In this document: positions 1 through 50,461 of the stretch, in pieces
Position numbering within the stretch: position 1 is the first letter of the stretch
Layout: the number at the start of each line of letters is the position of its first letter
Source: Fragilaria crotonensis
Taxonomy: Eukaryota; Bacillariophyta; Fragilariophyceae; Fragilariales; Fragilariaceae
DNA: 50,461 nucleotides
Assembly (NCBI GenBank): GCA_022925895.1
Contig: JAKSYS010000468.1
Location: 1-50,461 of the forward strand
Reading direction: 5' to 3'
Position numbers and translations under genes: made by a program
The notes under the pieces: model-generated
What the model was told of the DNA's origin: nothing
The model's database searches: none
Seen by the model: only the letters and a program-made list of their open reading frames with translations

Positions 1-218
1 GATATAATCTTCGGTGACACTCCATGCTCCACGTGTACGGTGGAGTATCCTAACCTCCCGATCGCCATCAACATGACAAGGGACAACAAACAACAGCTTC
101 GGACTCATCTGTGTTGTTAAGGACGATCAAGCGATCAACGTGGAAGCGCACAATCACATTAGGAAGCCGTTCTCATTAGAAACTGAATCTGCTGTGAAGC
201 GCGAACACTCCAACAAAC

Positions 219-968
219 ATGATGTTTTGTCAAAAACGAATGTCTATCGCCCTGGCCGTCCTACTATTGACGCCCACCACATGTGTCATTGCATTCATGT
301 CTCAACACGCATTTGCAACTCGAAGAAGCACAGTGAAAATTATGTCGATGGAGCCGTCGCATATCACATCATCTGTGGATCAAATATTGAATCATCCAAC
401 TCTGGAGGCACTCCTCTCGACGGTCTATTCAACGGCAGTGCAGCTACAGCCGGCTCACGGACACGAGATGACCTTGTTCGGGCCAGTGGACCCGTATCTG
501 CTCAAAATGCAATCAATCGTTCCTGCTCCAAACGCAGGAGTTGATCTTGGCGCACCGGTGTTTGAGGAAGCCTCGATTCCGGATGCGCTCCGGGGTGCGA
601 TTGACTACGCCCGTCGGGGAGACTTTGTGGACCCCACGCATGTGCTGCGAGTCGACGGCGCGGCACCCGGATTCGTCACACCCAGGACCTTCTTTCCTCC
701 TCTCCAGACCGTTCCACAAACTCAGGACTATCAATTGGGTGTCCTCAATGCAGAAGTTGGCAATCTGCGCAAGCTGCAAAATATTCCGATCGCTGCGTTC
801 CTTACCGTACTTGTAGATTTCTTTCTCGTCACTCCGGGGATGGAAGTTTTCAAGGAAGAGATTGACGAAAATGGTGAACAAGTGACTCGAGAATCTGCCA
901 TTGCGGGAACGGCTCGAGTTGCTGTCTTGGCTGTTGTGGCGGGGCTTACATTGGCTTTCAGTGGATAA
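219..968 (+). CDS. Plastid-targeted membrane protein of unknown function
   Basis: An uninterrupted 249-codon frame, bounded by ATG and TAA. I do not recognise the family. Residues 8-26 form a hydrophobic signal peptide (ALAVLLLTPTTCVIAF) followed by a Phe at an ASAFAP-like cleavage site (VIA-F), the hallmark of stramenopile plastid import; the arginine-containing stretch after it (ATRRSTVK) fits a transit peptide. The mature part is acidic to neutral and mostly soluble, with two hydrophobic helices near the C terminus (about 190-210, IPIAAFLTVLVDFFLV, and 228-248, ARVAVLAVVAGLTLAF), so a plastid membrane protein with a luminal or stromal head is likely. Starts at 219, 222 and 240 are all possible; the third gives the most compact signal peptide. 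It is convergent with the ABCG gene, with 271 bp between the stops. Confidence 0.7.
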   Translation: MMFCQKRMSIALAVLLLTPTTCVIAFMSQHAFATRRSTVKIMSMEPSHITSSVDQILNHPTLEALLSTVYSTAVQLQPAHGHEMTLFGPVDPYLLKMQSIVPAPNAGVDLGAPVFEEASIPDALRGAIDYARRGDFVDPTHVLRVDGAAPGFVTPRTFFPPLQTVPQTQDYQLGVLNAEVGNLRKLQNIPIAAFLTVLVDFFLVTPGMEVFKEEIDENGEQVTRESAIAGTARVAVLAVVAGLTLAFSG

Positions 969-1239
969 CGCAGCCTACGAAGGGCACGGTAGCCGCTCGC
1001 GCAGGATCCACTGGACGAAAGGCTACCCTGATCGTCTTTCATAAACTGGTGCCACTTAATAAGAAGTTGATCATTCGCGCCATTCAAATTCTAGTGTTTG
1101 TACGCTCATCGGGCCCTCCTCATCATCAAATCAGTTCTGCCCTAGAGAGTTCGTTCCCGAAACCTGTTCAATATACGTTTAAAACTTATGGATCCTACTA
1201 AGAATGTGCCATCGAATATCAACTACGGAGGTCGGCAGA

Positions 1240-3567
1240 TTAGTAAAACTTGGTGGCCTTCTTTCTCAAGACAACCACGGCGGCGATACGGAAGAAAGCG
1301 AACAGACCAACGAGAACAAGCCAATACCACCAAACATCGTTCTGATTGGCGTCAATACGGACCAAAATACCTTGACAGTTTGCGTCAGCTTCTGGGGAAC
1401 CGCAATCTCGATCAAACTCCGCCACGAGTGACAAGCGAATTGCGTAAGTCAAGGTGCAGAGGTATTGGGCCCAACGCAACCAAACAGGAATGAGGATGGC
1501 GCGACGAAGAACCCGGCAAACAGCATCTGAGGCACGAATAGGATGGGGAGCATTTCTTGAGCGAGCTTTGGATCCTCAACTGAACAACCAAGCAGAACGG
1601 CAAGCGCGGTACTCGACATAGCCAGCGCGTAAGCAATGATCAGGAACCTCCGAAGTTCGCCTGGAATCCGATCATGAAGTAAGTGATCACGATCTGGAGA
1701 AGAGAAAGTTAGCAACGATAACGTGCATCACAATGTGAAACGAACCAACGCCTACTCACCTGGACACAAATCTGTAAAAATGTGATGAACGCTTCCATTG
1801 TCAAGCGAGAAAGAAAGTACGAGAGCACGTTGTAGTGGTTGGTCGAGTACTCTCGCAGAAATACAGGGCGTTCTTCAGGAAAGGCCAACAAAGCTGGCTG
1901 CGCAGTTCCAAACATGCCCATAAGCATGACCATGACCAGAGCTCCGAAGTGACTTTGGATGTTTTGTTGCTCGGCAGAGTTCGATCTGCCGACATTCAAG
2001 AAAATGACTCCAATCAAAACTCCCAAGAATATGGTAAGACCAAATCGAGCGCCGACCGCAGCAGTATCGCGTTTTAAATTCGTGATCTCTCTGCCGAACA
2101 ACATTTTAATTTCGGTGGACATGCCGACTTGGCGGGTGTCTTCAGTCCCAACCCTGTGACGCCTAGTGAGTGTGATACCAAGGGCATCTTTTCCTTCCTC
2201 GGCGGTAAAGGCCTCACCGAGCTTTCGATCATCCTTCGGGAAGAACCCGTCCGCAATGAGCTGCTCACGGTCCACTGACTGGGCAACATTCATAATCCAA
2301 TCCGCGGGCTGTCAAGAAAAGTCGTCGGTTAGGGATACAATTCAAGACTACCCGTGCACATCATGTATAATTGTTTTCGGTGGTCACTCACGTTGTAGTT
2401 GGGAGGGTTTGGGTGATTGCGAGCTCCAAAGTAGTCAGGAACAGCAGATACAGCTCCTTCATACATGACAAGACCCTTGTTCATCAGAATCAAATGGTCG
2501 AAGGAGTTGAAAATTTCAGACGACGGCTGGTGGATGGTAAACAAGACGCTGGAACCAGCGTTGGCCACCTTCTTCAACACCTGACACAGCTGCACAGCCG
2601 AGTACGAGTCCAACCCAGAAGTAGGCTCGTCGAGAAAGACGAGTGCTGGCTTAGTAACAAGCTCCACGCCGACACTGGTGCGCTTGCCGCCCTCCAGAGA
2701 TACCCTTGATGAGAGCACCACCGACGATGGTATCGGCACAATCTTCCAGACCAAGCTCCACAATCATTCGCTTCGTGAGCTTAACAAGCTGTGCCTCGGT
2801 CATGTAACGAGGGAGACGAAGTTTGGCGGAGAAATAGATGGCCTCGCGTGGGGTAGATGTAACCTGGAGTGAGTCATCTTGTGCAACGAAGGCGATCTGC
2901 TTACGGACATTAACGTTGGTAGGATCCACACTATAGTTGTTCAAGCGAATATCGGCATTGATTGTGATGCGGCCTCGGGCAGCAGCACGTCCAGCTAGGA
3001 TGTTGAGCAAGGAGGTTTTACCGGCGCCACTGTGTGCGATGAAAGGAATTGAAGGTCAATACATGCAATAGCACAACAACAAACTTGCTCATTCGACACG
3101 TACCTTGGCCCCATGATGGCTGTAGTCTGCTTGGCTGGCACTTCACCCCAAACCGTATCTAGAAGTTTGCGGTCCTTGTCTCCTTTTTCTCCAGCCTGCG
3201 TTGAGAAGAATCGATGCCATGGTCAGATTCGACATTCTTCGGTGGCGGCAAGTTTGACGGATTGCGATGACGCCAAAAGATGAAAAAGCAAACTCACCAA
3301 AACCATGTTGACATTTTGCCACGTGAGAGTTTTCCCCTCACGAGGAGCAAACGGGTCATCTCTCGCCTCCAGTGCAATGCTGGAGCTCTTGTGAAAACCC
3401 TCTCTAACTTGGGTTGTTGAAGCAGCTACAGGGGTCTCAGGAGCCTGAGCTTCAACATCACGAGCTCTTGGTTCCTCTCTGACTTGGCGCTTCTCAATCT
3501 GATACTGTCCCGACAAGAAATCGCTCAATGATTGTTGCTGATTTATTTCTGAAGAGCGTGCCGACAT
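1240..3567 (-). CDS. ABCG-type half-transporter, five exons, frame broken
   Basis: Predicted exons are 3298-3567, 3104-3195, 2392-3029, 1760-2308 and 1240-1693; the introns (102, 74, 83 and 66 bp) all have GT-AG ends and keep phase. The product, about 665 residues, has the reverse layout of ABCG/White proteins: nucleotide-binding domain first, membrane domain second. Visible motifs are Walker A GPSGAGKTS (across intron 2), signature ISGG..KRTS, Walker B ALVFLDEPTSGLDS and the H-loop TIHQP. The membrane half includes LTIFLGVLIGVIFLNVG, VMVMLMGMFG and MLPILFVPQMLFAGFFVAPSS, with a final helix before the KKATKFY end. ABCG half-transporters dimerise to move lipids or hydrophobic compounds across membranes; the substrate here is unknown. 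The frame is lost near 2690 (two bases short in the signature motif), near 1650 and near 1495, although protein similarity continues on both sides. That suggests sequence indels rather than decay. Confidence 0.85.
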
Positions 3568-3833
3568 GACGACTTGATGCGATGTCTGCTTCAGACCTTA
3601 AAATATACTTTTTATGAACAATCCTGAGTTTCGTGTCGTCGTAGGGAAAGCGAAAATCGTCGAAGTGGTAGACTCTATTACCACAAGATGTTCCGATGTG
3701 TTCCAGATGATTCGCAGTCGACACCAAGGTCCGGAGCGTTCCTGATAAAATTTGGCACACTTCCCGCCCGACAGAAACCGCTATTTACCGGACCACATTA
3801 TGCGTCAGACAACGATTGAATTATATCTGGTAC

Positions 3834-3846
3834 GTACTCCGAGTAC
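3834..3846. promoter_or_regulatory. GTACTCCGAGTAC palindrome
   Basis: A 13-bp palindrome around a central C. Its reverse complement occurs at 4162-4174 in the same upstream region, and a 12/13 match lies at 26088-26100, just before the exonuclease start. The location upstream of genes suggests a transcription-factor site or a small dispersed repeat; function is unproven. Confidence 0.25.
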
Positions 3847-4161
3847 AACGTACGAATACTCATGACGCATCACTCATCAGTCATCAGACATCCAAGTGCG
3901 AAGACGTATGGGCAACTTGCATGTACGTAGTGCGAGTTCCCAGTGCATGTACCTCGTAGTTTGTAGTTACGTATGAAGTTTGTCACCCGTCTAAGCGTAG
4001 CTGTCGTCGTCATACATATGACACAATGAGCAATTATTCTTCCATGAATATGTATGCATACAATTGTACGCCGGCCAACTCCATCGTACTTGTACTATGA
4101 ACTTCAACAAGTGAGAAGTCGGAACACACCAAGAATATCAAAAATAGAGCCACAGTAACAA

Positions 4162-4174
4162 GTACTCGGAGTAC
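4162..4174. promoter_or_regulatory. GTACTCGGAGTAC palindrome (reverse complement of 3834)
   Basis: Exact reverse complement of the 13-mer at 3834-3846, about 600 bp upstream of the ABCG start and surrounded by further GTAC words. The regulatory role is inferred only from recurrence and position. Confidence 0.25.
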
Positions 4175-4349
4175 CAAGTATGTACATGTACTCGTAGTTC
4201 TTCAGTGTTCCTGAGAATGAGATGGTGGGACAAGGGACAAGGGACAAGGCAAGGCACCAGCCGGTCGAAAACAATCAGTATGATACAAGATACAAGGTAC
4301 TTGTACTTGTACTACTACATGTATACAGGTACCCCGGTACTGTACTGTA

Positions 4350-4921
4350 AGTCAAAGTACACGGCGTGATCAAGGCTGCGTACTAGTTCGTAGAAATCCG
4401 GGTTCGGTCAAACTTAGAGTTTTGTAATTCTGTTAGTTTAACTTATAAGCTTATTTCTAGGTTTCATCTTGAAAGAACCAATTCAATCCAGGACCGATTG
4501 AATCTTGCCGATCTACTTTTGCGAAGTTAGAGGGTTGTGGGAGTGAACATTCAAAGCCTTCATCCCACTGATAAGGGCATTGAAATGTCAACACCAACTC
4601 CACTTCCAAGAGTAATGGTGATCGCAACAACTGTTGCAACATGGTTAGACTTAGACAACATGATGAGGACACATGTTGTAAATTAGTTGGCACATGAAGG
4701 GAAATCACAGTTGATTGCCCAAGAAAATGTGGACAAATTGTTGTTGTAGAAAAGGAGGTTATGAGGGCGGAAAGCAGTCCGACAACTGTAGTTTTCAGAT
4801 GACGATCGCTGCATATTGGCGTGAGAAACTGTGATTCAAAGCCGATGGGACTCAGCTGGCGGGGACGAAAATTCAACGTCAATAACGGCACAATAACAGC
4901 TGTTAGCTGCTGTACCTGACT
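4350..4921 (-). repeat. 3' LTR of copia copy A
   Basis: 572 bp, matching 17395-17981 almost base for base. Read on the minus strand the LTR begins AGTCAGGTAC and ends GTACTTTGACT, a short terminal inverted repeat. The left flank CTGTA (4345-4349) duplicates the right flank of the 5' LTR. Many differences from the partner LTR are single missing bases in runs (GGG to GG, TT to T); one short stretch near 4800-4830 is more divergent. Confidence 0.92.
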
Positions 4922-5443
4922 CTCCCTCTCATTCAATGAAACAAAATAGATTAGTGATGTGGTGGTGAAAAAGACATGAACCATAAACATATGGGCTTGC
5001 AGGATAAGAGGAACACTCTTAAATCCACCCAACACAAATGCGGTGGTGCCGCGCAAGTCACAACCTTGAGCAGCTTTCAATGTCAAAAACTTCGATTGAG
5101 GCCTGGTAAGAATCAGCCAACTGTCAGTGGTTGCAATCTTGAGCACTTCAACATCTCCGTTGCGTAACGTGGAGCCAAATAGTGCCACTGACCAGGAAGT
5201 ACTTGTGCATTAGTATGGCGCTTGGTAGAAAAGAAGCAGAGCACCATTGTTGTCTTCGAAGACTGCAGCGAATGGTAGACTTGAAGTCAGGTGGCAGAGT
5301 CAATTCCTGCAGATTTCCAAGAAGATCACGGTGGCAACAGATTCCTGTGCTTGCAACTGAGAGCAGAGTACTCAGATTCCAATGTAGACAGGGAGATCTC
5401 TGTTTGCAGTTGAGACTTCCAGAGAATTGGACAACCTCCAAGG

Positions 5444-5451
5444 GTGATGAT
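5444..5451. repeat. Target site duplication GTGATGAT, left copy
   Basis: Repeated exactly at 11068-11075. Copia copy B has one GTGATGAT (as ATCATCAC on its coding strand, near 36150-36157), flanked by the same outer bases, which fixes the insertion boundaries. Confidence 0.92.
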
Positions 5452-5489
5452 TATGGATGTGTATGTTTCGTATGGGTATAGTACAAATT

Positions 5490-5511
5490 GTATTATACCG
5501 TGGTATAATAC
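5490..5511. repeat. Left subterminal palindrome of the nested element
   Basis: GTATTATACC, a 2-base GT spacer, then GGTATAATAC: a perfect 10-bp inverted pair 38 bp inside the left end. The same decamers recur near the right end (10987-11030). Subterminal repeats at both ends of DNA transposons commonly bind transposase; that role is inferred here. Confidence 0.6.
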
Positions 5512-5967
5512 CACTCCATTTTTGAGGGTGTTGTATAATTGTATAATTGGAATCGTGTTTAGAGTTAGGGTTTCACGGTAATGCGGGCAGGGTTTGCTAA
5601 TCACGGTGCCAAGTATAGTCAAAACTTGATTAACAACTGATGATGACTGACTACTGCTGACCACTGACTACTACCAGCATTGTGGGGTAATCAATCAGTA
5701 GTCATAAAATGTGACTACGAAGAACCAGGTGTGTTGTGTATAGTGTATACTCATTGTTGGTGTGTAGAAAAGAGGAGCCCTGCACCACCAGTCAGGGAAG
5801 AATAAGCACAATGTTGCCAATAAGAAAGACACACATTAAGGAGGTCCAATTCCTGTTATCTTTACACCTGATGATGATGGTTTGTGGTGCTGTGGCGCTG
5901 TTATGAGGCATGATAGTGCAAAAGTAGCACTATTGCCCATATCAGTGCTAAGTGGCTGGTAACTGAG

Positions 5968-7508
5968 AAGTCATATTCATCAAAGAATGATCGGTGACAG
6001 AATCATTGTCATGCATCTGAGAATATGCTCAGGCATTAATAGCACTGCATGACAAAAACCTGTTGAGCAGTTGTCACTCTTGACCTTGTCAGAAATTTTT
6101 GTTGCAGTCCAAGGTGAAGCAAAATGGCAATTACTTGTCCCCAGTTTGAAGCCTAAGGAATCACATTCATTGGAAAATGTTCTGTGATAGAATCATTATT
6201 ATGCATCTGATCAGAGACACAAGAATTTGTAGCACTGCATGACAAAAACCTGTTGAGCAGCTGTCACTCCTGTCCTTGTCATGAATTGCATTTGCTGCCC
6301 AAGGTAAGGTAAAATGAAAGTTGTCCCCAGTTTGAAGCCCTAGAAATCACATTCATTGCAAACAGTGCTGTGGTAGAATCATTGTCATGCATCTGAGAAT
6401 ATGCTCAGGTATTTATAGCACTGCATGACAAAAACCTGTTGAGCAGTTGTCACTCTTGACCTTGTCAGAAATTTTGGTTGCAGTCCAAGGTGAAGCAAAA
6501 TGGCAGTTGCTTGTCCCCAGTTTGAAACCTAAGGAATCACATTCATTGGAAAATGTTCTGTGATAGAATCATTATTATGCATCTGATCAGAGACACAAGA
6601 ATTTGTAGCACTGCATGACAAAAACCTGTTGAGCAGCTGTCACTCCTGTCCTTGTCATGAATTGCATTTGCTGCCCAAGGTAAGGCAAAATGAAAGTTGT
6701 CCCCAGTTTGAAGCCCTAGAAATCACATTCATTGCAAACAGTGCTGTGGTAGAATCATTGTCATGCATCTGAGAATATGCTCAGGCATTAATAGCACTGC
6801 ATGACAAAAACCTGTTGAGCAGTTGTCACTCTTGACCTTGTCAGAAATTTTGGTTGCAGTCCAAGGTGAAGCAAAATGGCAGTTGCTTGTCCCCAGTTTG
6901 AAACCTAAGGAATCACATTCATTGGAAAATGTTCTGTGATAGAATCATTATTATGCATCTGTTCAGACACACAAGAATTTGTAGCGCTGCATGACAAAAA
7001 CCTGTTGAGCAGCTGTCACTCCTGTCCTTGTCATGAATTGCAGCATTTGCTGCCCAAGGTAAGGCAAAATGGCAGTTGCTTGTCCCCAGTTTGAAACCTA
7101 AGGAATCACATTCATTGCAAACAGTGCTGTGGTAGAATCATTGTCATGCATCTGAGAGTATGCTCAGGCATTTGTAGCACTGCATGACAAAAACCTGTGG
7201 AGCAGCTGTCACTCCTGTCCTTGTCATGAATTGCAGCATTTGCTGCCCAAGGTAAGGCAAAATGAAAGTTGTCCCCAGTTTGAAGCCCTAGAAATCACAT
7301 TCATTGCAAAACGTGCTGTTATAGAATAATTGTCATGTATCTGAGAATATGCTCAGGCATTTATAGCACTGCATGACAAAAACCTGTTGAGCAGTTGTCA
7401 CTGTTGACCTTGTCAGAAATTTTGGTTGCAGTCCAAGGTGAAGCAAATGGCAATGACTTGTCCCCAGTTTGAAGCCTAAGGAATCACATTCATTGTCATG
7501 CATCTGCA
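5968..7508. repeat. Satellite array: eight ~188-bp monomers of two alternating types
   Basis: The anchor word GCACTGCATGACAAAAACCTGT recurs, allowing for occasional substitutions, at about 6042, 6232, 6418, 6608, 6794, 6984, 7177 and 7366, spacing 186-193 bp. Odd units carry GAGAATATGCTCAGG before the anchor; units 2, 4 and 6 carry CAGA-CACAAGAATTTG instead, so the array is a dimeric higher-order repeat of about 376 bp. Units 7 and 8 both have the first type before the anchor and differ after it, suggesting a recombinant edge. A truncated copy of the unit end runs to about 7508. The array is non-coding, and the monomer length is close to one nucleosome repeat. Confidence 0.88.
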
Positions 7509-7587
7509 TAGTTGACAGGTTCAGGCTTGGCCAAGAAGGAGCTTGGTTCCATGGTGCTGAATGATGCAGGATGATCATAAGCAGCAA

Positions 7588-9672
7588 TGGAATTCTGTGC
7601 TGGTTGGATTTGCTGCCGGTTTGTGTGCTCGTATGATCACAGACACTGCATGGTACGTAGCAGAGTCTGCAATCAGACTTGGAGATGCAGGAGATGATCA
7701 TGTAAATGTTTCTTTCAGATGCATTGGTGATGTTCATGACACCCTAGGATTGTTTGTAGTGAGCTTACTCATCGGTTGAATCACAAGTCAATGCACAAGC
7801 CCCAAATTGTATACAGGGTGCGGGGTCCCCTTGTATTGCAAAATCTGAGTGCTACATTGGAGATGCAGAACAAATCTTCTGTCAAAGACTGTCAAGGGTG
7901 TATCATAAATGTTTTTGACACCCTAGGATTGTTTGTTGTGATCTTACTTGTTGGTTGAATCACAAGTCAATGCACAAGCCCCAAATATACAGGGTGCTGG
8001 GTCCCCTTTGTATTGCAAAATCTGAGGGCTGCACTAGAAATGCAGAAAAAATGTTCTGCCAGGGTTTGTCAAGTTTGCATTGATGATATTGACGGTATCC
8101 TTTGATTGTAGTGGGGATATACACCCATTGACTAGTGTGCAATTCAGTGTGTAATTTGCACCAATTGCTGATACAGGGCTTTCACGTAAATGAACATTCT
8201 GCAGTCAGATATTAATATTCTGCAGAATTGATCTGTTGTGTTTTGATGCATATGTATGGATTGTATTGATGGCATCCTGAGATCCTCTCAATCTTTTATG
8301 CTTATTGACTTCTTGAAGATTCAATTATGATGCCAAAATGCTAACAAAAAAATACGCAAAAATGATCAATACTCAATCAATTTTGGATTTTGAAAAAATC
8401 CAAAACTGGCATTTACTCCATCAACAAACTCCTGAAACTCATTTACAGAAGTTCCGGTAACGGAAGTCGATGCTTGGGTTGTTATAGTGCAACTGATCAG
8501 CTCAGAACATAAAGTACTTCTGATTTGTGTAACTACAATACTAGTAGATAACATGTGATCGCATCCTAAATTTCATGTTAACATATGTCGCTAACACCAA
8601 CACTAACTCCCAAAGCGAATATCATTGCGGGAGCTTCACTCAATGAGTCTCAGGCTTTTGATGATGGAGTAAATGCCAGTTTTGGATTTTTTCAAAATCC
8701 AAAATTGATTGAGTATTGATCATTTTTGCGTATTTTTTTGTTAGCATTTTGGTATCATAATTGAATCTTCAAGAAGTCAATAAGCATAAAAGATTGAGAG
8801 GATCTCAGGATGCCATCAATACAATCCATACATATGCATCAAAACACAACAGATCAATTCTGCAGAATATTAATATCTGACTGCAGAATGTTCATTTACG
8901 TGAAAGCCCTGTATCAGCAATTGTGGCAAATTACACACTGAATTGCACACTAGTCAATGGGTGTATATCCCCACTACAGTCAAAGGATACCGTCGATATC
9001 ATCAATGCAAACTTGACAAACCCTGGCAGAACATTTTTTCTGCATTTCTAGTGCAGCCCTCAGATTTTGCAATACAAAGGAGACCCCGCACCCTGTATAT
9101 TTGGGGCTTGTGCATTGACTTGTGATTCAACCAACAAGCAAGCTCACAACAAACAATCCTAGGGTGTCAAAAACATTTATGATACACCCTCTACAATCCC
9201 TGACAGAAGATTTTTTCTGCATTTCTAGTGCAGCCCTCAGATTTTGCAATACAAAGGGGACCCCGCACCCTGTATATTTGGGGCTTGTGCATTGACTTGT
9301 GATTCAACCAATAAGTAAGCTCACTACAAACAATCCTAGGGTGTCAAAAACATTTATGATACACCTCTACAATCCCTGACAGAAGATTTGTTCTGCATTT
9401 CTAGTGCAGCCCTCAGATTTTGCAATACAAAGGGGACCCCGCACCCTCTATATTTGGGGCTTGTGCATTGACTTGTGATTCAACCAATAAGAAAGCTCAC
9501 TACAAACAATCCTAGGGTGTCATGAACATCACCAATGCATCTGAAAGAAACATTTACATTATCATATTTTGCATCTCCAAGTCTGACCACAGACTCTGCT
9601 AGGGCGGTACCATGCAGTGTCTGTGATCAGAGCACACAAACCGGCAGCAAATCCAACCAGCACAGAATTCCA
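7588..9672. repeat. Large inverted repeat with 238-bp spacer
   Basis: The left arm 7588-8423 (836 bp) and right arm 8662-9672 (1011 bp) are reverse complements around the spacer 8424-8661. Outer limits are TGGAATTCTGTG (7588) and CACAGAATTCCA (ends 9672); inner limits are CTCCATCA (ends 8423) and TGATGGAG (starts 8662). Each arm contains direct repeats of about 180 bp marked by CACCCTAGGATTG or its complement: two clear units plus one diverged unit on the left (7739, 7919) and three plus one on the right (9152, 9332, 9508). The extra unit explains the length difference. The structure could form a long hairpin; transcripts would be strongly double-stranded. Confidence 0.9.
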
Positions 9673-10986
9673 ATAGTGGCCATTGTTTCTTAACTTTTCT
9701 TTCTGTTACATCTTAGGTACGCGTCAACAGAGCCCATGGGTCTTTTGGATTTGACACTGCTGTTGCCAAATCCATTCAGATATGATGATTTTGAATGAGG
9801 AGTTCTTTAGGACTAGTGCTTGCTGTTGCACAATTCTATTCAAAGGTATCTAAGCCCAAGATAACAAAGGTGGTCGTCAACACTACCACTGCAAGGGTCA
9901 CAAACTTGGACAAAGCTAGCTTTTTGCAAGTCCAATTGCAGAGGAACACTTCGTAACAATAGCAGTGCAGGATGGAGGATGAATAGCTGCCTGCACAATA
10001 GTCAATAGGAAGCAAAACTGATGCTTCATAGCTAATAGAAAGGGTAAAAGGGCGCCGTCAGCACCACTGCGAGGACAGCAAAGCACACCCTGACAAGTCT
10101 ATGTTTTCCAAATCCCACCAGTTCAACCTTTTGGAATGCATTGTTGCAAGTCTGCACATCAGCTGAAAGAATAGCAAGTCCAGCAGGATTGTGCATTGAC
10201 TTGCACAACAGTCAATGGTTGTGCTTAGTGCAAAAGCATGACAAGTGTCATCAACATCAGCAGCGCAAAGGTATATGCAATTCCTGCCAGAAGCTGATTG
10301 GCATCCCTCAGTCAGACTTCTCATTTTTATGTTAGCAGGCATCCCACAACAGTCGCTCATGGCTGGGGATTGTTCACTGCTTGACATGGGCAAAAGGTAC
10401 TCGGTATGCATGGCAGATAAATTTGCTAGCCTCCTCCTCTTGTTTGCCGCAAACAATGAAAGGATTACAGGTTACAGTCCATATTCTGCATCTTCAAGCT
10501 TGGCAGCAGATTTTACACCCTCTAAGTGCAAAATGCACATGGATGGGATGCAGCATCATAGTATGGGCACAAAACGTTTATGGGAATGAGTTGTCCTTAA
10601 TGTCGAGAAGTGATGTGAACACCACTGATGCACAAACAACACGCAGCCCTGACAGTTGCTTGTTTTGTCTCCAAGTCAGACCTCAGATTTCCTTTTACGC
10701 AGCATTACAGTTTGATACAAAGCCAAACTCAAATATCTGAACTAAAAAAAAAAGCTACAATAATGCGAACCATTTGGCGCCATACTAACTAACACATCCT
10801 GCAAAAGACACTCCAATCATGTAAAAATGGAATACTATGCTGTGTTTTCATTCTGCCACCACTTTGATTGAATTATTGAGTAGTTATAGAGCAAACATAT
10901 CACCCAAAAGTCTGCATTGAAAAAGACAATTTTCATGTCAAAAAATTTGCACCTGCGGCGGGCTACTGGCTACTGTCAGAAGTGTT
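9673..10986. other. Non-coding part of nested element with diverged repeats
   Basis: No credible protein. Words such as CACCACTGC-AGGACAGCAAA, CCCTGACA and AAGTCAGAC-TCAGATTT recur loosely near 9880, 10060, 10245 and 10610 and resemble degenerate copies of the 180-bp unit in the palindrome arms. Short open frames at 10058-10740 lie on both strands and have repeat-derived, low-information sequence. Confidence 0.4.
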
Positions 10987-11030
10987 GTATTATACCATGT
11001 GGTATAATGTGGTATAATACAGTATAATAC
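10987..11030. repeat. Right subterminal cluster of GGTATAATAC motifs
   Basis: GTATTATACC at 10987-10996 is followed by GGTATAATGT (11001), GGTATAATAC (11011) and AGTATAATAC (11021), ending 37 bp from the right terminus. It mirrors the left palindrome at 5490-5511 in sequence and distance. Confidence 0.6.
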
Positions 11031-11067
11031 AACGCTAAAGAAATTTTTCCAATTATACACTTCCATA

Positions 11068-11075
11068 GTGATGAT
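11068..11075. repeat. Target site duplication GTGATGAT, right copy
   Basis: Partner of 5444-5451. It is followed by GTAGCCGG, the continuation of the copia RNase H sequence. Confidence 0.92.
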
Positions 11076-14000
11076 GTAGCCGGTGCGGGACTTGGCGCTG
11101 GTGTCAGAATGATCAGGGGTCACGACCATGGAGGCCAGCAAAGTCAGCATCAACATAACAATCAAGAGAGAGGTCTCCAGTGGGAGTCACAATAGTTCCT
11201 TTGTCAGCAGTGCGGTGCAAGTAGCGGACATTTGTTTTGATTGCCATGGCATGGCTCTTCTTGGGAGAATGATTGAACCTGGCAACTTGACTTACTGCAA
11301 ATGTGATGTCTGGCCTTGTGTTTGTTGACAAGTACAAGAGCATTCCAACAATAGAGCGGTAGTTCCAGAACTCATCCATGGGTTCTCCATCAGGGTCAAT
11401 CCCAAGGCATGCTTGCATAGCAGGAGTGTGGTTGGGGTTGCAGTCTTGAAGTCCTGTTGCCTTTATGATCTTCTGAATCAAACCCTTTGTGTTAGGGTGA
11501 CAGTGTTGGAGACTTCATCCTGACAAACTTGATTCCAAGAAAATCAGTGAATGTGCCTTCACGAGTGAACTCCAAACCCAAATCAGTAAGATCCTGGAAC
11601 AGTTTGTCAAGATCCTTCTTGTTGGAGTAGGCAATCCCAAGATCATCAACATAGAGTACAATCATGATGGTCTTGTTGTACAAAGAGGCATGAGTCTGTG
11701 GCACTCTGCTTCAAACCTTGGAGGAGGAGTGCTTCACGAATGTGTTGATACCAAAGGCGGAGCAACCGAGAGGCCGTAGGCTCTTAACAAGTCGTAGGCA
11801 GGTTCTTTGGTCACTTGGCTGATCAGACTTGAAGCCCCTTGGCATGTGGATCCAGACTGGGTCAGTTAGGTTGGCTTGGACAAAGGCACTGCTGAAGTCA
11901 ATGGAGCAAGTTTGCCATCCCAATGTTAGGGACAAGACAAGGAACAATCGAACTGAACTCCAAGCAACAACTGGGGCATAGGTTTCAGGTTCTCCTTCTT
12001 CAAGGTCGCCTCGAACACAGTAGCGCGCTTTGTACTTGGTGACTTCTCCGTCTGGGGATCGCTTGCGCCGAAATACCCAAGTCCCTGGGAGAATCTTGGT
12101 CTTGGCTTCAAGGATACTGACTTCCTTCCAAGTCCCATTCTTCTCAAGGCTTGCCACTTCCTTAGCAGCTGCCTCCATCCACTTGGTCACATGCTCAATG
12201 TCAGCCATAGCTTGGTCAAAGCTCAGAGTGTCAGGATCAGATGCAGCTGCCTTGAAGGCAGTTGGGGAAAGGATGATTCCATTTTCCTCAAAGATCCAAG
12301 CACTTGGAGAAACAAAGCCTTGAGTGTTATCGTATCCAAGGCGTTGTGGTGCTGCGCGAATGCGGTTGGACCGGCGCGGAGACGTTGGTGGCGGAGGCGA
12401 CTTGACTGGTTGCTCGTCACGTGGTGAGTCAAGGGCGAATGCATTGTCTGGAACAGGACTCTCCCTTGTTTCAGACATTGGGGTCTGCTCCCGAACTGGG
12501 GAGAAGATTGGCTGATGAACTGGGGAGATCGGGGTAGCTGGGACCTTGCGTGGCGTCTCTTCCTTGGCTTGTGAGCTGGAGTGTGGACGGCGTTGCAGAG
12601 GTGAAGTTCTGATGTCTGGCGTTGGAGGAGACTGGAGAGACCGAGGATCGATAGACTGCTCCCTCGTTTGAGACATCATGGGAGTTGGAGGCCTTGGAGT
12701 GAGCAATGGAGAGCTTGGCAATGGCTGTGGAACAGTTGGTGTCCTGGGTGGAGCCTCAGCCAAGGGAGGAACTGGGAGTTGTTCAATTGCAACAGCTTCA
12801 TCCATGGAGGCAGCAACTCTTGTTTGGTTCTCATTGATGGCTTCTGTAGCTTGGGAGTCCATTCGCGCTTCCTCTGTAGCATCGTTGTCGTCGTCATCGA
12901 ATGGGAACTGATATCTTGAGTCGCCAAACAAACGGGCCCAACGCGTTGTATTAAAATCCGGGAGGGCATCCACATTGGTAGCCACCGTTGCAAACCAATC
13001 ATCAAACACAATGTGATATTGGGGAGTGATGTACCCTGTCTCTGGATTCAAAACCAAGGGGACTGTGCTTGCATGCTTCTTGGAGAGCCCCATGTTGACA
13101 CAGCGGATGGACCGAGGCTTCCAGCGAGGCAGCTTCTTTCCATCTGCAATGGTTTTCTCAAGAGCATACACAGGGCATCCCCACACATGCAGATCATGAT
13201 ACTTCCTTTGCTCCCATCTGGACTTGGTGAAGACATCACTTGGACAGAGACCTGTTGCCAAATCAGGAACATGGTTGTGGAGGAAGATAGCATGGGAGAC
13301 TGCCATTGGCCAAAGTGTTGCATCAGCCACATCTGGCCAATGCACTGCAGAGTGGAGCATCATTGTCCGAGCAATCGACATGATCGTTTGGATTGCCCTC
13401 TCAGCATGGCCATTGTGATGGTGAGCTCCAACTCCAGCAAACTTGACAACTTGCTTCAGAGTTCCAAGGTGCTCAGTGAACTTAGCTGAGGTGAAGCTCC
13501 CACCATTGTCAGAGAGATAGGATTGTGGAATGACTCCACTGTCCCTTGCCATCAACTCAAAGTTCTGCTTGGCCTTCAGAGTCTCATGAGTGTTCAGATG
13601 CTTCTGAAACTCAACATGCACAAAGTTGGAAGCATGATCAATGAAGAGGCAGCCACCAGCAAACATGTCTGAGTTCAAGACTCCTTCCAGCTGAAGAGAA
13701 GAGCCTTCCCTTTGTTCCACAAATGAAGTGATCAATGGAGACTTGTTGTCCAGGAGAGCAAGTTGTCTGCCTTGAGAACTCCAGCTCGATCCTTGATAAC
13801 AGTTGTGATCTTGGCAGGAGCTGGTCGCTGATGTTGCTTCCCATATTGGCATGCGGCACACTTGGGAGGGTTGACAATTCGGCAAGCAGCAGTATGGAGT
13901 GATCGATGCGACTCACTCCGACTCAGGACCCAGTTCGCATGATGAATTGGATCTTGCGAAAGGAAAGGTGTCCAAGGCGGTGGTGCCACCTTAACTCCTT

Positions 14001-17000
14001 CTCAGCTTCAGTCAAGTTGAGGTTGCTCTCATGAACAGTGTTGAGAGTAATGTTGAGAGCTGCAACTGCCTTGGGAGTATCTGAGCTGCGGTGTGCATCA
14101 GAGGTAGGCAAGTTGTTGTCAGGGTTGACTCTTGCAATGAGTTGCCCTCTGGCTTCATCAGAGGTGCCACTCAAGGTCAGTTGATGAGCTTCAATGGTGA
14201 TGGTCTCCAGGGTAAGCTTGGAGCAAGCTTGTGGTGGATAGGAGCCTGACCTTGATGCAAGACACCAAGTATGCTGGGACCTTGAGCATCCTTAGGTTGC
14301 CCAGAGTATCTTGCATTGCCCACAGAACATGACCTTGACCTTCAATCCTGAGTCCCTTTGCAATGCCCTGCAGTTGAGTGATAGGGCCAGGGGTGTTGAT
14401 GGGTCCAACAAAGTCCTTGCGGTCAGGAGTGATCGAGATGCTTGCACCAGAGTCCCAAATGACTGGAAACGTTGAAGCCTTGGGAAGGGATTCGCGGAAG
14501 CGGTCGGTTGACTGGAGAGCCATGCGAAGGATCGTGGAATAGTTGCCGTTTGGAAACTTAGCCATGTTCACTTGCATTGCCATCTTGCGAGCAGCTTGAA
14601 GTTGCTTGGAGGTCCACTGATGGTTCCCTAGGCCTTGGAAGCCAATGGGAGAGACGGGGCGATAGACGCCGTTGGACTTGGGAAGCCCGCGAGCGCGGCG
14701 TCGCTGCTGGCGAAGCGGAGCGTCGAGGTAGGCGTCGTTGATATCGCAGTGGTTGATCCTTGGCCCTTCCTCTTGCGTCGACAAATCCGATGACGAGTGG
14801 GATCTGTCGCGGAGCTTGGGGCATGGTTCAGTTGGCCCATGGACGATTGTGTCATTGCAGTGGCGGCAGGTCCAGCGAGTTGATCGCGGAATGGAGCGCT
14901 TGAGCGAATCGACACGCTGAAGAAGAGCTGTGACCTTGGAGTGAAGGTCGTTCAACTGCACTTGCTGCTGCTGTTCAACCAACGTTGGTGCATTCCTCCG
15001 AATGAAGCGTCCCATGGATCGCAAGTTAATGGGGTACCTGCGATGCAGTCCATGGGAGCGAATACTTCCGGCAGGAACATTCGCGCGTCGTGTGACCTTG
15101 CGATTGTGTTGCTTGAGAGCACGACGATGGCGGCGAAGGTAGCTCCTTGATCAGGCTCAGGCGATGTTGAGCTGGGCTTAGGAAGCCAGAACAGTACGAC
15201 AGTGATCAGTAAGGCCCAAAGCAATGGAGCAATGGCGCCTCCTGGTGGCCTCAAAATTGCGAGACGTGCGGGCGAACGACCATGACATGCGCTCGAAGGA
15301 TTGCCATGACTTGGCTCCAATCGACGGCGTTAAAATGCGCCATGGCGAGTTGAATAATTTCCAGCGTGGAGGTCCACATAGTTTTTGCAAACGGGACTGA
15401 AAATATTGCCATCACGTAGGTGAGCAGTAGAACGAGTACGGGGAGGATCCGGGTCACCATGGTGCGCAGGATAAAGAGCGCGTCAGTCACACTTGGGACG
15501 ACCTCAATTTCCGTGGTCCACACCGATGGATCGAAGGCAAGAGAGACGTTGTTGATTGCAGAACCAACACCTTGAGGGCCCTCAGAGCTCTTCTTGACAC
15601 CAGTGTGCGTTGCCGTTGCGTGCGTAGTGGTCCAACGCTTGCAGCTTGCACACCAGTTGAAGGTCTTTCCGTTGGCTTGCTTGACTTGAGGTCCTCCAGA
15701 TGGAGGAGGAGTAGACTTCCAGGACTTGACATCCTTTGGTCTTTCATTCCCATTGCTGCCATTCCTGCCTTTGCCCTTGTTCTCTGGGCATTCACGCGAC
15801 CAGTGTCCAGGCTTGTTGCACTTGTGGCAGACTCCTTTCTTGGCAAGTCCGGCACCGTTGGTGGAGGTCTTGGACTGAATGAGATTGAGTACCTCAGCTC
15901 TGGTGATTGGAGTTGCCATGTTTCCGAATGCAGCTGGTGGAGCCTTGGAGTCGCGAGTGTGACGTGCAGGTGGCCACTCCTTCCTGTCAAAGAGCGTCCT
16001 GTAGGCATCCTCTGCGTGAGCGCAGATGTCCTTGTAGGTCAGCTTGTTGACTTGCATGTGAAGGTTGGCAGCTTCCTTGTCCTTGAATCCAATGTCCAAC
16101 AAAGCTTGCTCCAACCTCTGCTTGACAGATTGCAGGGGAAAGCGGAAGTCCTCATTGCCGGAACCACCAGCCAAAAGAAAGATCTTGAGCATGGCCAGAG
16201 TGAGGTTGTGGTCATACTGGCCAGCAGTTGTCAACTCATTTGCATCCTTGCAAAAGTGAGCTGCCAATTGTTCAAGGTTCTCCCCAGAGTACTGACTTGG
16301 GAGCCTGGCCTTGATGATAGCCTTGAGATCTTCAAACCTCTCAATGGAGGTGGACTGGATTGACTTGAGGAACTGGAGCCAAACAACTGGGAAGGAGTCA
16401 GAATCATCCAACTTCTCAGTCACCTTGTTGCTAAGCTCAGTTGAGAGTGAAGCAAGCAAATAGGTCCTGGCTGCCATGTCGTTGGTCCTGTCATACTTGT
16501 CGTAGCGTTGAACTTGAGCTTCCGCCAACAACTTTGCCGACTGGACCGTGTACCTGGCGTGAGCCTTGATAACGTTAGTCATCTTGGCGTCGTCAGTTGG
16601 GTCCCTGAGGTAAGCAATGGAGTCCATGCCAGTGTCCTTGAGATGATCCCAGACAACATTCTGGAAGCTGATCAAATCATCACTTGGCTTGAAGGAGATC
16701 TTGTGCCCAGTTCTCCTGAAGTTGTAGCCCTTCTGGGCTGCAGAAACATAGACAGGGCGGAGCTGGTTGGGAGAGGTGTGCTCTAGGAGAGCAATGGAGC
16801 CATCCAAACCTGTCCAGGTGTGGTTGGGCTTTCCACCTGTCCAAGCAGACCATTCATCCTTGGTCACCAAAGTGATTCCCCAATGAGGGAACAAGAGGCT
16901 TGGAGCTTGAAGGAGCTGGGAGCTCCACTGGGGCAGTCATTGAGTTGGGAACTCCAAGACAGACTCTTCATCAGTAGCAAGAGTCCTGGCTTGAGCGATT

Positions 17001-17394
17001 GCCTTGGTGAGGCGAACGTCGACAGGATCGGAGATCTCGAATCCTTCTGGATTGCCGCGGCCTTCGACAGCAGTCCCGAGGATTCCAACAAGAGGTTCGT
17101 CTGGAAGATTCGTCGGGGACGTGGAGCCTTCAGATGGTGGAACCGACATGATGATTGGAGTCTTGGCTTGGAAAGCAGATTCTTCAACCACTCAACAGAT
17201 TGCTGGCTGCGTACTTGAGTTGGCAGAGAGCAATGGATCAGCCTAGTCTTGGGAAGACGTGGGGCTGTCGCAGGATCGCCGGAGGAGACCTGCCTTGACG
17301 CGGAGCGTAACTTCCTTGGAAAGGAACTTGAAACGAGCTTGCCGGAGAGGAAAGTGCGTTAGAGGGTAAGTCTTATTATTGGGCAAAAATAACC

Positions 17395-17981
17395 AGTCAA
17401 AGTACACGGCGTGATCAAGGCTGTGTACTAGTTCGTAGAAATCCGGGTTCGGTCAAACTTAGAGTTTTGTAATTCTGTTAGTTTAACTTATAAGCTTATT
17501 TCTAGGTTTCATCTTGAAAGAACCAATTCAATCCAGGACCGATTGAATCTTGCCGATCTACTTTTGCGAAGTTAGAGGGTTGTGGGAGTGAACATTCAAA
17601 GCCTTCATCCCACTGATAAGGGCATTGAAATGTCAACACCAACTCCACTTCCAAGAGTAAATTGGTGATCGCAACAACTGTTGCAACATGGTTAGACTTA
17701 GACAACATGATGAGGGACACATGTTGTAAATTAGTTGGCACATGAAGGGAAATCACAGTTGGATTGCCCAAGGAAAATGTGGACAAATTGTTGTTGTAGA
17801 AAAGGAGGTTATGAGGGCGGAAAGCAGTCCGGGACAACTGTAGTTTTCGTACTGGCGAATCGCCGTATACAGTTGGCGTGAGAAACTTCGTATCCAAAGC
17901 CGGATGGGACTCAGCTGGCGGGGACGAAAATTCAACGTCAATAACGGCACAATAACAGCTGTTAGCTGCTGTACCTTGACT
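17395..17981 (-). repeat. 5' LTR of copia copy A
   Basis: 587 bp. On the minus strand it starts AGTCAAGGTAC and ends GTACTTTGACT. The flank CTGTA (17982-17986) repeats the flank at 4345-4349. It contains the element's promoter by definition, though no TATA box is claimed. Apparent open frames across it (about 17500-18017 on the minus strand) are LTR sequence, not a host gene. Confidence 0.92.
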
Positions 17982-18181
17982 CTGTAGTCCTCCTACTGGC
18001 AACTGGCACGTATGCATACGACTGGTATGTCGTAGTATCTACGGCGTTATTTTGTACTATTGTTGTGCGGTGTGCCAATTTCCAATGCACTTATGAATAG
18101 GTCGTGTCGAATTTGTGGCATTGGCATATCATCGTCGCCACAACCTCGTTGTGGTTACATGACTGCGGACTATCGCCTCTC

Positions 18182-19454
18182 ATGTCGGCTATTCATAGTG
18201 CCTGTGCATCAGCCCCAGGAAAAGTCATTCTCTTTGGAGAACATGCGGTGGTCTTTGGCGAACCGGCAGTCGCTGCAGCTCTGTCTGATCTGAGAATCAC
18301 GGTCAAAGTGACTGCGCTGACCTCGAAACGAGTTCGGGTTCGAATGCCTGACTTGCCGACACCCATTGATGTCACATTCAATTCGTTAGAATTAAGGCTT
18401 CCGATGTTGCACGAACCTCCGACAAAGCACGATACGGAGATGATACAACGTTGCATTCTCTGTCAACGCCCATCGTTGGATGCGCAAAGCGTATCTGCGT
18501 TGGTGCCGCTCATATATCTCACGAATCGGCTTGTATCAAGTCACCTTGAAACTGGATTGGATGTACAAATCCGATCTCATGACTTGCCAGTTGGAGCGGG
18601 TCTGGGATCCAGTGCTGCGTTTGGAGTAGCCTGCGCTGCGGCGTTATGGCGCCTGGCAATGCTCACCCTGTCTCTTCTGCCACATCCACCACTAGGACGA
18701 CCCACCAATGAACAACTGGAAATTATCAATAAATACTCCTTTTACTCTGAAATGCTTCTGCATGGAACACCATCGGGTATCGATAACGCGGTCTCCACCT
18801 TTGGTGGCGCCATTGACTACACTAAATCCGCCGGAACCACAACGATGGAAAAGTTTGACATGCCGCCACTCGAACTCATACTTGCTAATACCCACGTACC
18901 GCGATCGACCAAGCATCTCGTCGCAGGCGTCCGCAATCTACGAACAGCACCCCAACGTTGTGAGAAATATCTTGACTTGCATGGAAGCATCGCTCGAGAC
19001 TTTCGACGATACCATGCAGTTCTGAAACCAAGAGCTGCAGTCAATTACTGACTCTGGTACGAACCAATCAGCACATGCTTTCTGCCTTGGGAGTTTCGCA
19101 TCCAAGCTTGATCGGATCTGTGCAGTCGTGGACCAAGTATCCGACGGTGCGGCGGCTGCCAAACTTACTGGTGCAGGTGGAGGAGGATGTGCCATGATTG
19201 TGTTGCAGCCAGGTGCCGAGAGTCAAGGGACAGCCCAAAAGATTCAGGATGCTCTGGAGAAGAAGAAACACGACTGGAGATTCAGTTGTTTGCGATCGTC
19301 GGTGGGCCAAGACGGCGTACTTTGGGTGCACCCTGATAGCGTCCCAGAAATGAGCACTTCCGACAACGGTGCAAGTGTTTTGACGCGAACAGGGGTTACC
19401 TGCACCGCTGTTGTGATTAGTTTGGTCGCCATAGTCCTGATGAGAAATCGCTAG
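18182..19454 (+). CDS. MVK: Mevalonate kinase with C-terminal membrane anchor, frame broken
   Basis: A GHMP kinase that phosphorylates mevalonate with ATP in the cytosolic isoprenoid pathway. The ATG at 18182 gives MSAIHSACASAPGKV. All three family motifs are present: APGKVILFGEHAVVFG (residues 10-25), LPVGAGLGSSAAFG (ATP-binding loop) and, near the end, AKLTGAGGGGCAM. PSGIDNAVSTFGG carries the catalytic Asp. The length, about 424 codons, is normal for eukaryotes. Unusual is the extreme C terminus: TCTAVVISLVAIVLMRNR, a hydrophobic segment with a basic end, as in tail-anchored proteins. The reading frame shifts near 18945, 19022 and 19112, while conserved sequence (YEQHPNVVRN, then TNQHMLSALGVSHPSL, then DRICAVV) continues in successive frames, so single-base sequence errors are likely. 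Copia copy A ends 200 bp upstream. Confidence 0.88.
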
Positions 19455-19778
19455 CCGTCATTTGGTTCTCTAGGTAGGTACTTCCTCTTCAACAAGGGAC
19501 TAATAGCATCGCGAGGATCAGGACAGGACCTTATGGTTCAACATGGGTTTGTGACCAAGAAGAAAACCCCACTACTCGTACCTAGGAACTCGTACAACTG
19601 TACACCTGTACTACAGTCGCCAACGACAGTGCACAGTGACGTATCAAAACTGAGGTGTTGTCCACGGTTCGCATTGAGTGTGATGGCCATGATCCATGAT
19701 GCATCCGGCCCCCCGGCCCTTCCCATGCGGATGTTCACAAACAAACCGTACTACATCCCATAACACCGATTGCCTACC
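19455..19778. other. Intergenic region between mevalonate kinase and Mpv17-like gene
   Basis: 324 bp without coding signal. It contains a GTAC cluster at 19576-19620 (CTCGTACCTAGGAACTCGTACAACTGTAC...) and probably the promoter of the downstream gene; no specific site can be named. Confidence 0.4.
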
Positions 19779-20444
19779 ATGAAAGTTGCTTCCAGAAATT
19801 TCATCGTCCTTGCCTTCCTGGCTGTAGCGCATTCATTCTCCCCTGCGACACGTCCAACGAGATTGCCTCCATCCCCTTCGCTTAGGGCAGTCGAGTTCAC
19901 TGAGGGCATTTCCGACGCATGGAACGCCTACAATGGAGCTCTGGAGGCAAATCCATTGCTTGTCAAGTCGGTGACAGCGGGTATCATTTTAGGGGCTGCC
20001 GACCTGACTGGCCAGGCGTTTGAGAATTCACAGTCCGATGGAGCGAAGGCGATTGACGTGGCTCGCGTCGCCCGATTCGCGTTCTTCGGTCTTGTATTGC
20101 AAGCACCGTGGAATCATTTTTACTATCTTTTGTTGGATGGAGCATTGCCTCCAACCCCAGAGCCTTTCACGGCAACTACGGGAATCAAGGTCTTCATTGA
20201 TCAGTTTGTTCAGGCACCCATTTTTACTGTCCTGATCTTTCTGTTTCTGGGAATTCTGGAGGGAAAGAGTGTTGACGAAGTCAAGAAACAGCTCGATTCT
20301 GACTACAAGGACACCATGGTTGCGAACTGGAAGTTGTGGGTTCCGGCTACAGCGGTCAACATTGCATTCTGCCCTCCGGCCTTGCGAGTGTTATTCCTGA
20401 ACGGAGTCTTTTCTTTTGGTCCATCTTTTGTCGTTGAAGCTTAA
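19779..20444 (+). CDS. Mpv17/PMP22 family membrane protein, plastid-type presequence
   Basis: 221 residues from the ATG at 19779 (MKVASRN). The N terminus is a signal peptide (FIVLAFLAVAHSF) with Phe at an ASAFAP-like junction, then a Ser/Pro/Arg-rich transit region, indicating a plastid or plastid-envelope location. From about residue 45 the sequence follows the Mpv17 family: YNGALEANPLLVKSVTAGI at the start of the domain, GLVLQAPWNHFYYLLLD in the middle, and WKLWVPATAVNIAFCPPALRVL at the end, which corresponds to the family WxxWP...NF..VP..lR signature. Four membrane helices are plausible. Family members are small channel-like proteins of organelle inner membranes; the transported species is unclear. 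Convergent with the subtilase, 141 bp between the stops. Confidence 0.88.
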   Translation: MKVASRNFIVLAFLAVAHSFSPATRPTRLPPSPSLRAVEFTEGISDAWNAYNGALEANPLLVKSVTAGIILGAADLTGQAFENSQSDGAKAIDVARVARFAFFGLVLQAPWNHFYYLLLDGALPPTPEPFTATTGIKVFIDQFVQAPIFTVLIFLFLGILEGKSVDEVKKQLDSDYKDTMVANWKLWVPATAVNIAFCPPALRVLFLNGVFSFGPSFVVEA

Positions 20445-20585
20445 CGGATCTTCCGAAGAAGACGTGGCCGACGAATCATAGGTCATTTCCTTCCCTACGC
20501 TATAGCTTTATCAGCTCACGTGGCTTACTTCCTAAAGTTGATGTATGTATCTTACGTCTAATCACAGGAAACAGGTTGAAATCAC

Positions 20586-22235
20586 CTAATGCTTGATCGG
20601 CTTGGACTCGCTTGAATTATCTCCCGTGCACTCTCCAAATGCCATGGTATCCTCCCAGTCAAATTCGCCACCGTTCCTCACGATTACATCACCGTCAACC
20701 ATGAGACTGAACGCACCATTACCGTGTGAGCAACACAACCCATCGCCAAAACTATCCCGCACTGTGAACATGTAGCAGTTCCTTGGGATGCATTGTTCAA
20801 ATGCCACAGCAGTGTTGTCGGCGTAACCAGCACCCGAGAGTTGTACACCATTATCTGTAATGCGGCGGAGTTCCCAATTAGTTTCGCTGGCACGATCGTC
20901 CGTGAGCAACTTCAAGTCGAACAACATTTCGTCTTCACCACAATCTGATGACTTGCTTGGTTGCTCCAGGTAGCTAAATGGCAGAGACCCTCCGTTCATG
21001 TAGAGTGCAGCTGCGTAAGCCTGTGCCAAACCATTGCCATAACTATTATCCTTTCCAGATTCGCCGAGATCTTCCGCTGATGACAAAAGAGCATCAACCA
21101 ACTCAGCTGGAGTAGCAGTTGGCTTGAAGGATTTGAGTAGTGCAAGCACTCCTGCGATATGAGGAGTGGCCATCGACGTTCCAGAAATTGTCCCGTAGTC
21201 GTAGCCTTCCCTATCACAGATCAAGCACGGAGCTTTCATAGGAAAGGTAGAAAGGATATCCACACCAGGAGCTGCAATGTCAACCTGACGGTTGTACTGT
21301 GAGAAAGGAGCAATCGTTTTGTTTTGGTCGAGGGCACCCACAGATATAACACTTGGGTAGCTCGCCGGAAAGGACCAGACACCATTGCCAGCGTTTCCGG
21401 CAGCGGCGACGGTAAGCACGTTATCTTCCTCCAGAATTTGTCTAAAACCCCAAACTTCAAAGATGTTCGGGAGAGGTCCTCCAAGTGACATGGAAATGAC
21501 GCTAGCGCCATTGGATACGCATTGTTGAGCCGCAGCGAGAATACCAGAGGAATACGCATACCCCCCACTGTCAGTGAACACTTTTACTGAGAAAATGTTC
21601 GCATCTGGGGCGACACCAACAACACCCTTTCCGTTTCCTTCCTCTGCGGCAATGATCCCTGCACAGTGGGTTCCATGGCCGACTCCATCATCATCCCACG
21701 GCATTTCACTGCTGTCTAAGCCAGATACACGCGGCAGGTCCTCGTGAGTACCGTAAACACCGGTATCGACAACACAGACAGTAACATTTTGTCCCCGAGC
21801 ACCAAGTTTCCAGACTTCTCTCGCCTGAACCATATCGATACCATAGGGGGTGACCTCCTCATCGGTTTGCAACCTATGGCGCTTGGCGCTCTCCGGGATG
21901 TACTGAGGATAACGCGGCACGTCGTCACGGACAACCACTACATCTGGATTCGCTTTCAAGGACTCCACTTCGCTTTCAGGGAGTGTCATGACGAAGGTGT
22001 CCAGTCCTTTGAAGTCATAGTGTACTCTAGTTTGACTGGAACGCTGCTGAAGTTCAGCCTGGAAGGCGCTGCGTCGATTGCGACGATATTTGACAAAAAC
22101 TCGGCGAGTTGGTTCTTGAAGCTGTTGCTCATTCGGCACTGTGTACACAGAACGACGGAGATTGATGACCTCGTCCTTAGTAGCGGAGACAGTGGCGCAC
22201 ACGGCAGCAAAAATGATAATCTTGAAGGCACGCAT
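20586..22235 (-). CDS. Secreted subtilisin-like serine protease (S8) with Cys-rich C-terminal domain
   Basis: 549 residues from the ATG at 22235 (MRAFKIIIFAAVCATVSA, a signal peptide); an ATG at 22394 is in frame but would place a long polar stretch before the signal. Domain order: an inhibitor I9-like propeptide (VFVKYRRN ... FDTFVMTLPESEV, about residues 45-125), then the peptidase S8 domain with the complete triad: Asp in VCVVDTGVYG, His in GHGTHCAGI, oxyanion Asn in AAAGNAGNGVW and Ser in GTSMATPHIAG. The last 100 residues form a separate domain with the cysteines of CIPRNCYMFTVRDSFGDG and LCCSHGNGAF, which I recall as frequent in diatom extracellular proteins. Likely processed and exported. 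The frame is intact, unlike its neighbours. Confidence 0.93.
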   Translation of the reverse strand: MRAFKIIIFAAVCATVSATKDEVINLRRSVYTVPNEQQLQEPTRRVFVKYRRNRRSAFQAELQQRSSQTRVHYDFKGLDTFVMTLPESEVESLKANPDVVVVRDDVPRYPQYIPESAKRHRLQTDEEVTPYGIDMVQAREVWKLGARGQNVTVCVVDTGVYGTHEDLPRVSGLDSSEMPWDDDGVGHGTHCAGIIAAEEGNGKGVVGVAPDANIFSVKVFTDSGGYAYSSGILAAAQQCVSNGASVISMSLGGPLPNIFEVWGFRQILEEDNVLTVAAAGNAGNGVWSFPASYPSVISVGALDQNKTIAPFSQYNRQVDIAAPGVDILSTFPMKAPCLICDREGYDYGTISGTSMATPHIAGVLALLKSFKPTATPAELVDALLSSAEDLGESGKDNSYGNGLAQAYAAALYMNGGSLPFSYLEQPSKSSDCGEDEMLFDLKLLTDDRASETNWELRRITDNGVQLSGAGYADNTAVAFEQCIPRNCYMFTVRDSFGDGLCCSHGNGAFSLMVDGDVIVRNGGEFDWEDTMAFGECTGDNSSESKPIKH

Positions 22236-22292
22236 AGTTTGCAAATTTGTGACCATTTGGGCGGCGGTTGTCAGAGTGAAACAGGGTACACG

Positions 22293-22376
22293 CCCAAGGG
22301 AAGAACACCCGACTTGAAACCGTGTTCCAAATAAGTGACCCAGGGAAGAACGCCCAACTTGCAAACTTGTTCCGAA
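22293..22376. repeat. Two-copy tandem repeat upstream of the subtilase
   Basis: CCCAAGGGAAGAACACCCGACTTG... (from 22293) is followed by CCCAGGGAAGAACGCCCAACTTG... (from 22339), about 40 bp each with a 46-bp period and a few substitutions. It lies 58-141 bp upstream of the chosen start codon, so it would be in the promoter or 5' leader. Confidence 0.6.
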
Positions 22377-22786
22377 TTGAGGGACGAGATTCAAAAGGCA
22401 TAGTCGTGCAAATATGATAGTGCGTCCTCATCATTGAAGCCTAGATCTCCTAGTGCAGATGCAGGTTCAGACAGGGTTGCTTGTCTTGATAACTGTCGTC
22501 ATCTAAATCTAGGATCCACGACTCGGGCACGAAACGCGAACGAGTCTTGAATCATTTCGTCTACCCGGTAGCGCATGTGGGAGTTCATCAGAGAGTTTCT
22601 TAAATAGGCGATCGAGTTTGTACAATGATTCCACAGGGAGAATCAATTAACCAACCGTGTATGGTCCTACAAGAATCGCTACGCCTCCGAACAGAGCATT
22701 CCTCTCCTGGCGAGCCTGGTCGAATGCCACCTAACCAGCGCGGTATCGAACATTGAAGTTAATGGTCAACATTGAATCGCTTCGTA
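22377..22786. other. Intergenic region upstream of the subtilase
   Basis: About 410 bp between the repeat pair and the stop codon of the serine acetyltransferase gene. I see no coding or RNA gene signal. Confidence 0.4.
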
Positions 22787-23887
22787 TTAAATGTCCTGAC
22801 TCTCCGTTGCGATCTTTCGCCACTCATCCATATACTTGAATCCCAAGTGACGACACAAGTCGCTACCGTTGAATTCCTCCTCCGTCAGGTCTCGATAGGA
22901 CTCTATGCGAGCTGGAACCCCTGAGACACGTGCAAGGAATGGTACTGGCTTGGTCACAATTGACTTGGGTGCGACAACTGCGCCGTCGCCAACGGATATG
23001 TTTCCTAGTACTGTTGCTCCGGGGTGCAGTATGACGCCATTTCCTATCTTTGGGTGACGATCACCGTTTTCCTTTCCAGTACCACCCAACGTGACTCCTT
23101 GCAGGATGCTAGTATCTTGACCCACCACTGCAGTCTCCCCGATGACAACACCGCCTCCTGTACTGAGGTATGTACCAGGCCCTATTACGGCGGCGGGATG
23201 AATGTCTGCAGAGAATTTCCGCGAGACAGTAGATTGCATATAATATGCCAGTCCTGACCTACCCGCTTCCCACAGCCGATGGCCGACTCGGTAGCAAACC
23301 AAGGCATGAAAGCCTTTATGGAATAGAATTGTGGTCATAATGTTGCCTGCGCTTGGACTGCGCATCGCCACGGCCATGATATCGCGCTCAATAGCCTTTT
23401 CGTCGTCTGGCGTCAGCGCGTCAAGGAAGAGATTTTTGATGGCAGTGGCGGGCATAAGCTCCGTCTCAATCTCATGCGAAATGTTGGTTACAATGGCTTC
23501 TAGAAGGGATTTGTGAAACAGAATCCCTTGATATAGCTGTGCCCCAGCATCCGGTTCTACAGTCAAAGCGTGTTGGGCCTCTTCTTTGGCTTGCTCCCAA
23601 AGGAGGTTGGAACGAGTTGTTGATTGAATCGACTCAAGTAGGGCATTCCATCGAAGCCGTGAGTCAAAGAGAGATGACACAGAGTCAAGCGTCAGGCTTG
23701 ACTCCAATGTGACATCCTCGTCAACACCATTTGTCTCACTTGTCAAATCGGACCAGGTGTTGCGGGTGCCATCGTGGATTGCAGGAAGCGCACGATTATA
23801 CACCTTGAAACGTACTGGGCAAACGGGCACAAACGCATGCAACTGAGCCAGCCAAGCCAAGGAGAGAATCGGCGGAAAGCGCCTCAT
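22787..23887 (-). CDS. cysE: Serine O-acetyltransferase, plastid-type
   Basis: Acetylates L-serine with acetyl-CoA, the first committed step of cysteine synthesis. I chose the ATG at 23887 because it places the signal peptide (RRFPPILSLAWLAQLHAFVP) at the N terminus; an in-frame ATG at 23932 exists. The HAF-VP junction is an ASAFAP-type plastid targeting motif, fitting the plastid location of sulfate assimilation. The N-terminal helical SATase domain (about 85-230) includes DIMAVAMRSPSAG and FHKGFHALVCYRVGHRLW. The C-terminal left-handed beta-helix follows: ADIHPAAVIGPGTYLS, the active-site region GVTLGGTGKENGDRHPKIG, GVILHPGATVLGNISVGDGA and PARIESY. Length and motifs are complete. It is transcribed in the same direction as the subtilase, 551 bp apart. 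Confidence 0.92.
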   Translation of the reverse strand: MRRFPPILSLAWLAQLHAFVPVCPVRFKVYNRALPAIHDGTRNTWSDLTSETNGVDEDVTLESSLTLDSVSSLFDSRLRWNALLESIQSTTRSNLLWEQAKEEAQHALTVEPDAGAQLYQGILFHKSLLEAIVTNISHEIETELMPATAIKNLFLDALTPDDEKAIERDIMAVAMRSPSAGNIMTTILFHKGFHALVCYRVGHRLWEAGRSGLAYYMQSTVSRKFSADIHPAAVIGPGTYLSTGGGVVIGETAVVGQDTSILQGVTLGGTGKENGDRHPKIGNGVILHPGATVLGNISVGDGAVVAPKSIVTKPVPFLARVSGVPARIESYRDLTEEEFNGSDLCRHLGFKYMDEWRKIATESQDI

Positions 23888-24485
23888 CAATGCTGTGTGA
23901 GGTCGTAACTCGTTAGATTGTGGCCTTCGCATCGAAATACGAGTTCTGGACAGTCGGTGAAAGAGATGACCTGACCGAATGCTGTCGCTGTAAGAGTGCC
24001 AGTGTTAAGGTAGACGTCAAGATGAAAATTCACAGATTGTCTATTGCCTATCTTTCACCACAGCGCTGATCGTCGTTCGCAATTCGTTGGGACTTCGACA
24101 TCGGGTGCTCTTGAACCTCAGCATTCGAATCGGCCTGGAGCCTGGAGGAGTGCCGAGAAACGCTTCCCTCGTTCCACCACAATGAAAAGTGGTACGGTGA
24201 AAGGACAGGCGACTGAGTTAAGTACAGCAAACAACGATAGACGAACTATATAACGGACGAGTTAGGATTGTGAGCCCATGTGTACTCCACGGGCCTTACT
24301 GTACTACTGGCTATTGCGCACTGTAGACCGTCTACCTTTTGTCAGTCCCCTCGAACTAAGATGGGCACGTTGGACATGTTAGGTCGCCAGAGTAGGTCAT
24401 GATCTGAACGCTGAGATTTAGCAAACACCACATGGGCATGCAAGGGAACCCTTAATAACCTTCGGACCTCGTCGGAGGGGGAACA
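23888..24485. other. Intergenic region with no recognised gene
   Basis: About 600 bp between the acetyltransferase start and the Harbinger-like fragment. Short frames on both strands near 24044-24253 overlap each other and have no recognisable content. TTACTGTACTACTGGC near 24298 resembles other GTAC clusters in the window. Confidence 0.4.
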
Positions 24486-25385
24486 TCAAGCGTGATCAGT
24501 AATATCGTATAAGATGAGACCAACCAAATGATCCCTCTTCTGCCCACCCAGAATAATCTTAGTACATAGATCAGCGGGATTATCGTGTGTCGAGATGTGA
24601 GCGGTGATACATTCGCCCATGTCCAGAAATTGTCCCCGGACATCGCACACAGCCTGACAATTCAGGCCGAACTTCTTCTTTCTCGAGCACATGAATTTCC
24701 CTTGACTACATCCTATGTTGGAGCAATCTGTCTCGGAAGGCTTATGAGTCCAAATAAGAATGCCATCTATGGCCCCAGCACAGCACCGAAATCCAGCAGA
24801 TGACACTTCTGCAAAACCTGCAGCAATAGATCGCTGTTTCTCTTGGTCATCTGGGTATTTAATTTCAAATCTTGGATGCTGGTTAATAGCATCAACAACG
24901 TACCAGTAGCTGTTGATTGTGTCCGTATGACTGATGCCAAAAGTAGTCATAATGTCATATGTAGAACCGCCCGCAAACCATCGAATTGCGCAGGCAAGTC
25001 GGACATCGGGTGAAATGGGACCATTTGGGCAATACCTTGGAGCGCCTTTCGAGCCACATGCGGCAATGATATATGGACGAAGCAAGGCAGCAAGACGTCT
25101 AAAAGATGTATATGTCATTCGGTATGCCCTCCGGAAGTAGATTCTGCCAAGTTCTTTGTAAATGTCACTAACAGACCTTCGTCTGCGTGGTCGACATCGT
25201 CGCCGGACTGGGTTAGATAAAAGAGGATTTGGCATATTTCTTCGCAATCGTTGCTCAAGATTAGTGACATTTTGAACTACAACAGCTGCCGAATTCACGA
25301 CTATGTTCGAGACTGTAGCTGAATGTTGTAAGTCAATTGAGTATGACACTCTTCTTCTCCTTGCCTTATTGCGGTTGGCAGTCAT
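24486..25385 (-). pseudogene. Truncated PIF/Harbinger transposase fused to a copia polyprotein tail
   Basis: An open frame of 299 codons from the ATG at 25385. Residues about 70-255 resemble the DDE_Tnp_4 nuclease of PIF/Harbinger elements: RLACAIRWFAGGSTYDIM, GISHTDTINSYWYVVDAI, AGFAEVSSAGFRCCAGAIDG (first catalytic Asp) and CSRKKKFGLNCQAVCDVRG. The family then expects a GSVHDS block with the second Asp and later the Glu; instead the sequence changes at DMGE (near 24622) to ISTHDNPADLCTKIILGGQ and KRDHLVGLILYDI, which reads as the very end of a copia RNase H. Two catalytic residues are missing, so transposition activity is not expected. The clean in-frame junction is odd for random decay; a chimeric host protein is possible but unproven. 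Confidence 0.72.
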
Positions 25386-26106
25386 CTTTATTTCTTGTGA
25401 ACCAAAACGTTGTTATGTACGTGCATGTACTCCCCAACATCGATTTTCACGGGGAACTTGGGAGTTCTATACTTCAATGTTTTATTTTTTGTCTGGACTC
25501 TATGTACTATGTACTGCCCACTGACAAAAATCGAAGCCAGAATTATTTGGTTATGCGCCCTTGGAAACTTCGAAACTTGGATTGATTTTTTTTTTGTCTG
25601 GACAGGCCCTCAGGGTTCAGGGAACGCACCAATTTTGTCTTGTGCAACCAGTACAAGTACCTTGTACAAGTAGACTACGCTAGTAGTACTAGAGCTACCG
25701 CTAGAGTTCCTGTACTCAAGTCTATCGTATTCAGAATACTGAAGTACGAGAACTCGAGTACTCTACCGGTAGTACTTCTCAGTATTCCGTGTTCATGTGT
25801 TCATCTGTTCATCCTTCCAAAGCCCGAAGGAAACGATGAAAAGATATGCGCCCACACACCAACACTCGCACCACTCCTCACAACTTGGCGCCCGACTCCC
25901 GACTCGCGCCGCATTGCTCAAAATCTGAACACGGCATTGGATGAATGAAGAGATCCAGTTGATCCGTTCACATCTCAATAGTTCTTGCACAGGACAAGGC
26001 CGGACGTCCGTACCTCCTCGCTGGACCTTCAGTACACATACGAATGTGGAACAGTTGTATTCCTAGAGCCTCATTTCGAGCTGCAAGATACTCCGAGTAC
26101 GCGGTA
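25386..26106. other. Intergenic region with dense GTAC words
   Basis: About 720 bp upstream of the exonuclease gene. It contains a T-rich stretch at 25584-25596, a GTAC/CTAG-rich cluster at 25645-25775 and the ATACTCCGAGTAC motif at 26088-26100. Small open frames are short and lack recognisable content. Confidence 0.45.
26088..26100. promoter_or_regulatory. ATACTCCGAGTAC near-palindrome
   Basis: A 12 of 13 match to the palindrome at 3834-3846, ending 7 bp before the preferred start codon at 26107 (or inside the reading frame if the ATG at 26044 is used). The role is unknown. Confidence 0.2.
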
Positions 26107-27942
26107 ATGTTTGTTGTGCTTGTGCTGCGCCAATCGCGAGGATTTGTTTCATCGTACGCGCGCCCGTCAGTCCGGACTTGGTTGGGAAGTGGTGGTCTTG
26201 ACACCGTCACACGATGTCTTTCCCATTCACGGCGTCTCGCTGAATTCGATGACATGTTCTTTGATAAACCGTCCTCAAAACCGAGGCCAAGACCCTCTCG
26301 GTCAGAATCAACAAATGATGACTTTGGTGGGTATGACTATGATCCGATGGATGATGACCCAGACGAATTAGACATTACCAGTTTCATAGAAGAAGACGAT
26401 GATGCTCCCCCTCAATCGTCGGCATGGGACACTACCACATCATCCGCCGAGGGTGGATTTGTTGCAGCCGGACTGGTGCCCCCACCGATTGTGCAAGAGA
26501 CTGAGTCCGATCCGTCGATGCCAATACTAGGGAATTTGGATGAACCAGCACCATTGAGGCGAGTCGAGATGATTGTTCCTCTAGATCGAGACGATTTGTA
26601 TCTGAAGACATCGAACAGTGGTTCCATGGATCTGACGGTTGATCAGCTACGCGAGAGATTGAAAGAGCTGGAGCAGAAGATATACGCGAAGAACGATGGA
26701 AAGAAGTTTAATATCAACAGTCCGAAACAAGTCGCGTTGGCTCTTTTTGGCGATGCTGAACAGTCTACCAACAAGGAGGCCTTGGAGGCCATGGGAGGAG
26801 CCGGTAATGTCTTGGCAGAAATGATAATTCAGTATCGACAACGAAAACAAGAAATCACCCGCATGGAACGCAAGGCAGCGGTTGCATCGAATGGAAAAAC
26901 TGTCACGGCCTTTTCGAAAACCGAAACAGATTCCCACGATCCGCTACTGCTTGTCGATGCGTCTGCGTACATCTTTCGAGCATACTTTTCCATGCCACCT
27001 CTCCACCGTACCGATGGCATGCCAGTCGGCGCTGTCATGGGATTTTGTAACATGTTAAATCGGTTAGTTCTGACGCGACTTTTGGCAGGCGAACGGCCTC
27101 GGCTCGTATTGGTTTATGACGCCAGTGGCACGAACTTCCGACACGACCTGTATCCCAAGTACAAGGCCAATCGTCTACAACGTCCCATCGACTTGATTCC
27201 CCAATTCGATCTGGTCCGTGAAGCTGCCACTGCCTATGGAATACCTGGTATGGAGGCGTCGGGCTTTGAAGCCGACGATGTTATTGCCACCTTGGCAACT
27301 CAAGCCTTGAGTGAAGGTATCGATACACACATTTTATCTGGAGACAAGGACTTAATGCAGTTGGTAACGCCTCCAGGCGTTGCCCCATACGTGCACATGA
27401 TTGACCCAATGAGTATGTCACGTGTAGACCACGACGTGGTCGTGGAAAAATGGGGTGTCCCTCCAGAGAAGATCGGGGATATCTTGGCTCTTGCAGGAGA
27501 TACAGCCGACAACATCCCTGGAGTTCCAGGGATAGGTCCAAAGATCGCAGCCTCCCTACTTGAGGAATATGGTTCACTTGAGGAAATTTTCCGGCATGTA
27601 GACGGGATTAAACAGTCGGCAAGACGAGAAAAGCTCATCGAGCACCAAGAACTAGCCTTGCTGTCGCGGAAGTTGGTAGAATTAGAGAGGGCCATCCCCT
27701 CAGATCGATTGAACTCCATTCCTTTGCCGATGACCAACGTTACTGATCTCCGCATGGAACCCCTAGATGGCGACCGACTCTTGGCGTTTTATCGTACCAT
27801 GGGGTTCAAAACGTTGCAACGACAAGTTAAGGATCGATTGGAGCAAAACGAAATCAAAACAAAGCGTCCAAAATCCTCGTGGAGCCAACGACCCAAAGCT
27901 CAGATTCCCGAGCCAAAAGAATACGAAGATGTTCCTTTTTAG
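26107..27942 (+). CDS. Organelle-type PolI-family 5'-3' exonuclease without polymerase domain
   Basis: 611 residues from the ATG at 26107; an upstream in-frame ATG at 26044 is less consistent with targeting. The N terminus (MFVVLVLRQSRGFVSSYARP) looks like a hydrophobic leader with an RGF-type junction and a basic stretch, suggesting plastid or mitochondrial import. Residues about 30-270 are acidic, low-complexity and coiled. The nuclease domain starts at DPLLLVDASAYIFRAYFSMP and includes VYDASGTNFRHDLYPKYKANR, ASGFEADDVIATLA, ILSGDKDLMQLV and the helix-hairpin-helix GVPGIGPKIAASLLEEYGS, so the metal-binding acidic residues of the FEN/PolI N-terminal superfamily are present. No 3'-5' exonuclease or polymerase part follows. 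Likely role: primer removal or repair in organelle DNA. The stop is 30 bp from that of the convergent channel gene. Confidence 0.88.
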   Translation: MFVVLVLRQSRGFVSSYARPSVRTWLGSGGLDTVTRCLSHSRRLAEFDDMFFDKPSSKPRPRPSRSESTNDDFGGYDYDPMDDDPDELDITSFIEEDDDAPPQSSAWDTTTSSAEGGFVAAGLVPPPIVQETESDPSMPILGNLDEPAPLRRVEMIVPLDRDDLYLKTSNSGSMDLTVDQLRERLKELEQKIYAKNDGKKFNINSPKQVALALFGDAEQSTNKEALEAMGGAGNVLAEMIIQYRQRKQEITRMERKAAVASNGKTVTAFSKTETDSHDPLLLVDASAYIFRAYFSMPPLHRTDGMPVGAVMGFCNMLNRLVLTRLLAGERPRLVLVYDASGTNFRHDLYPKYKANRLQRPIDLIPQFDLVREAATAYGIPGMEASGFEADDVIATLATQALSEGIDTHILSGDKDLMQLVTPPGVAPYVHMIDPMSMSRVDHDVVVEKWGVPPEKIGDILALAGDTADNIPGVPGIGPKIAASLLEEYGSLEEIFRHVDGIKQSARREKLIEHQELALLSRKLVELERAIPSDRLNSIPLPMTNVTDLRMEPLDGDRLLAFYRTMGFKTLQRQVKDRLEQNEIKTKRPKSSWSQRPKAQIPEPKEYEDVPF

Positions 27943-27972
27943 CCTCTTAACTGTGAAAAAGTAGCGATCTAT

Positions 27973-29103
27973 TCACAATTCTTTTCGTTCGCTGCTGGTT
28001 ATCGTTCTAGCATGATCGAAGTTCATGGCGGACAGTAGAGTGGTTAGCTGATCTATCTTGGTTTCCAACCTTGCAATTTCCTGGCGGTGATGCGCTTCGT
28101 TGTGCGCCATGGCATCGCTGGTCAAATGTTGCATCTCATCCACATGCTTCGTCATTTCTTGAGTTTGAATCGCTGCCACGGCGTCACAAATAACAGCAAT
28201 GATGAGATTGACAACGATAAAGGTCGAAACCACAATGAAGAACAGTACGGGAACCCACGCCCACCAATATTTTTGCATCAACTCCTTCGTAATAGTTGAC
28301 CAACTATCCAAGAACATGAATTGCAGCAGAGTGAATGTTGTTTTGTCCAGTCTAGAAAAGTAGTCTTGTGACGTGTAGCCTTCTTCATAGGTTGTCTTGA
28401 ATATTTCTGTAAACAGGACTGCAAAGACAAAGTAAATCAGGAAGAGGAGCATAAAGATGGCGAACATGCGAGGCATGACATTAATAAGAGCTCCAACCAA
28501 ATCCTTCATCTCTTTCATTTTGGTAATCACACGAAATGTGCGGACCACGCGGAAGGCTCGAAATACGGAGAGGGCCTCCGACGCCCAGGAAAGGATCACC
28601 ACCATGAAATCGAAGAGGAGCCAGCCATCTGAGAAGAAAGATGGGCCGTAATAAACAAGATGTAGAAGCAACTCAATTGTGAAGATGGTGAGAAACAGCA
28701 CATCCATAACATCAAAGGCGCCTTGGATTGAAGGGTCGTCGGAGACAAAGTCAAATGTAGCAACCGCCATGAGAATGCTATTCAAGGCAATGAAAACTAA
28801 AATGCCTCGCTGAAAAATGCTGTGGTTGACCACGATGCCACAATATGTGTGAATGTGAGAAAAAAGGTTCTCATCACATGGTGCCTGAGTTGTCTCTTGA
28901 TACACCTTCGACGGTTCCGGATTGTTGCCACTACCGTCATTGGTCAAAACGTAATCATTATCGAACGGCCTACCGTTCATCGAGGCCTGCGAATGATTAA
29001 TTTGGTGTTGATTGGTTTGATGGAGAAGGCGCAGCATTGTTGATCCAGGACGGGAGACACAATTTGCTTGAGTAACGTCATGCACAAATAAACAACACTG
29101 CAT
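27973..29103 (-). CDS. Single-domain voltage-gated cation channel (Nav/Cav superfamily)
   Basis: Start at the ATG at 29103 (MQCCLFVHD) or the in-frame ATG at 29037 (MLRLLHQTNQ). One six-helix domain is visible: S1 FQRGILVFIALNSILMAV, S2-S3 VLFLTIFTIELLLHLVYYG and WLLFDFMVVILSWA, S4 VFRAFRVVRTFRVITKMK with basic residues at every third position, S5 FAIFMLLFLIYFVFAVLF, the pore loop TFTLLQFMFLDSWSTI, and S6 FFIVVSTFIVVNLIIAVI. The filter centre is LDSW, where bacterial sodium channels have LESW. A C-terminal coiled coil (about HHRQEIARLETKIDQL) may assemble a tetramer. This arrangement fits the one-domain EukCat channels reported in diatoms, which mediate Na+/Ca2+ action potentials; that assignment is by layout, not by alignment. 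Confidence 0.88.
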   Translation of the reverse strand: MQCCLFVHDVTQANCVSRPGSTMLRLLHQTNQHQINHSQASMNGRPFDNDYVLTNDGSGNNPEPSKVYQETTQAPCDENLFSHIHTYCGIVVNHSIFQRGILVFIALNSILMAVATFDFVSDDPSIQGAFDVMDVLFLTIFTIELLLHLVYYGPSFFSDGWLLFDFMVVILSWASEALSVFRAFRVVRTFRVITKMKEMKDLVGALINVMPRMFAIFMLLFLIYFVFAVLFTEIFKTTYEEGYTSQDYFSRLDKTTFTLLQFMFLDSWSTITKELMQKYWWAWVPVLFFIVVSTFIVVNLIIAVICDAVAAIQTQEMTKHVDEMQHLTSDAMAHNEAHHRQEIARLETKIDQLTTLLSAMNFDHARTITSSERKEL

Positions 29104-29237
29104 GTGGAGTTGGCGACAGCTCTGGCTAAAGGCAACCAGTTCGCGCCGGAACAAAACAACAGAGGGTCACGTGTTGCCTCTAATTGGCGAACGTGCGTGA
29201 AGTGTAAGGGCTACTATCTCTCATCAGATGTACCAGT

Positions 29238-29817
29238 AGTCAAGGTACAGCAGCTGACAGCTGTTATTGTGCCGTTATTGACGTTGAAATTTCGTCCCCG
29301 CCAGCTGAGTCCCATCCGGCTTTGGATACGAAGATTCTCACGCCAACTGTATACGGCGAATCGCCAGTACGAAAACTACAGTTGTCCCGGACTGCTTTCC
29401 GCCCTCATAACCTCCTTTTCTACAACACCAATTTGTCCACATTAACCCAGTGCAATTCAACTGCAATTTCCTTCATGTGCCAACTAATTTCCAACATGTG
29501 TCCTCATCATGTTGGCTAAGTCTGGCCATGTTGCAACAGTTGTTGCGACTGTCAATTCGCCGACGGCGGAGTTGGAGCTGACATTTCAATGCCCTTATCA
29601 GTGGGATGAAGGCTTTGAATGTTCACTCCCACAACCCTCTAACTTCAAAGTAGATCGGCAAGATTCAATCGGACCTGGATTGAATTGGTTCCTTCAAAGT
29701 GAAACCTAGAAATAAGCTCATAAGTTAAACAACACTAGAATTAAAAACTCTACGTTTGACCGAACCCGGATTTCTACGAACTAGTACGCAGCCTTGATCA
29801 CGCCGTGTACTTCGACT
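29238..29817 (+). repeat. 5' LTR of copia copy B
   Basis: 580 bp, beginning AGTCAAGGTAC and ending GTACTTCGACT. It differs from the 3' LTR mainly by shortened runs (CCC to CC, AAAA to AAA) and two small deletions (near 29564 and 29646), so insertion was recent. Confidence 0.93.
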
Positions 29818-30061
29818 GGTTATTTTCGCCCAATAATAAGACTTACCCTCTAACGCACTTTCCTCTCCGGCAAGCTCGTTTCAAGTTCCTTTCCAAGGAA
29901 GCTACGCTCAGCGTCAAGGCAGGTCTCCTCCGGCGATCCTGCGACAGCCCCACGTCTTCCCAAGACTAGGCTGATTCATTGCTCTCTGCCAACTCGAGTA
30001 CGCAGTCAGCAATCTGTTGAGTGGTTGAAGATCTGCTTTCCAAGCCAAGACTCCAATCATC

Positions 30062-33000
30062 ATGTCGGTTCCACCATCTGAAGGCTCTACGTCCCCGACG
30101 AATCTTCCAGACGAACCTGTTGTTGGAATCCTCGGGACTGCTGTCGAAGGCCGCGGCAATCCAGAAGGATTCGAGATCTCCGATCCTGTCGACGTTCGCC
30201 TCACCGAGGCAATCGCTCAAGCCAGGACTCTTGCTACTGATGAAGAGTCTGTCTTGGAGTTCCCAACTCCAATGACTGCCCCAGTGGAGCTCCCAGCTCC
30301 TTCAAGCTCCAAGCCTCTTGTTCCCCTCATTGGGGAATCACTTTGGTGACCAAGGATGAATGGTCTGCTTGGACAGGTGGAAAGCCCAACCACACCTGGA
30401 CAGGTTTGGATGGCTCCATTGCTCTCCTAGAGCACACCTCTCCCAACCAGCTCCGCCCTGTCTATGTTTCTGCAGCCCAGAAGGGCTACAACTTCAGGAG
30501 AACTGGGCACAAGATCTCCTTCAAGCCAAGTGATGATTTGATCAGCTTCCAGAATGTTGTCTGGGATCATCTCAAGGACACTGGCATGGACTCCATTGCT
30601 TACCTCAGGGACCCAACTGACGACGCCAAGATGACTAACGTTATCAAGGCTCACGCCAGGTACACGGTCCAGTCGGCAAAGTTGTTGGCGGAAGCTCAAG
30701 TTCAACGCTACGACAAGTATGACCGGACCAACGATATGGCAGCCAGGACCTATTTGCTTGCTTCACTCTCTACTGAGCTAAGCAATAAGGTGACTGAGAA
30801 GTTGGATGATTCTGATTCCTTCCCAGTTGTTTGGCTCCAGTTCCTCAAGTCCATCCAGTCCACCTCCATTGAGAGGTTTGAAGATCTCAAGGCCATCATC
30901 AAGGCCAGGCTCCCAAGTCAGTACTCTGGAGAGAACCTTGAACAATTGGCAGCTCACTTTCGCAAGGATGCAAATGAGTTGACAACTGCTGGCCAGTATG
31001 ACCACAACCTCACTCTGGCCATGCTCAAGATCTTTCTTTTGGCTGGTGGTTCTGGCAATGAGGACTTCCGCTTCCCCCTGAGATCTGTCAAGCAGAACTT
31101 GGAGCAAGCTCTTTTGGACATTGGATTCAAGGACAAGGAAGCTGCCAACCTTCACATGCAAGTCAACAAGCTGACCTACAAGGACATCTGCGCTCACGCA
31201 GAGGATGCCTACAGGACGCTCTTTGACAGGAAGGAGTGGCCACCTGCACGTCACACTCGCGACTCCAAGGCTCCACCAGCTGCATTCGGAAACATGGCAA
31301 CTCCAATCACCAGAGCTGAGGTACTCAATCTCATTCAGTCCAAGACCTCCACCAACGGTGCCGGACTTGCCAAGAAAGGAGTCTGCCACAAGTGCAACAA
31401 GCCTGGACACTGGTCGCGTGAATGCCCAGAGAACAAGGGCAAAGGCAGGAATGGGAATGGCAATGAAAGACCAAAGGATGTCAAGTCCTGAAGTCTACTC
31501 CTCCTCCATCTGGAGCACCTCAAGTCAAGCAAGCCAACGGAAAGGCTTTCAACTGGTGCGCAAGCTGCAAGCGTTGGACCACTACGCACGCAACGGCAAC
31601 GCACACTGGTGTCAAGAAGAGCTCTGAGGGCCCTCAAGGTGTTGGTTCTGCAATCAACAATGTCTCTCTTGCCTTCGATCCATCGGTGTGGACCACGGAA
31701 ATTGAGGTCGTCCCAAGTGTGACTGACGCGCTCTTTATCCTGCGCACCATGGTGACCCGGATCCTCCCGTACTCGTTCTACTGCTCACCTACGTGATGGC
31801 AATATTTTCAGTCCCGTTTGCAAAAACTATGTGGACCTCCACGCTGGAAATTATTCAACTCGCCATGGCGCATTTTAACGCCGTCGATTGGAGCCAAGTC
31901 ATGGCAATCCTTCGAGCGCATGTCATGGTCGTTCGCCCGCACGTCTCGCAATTTTGGAGGCTCACCAGGAGGCGCTCATTGCTCCATTGCTTTGGGCCTT
32001 ACTGGCCATGGTCGTACTGTTCTGGCTTCCTAAGCCCAGCTCAACATCGCCTGAGCCTGATCCTAAGGAGCTACCTTCTCGCCGCCATCGTCGTGCTCTC
32101 AAGCAACACAATCGCAAGGTCACACGACGCGCGAATGTTCCCAAGCCGGAAGTATTCGCTCCCATGGACTGCATCGCAGGTACCCCATTAACTTGCGATC
32201 CATGGGACGCTACATTCGGAGGAATGCACCAACGTTGGTTGAACAACAGCAGCAAGTGCAGTTGAACGACCTTCACTCCAAGGTTGCAACTCTCCTTCAG
32301 CGTGTCGACTCGCTCAAGCGCTCCATTCCGCGATCAACTCACTGGACCTGCCGCCACTGCAACGATACAATCGTCCATGGGCCAACTGAACCTTGCCCCA
32401 AGCTCCGTAACACATCCCGCTCGCCATCGGATTTGTCGACGCAAGAGGAAGGGCCAAGGATCAACCACTGCGATGTCAACGACGCCTACCTCGACGCTCC
32501 GCTTCGCCAGCAGCGACGCCGCGCTCGCAGGCTTCCCAAGTCCAACGGCGTCTATCGCCCCGTCTCTCCCATTGGCTTCCAAGGCCTAGGGAACCATCAG
32601 TGGACCTCCAAGCAACTTCAAGCTGCTCGCAAGATGGCAATGCAAGTGAACATGGCTAAGTTTCCAAACGGCAACTACTCCACAATCCTTCGCATGGCTC
32701 TCCAGTCAACCGACCGCTTCCGCGAATCCCTTCCCAAGGCTTCAACGTTTCCTGTCATTTGGGACTCTGGTGCAAGCATCTCGATCACTCCTGACCGCAA
32801 GGACTTTGTTGGACCCATCAACACCCTGGCCCTATCACTCAACTGCAGGGCATTGCAAAGGGACTCAGGATTGAAGGCCAAGGTCATGTTCTGTGGGCAA
32901 TGCAAGATACTCTGGGCAACCTAAGGATGCTCAAGGTCCCAGCATACTTGGTGTCTTGCATCAAGGTCAGGCTCCTATCCACCACAAGCTTGCTCCAAGC

Positions 33001-36000
33001 TTACCCTGGAGAGACCATCACCATTGAAGCTCATCAACTGACCTTGAGTGGCACCTCTGATGAAGCCAGAGGGCAACTCATTGCAAGAGTCAACCCTGAC
33101 AACAACTTGCCTACCTCTGATGCACACCGCAGCTCAGATACTCCCAAGGCAGTTGCAGCTCTCAACATTACTCTCAACACTGTTCATGAGAGCAACCTCA
33201 ACTTGACTGAAGCTGAGAAGGAGTTATTAAGGTGGCACCACCGCCTTGGACACCTTTCCTTTCGCAAGATCCAATTCATCATGCGAACTGGAGTCCTGAG
33301 TCGGAGTGAGTCGCATCGATCACTCCATACTGCTGCTTGCCGAATTGTCAACCCTCCCAAGTGTGCCGCATGCCAATATGGGAAGCAACATCAGCGACCA
33401 GCTCCTGCCAAGATCACAACTGTTATCAAGGATCGAGCTGGAGTTCTCAAGGCAGACAACTTGCTCCCTGGACAACAAGTCTCCATTGATCACTTCATTT
33501 GTGGAACAAAGGGAAGGCTCTTCTCTTCAGCTGGAAGGAGCTTGAACTCAGACATGTTTGCTGGTGGCTGCCTCTTCATTGATCATGCTTCCAACTTTGT
33601 GCATGTTGAGTTTCAGAAGCATCTGAACACTCATGAGACCTGAAGGCCAAGCAGAACTTTGAGTTGATGGCAAGGGACAGTGGAGTCATTCCACAATCCT
33701 ATCTCTCTGACAATGGTGGGAGCTTCACCTCAGCTAAGTTCACTGAGCACCTTGGAACTCTGAAGCAAGTTGTCAAGTTTGCTGGAGTTGGAGCTCACCA
33801 TCACAATGGCCATGCTGAGAGGGCAATCCAAGCGATCATGTCGATCGCTCGGACAATGATGCTCCATTCAGCGGTACATTGGCCAGATGTGGCTGATGCA
33901 ACACTTTGGCCAATGGCAGTCTCCCATGCTATCTTCCTCCACAACCATGTTCCTGATTTGGCAACAGGTCTCTGTCCAAGTGATGTCTTCACCAAGTCCA
34001 GATGGGAGCAAAGGAAGTATCATGATCTGCATGTGTGGGGATGTCCTGTGTATGCTCTTGAGAAACCATTGCAGATGGAAAGAAGCTGCCTCGCTGGAAG
34101 CCTCGGTCCATCCGCTGTGTCAACATGGGGCTCTCAAGAAACATGCAAGCACAGTCCCCTTGGTTTTGAATCCAGAGACAGGGTACATCACTCCCCAATA
34201 TCACATTGTGTTTGATGATTGGTTTGCAACGGTGGCTACTAATGTGGATGCCCTCCCGGATTTTAATACAACGCGTTGGGCCCGTTTGTTTGGCGACTCA
34301 AGATATCAGTTCCCATTCGATGACGACGACGACAATGATGCTACAGAGGAAGCGCGAATGGACTCCCAAGCTACAGAAGCCATCAATGAGAACCAAACAA
34401 GAGTTGCTGCCTCCATGGATGAAGCTGTTGCAATTGAACAACTCCCAGTTCCTCCCTTGGCTGAGGCTCCACCCAGGACACCAACTGTTCCACAGCCATT
34501 GCCAAGTTCTCCATTGCTCACTCCAAGGCCTCCAACTCCCATGATGTCTCAAACGAGGGAGCAGTCTATCGATCCTCGGTCTCTCCAGTCTCCTCCAACG
34601 CCAGACATCAGAACTTCACCTCTGCAACGCCGTCCACTCCAGCTCACAAGCCAAGGAAGAGACGCCACGCAAGGTCCCAGCTACCCCGATCTCCCCAGTT
34701 CATCAGCCAATCTTCTCCCCAGTTCGGGAGCAGACCCCAATGTCTGAAACGAGGAGAGTCCTGTTCCAGACAATGCATTCGCCCTTGACTCACCACGTGA
34801 CGAGCAACCAGTCAAGTCGCCTCCGCCACCAACGTCTCCGCGCCGGTCCAACCGCATTCGCGCAGCACCACAACGCCTTGGATACGATAACACTCAAGGC
34901 CATGGATACTTTGCTTCTCCAAGTGCTTGGATCTTTGAGGAAAATGGAATCATCCTTTCCCCAACTGCCTTCAAGGCAGCTGCATCTGATCCTGACACTC
35001 TGAGCTTTGACCAAGCTATGGCTGACATTGAGCATGTGACCAAGTGGATGGAGGCAGCTGCTAAGGAAGTGGCAAGCCTTGAGAAGAATGGGACTTGGAA
35101 GGAAGTCAGTATCCTTGAAGCCAAGACCAAGATTCTCCCAGGGACTTGGGTATTTCGGCGCAAGCGATCCCCAGATGGAGAAGTCACCAAGTACAAAGCG
35201 CTACTGTGTTCGAGGCGACCTTGAAGAAGGAGAACCTGAAACCTATGCCCCAGTTGTTGCTTGGAGTTCAGTTCGATTGTTCCTTGTCTTGTCCCTAACA
35301 TTGGGATGGCAAACTTGCTCCATTGACTTCAGCAGTGCCTTTGTTCAAGCCAACCTAACTGACCCAGTCTGGATCCACATGCCAAGAGGCTTCAAGTCTG
35401 ATCAGCCAAGCGACCAAAGGACTTGCCTACGACTTGTTAAGAGCCTCTACGGTCTCTCGGTTGCTCCCGCCTTTGGTATCAACACATTCGTGAAGCACTC
35501 CTCCTCCAAGGATTGAAGCAGAGTGCCACAGACTCATGCCTCTTGTACAGCAAGACCATCATGATTGTTCTCTATGTTGATGATCTTGGGATTGCCTACT
35601 CCAACAAGAAGGATCTTGACAAACTGTTCCAGGATCTTACTGATTTGGGTTTGGAGTTCACTCGTGAAGGCACCTTCACTGACTTTCTTGGAATCAAGTT
35701 TGTCAAGGATGAAGTTGCCAACACTGTCACCCTAACACAAAGGGTTTGATCCAGAAGATCATAAAGGCAACAGGACTTCAAGACTGCAACCCCAACCACA
35801 CCCTGCTTTGCAAGCATGCCTTGGGATTGACCTGATGGAGAACCCATGGATGAGTTCTGGAACTACCGCTCTATTGTTGGAATGCTCTTGTACTTGTCAA
35901 CAAACACAAGGCCAGACATCACATTTGCAGTAAGTCAAGTTGCCAGGTTCAATCATTCTCCCAAGAAGAGCCATGCCATTGCAATCAAAACAATTGTCCG

Positions 36001-36597
36001 CTACTTGCATCGCACTGCTGACAAAGGAACTATTGTGACTCCAACTGGAGACCTCTCTCTTGATTGTTATGTTGATGCTGACTTTGCTGGACTCCATGGT
36101 CGTGACCCTGATCATTCTGACACCAGCGCCAAGTCCCGCACCGGCTACATCATCACCCTTGGAGGTTGTCCAATTCTCTGGAAGTCTCAACTACAAACAG
36201 AGATCTCCTGTCCACATTGGAATCTGAGTACTCTGCTCTCAGTGCAAGCATGAGGACTCTGTTGCCACTTGATCTTCTTGGAGAAATCTGCAAGGAATTG
36301 ACTCTGCCACCTGACTTCAAGTCTACCATTCGCTGCCGAGTCTTTGAAGACAACAATGGTGCTCTGCTGCTGCTACCAAGCAACGCATTACTAATCGCAC
36401 CAAGTACTTCCTGGTTAGTGGCACTTCTTTGGCACCACGTCCGCAACGGAGATGTCGAAGTGCTCAAGATTGCAACCACTGACCAGTTGGCTGACTACCT
36501 TACCAAGGGCCTCAATCGAGAAGTTTTCGAACGCATTGAAAGCTTGCTCAAGGTTGGTGACACGCGGCACCGCCGCACTTGTGTTGGGTGGATTTAA
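30062..36597 (+). pseudogene. Copia gag-pol of copy B, frameshifted
   Basis: Starts at the ATG at 30062 (MSVPPSEGS) and ends at TAA near 36597. Domains in order: Gag (30350-31490) with the CCHC knuckle CHKCNKPGHWSREC at about 31384-31425; aspartic protease around WDSGASISITP (32760); integrase zinc-binding HHRLGHL ... CAACQYG (33236-33380); integrase core with IDH (33487), SDNGGSF (33706) and HAERAI (33811); reverse transcriptase with YVDDLGIAY (about 35573); RNase H with YVDADFAG (about 36068) and HSDTSAKSRTGY. Unlike copy A, RNase H is uninterrupted. The frame breaks at about 30330 (C run), 31490, 32830, 33640, 34060, 34740, 35200, 35510, 35750 and 36210, mostly one-base changes relative to copy A. 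Whether the genomic copy is truly dead depends on whether these indels are real. Confidence 0.9.
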
Positions 36598-36700
36598 GAG
36601 TGTTCCTCTTATCCTGCAAGCCCATATGTTTATTGTTCATGTCCTACATTTTCACCACACCATCACTAATCTATTTCTTGTTTCATTGAATGAGAGGGAG

Positions 36701-37289
36701 AGTCAAGGTACAGCAGCTGACAGCTGTTATTGTGCCGTTATTGACGTTGAAATTTCGTCCCCGCCAGCTGAGTCCCATCCGGCTTTGGATACGAAGATTC
36801 TCACGCCAACTGTATACGGCGAATCGCCAGTACGAAAACTACAGTTGTCCCGGACTGCTTTCCGCCCTCATAACCTCCTTTTCTACAACACCAATTTGTC
36901 CACATTAACCCAGTGCAATTCAACTGCAATTTCCCTTCATGTGCCAACTAATTTCCAACATGTGTCCCTCATCATGTTGGCTAAGTCTGGCCATGTTGCA
37001 ACAGTTGTTGCGACTGTCAATTCGCTCGTGACGGCGGAGTTGGAGCTGACATTTCAATGCCCTTATCAGTGGGATGAAGGCTTTGAATGTTCACTCCCAC
37101 AACCCTCTAACTTCGCGAAAGTAGATCGGCAAGATTCAATCGGACCTGGATTGAATTGGTTCCTTCAAAAGTGAAACCTAGAAATAAGCTCATAAGTTAA
37201 ACAACACTAGAATTAAAAACTCTACGTTTGACCGAACCCGGATTTCTACGAACTAGTACGCAGCCTTGATCACGCCGTGTACTTCGACT
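36701..37289 (+). repeat. 3' LTR of copia copy B
   Basis: 589 bp with the same AGTC...GACT termini as the 5' LTR. The flank CCAGT at 37290-37294 duplicates 29233-29237. A frame of about 240 codons crossing it (36452-37174) is RNase H tail plus LTR and is not a gene. Confidence 0.93.
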
Positions 37290-37491
37290 CCAGTACTTGT
37301 ACTCGGGTATCGGGTAGTGTTACAATTTACTGGTACTGTAGTAGGCCAGTGTGAAATTGCTTGGCTTAAAAACGCGCATGAAATCAACATCATCGGATCA
37401 TATCTGCCATGTATGCGAGCGTCAACATCGTCCTTGGCGTTTGAATTCGAAGCACAAAGCCTTTTAGTGGTGCCAGGTGATGAAACAATAG

Positions 37492-38124
37492 CGTATTCCA
37501 GGGAAGAAACTGTCCACTTATCCTATCAATGACCAGCCGGATCCTTCTCTGGTTACTATCGATCTGCCTCCTGTGGACCCACCTAATGGGGTTCGTGTCG
37601 ATCACGCGCCCCACCAATGTCGAAAGTCATCGTCACTGCAAACGACCCCGTTAGGTCGCGTCGATGATATCAATACATGGATTCAATGGTCATCAAATTC
37701 GTTGATGCAAGTTTACAATCAATCCCTAGTGGAACTGATGAGGATCGATTCCATTGAGGAGGTACACACGCACAAGCGCTATGCTGTTCTATCACACGGA
37801 ACTCAGGATGATCCAATCTTTTGCTACTCCAACGTCGCAGCACGTGATGCATTCCAATACACTGAAGACGAATTTTATCAACTCCCCAGTCGTTACTCTG
37901 CCCCAGGAGGAGGTGACCGACAAAGTCGACAGAAAATTATGGACGATGCCAACAATTCCAATCTCTGGATCATCCCGCATGGCATTCGCCAACGTAAGGA
38001 TGGGAGCTTGTTTGAATTCCGCGATGTTATCTTGTGGAATGTCTACAATCCGCAAGGCGTGCGAGTTGGTCAAAGTGCTGTTTATGATCAAAATAAGGTT
38101 TCTAATGTTGAAAGTCACCCATGA
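37492..38124 (+). CDS. MEKHLA-domain (PAS-like) protein, 5' end undefined
   Basis: The open frame runs from just after a TAG at 37489-37491 to the stop at 38124, but the first in-frame ATG (37705) lies inside the conserved domain, so the true start is upstream in another exon or frame. The domain spans most of the product: WIQWSSNSLMQVYN, YAVLSHGTQDDPIFCYSN, FQYTEDEFYQLPSRYSA, then GIRQRKDGSLFEFRDVILWN and VGQSAVYD. This matches the MEKHLA family, a PAS-related fold found as the C-terminal domain of plant HD-ZIP III factors and as stand-alone proteins in bacteria and algae; ligand and role are unknown. Here it appears to stand alone. Copia copy B ends about 200 bp upstream and may have altered its promoter or first exon. 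Confidence 0.75.
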   Translation, partial: RIPGKKLSTYPINDQPDPSLVTIDLPPVDPPNGVRVDHAPHQCRKSSSLQTTPLGRVDDINTWIQWSSNSLMQVYNQSLVELMRIDSIEEVHTHKRYAVLSHGTQDDPIFCYSNVAARDAFQYTEDEFYQLPSRYSAPGGGDRQSRQKIMDDANNSNLWIIPHGIRQRKDGSLFEFRDVILWNVYNPQGVRVGQSAVYDQNKVSNVESHP

Positions 38125-38246
38125 CCTTGCATAGCTTTCGCGTGTAACAATCGTAACGAAGTAACGAAACAAATACTACTAAAGTATGCGGCTACGTCAG
38201 GGCAAAGGTAATGCGTAGCGCGAAGCCCTTTGAACCAATCGTGCCT

Positions 38247-39287
38247 CTACTCAGCACCAGCAATGTCGTCCATCTCTGGCAAGTCAACCAAGTCATCTAC
38301 ATCGGCAGTCGCACCGCCCATTCCACCAGGCATTCCTGCTCCCATACCACCAAACTTGCTCATTAGTTTTTGCAAGACAGGGCCAACTTCTGGATCTGCC
38401 ATGAGTTCTTGCAGCTTCGCTGGATTGCTCATCAGACCCATGGGTCCGCCAGGTCCGCTCATAAGTTCTGAAAAGGCCGCAATAACTTTGGGGTTTTGCA
38501 TAGAGGCAGCGAGTTCGGGGTCACTTAGGAGACTCTCCATGAACCCAGGAGGCATGCCACCCATACCTCCAGGCATACCACCCATGCCTCCAGGCATACC
38601 ACCTGGCATCTCACGTGCCGCAGCCTTTGCTTCATTCGCCTGTTCCTCTCTTGCTCTACGAATCTCTTCAGCACGCTTTCTCATCTTTTCTTCTTCTTCC
38701 ACCTTGGAGCTTGCTCTCGCTTTCTCAGCTTCCACATGCTTCTCGCTACATTCCTTCAAATCATCGACCGTTCCCTCATCAAAATCAATTTGTTGCGCCT
38801 GCGACAAATCCTGCAACGCCGCCTCCCACTGGCCCAGAGCCTTGCGGGCCTTGCCTCGGACGCGAAGTGCCTTGGCGGAATCGGGATTCTGACGCAGGGC
38901 TTCGTCGCAATCACGCACGGCGGCCGCATACTGCTGCAGTTTCAAGAGGACGGTCGCGCGGTTGGCGTACAAGAGTGCAGACGCGGGTGCCGCCAACACG
39001 GCACCCGTGTACTTCTCCAACGCTTCGGCGAGCTTGCCTTCGGAAACCAAATCGGCGGCTTCCATTTTAAGATTGGATTGTGTGTCGTAATCTTCACCGG
39101 ATTCGTAGAGAGGAGGCATGTCTGGCGAATCATCCATGGGCTCGTCAGCCTCTTCGTCGGCCGAAGCCTTGCCTTGAAAGTCGTCAATGATTCCTTCTAA
39201 TTCGGTAATGTAGTCCTTCACCACCGCTTGTTCGGCAGCATCGAGGTTGGAGAGAGCATCAAGAACGTTCTGAGGAGTTTGAGGCAT
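38247..39287 (-). CDS. Hsc70-interacting protein (Hip/ST13-type cochaperone)
   Basis: 346 residues from the ATG at 39287 to the TAA at 38247, frame intact. Domain order follows Hip: a short N-terminal region (LDALSNLDAAEQAVVKDYI), an acidic linker (ADEEADEPMDDSPDMPPL), three tetratricopeptide repeats (about residues 75-180: AADLVSEGKLAEALEKYTGA, SALLYANRATVLLKLQQYAA, SAKALRVRGKARKALGQWEA), a charged helix (EEEEKMRKRAEEIRRAREEQ), GGMP-type repeats (PGGMGGMPGGMGG) and a C-terminal STI1/DP domain (LLSDPELAASMQNPKVIAAF ... PEVGPVLQKLMSKFGG). Hip binds the Hsp70 ATPase domain and stabilises its ADP state in the cytosol. The end DLVDLPEMDDIAGAE is acidic. It is convergent with the MEKHLA gene, about 120 bp between the stops. 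Confidence 0.92.
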   Translation of the reverse strand: MPQTPQNVLDALSNLDAAEQAVVKDYITELEGIIDDFQGKASADEEADEPMDDSPDMPPLYESGEDYDTQSNLKMEAADLVSEGKLAEALEKYTGAVLAAPASALLYANRATVLLKLQQYAAAVRDCDEALRQNPDSAKALRVRGKARKALGQWEAALQDLSQAQQIDFDEGTVDDLKECSEKHVEAEKARASSKVEEEEKMRKRAEEIRRAREEQANEAKAAAREMPGGMPGGMGGMPGGMGGMPPGFMESLLSDPELAASMQNPKVIAAFSELMSGPGGPMGLMSNPAKLQELMADPEVGPVLQKLMSKFGGMGAGMPGGMGGATADVDDLVDLPEMDDIAGAE

Positions 39288-40240
39288 GGTGGAACGGATA
39301 CTGCAGTCAATTTACAAAGTTCAAAGTTCAAATGACAATGCACGCGTGTCGAACGTGTCAAGGAATGAGAAGTGCATGATCGTTTGCGATCTTCTGAAAC
39401 CACTCTTTCACGATCGAAATCCGGTTTTCAGCCGACAGGCAGGCAGGTACAGGTGCGGGCAGCCAGACAGACAGTGACCTCTTTCGTGCTGTACTACAGT
39501 GGCGTCCTAACGTAGTGCGAAGTATGCATACCTGGTACCTGGTACATTGTACCTGGTACAAGTACTATAGCAGGGGAAAGACGAATCCACTGGATTCCCA
39601 GATGTCGCCTCGGCTGAACTACAGCATCCAGCGATATGGCTCAGTGTGCGTTGTGAATGTCATTATGACTGCGTTGGATATTTTGCTCCTACGTGTCTGT
39701 ATGTGGACTCTAGTACATGTAGTAATACGAGGTTTCTACAGGCGGCGTAGTGGGCTAAAAACGTAGTGGTTATGACGTTAGTGTAATCCTAGGAGTCTAA
39801 CGGCTCCTGGATGGCTTTCACTAGCACAGGCCTGTCCCGTGTCGTCTGCTGACGCTGTCGCCGTGTAGGGTTGACAGTGGTGGGGCCATATCGTTCGGAT
39901 GCAGACGGTCTTGCCGGTGCACTCAAAAATTAAAAAGTTTATGTGTGAATGTTGACATATACCATACGGGAATGGATATGTGTTCATGTTTTAGAATTAT
40001 CGGCCTTGCGTATGTGGTATATGTGAGACCAACAGGGGTTGGCGTTTGTGGAGCAGTATGAGAAATGTGTACCGGTTTGGCATAGAGAAAGTCGTTGGTT
40101 ATGACTTCATAATTTGAATAGATTGTGATCGTATGTATCACTTATGATTTTATATGCTATGTTGATTGATGTTTGTTTTTATTTTGAGGATGGTTTGCTT
40201 AGTGCCTGAATGTTGGCATGCGGGCTAATGAAAGGTATTA
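39288..40240. other. Intergenic region and left flank of the recombinase retroelement
   Basis: No convincing gene. The first part (39288-39580) is the upstream region of the Hip gene and has a GTAC cluster at 39520-39570 (CCTGGTACCTGGTACATTGTACCTGG). From about 39900 the plus strand becomes G/T-rich like the element to the right, so the untranslated 3' end of the retroelement probably lies in 39780-40240. I could not find its terminal repeat. Confidence 0.4.
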
Positions 40241-41377
40241 TTACAGAAAGTTGGGGATGCAGCTTGCATCAGCTAGGGCGTCATTATGGCGGCGCGAGGT
40301 GACTGCTAAGTTGCGAAGGTAAGTCATAAATGCATTCGACTTCCACCTGAGCAAATGCTTGATTTCCATCTCATGGAATCCCATTGCGTATAGGGTGGTG
40401 CAAGCGCCAACGCGTAGGGAGTGACTCGACCACATTTGGAGTTCTGCTCTGTTGGTGACTGGGTCTAGGTTGAACAGTTTTGCTGCGGCGCCTCGGATAC
40501 AATTTTCGACATCGGCTGATGTGATGTTGCATATTCGGCTGTCTTGGTGTTTGTAGATGCTGAGTGGGAGCTTGGGATTAGATTTTGCAAGCTTGGCGTG
40601 GCGAAGCAGGATTTGCATGAAGTTGCTGACGAAGCAGACGCTTGGGTTTTTGGTATTGCGGACGAACAGCTTTTTCTCTCCGTTTTCGCCGTTTTTCTGT
40701 TCTTCGAATCGGATGCGAATGCAGCCGACTTCGTGGGGGTTTTGGATAGCTGTTTGGAGATTCAAAATTTGGTTTGATGCTGTGGTGCATTGGACGTCTT
40801 CTGGCGTGAATGCATATGCGTTGTCGAAGCGGTTTAATTGGTGGGAATGCAAAGTTTGGTTGCATGAATTTGTTTGCATCCATTCGATGCCACGACATCC
40901 TGCGTAGAGATTGCAGATTGTCCAGTTGGCCAGTGCTGCCTCAAGACAACAATCATCCTTTCTGGTGGCGGCGTTTGCCGCAATATGTTTGTGCATCTCG
41001 AGGGTAAATGGTTCTCGGCGGTTCGGTACCGATTCCCATCGCTTTTGTTCTTCGAGTACTTTGGAGATAACGGGCGCTAATTTGGTATCGGCAGTTGATC
41101 GGAATCGGGGGTCGATGTCTCGGTATCGACCGAGAAATTTTGCGACATCGAGTAAGTAGCTTGCAATGGTGCTTGATTTGAGCGATCTGCAGTGGAGTGA
41201 TGACCCCGTAGCAAGGTGGGTTGCATACAAGGCCAGCTGGAAGTTGGCTCGCTCTTGCGGTTGGTTGGCAAGAGTCCAGTCATCGTCCAATTTTAGAGAG
41301 TGACAAAAGATGAGGTAGTGGATCCTGCGGCTTCGAATTGTCCGAGCGACTTTGGCAGAGTTGTTGTTGCGTTCCAT
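40241..41377 (-). CDS. Tyrosine recombinase of the retroelement
   Basis: 378 residues from the ATG at 41377 to the stop at 40241, frame intact. The N-terminal half is a helical SAM-like core-binding region (FQLALYATHLATG, STIASYLLDVAKFLGRYRDI). The catalytic half carries the first Arg in NLYAGCRGIEWM, HSLRVGACTTLYAMGF with the His-x-x-Arg pair, and LLRWKSNAFMTYLRNL, where Trp replaces the second His and Tyr is the predicted nucleophile. The set R, HxxR, W, Y is complete for the family; a candidate lysine lies in VRNTKNPSV. It would integrate a circular DNA copy by site-specific-type recombination, normally without target duplication. It overlaps the RNase H frame by 85 bases in a different frame, as in other DIRS-type elements. 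Confidence 0.85.
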   Translation of the reverse strand: MERNNNSAKVARTIRSRRIHYLIFCHSLKLDDDWTLANQPQERANFQLALYATHLATGSSLHCRSLKSSTIASYLLDVAKFLGRYRDIDPRFRSTADTKLAPVISKVLEEQKRWESVPNRREPFTLEMHKHIAANAATRKDDCCLEAALANWTICNLYAGCRGIEWMQTNSCNQTLHSHQLNRFDNAYAFTPEDVQCTTASNQILNLQTAIQNPHEVGCIRIRFEEQKNGENGEKKLFVRNTKNPSVCFVSNFMQILLRHAKLAKSNPKLPLSIYKHQDSRICNITSADVENCIRGAAAKLFNLDPVTNRAELQMWSSHSLRVGACTTLYAMGFHEMEIKHLLRWKSNAFMTYLRNLAVTSRRHNDALADASCIPNFL

Positions 41378-44116
41378 CGTTCGCTGAACAGCCTGGATTC
41401 CAGGTTGGATAGCAATTCTGGATGCGGTCGGAAATAGCGATAGGATGCGAGTTTCGGCTCCTTCTCGAATATCTGTTGGTGGCGGGATGCCGGAGATGGT
41501 AAGTGAGTTGGTGGGCGGGAAATGAAATCAGCAAGTGAATTTGTTTTTCCTGCAATGTGGTTGCATGCCACGGCAAGTGTTGTGCGTGCAAGGAGGGCCG
41601 CGTATGTGTGGACCATGTGTTGTCCTTTTTCCGAGCGAGAGGAAACTTTGTGAGCCCAGTTTTGTGACGGGCTGTTGTCAGTTCGGATTAGCAGTTTTGC
41701 TAAGCTCGGGATGCCGGCAGGGAATTTTGCAGCAATTGTGGGCTGGAGGGTGTTCTCTTCCATGATTGTAATGACGGCGGCGAGCTGAAGAATGACAATG
41801 GTGAATTCCATAATATTGATATGGATTGTCTTGTCGGCAATTGCCTGCTTGGTTTTTGGTGACCAAAAAATGTCGAACCAGAATTCGAGTTCGTCACAAA
41901 AGGCTCCGCCGGCTGTTAGGCAGGCGTCGCCGATGCTTGTGAACTGGGCATCTCTGGGGATAACATGACCAATCTGCATTTCCCATTTATAGTGGGGATT
42001 TGCAATGAGGCTGTGGACATGTGTGAGCTCGCTGATGACAGACGGCGGGAGTGGAATTTTTACTTTGTGAGACCAGAGCATTGCCGCCATGTCGCGCGCG
42101 ATCATGGAATCGATGCGATGGTGGAGGTGTTTTGGAAGTTCGGCTTTGTACTTTTTGGTTTTGCCTTGGCGGCTGATGTACCCTCTGACTTGGTTGAATC
42201 GTTGCTGGATTGCTCGGCGGAGAGCATTTTGGAAGCCGAAGAAAAGGGTTCGGCCTTGTCGGTTGGCGCGCGACGCATCGGCAAGTGTACCGTGCAAGGT
42301 TGCTGCTTCTAAGATGGAGCAGTTGTCTTTGTGGATCCATTCTTCAAGCATTTCTTGAAGGGCAATTCGTTTGTCGGTTGGGAGGGTGTAGGTGAGGTTC
42401 GTGTGTTGAACTGCCAGCCTACGACTCTTCGTGTGTGACTGTACGCCGACCCAAATTTTTCCCAAGAGATTGGGTCGGGGTATCGGCCGTCAGGGTACCC
42501 GAGTATTTCGTACAGGCTGATTATGCTTGCGGCTGCTGCTCTGTGCATCAGTTCGGAGATGTCCCCGTACATGTTGTCGTCAACATGATGATTGTACCTC
42601 GGGGAAATGCGGTTTCCTTGTTTGTCAAAAACTCCTCGATTTTTTGAGTCGGGAATTGCTGTTGCAAATTGTTCTCGTTCGGCTTCGGTTGCTGGGGGAG
42701 CAAAAGATATTTGAGGCATGTACTTTGCGGCGCGTTCGATGATATCAGGTTCATGCCACAATGTTTGGGCCAATTGTTGGCGGGCTCTGGCTAGGGGCTC
42801 CCAGTTTGATGGGCTTGTTGTTCCCCCGAAATTGACACCGGTGTGCATGATCAGGGTTTCATGGGAGATTGCGCTGTGCATAGCCACGAGGTTGGGGTTA
42901 TACTTTACTCGGGAAATGCGCATTGACATCGTCGTCACCTGTGTGGCGATCGTTTCTTGGGTATGAAATAGCTAAATTCCAGTGCCAGATGCAGAATTGG
43001 TGGAACGAGTCTGCGAAATGAAGAGCTGGCTCATTGACTTTGCTCGTCCAATCGTTGATTGCATGTGCTCCGGCCCATGGGCGAAAGCTACAATCGGAAA
43101 CGGGACGTGGTTTGCGCCTGTGGTGCAGGATGTCGACGAGTCCTTGCGGCGTTAGGTGGGTGTTCAAGGTAAAATGGACTAATGCTGGGTCCATGATCAA
43201 GGTCAGTCCTCGCTTGCTCTGTTTGACGATTGTGCTTTCGAATGCTTTCGGATTTTCTTTCGCTGACTTGTGGTTCCCATATTTCAGGTAGGCATTGAAA
43301 TTTTCTTGAGTTGCCTCCGCATTGCAATGCAGGAGCTCCAGTTGTGAGGATTCTGTGCACATCGTCGTACACGTCGAGTGTTAGCACCGGTTTCAGTTTG
43401 GCCAAAACTTTTTTAATGTCGATATGTTGGTTTACATGGGGCCCCCCAATGAAGCGAACAACTGTTGCCATGTCGCCATTATAGTGCAGAGCACACGCTG
43501 AAGTCATCGCTTTCCAGTCTTCTCGGATGGTGGCGGTGTTTTCCCAGTCGGTTTGGTATCCTTGTAAACTTCGGAAATCGAGTGGAACATATTTTTTTCT
43601 GAGTTGTTGCAGTTGTCGGACGCGGTATGATGCCTTTTCCAGTACTTTGGTTGCACGACAGGACAGGAAACCGCTTTTTAAAAGCGGCAGTAAAATGTGA
43701 CAGAACGATTTTGCAGCATAGAACGATTGATGCAATGAGTCCTTACCGAATGGTTGGTTGAGTTGGATTTGCACGCTGGTTGGGAGGATTGTTGAAACGA
43801 AATTTTCGAGTCGCCGGGTGGTAAGTTTGCCTGGTTGGAGCCATAATGCTTGCGGTGGGGTTGGGTTTTGTGTGAGGCTTGCTGCGGAGGTGCTCGCATT
43901 CGATGTTTCCAGCATGTTTTTGTCAGAGTATTTAATACATTCTGAAATGACAGGCGGTAAATCTGAGGTCGCGTTTCTCGAATTTTGTGGAGACTTTTGC
44001 GTGTCTTGGTTCGGTACTGGGAGGAGCGGTACTGGTGCTGGTACTATCACATTTGTGTCGGCAGGTACATTTTGGGCGAGAGCTGTATACTGATGTGGTG
44101 TCTTTGTGAGTGGCAT
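41293..44116 (-). CDS. Divergent reverse transcriptase with RNase H, frame broken
   Basis: The ATG at 44116 (MPLTKTPHQ) follows an in-frame TAG near 44174. The N-terminal 150 residues are Pro/Thr-rich linker. RT blocks follow: KRGLTLIMDPALVHF, RPVSDCSFRPWAGAHAINDW, motif A GDDDVNAHF then RVKYNPNLVAMHSAI, motif B-like HTGVNFGGTTSPSNWEPLA, the catalytic box YNHHVDDNMYGD, and a primer-grip and connection region with NTR..LTYTLPTDKR. The RNase H has D in IGDACLTAGGAF, E in INIMEFTIVILQLA, D in IRTDNSPSQNW and a final D in GKTNSLADFISR. Frame changes occur near 43325, 42928 (within motif A) and 42397, each fitted by a one-base indel. The protein resembles a diatom/stramenopile RT group that I recall without a name; it is not copia or gypsy. 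Confidence 0.75.
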
Positions 44117-44272
44117 CCGGACATGATGTGTTGGAGGAATTGCTAGTTGGTGACTTTTCAAGAGGAGCGGTACTACGGTGTAAGTACGAACGAAGTTTGG
44201 AATGTGAGTTTTTTTATTTTTGGTTTTATCGGCTCACTTTGTTCGGCATGCAGATTAAGTTGAGATTGTTGT

Positions 44273-46738
44273 TTAGTTACCTGTTGGGTTTGCCCAAGTG
44301 GCTGCTTCGGTTGTCCATTCGACTGAAGCTTGGGATTGGACCCAGGAAACCATTTTGTTTCTGATTTCGTCGCTCACAGCGTTCGTGAGGTTGTGTGGGA
44401 AATGAAAGAAACTGCACGTTGGATAAGTGCATTGTTTGCCTTCGTAGGCGCTGCGGCACAGGGAGGGTGAACTTATTGGGTCTGGTGGGATGTGGGAAGA
44501 TCGGACCTGGGTGGAGCAGCTTTGTTGTTGGGTCTCCTGCGATCTGTTTAAGGATTGTTTTTCCTTGTGGGGTTGGCTGCCCGGGGATGTTGTCGATTAA
44601 ACTGCTGGGGTTTGGGGTCCCCGTTGTTGGAGTGCGGGGAATGCGGTTGTTAGTTGCAGTTCCTGTGCCGGTTCCGGTTCTTGTTTTTGTTGTTGGCGAC
44701 TCACCAGGGACGTCGGCTTGAGCTGGTCGTTTCTTTGGAGGTTCGGGTGGTTGGAACGATTTAAAGATGAAAGATGCCTCTTTGTAAGGTCCTGCGAGCA
44801 TGGTTAGAATCGTGCTTTGGAGATTGAGTCGGAGTTGTTTGCCTTGCAATTGTGGGAACGTAAAGATGTCCGGCGAAATGGTTCCGGTAGATAAAGCTTC
44901 ATGGTATCCTGGGCGGCGTGCAATAGCTACAAAGCCGGCCACTGTGGAGGTAAGGTCTTGGACGACGTTGAACATGAGTTCTTTAGCGTTGCGATGGACG
45001 TTGAACCATTTTCGTCCTTCCGATGTTCTCATGATTTTGTCGAATTCGACAATTTCGGACCAAATTGTTGGTGGGTTTTCTTCGTTGATTGTGACGATTG
45101 TATTCATGAGGCAATAGAAATTGCCGATGGTTGTGTTGATGTCTTCGATGCTTGTCATTTTTCCGAAGTGGTAGAGGTCAGTTGTCTTGGCGATGGTGCG
45201 TGCGCTGGACTCTTCGACTTGCTCTTGTTGTGTGACTCGCATGGCTCCTCCATGCGGGTTTTATATTCGGCTGTCCATGTTCGGGCGGGTGCGAGATGGT
45301 GGAATGCGAAATGGGTTTTGATTCCTTCGGGTTGGAGGACGGTGTGTTGGTGGGCCCATGTGGCCGTCCGAATGGCGGCTGTGAGTGGTTGGTCGAACAG
45401 CTCAGCTTGTAGGTTGCTTGCTGAAGCGAAACGGTTGTCGAGGTTGTGCATCTCTGATGCGACTGCTTCAATAGCAGATTGGAGGAGTCTGGTTGCTTTG
45501 CTGTTCTTGTTTGCTTTTAGGACTTGGATGAAGCTGCTGTCGAGGACAGCTTTTTTGAACTTTTTGGTGACTGTTCCGTCTTCGTTTGTTTCGTTGATGA
45601 TGTTTGCGAAGAGGATTTCGTAAAAACTCTGGTGCTCCTTTGCTTCGCTTGCCTGTTCGCGTTCGGTGCTCGTCATTGTTTTGGATGAGTTTTCAGTGAT
45701 GGCGGAGGTTAGGCCAATGAGGATAGCTTCGACGTTGCTAGTTGGTGTGATGGCTGCTGCTGTTTCAGATCTTTCTGGCAAATGCTTTGGTGGAGTTGTG
45801 AATGCAACTCGTCGAGTTAGTTTGCTCCCATACACTATATGCTTTGTCTTTGGCGGCGAGAACGTTGCTTGTGACTTTTCGGTACAATGGGTCGTTCGAG
45901 TTAGGAAATTGACGATTACTGTAAAACGGCTGACGATGTTGGTTTCTGGAGTGAAGACTTCAGAATCGAGGTTGGCGTATGTGAAAAGGGTATCCCGGGC
46001 TTGGATAGAGTAGTTTTGGAGGTTGGTAACTCCATACTTGATGGAATCGAACCACAAGTAGAATTCATCCAAATTTGGGGCGCCAGTCATGTCTTTGATG
46101 GGTTCGGTTGTGGTTGTGTTGATGATAGTGTCCTTGGGGATACTATACCCACCGGAGAAAGGGAAGATTTTTGGGATGAGTGTAATGCATGGTGCGTCGT
46201 CAGGGTCACTGATTTCGAGTCCGAGGCGATCGGGGCCTGGAGGAATTACAGCTTCTCCGTCTGCTGGAGCTGGTGCATCTTCGGAGATTGGGTCAGAGGT
46301 AGAGATTGCCATGTTGAGGAGAGTTGGAAGACTCTTCATTGCTGCGACTGTAATGCATTGCCCTTTGACATCCCTCATACGGATGGTTACTGGGCAAATG
46401 ATATCCATCGCGTCCCCGAGGGAACCGGCGAAGACTGCATCAGTTCCTTTGGCCGTTGGGAATGGACAGGAGAGTACAGTGAGAGTTGGAGATCCGTTTG
46501 GCACATCCATGAGGAAAGCCATCTGGTTGACGAGACCGCTGTCACAGAGGTTAGCGAGGCGGGCGTCAGCTGGCAGATCCTTGGAAAACGTAGATGCGAT
46601 GCGGAGAGCTTGGGTAGGATCAGCTGCGTAAGCGTTTGCGAAGCTGTTGAGCTTTGCGTCGCTGGCGGCTTGGTGGGCGAGGTCACGAAGGGTTGGTTCG
46701 ATCATCGGGTTTGGGACGGTTGGGTCGATAGTCAACAT
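44273..46738 (-). CDS. Gag-like protein of the recombinase element, C-terminal CCCH finger
   Basis: The ATG at 46738 opens a 527-codon frame to 45155. The next frame picks up at about 45242 (MRVTQQEQVEESS) and runs to about 44460, and a third frame ends with NPTGN and TAA at 44273. Read through, this is one protein of about 820 residues. No enzyme motif is present in the first 700 residues, which are rich in Thr, Pro and Ala and predicted mixed helical. Near the end, in the third frame, C-R-S-A-Y-E-G-K-Q-C-T-Y-P-T-C-S-F-F-H gives the spacing C-x8-C-x4-C-x3-H of a CCCH zinc finger (about 44408-44458), suited to binding RNA. Position upstream of the polymerase and the nucleic-acid-binding tail suggest a Gag role. 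Both frame changes look like single-base indels; a programmed frameshift is an alternative for the first. Confidence 0.6.
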
Positions 46739-47915
46739 AGTTAACTTGGCTTATGGATGCTTTGGAGGCTTGGACGGATTGCTGAGATTGCTTTTTTTGT
46801 GAGAGTTGTGGTCGAAGTGGGTTTGTTTCACACTTTCGTATGCTTTGGGGGTAGAGATTGTAGTAGGAATTGGTTGTGTGTCTGGGGCTCAATAATGAAA
46901 GTGGGTTTCGATTTATATATAGAGCTACTCGTGATTGTGTGTTTCGGGTGTGTTGGATATCCGTGTGTTTTTGGAATAGCATGAAATTTCATTGTTTTGT
47001 TTTTGCGGTCATTGTGGCCTTAGTTTTTCAACGAGCTTTTAATGCTATTTAGTCTATTTTGGTTGTTATCGATAGCTTACTTAAGGGATTTACTGTGATA
47101 TATAATTGTAAGTAGCACAATTATTTAAAGGTGATACATGTGTATGACATTTCGATTGTTGTATCTAGATGTTTAGTATGGGTGGATATGGGTTTGTACG
47201 GAAGTTTGTACTTGCAATCGTATGTGCTAGTGTTATATTATCAGTATGTGTGTTTGGAGTTTTTTACTCGGAAGTGAGCGGGTTTTTCGGAAATGGCGGC
47301 GCCATCATCATGGGATACTTGATTGATGTTTGTTGGTCAGTAGAGACTCGGAATAGTGCCTTTATAGCACTATTGGCTTGGAGACTGTGTTTTGATCATC
47401 GGTTGGTCGATGTTTTGTTGGAAATCGCAGGATTGGGGTTGTTGTTCGATGCTTTATCAGAACATTTTTTGGCGGCGGCGCCGATCGCAGGATTGTGTGT
47501 TGTTGGAGGGTTGTTCGCTATGAACATTTTGCAGTTTACCACACTTAATGTGGGTTTTTGTTTTATTTGTTTGTTGTGCTCGTAAGATAGCGAAAAAATG
47601 GTTAGGCAGATGTATCATCACCATTGCCATCGATTCGGTCACTCTTGAGAAAAGTGAGTGATTCGAGTCTCCATCCAAATACCGTCATTTGCCGCCAGTT
47701 GTACTGTGTTGTACTACTGGCTGTCCTTGGTCCGTCGGTCTCCACTCCATAGCAACTATGTCTGTAGGGCACTTGTAATGTACTGTTGCGCTAGTACGCT
47801 TACTGCTGTATTGCCTACAGTCTTATCTGTAAAAGGGACACGGGACATGGGACAAACCAACACATGAAACATGAAACCACTCACTTGCCAGTAACGAACG
47901 CAAACGTCTGTGGCC
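46739..47915. other. Right flank of the recombinase element and upstream region of the GGTase gene
   Basis: 46739 to about 47600 is the probable 5' untranslated end of the retroelement, G/T-rich on the plus strand. It holds a plus-strand open frame at 47169-47585 (138 codons, ATG to TAA) with about four hydrophobic stretches (KFVLAIVCASVILSVCVFGV, IAGLCVVGGLFAMNIL). Such frames arise easily in G/T-rich DNA, so I do not call it a gene. ATCGCAGGATTG occurs twice (47427 and 47483) and GGCGGCGCC twice (47297 and 47475). From about 47640 the composition returns to normal, and GTACT words appear at 47700-47790, upstream of the start at 47916. Confidence 0.4.
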
Positions 47916-48962
47916 ATGGACACTCCTCCCTTTGACCGGAAACGCCACATCAAGTACTTCAGCGCCTGCCTAAGATACCTCCCAAGCGCATACGATCGAC
48001 TGGATACTAATCGATTGACGTTGATACACTTCGCCGTGCATTCGTTGGATCTATTAAATGCCCTTCCGTCGTACAATTCCGACCAATGCTTGACGGAAGA
48101 ACAAATGTCCCAACAAATCATTCAGAAAGAAGTAATCATCGACTGGATCTACTCCTTACAATTATCCACTGGTGGATTCGTCGGAGGTACATTTCTCGGA
48201 CCCGACGAACACAACCACACTCACAGTCATGTTGCGATGACGTACACGGCCTTGTGCACGTTGGCCGCATTGGGAGACGACCTGTCGCGGGTCGACAAAC
48301 CCAAGGCTGTGGCATCGTTGAAAGGACTACAACGTCCGGATGGATCGTTCCAATGCATTCAAGTGGGATCAGAAAATGATATGAGATTCCTGTATTGTGC
48401 TTGCGTCATATCGTACCTACTGAATGACTGGACGGCTATTGACAGGGACAGGGCTGTTGGCTTTGTGCAGTCTTGTATTGCGTACGATGGTGGAATCTCG
48501 CTTATTCCAGGACAAGAAGGACACGGAGGCTCCACCTTTTGTGGGGTTGCTGTGTTGATGCTATTGGACCGTATGGACGTGTTGGATTCGGATCTGTTAG
48601 TCCATTGGTGTGTTCATCGTCAAGTCGCAGGTATGCAGGGCCGCCCAAACAAGGCGGAAGATACGTGCTACTCATATTGGATTGGCGCGACTCTTATTTT
48701 ATTGGGACGGGCCGATCTGTTGGACAACCAAGAGCTTCGCCGCTATGTTCTTAAGTGTCAAACACAAATGGGCGGATTCAGCAAAGTTATGGGGTCAAAT
48801 CCAGATATTATGCACGCCTTTTACAGCATGTCATGGCTGAGCCTATCGTCGGCTTACAACGAAGATGAGGAGGAGGAAATGCATCTCAAGGAAATGAATT
48901 GCACTGTTGGGATTTGCCAAGATAGGATGCAAGTCTTCCATTGTGCACGTGAGGTACCATAG
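47916..48962 (+). CDS. PGGT1B: Geranylgeranyltransferase type I beta subunit
   Basis: The ATG at 47916 (MDTPPFDRKRHIKYFSACLR) opens an intact frame of 348 codons. The protein is the catalytic beta subunit that, with the FNTA alpha subunit, attaches geranylgeranyl to the cysteine of CaaL proteins such as Rho-type GTPases in the cytosol. Prenyltransferase alpha-alpha barrel repeats are visible: LQLSTGGFVGGTFLG, LQRPDGSFQCI, CIAYDGGISLIPGQEGHGGS, RQVAGMQGRPNKAEDTCYSY and CQTQMGGFSKVMGSNPDIMH. Zinc ligands are Asp and Cys in EDTCYSYW and His in MHAFYSMSWL. HTHSHVAMTYTALCTL together with QGRPNKAEDTC favours type I over farnesyltransferase or Rab geranylgeranyltransferase. A C-terminal acidic tail follows. 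The substrate lipid comes from isoprenoid synthesis, to which the mevalonate kinase in this window also contributes. Confidence 0.92.
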   Translation: MDTPPFDRKRHIKYFSACLRYLPSAYDRLDTNRLTLIHFAVHSLDLLNALPSYNSDQCLTEEQMSQQIIQKEVIIDWIYSLQLSTGGFVGGTFLGPDEHNHTHSHVAMTYTALCTLAALGDDLSRVDKPKAVASLKGLQRPDGSFQCIQVGSENDMRFLYCACVISYLLNDWTAIDRDRAVGFVQSCIAYDGGISLIPGQEGHGGSTFCGVAVLMLLDRMDVLDSDLLVHWCVHRQVAGMQGRPNKAEDTCYSYWIGATLILLGRADLLDNQELRRYVLKCQTQMGGFSKVMGSNPDIMHAFYSMSWLSLSSAYNEDEEEEMHLKEMNCTVGICQDRMQVFHCAREVP

Positions 48963-49081
48963 TCCAAGCAATGCCTAAGGGTGCAAAAGCAAATCCAATA
49001 AGTGAGGGCCTGCTTTTTCAATTAAGTGGACTTTCGTGGTGAGCATGATACATCATGCATATCTGCATATCCCATGTTGGG

Positions 49082-50457
49082 TCACATAGTCATTTCCGTT
49101 GCAGTCATTATGACGATACCGCAGATGGTCCCAGCCACCAAGTGTTGGTGGCCCAACGACGTGTGCCGTTTCGCTTCTGGAAACAGCTCATACATCGCCA
49201 CCATGATCATGATTCCCGCAACGAAGGCAAGCACGTTCTCCATATTGAAAAATGTTGATTCGTCCTTTAGTTTTGAAACATCTCGTAGGAAATAGAGGGC
49301 CACGAACGCTCCCAATGGCTCGGCAAGTCCAGAGAGGCTTGCCAAAGCGAACCCCAACCATGGACTGTCTGGCCGCGCGGCTAAGCAAGGTATGGCAATG
49401 GCGATGCCTTCCGGAATGTTGTGAATCATGATACCAATGGTGACGGTAATGCCCAGCTTACGGGATTCCAGTGCCGAGGCTGCCACGGCCAAGCCTTCTG
49501 GAAAATTATGTAGCAGGAGGGAGACGAAGAGCAACATGGCGACTCGCCAGGCACGCTTTTCATCATTGCTGGTGAGATCAGCCCCACTGACCATTGGGTG
49601 AAGGAATTGGTAGTGTTGTTGCTCGGAGCTTCAAACTTCTTGCGACTTCGGGCACCACTAGACGCTTGCGACTTGATTGAGTCCCATTGGAGCGGGTCGA
49701 TGAAATTACCAGTGGCGTCGACATTTGTTGTGATCGCTTCGCCACCAACGAACGCTTTCTTACTATTCAAGTCGTCCTTCTTACGAATTCGAATCGCAGC
49801 AGTCTTGGATTTAACTCGTTGCTCCTGTAAAGCTTTCTCGGCATCATCCAAATCATCGTCTATTACGGTCAACAACATGGATAGTTTCTCCTCCGACGGA
49901 ACTCTAGGGTTGTTTTTCAGTTCGACCTCGATGAGTTCCTCCGGCTCTGGAAACGCGAACCAGCTAAGCGCAAAATACAAGGTCCCTCCCATGCAGAATG
50001 CAACTAATCGCTGCAAGAATTGCTCCAAAGGAACAAAGATGCCATCGTCCGCAATTAGACATTCCGGTCCAATAGAGATGACAGATACCGTGACCATGAC
50101 GGAACCAGCGAGCGCCAGCGAGAAGCTCATGGTATTTGGAGAAACGATGCGATGATTGTTGGCATCTGTGGGATGGAAGAAGACAACGGCAGCCCCCAAA
50201 CAAGTGGACGCCCCGGCGAGACTGGCGAGGTAGAGTGGCATCCATGGGTCATCTTGTTCGAACATTCGAATGGTTTCGTCAAACGAGAGGCCAATCCAAT
50301 CCGCGGCTACCTGATGGGTCAGACCAACAGCAGGGCTTAGCTGAGGGCAGAATGGGATTGCCTTGTTTGTAAGGGCGCAAGATGCACTGTGAACAAGATG
50401 AATGTTTGAAGGCCAAACTCCAGGGTGCACTCTCATCTCCCACAAGGCATTTTGCAT
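49082..50457 (-). CDS. ZIP family divalent metal transporter, frame broken, at window edge
   Basis: The N-terminal part runs from the ATG at 50457 (4 bases from the window end; an earlier start outside is possible) and the C-terminal part ends at 49082. Membrane helices include PLYLASLAGASTCLGAAVVF, FSLALAGSVMVTVSVI and VAFCMGGTLYFALSWF, then a long polar loop (about residues 150-280) with many Lys, Asp and Ser. The metal-binding helices are LLLHNFPEGLAVAASAL and GIMIHNIPEGIAIAIP, the paired HNxPEG signatures of ZIP helices 4 and 5, followed by LSGLAEPLGAFVALYF and a helix ending ICGIVIMTATEM. Zn2+ or Fe2+ uptake into the cytosol is the family role; the motifs are closest to the ZupT/GufA-like branch. 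The frame slips by one base near 49600 (NTTN to QFLHPMVSG). Convergent with the GGTase gene, 119 bp apart. Confidence 0.85.
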
Positions 50458-50461
50458 GTTG

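Follow-up and report, generated by a model that had tools for sequence, protein, structure and literature searches.

Among retrotransposons with a tyrosine recombinase (YR), split direct repeats are known from PAT, Ngaro and VIPER elements (PMC6681497, PMC8547959). According to PMC4157794, such repeats probably originated on more than one occasion, so that the build of an element does not prove its clade. The Ngaro elements of Cafeteria burkhardae are about 6 kb long, are accompanied by solo AB units and have a reverse transcriptase (RT) and an RNase H reported as PF00078 and PF17919 (PMC8547959), and for Ectocarpus 15 curated Ngaro families and five PAT-like families have been given (PMC12477816). 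In fungal DIRS and Ngaro elements, Pfam and CDD recovered only one RT domain for every two RNase H domains (PMC3783388), so that the lack of an RT match does not by itself establish a different clade. According to PMC9210276, an SGNH hydrolase ORF is reported for amphibian Ngaro only and is not a general requirement.

The window analysed here is the entire 50,461-bp contig C412 from the diatom Fragilaria crotonensis, whose genome assembly (62.1 Mb in 881 contigs) was the one searched. The assembly was built from Nanopore reads and polished with Illumina reads (PMC9476933), and some of the frame breaks may therefore be sequencing error and some real. The element in the window is very probably a YR retrotransposon of the split-direct-repeat type, A1-[Gag, RT-RNase H, YR]-B1A2-B2, with a Ngaro-like build and a very divergent RT-RNase H. 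The first-pass annotation had put it forward as the best candidate in the window for an undescribed system. This is not supported, as termini of the same form are published for PAT, Ngaro and VIPER (PMC6681497, PMC8547959) and the genes follow one another as in Ngaro. The general type of the element is thus already known, its RT-RNase H being a very divergent variant. No description of the Fragilaria family was found in the open-access papers searched.

End repeats, copies and surroundings of the element

The open frames of the minus strand span 40241-46750 in the ORF listing of the window, and the first-pass annotation had set the borders of the element at 40241-46738. The multi-copy search that it had proposed, run on the Fragilaria crotonensis genome with RT-RNase H and YR protein queries, located at least 41 RT loci and at least 43 YR loci (matches above 100 bits, both counts being lower bounds). 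The other copies gave the ends of the element, which reaches beyond the earlier borders on both sides and occupies 39583-47832 on the minus strand (8,250 bp, about 8.25 kb). At the 5' end lies repeat A1 (47588-47832, minus strand, 245 bp), which shows 100% identity to both of these repeats, A1 and A2, in a second copy found on contig C321. Where the 5' end of further copies was read, A1 opens with TTRCAGATAAGA or a sequence close to it. Between A1 and the Gag frame there is a 5' leader (46751-47587, minus strand), where the longest minus-strand open frame is 101 aa (46683-46988). The 3' end is formed by repeat B (39583-39835, minus strand, 253 bp), 100% identical to B1 and B2 of C321. A1 and this 3' end do not form a pair of LTRs, in agreement with the earlier reading that LTRs are absent. 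In the window, no direct repeat of at least 25 nt and no long inverted repeat was found at the element ends, and the single inverted pair (35 nt, 71%) has one arm outside the element. The window copy is also without the second B and the internal A2 that other copies carry.

Across an alignment of 8269 columns, the C321 copy differs from the window copy by five substitutions and 19 gap events, and as its flanks differ from those of the window it is a second, separate insertion. Judged from the sequences, such a near-identical copy at another locus suggests recent movement. It is 8,775 bp long and is laid out as A1, ORFs, B1, A2, a 15-nt linker and B2, with A1 identical to A2 and B1 to B2; its Gag (826 aa) and RT-RNase H (950 aa) frames are open and its YR frame is broken. 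Altogether 14 copies were read (the window, C321 and 12 more), nine of which show B1A2B2. Five of the nine have a full A1 and the form A1...B1A2-B2 (C321, C105, C495, C736 and C500, the B2 of C105 and C500 hitting the contig end), and B1A2B2 is likewise present in C33, C591, C698 and C844. Copies spanning A1 to B2 measure 8.4-9.2 kb. B1A2-B2 is not shown by the other five copies (the window, C598, C429, C24 and C180), of which C180 runs off its contig and C598 keeps an A2 remnant. No target-site duplication was read by eye in any of the five copies with both flanks (window, C321, C495, C736 and C598), C24, with its unclear 3' end, being excluded from this count. Self-comparison of the five longest copies recovered the direct repeats of this layout and no inverted terminal ones. 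That of C321, C495, C736, C105 and the window element gave no inverted repeats, and that of C500 gave short internal ones only, none of them terminal.

A pattern for the B/A junction, allowing up to three mismatches, had 37 matches in the genome versus two for the reversed control. Twenty-eight of them, at 27 loci, sit 0.6-1.4 kb downstream of a YR; the remaining nine do not, some resembling A1 starts and others possibly being chance, and at 13 of the 41 RT loci, the window included, there is no junction match. The core GGATTCTTRCAGATAAGA is present in all 28 YR-associated junctions, including those of subfamilies with an RT-RNase H 55-64% identical to that of C321, and its being kept even across divergent subfamilies points to a putative functional recombination site. 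A pattern for the A2-B2 linker had 17 genome matches versus none for the control: nine occur with a B/A junction, one is the C598 remnant and seven lie elsewhere (one clean solo unit on C87, four partial repeats and two without a repeat match). The clean solo A-linker-B unit is 514 bp long (C87:90628-91141) and is like the SIRE of VIPER or the solo AB of the Cafeteria Ngaro. A search for empty sites of the window and C321 insertions found only their own flanks and one 45-bp match, and no tRNA genes were found at eight loci with insertions.

The element occupies the gap between two divergent genes, at 38247-39311 (minus strand) and 47895-48962 (plus strand). Its left end lies 296 bp from the start codon of the former, a TPR/STI1-HOP_DP gene, and its right end 84 bp upstream of the start codon of the latter, a prenyltransferase (alpha-alpha toroid) gene; standing between two divergent start codons, it may affect both promoters. 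The window also holds a MEKHLA-domain protein at 37492-38124 (plus strand) and a ZIP zinc transporter at 49082-49630 (minus strand), a tandem array with a 190/376-bp unit at 5994-7495, to which related sequence occurs on contig C598 at about 25054-25215, and a tandem repeat at 9016-9529 (period 177, 2.9 copies, 96% matches).

Gag, RT-RNase H and recombinase

A Gag-like protein, RT-RNase H and YR in one orientation had been read from the window before, and the present analysis confirmed that all lie on the minus strand and form one element. The Gag-like protein, which has no Pfam match, begins with a 531-aa frame (45155-46750) that has relatives on 40 genome contigs, and its second part is a 327-aa frame (44277-45260) supported by the ORF listing and by relatives in the genome. 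Near its end, in the frame 44273-44596, lies a CCCH finger, C-x8-C-x4-C-x3-H (44402-44458), which is conserved across copies and bears out the CCCH-finger Gag of the first-pass annotation: it was found in 13 of the 14 copies read, the stretch read of the 14th (C591) containing no Gag, and in all six further copies. The fold model of this protein is poor (pLDDT 40.9), and the Gag label therefore rests on position and finger.

The RT-RNase H, on the same strand, has its N-terminal part in a 381-aa frame (43088-44233), which in C321 belongs to an uninterrupted frame of 950 aa. The RT up to motif A was placed at 42898-43380 from ORFs, genome matches and the family alignment; motifs B and C, with HHVDDN replacing the usual YxDD, at 42309-42971 from the family alignment and the C321 fold model; and the RT end, connection and RNase H with its D, E, D, D set at 41293-42489 from the alignment and the same model. 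The catalytic acids of both RT and RNase H are conserved across relatives in the family alignment. Pfam RT and RNase H models match none of the 36 aligned family members at E<=0.1, whereas the Pfam RT models do recognise Gypsy and LINE RTs in this genome, and one Gypsy element of the genome matches RVT_1, RNase H, RVP and rve. Sequence or profile searches of the RT-RNase H against Pfam, NCBIfam and PDB gave nothing or chance-level matches, and BLASTP of single sequences of the family RT against the same-genome Gypsy gave nothing significant. Profile-profile comparison with the Gypsy family of the genome was not significant (probability 1.8%, E 0.028), its alignment covering only RT end to RNase H, and the homology of the RT thus rests on fold and motifs. 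The C321 model is confident (pLDDT 88.6) and shows the same fold as the RTs of retroviruses, Ty3 and caulimoviruses. By sequence comparison the RT-RNase H is very divergent, and standard searches miss the RT. The earlier statement that this RT is far from gypsy and copia stands for Gypsy, as similarity to that of the same genome is not detectable; for copia, what bears on it is the absent Pfam match.

The YR frame (40241-41527, minus strand) overlaps the RT-RNase H frame and is open for 428 aa, as expected for the complete recombinase noted in the first pass. The residues R, K, HxxR, W and Y are conserved in 40 aligned sequences. The window YR matches PF00589 at E 0.0012, short of the curated cut-off, and the match is weak across the family (17 of 40 aligned YR sequences at E<=0.1, best 0.00097); a YR profile searched against PDB matched Cre and Tre chains only, with a best E of 0.046. 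The dN/dS of the YR is near 0.09, most dS values being saturated, and this estimate indicates purifying selection. Directly downstream of the RT and on the same strand, a YR was found at all 41 RT loci, and two of the 43 YR loci (C201 and C458) are without an RT match. The genome also has 16 further distant YR matches that share 23-30% identity with the window YR and are by eye without RVT_1 within 9 kb (C22, C40, C52, C98, C114, C212, C333, C338, C372, C384, C542, C571, C597, C665, C715 and C722), which are possibly Crypton-like.

The protein search gave at least 205 matches at E<=1, and two metagenome proteins (P0051 and P0178) have RNase H and YR in a single frame. The first-pass annotation had assigned the RT to a group seen in stramenopile proteomes; public relatives of the family are indeed many, and the only organism name among the matches listed is Fragilaria crotonensis. 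Viral contigs searched with the RT, the YR and a divergent RT alignment gave 35, 25 and 20 pattern stretches, respectively, and no relatives, and prokaryote genome contigs gave 49 pattern stretches and no relatives.

Ngaro-like build and a candidate route of replication

In the order DIRS, a YR replaces the DDE integrase and accompanies an RT-RNase H, and such a pairing was found here in the YR residues, the linkage at 41 of 41 RT loci and the fold. The label Ngaro-like is drawn from the termini, the gene order and the lack of a methyltransferase. The family has the split direct repeats A1-ORFs-B1A2B2, of which the window copy keeps only A and one B, the order Gag, RT-RNase H, YR, and no methyltransferase (neither P0001 nor P0002 matches one at E<=10, and none of the eight window frames does at E<=1). 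An SGNH hydrolase was also looked for, and no hydrolase match was found in Gag, RT-RNase H or YR. With the Ngaro elements as described for Cafeteria (PMC8547959), fungi (PMC3783388) and Ectocarpus (PMC12477816), the family has these repeats, the gene order, the missing methyltransferase and solo AB units in common; it differs in an RT and RNase H without a Pfam match, a CCCH finger in Gag and a length of 8.4-9.2 kb compared to about 6 kb in Cafeteria.

It is possible, and we hold this view only tentatively, that the family is ordinary Ngaro, of the same kind as the elements of Cafeteria and Ectocarpus, and that its RT has drifted within that clade. The termini and gene order are the same, a methyltransferase is likewise lacking and the host is also a stramenopile (PMC8547959, PMC12477816), and RT domains were under-detected by Pfam and CDD in fungal DIRS and Ngaro (PMC3783388). 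However, the RT and RNase H of Cafeteria are reported as PF00078/PF17919, whereas here 0 of 36 members match any such model at E<=0.1, and as split repeats probably arose repeatedly, the shared build is no proof of clade (PMC4157794). The DIRS/Ngaro-like elements reported for Ectocarpus and Cafeteria may include this Fragilaria family. With a chance somewhat below even, the family could also represent a fifth deep branch among the YR retrotransposons, one that is common in algae and plankton and whose RT-RNase H belongs to none of the DIRS, PAT, Ngaro and VIPER clades.

For a split-direct-repeat YR retrotransposon of Ngaro-like build, the general replication model of PAT, Ngaro and VIPER elements can be applied by analogy. 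Seen here are the protein order in many copies, the repeat architecture, the conserved B/A junction, the lack of a target duplication, a near-identical copy and purifying selection. According to the model, RNA from A1 to B2 would be packaged by Gag, the CCCH finger binding the RNA, and the RT-RNase H would copy it. The internal B1A2 would serve as a bridge that restores the split ends and closes a double-stranded DNA circle with a B/A junction, and the YR would then recombine this junction with the chromosome, leaving no target duplication. Most simply, the single B of the window would result from recombination of B1 and B2 after insertion, and the window copy is probably a product of this kind, not expected to move on its own. 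Its Gag and RT-RNase H regions are split into several overlapping frames, the YR frame being open, and with these broken frames and no B1A2 it is probably not autonomous. Alternatively, but rather unlikely, the window copy is the integration of a circle with a single B/A junction, giving A...B directly and with no deletion of B1A2. A circle of this kind could result if the YR recombined both junctions of a full circle with each other, and the window copy does have clean A and B ends; recombination of the 253-bp B1 and B2 yields the same product, however, and the data do not separate the two.

Other element types and the meaning of the family

The gene order of VIPER is Gag, YR, RT/RNase H (RH). 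The legend of Fig. 2 of PMC6681497 lists the VIPER ORFs in the same way, as Gag, YR, RT/RH. The VIPER-like elements (VIPER, TATE) and the Fragilaria family both have split direct repeats and lack a methyltransferase, VIPER also being A1...B1A2B2 (PMC6681497) and without methyltransferase (PMC4157794), and the solo A-linker-B units resemble SIRE (PMC6681497). A VIPER-like element is nevertheless very improbable here, as the YR comes last, following the RT at 41 of 41 loci, the finger is of another type than the CX2CX4HX4C of some VIPER Gag proteins (PMC6681497), and Fragilaria crotonensis is the only organism named among the matches listed.

PAT-like elements have split direct repeats in common with the family and were rejected because a methyltransferase domain was not found. 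DIRS-like elements, marked by inverted terminal repeats and an internal complementary region, share Gag, RT-RNase H and YR with it; here self-comparisons gave no inverted terminal repeats and there was no methyltransferase match. An LTR retrotransposon (Gypsy, Copia) was rejected for want of LTRs and of rve, RVT_1 or RVT_2 matches, and with no rve match the absence of a DDE integrase noted in the first pass also holds. Similarity to an endogenous caulimovirus-like virus is limited to the RT fold, and the YR and split repeats are evidence against such an origin. A separate Crypton that landed next to an RT element, named in the first-pass annotation as the case that would undo its reading, is next to impossible: the genome does hold the 16 distant YR matches without RVT_1 within 9 kb, and Cryptons share a eukaryotic YR (CryptonS, PMC3212892), but they are without RT, whereas here the YR lies downstream of the RT at 41 of 41 RT loci inside common termini, a linkage count that refutes this explanation, and P0051 and P0178 join RNase H and YR in one frame.

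The split-direct-repeat YR retrotransposon described here belongs to a family that Pfam RT annotation overlooks, although a genome of 62 Mb holds no fewer than 41 of its RT loci, and the family would change estimates of the retroelement load of diatoms and plankton. The conserved B/A junction offers a direct assay for the circular intermediate, and the divergent RT-RNase H is new test material for a single versus repeated origin of YR retrotransposons. If the family were a fifth lineage, split direct repeats and the partnership of RT and YR would have arisen once more independently, or very early.
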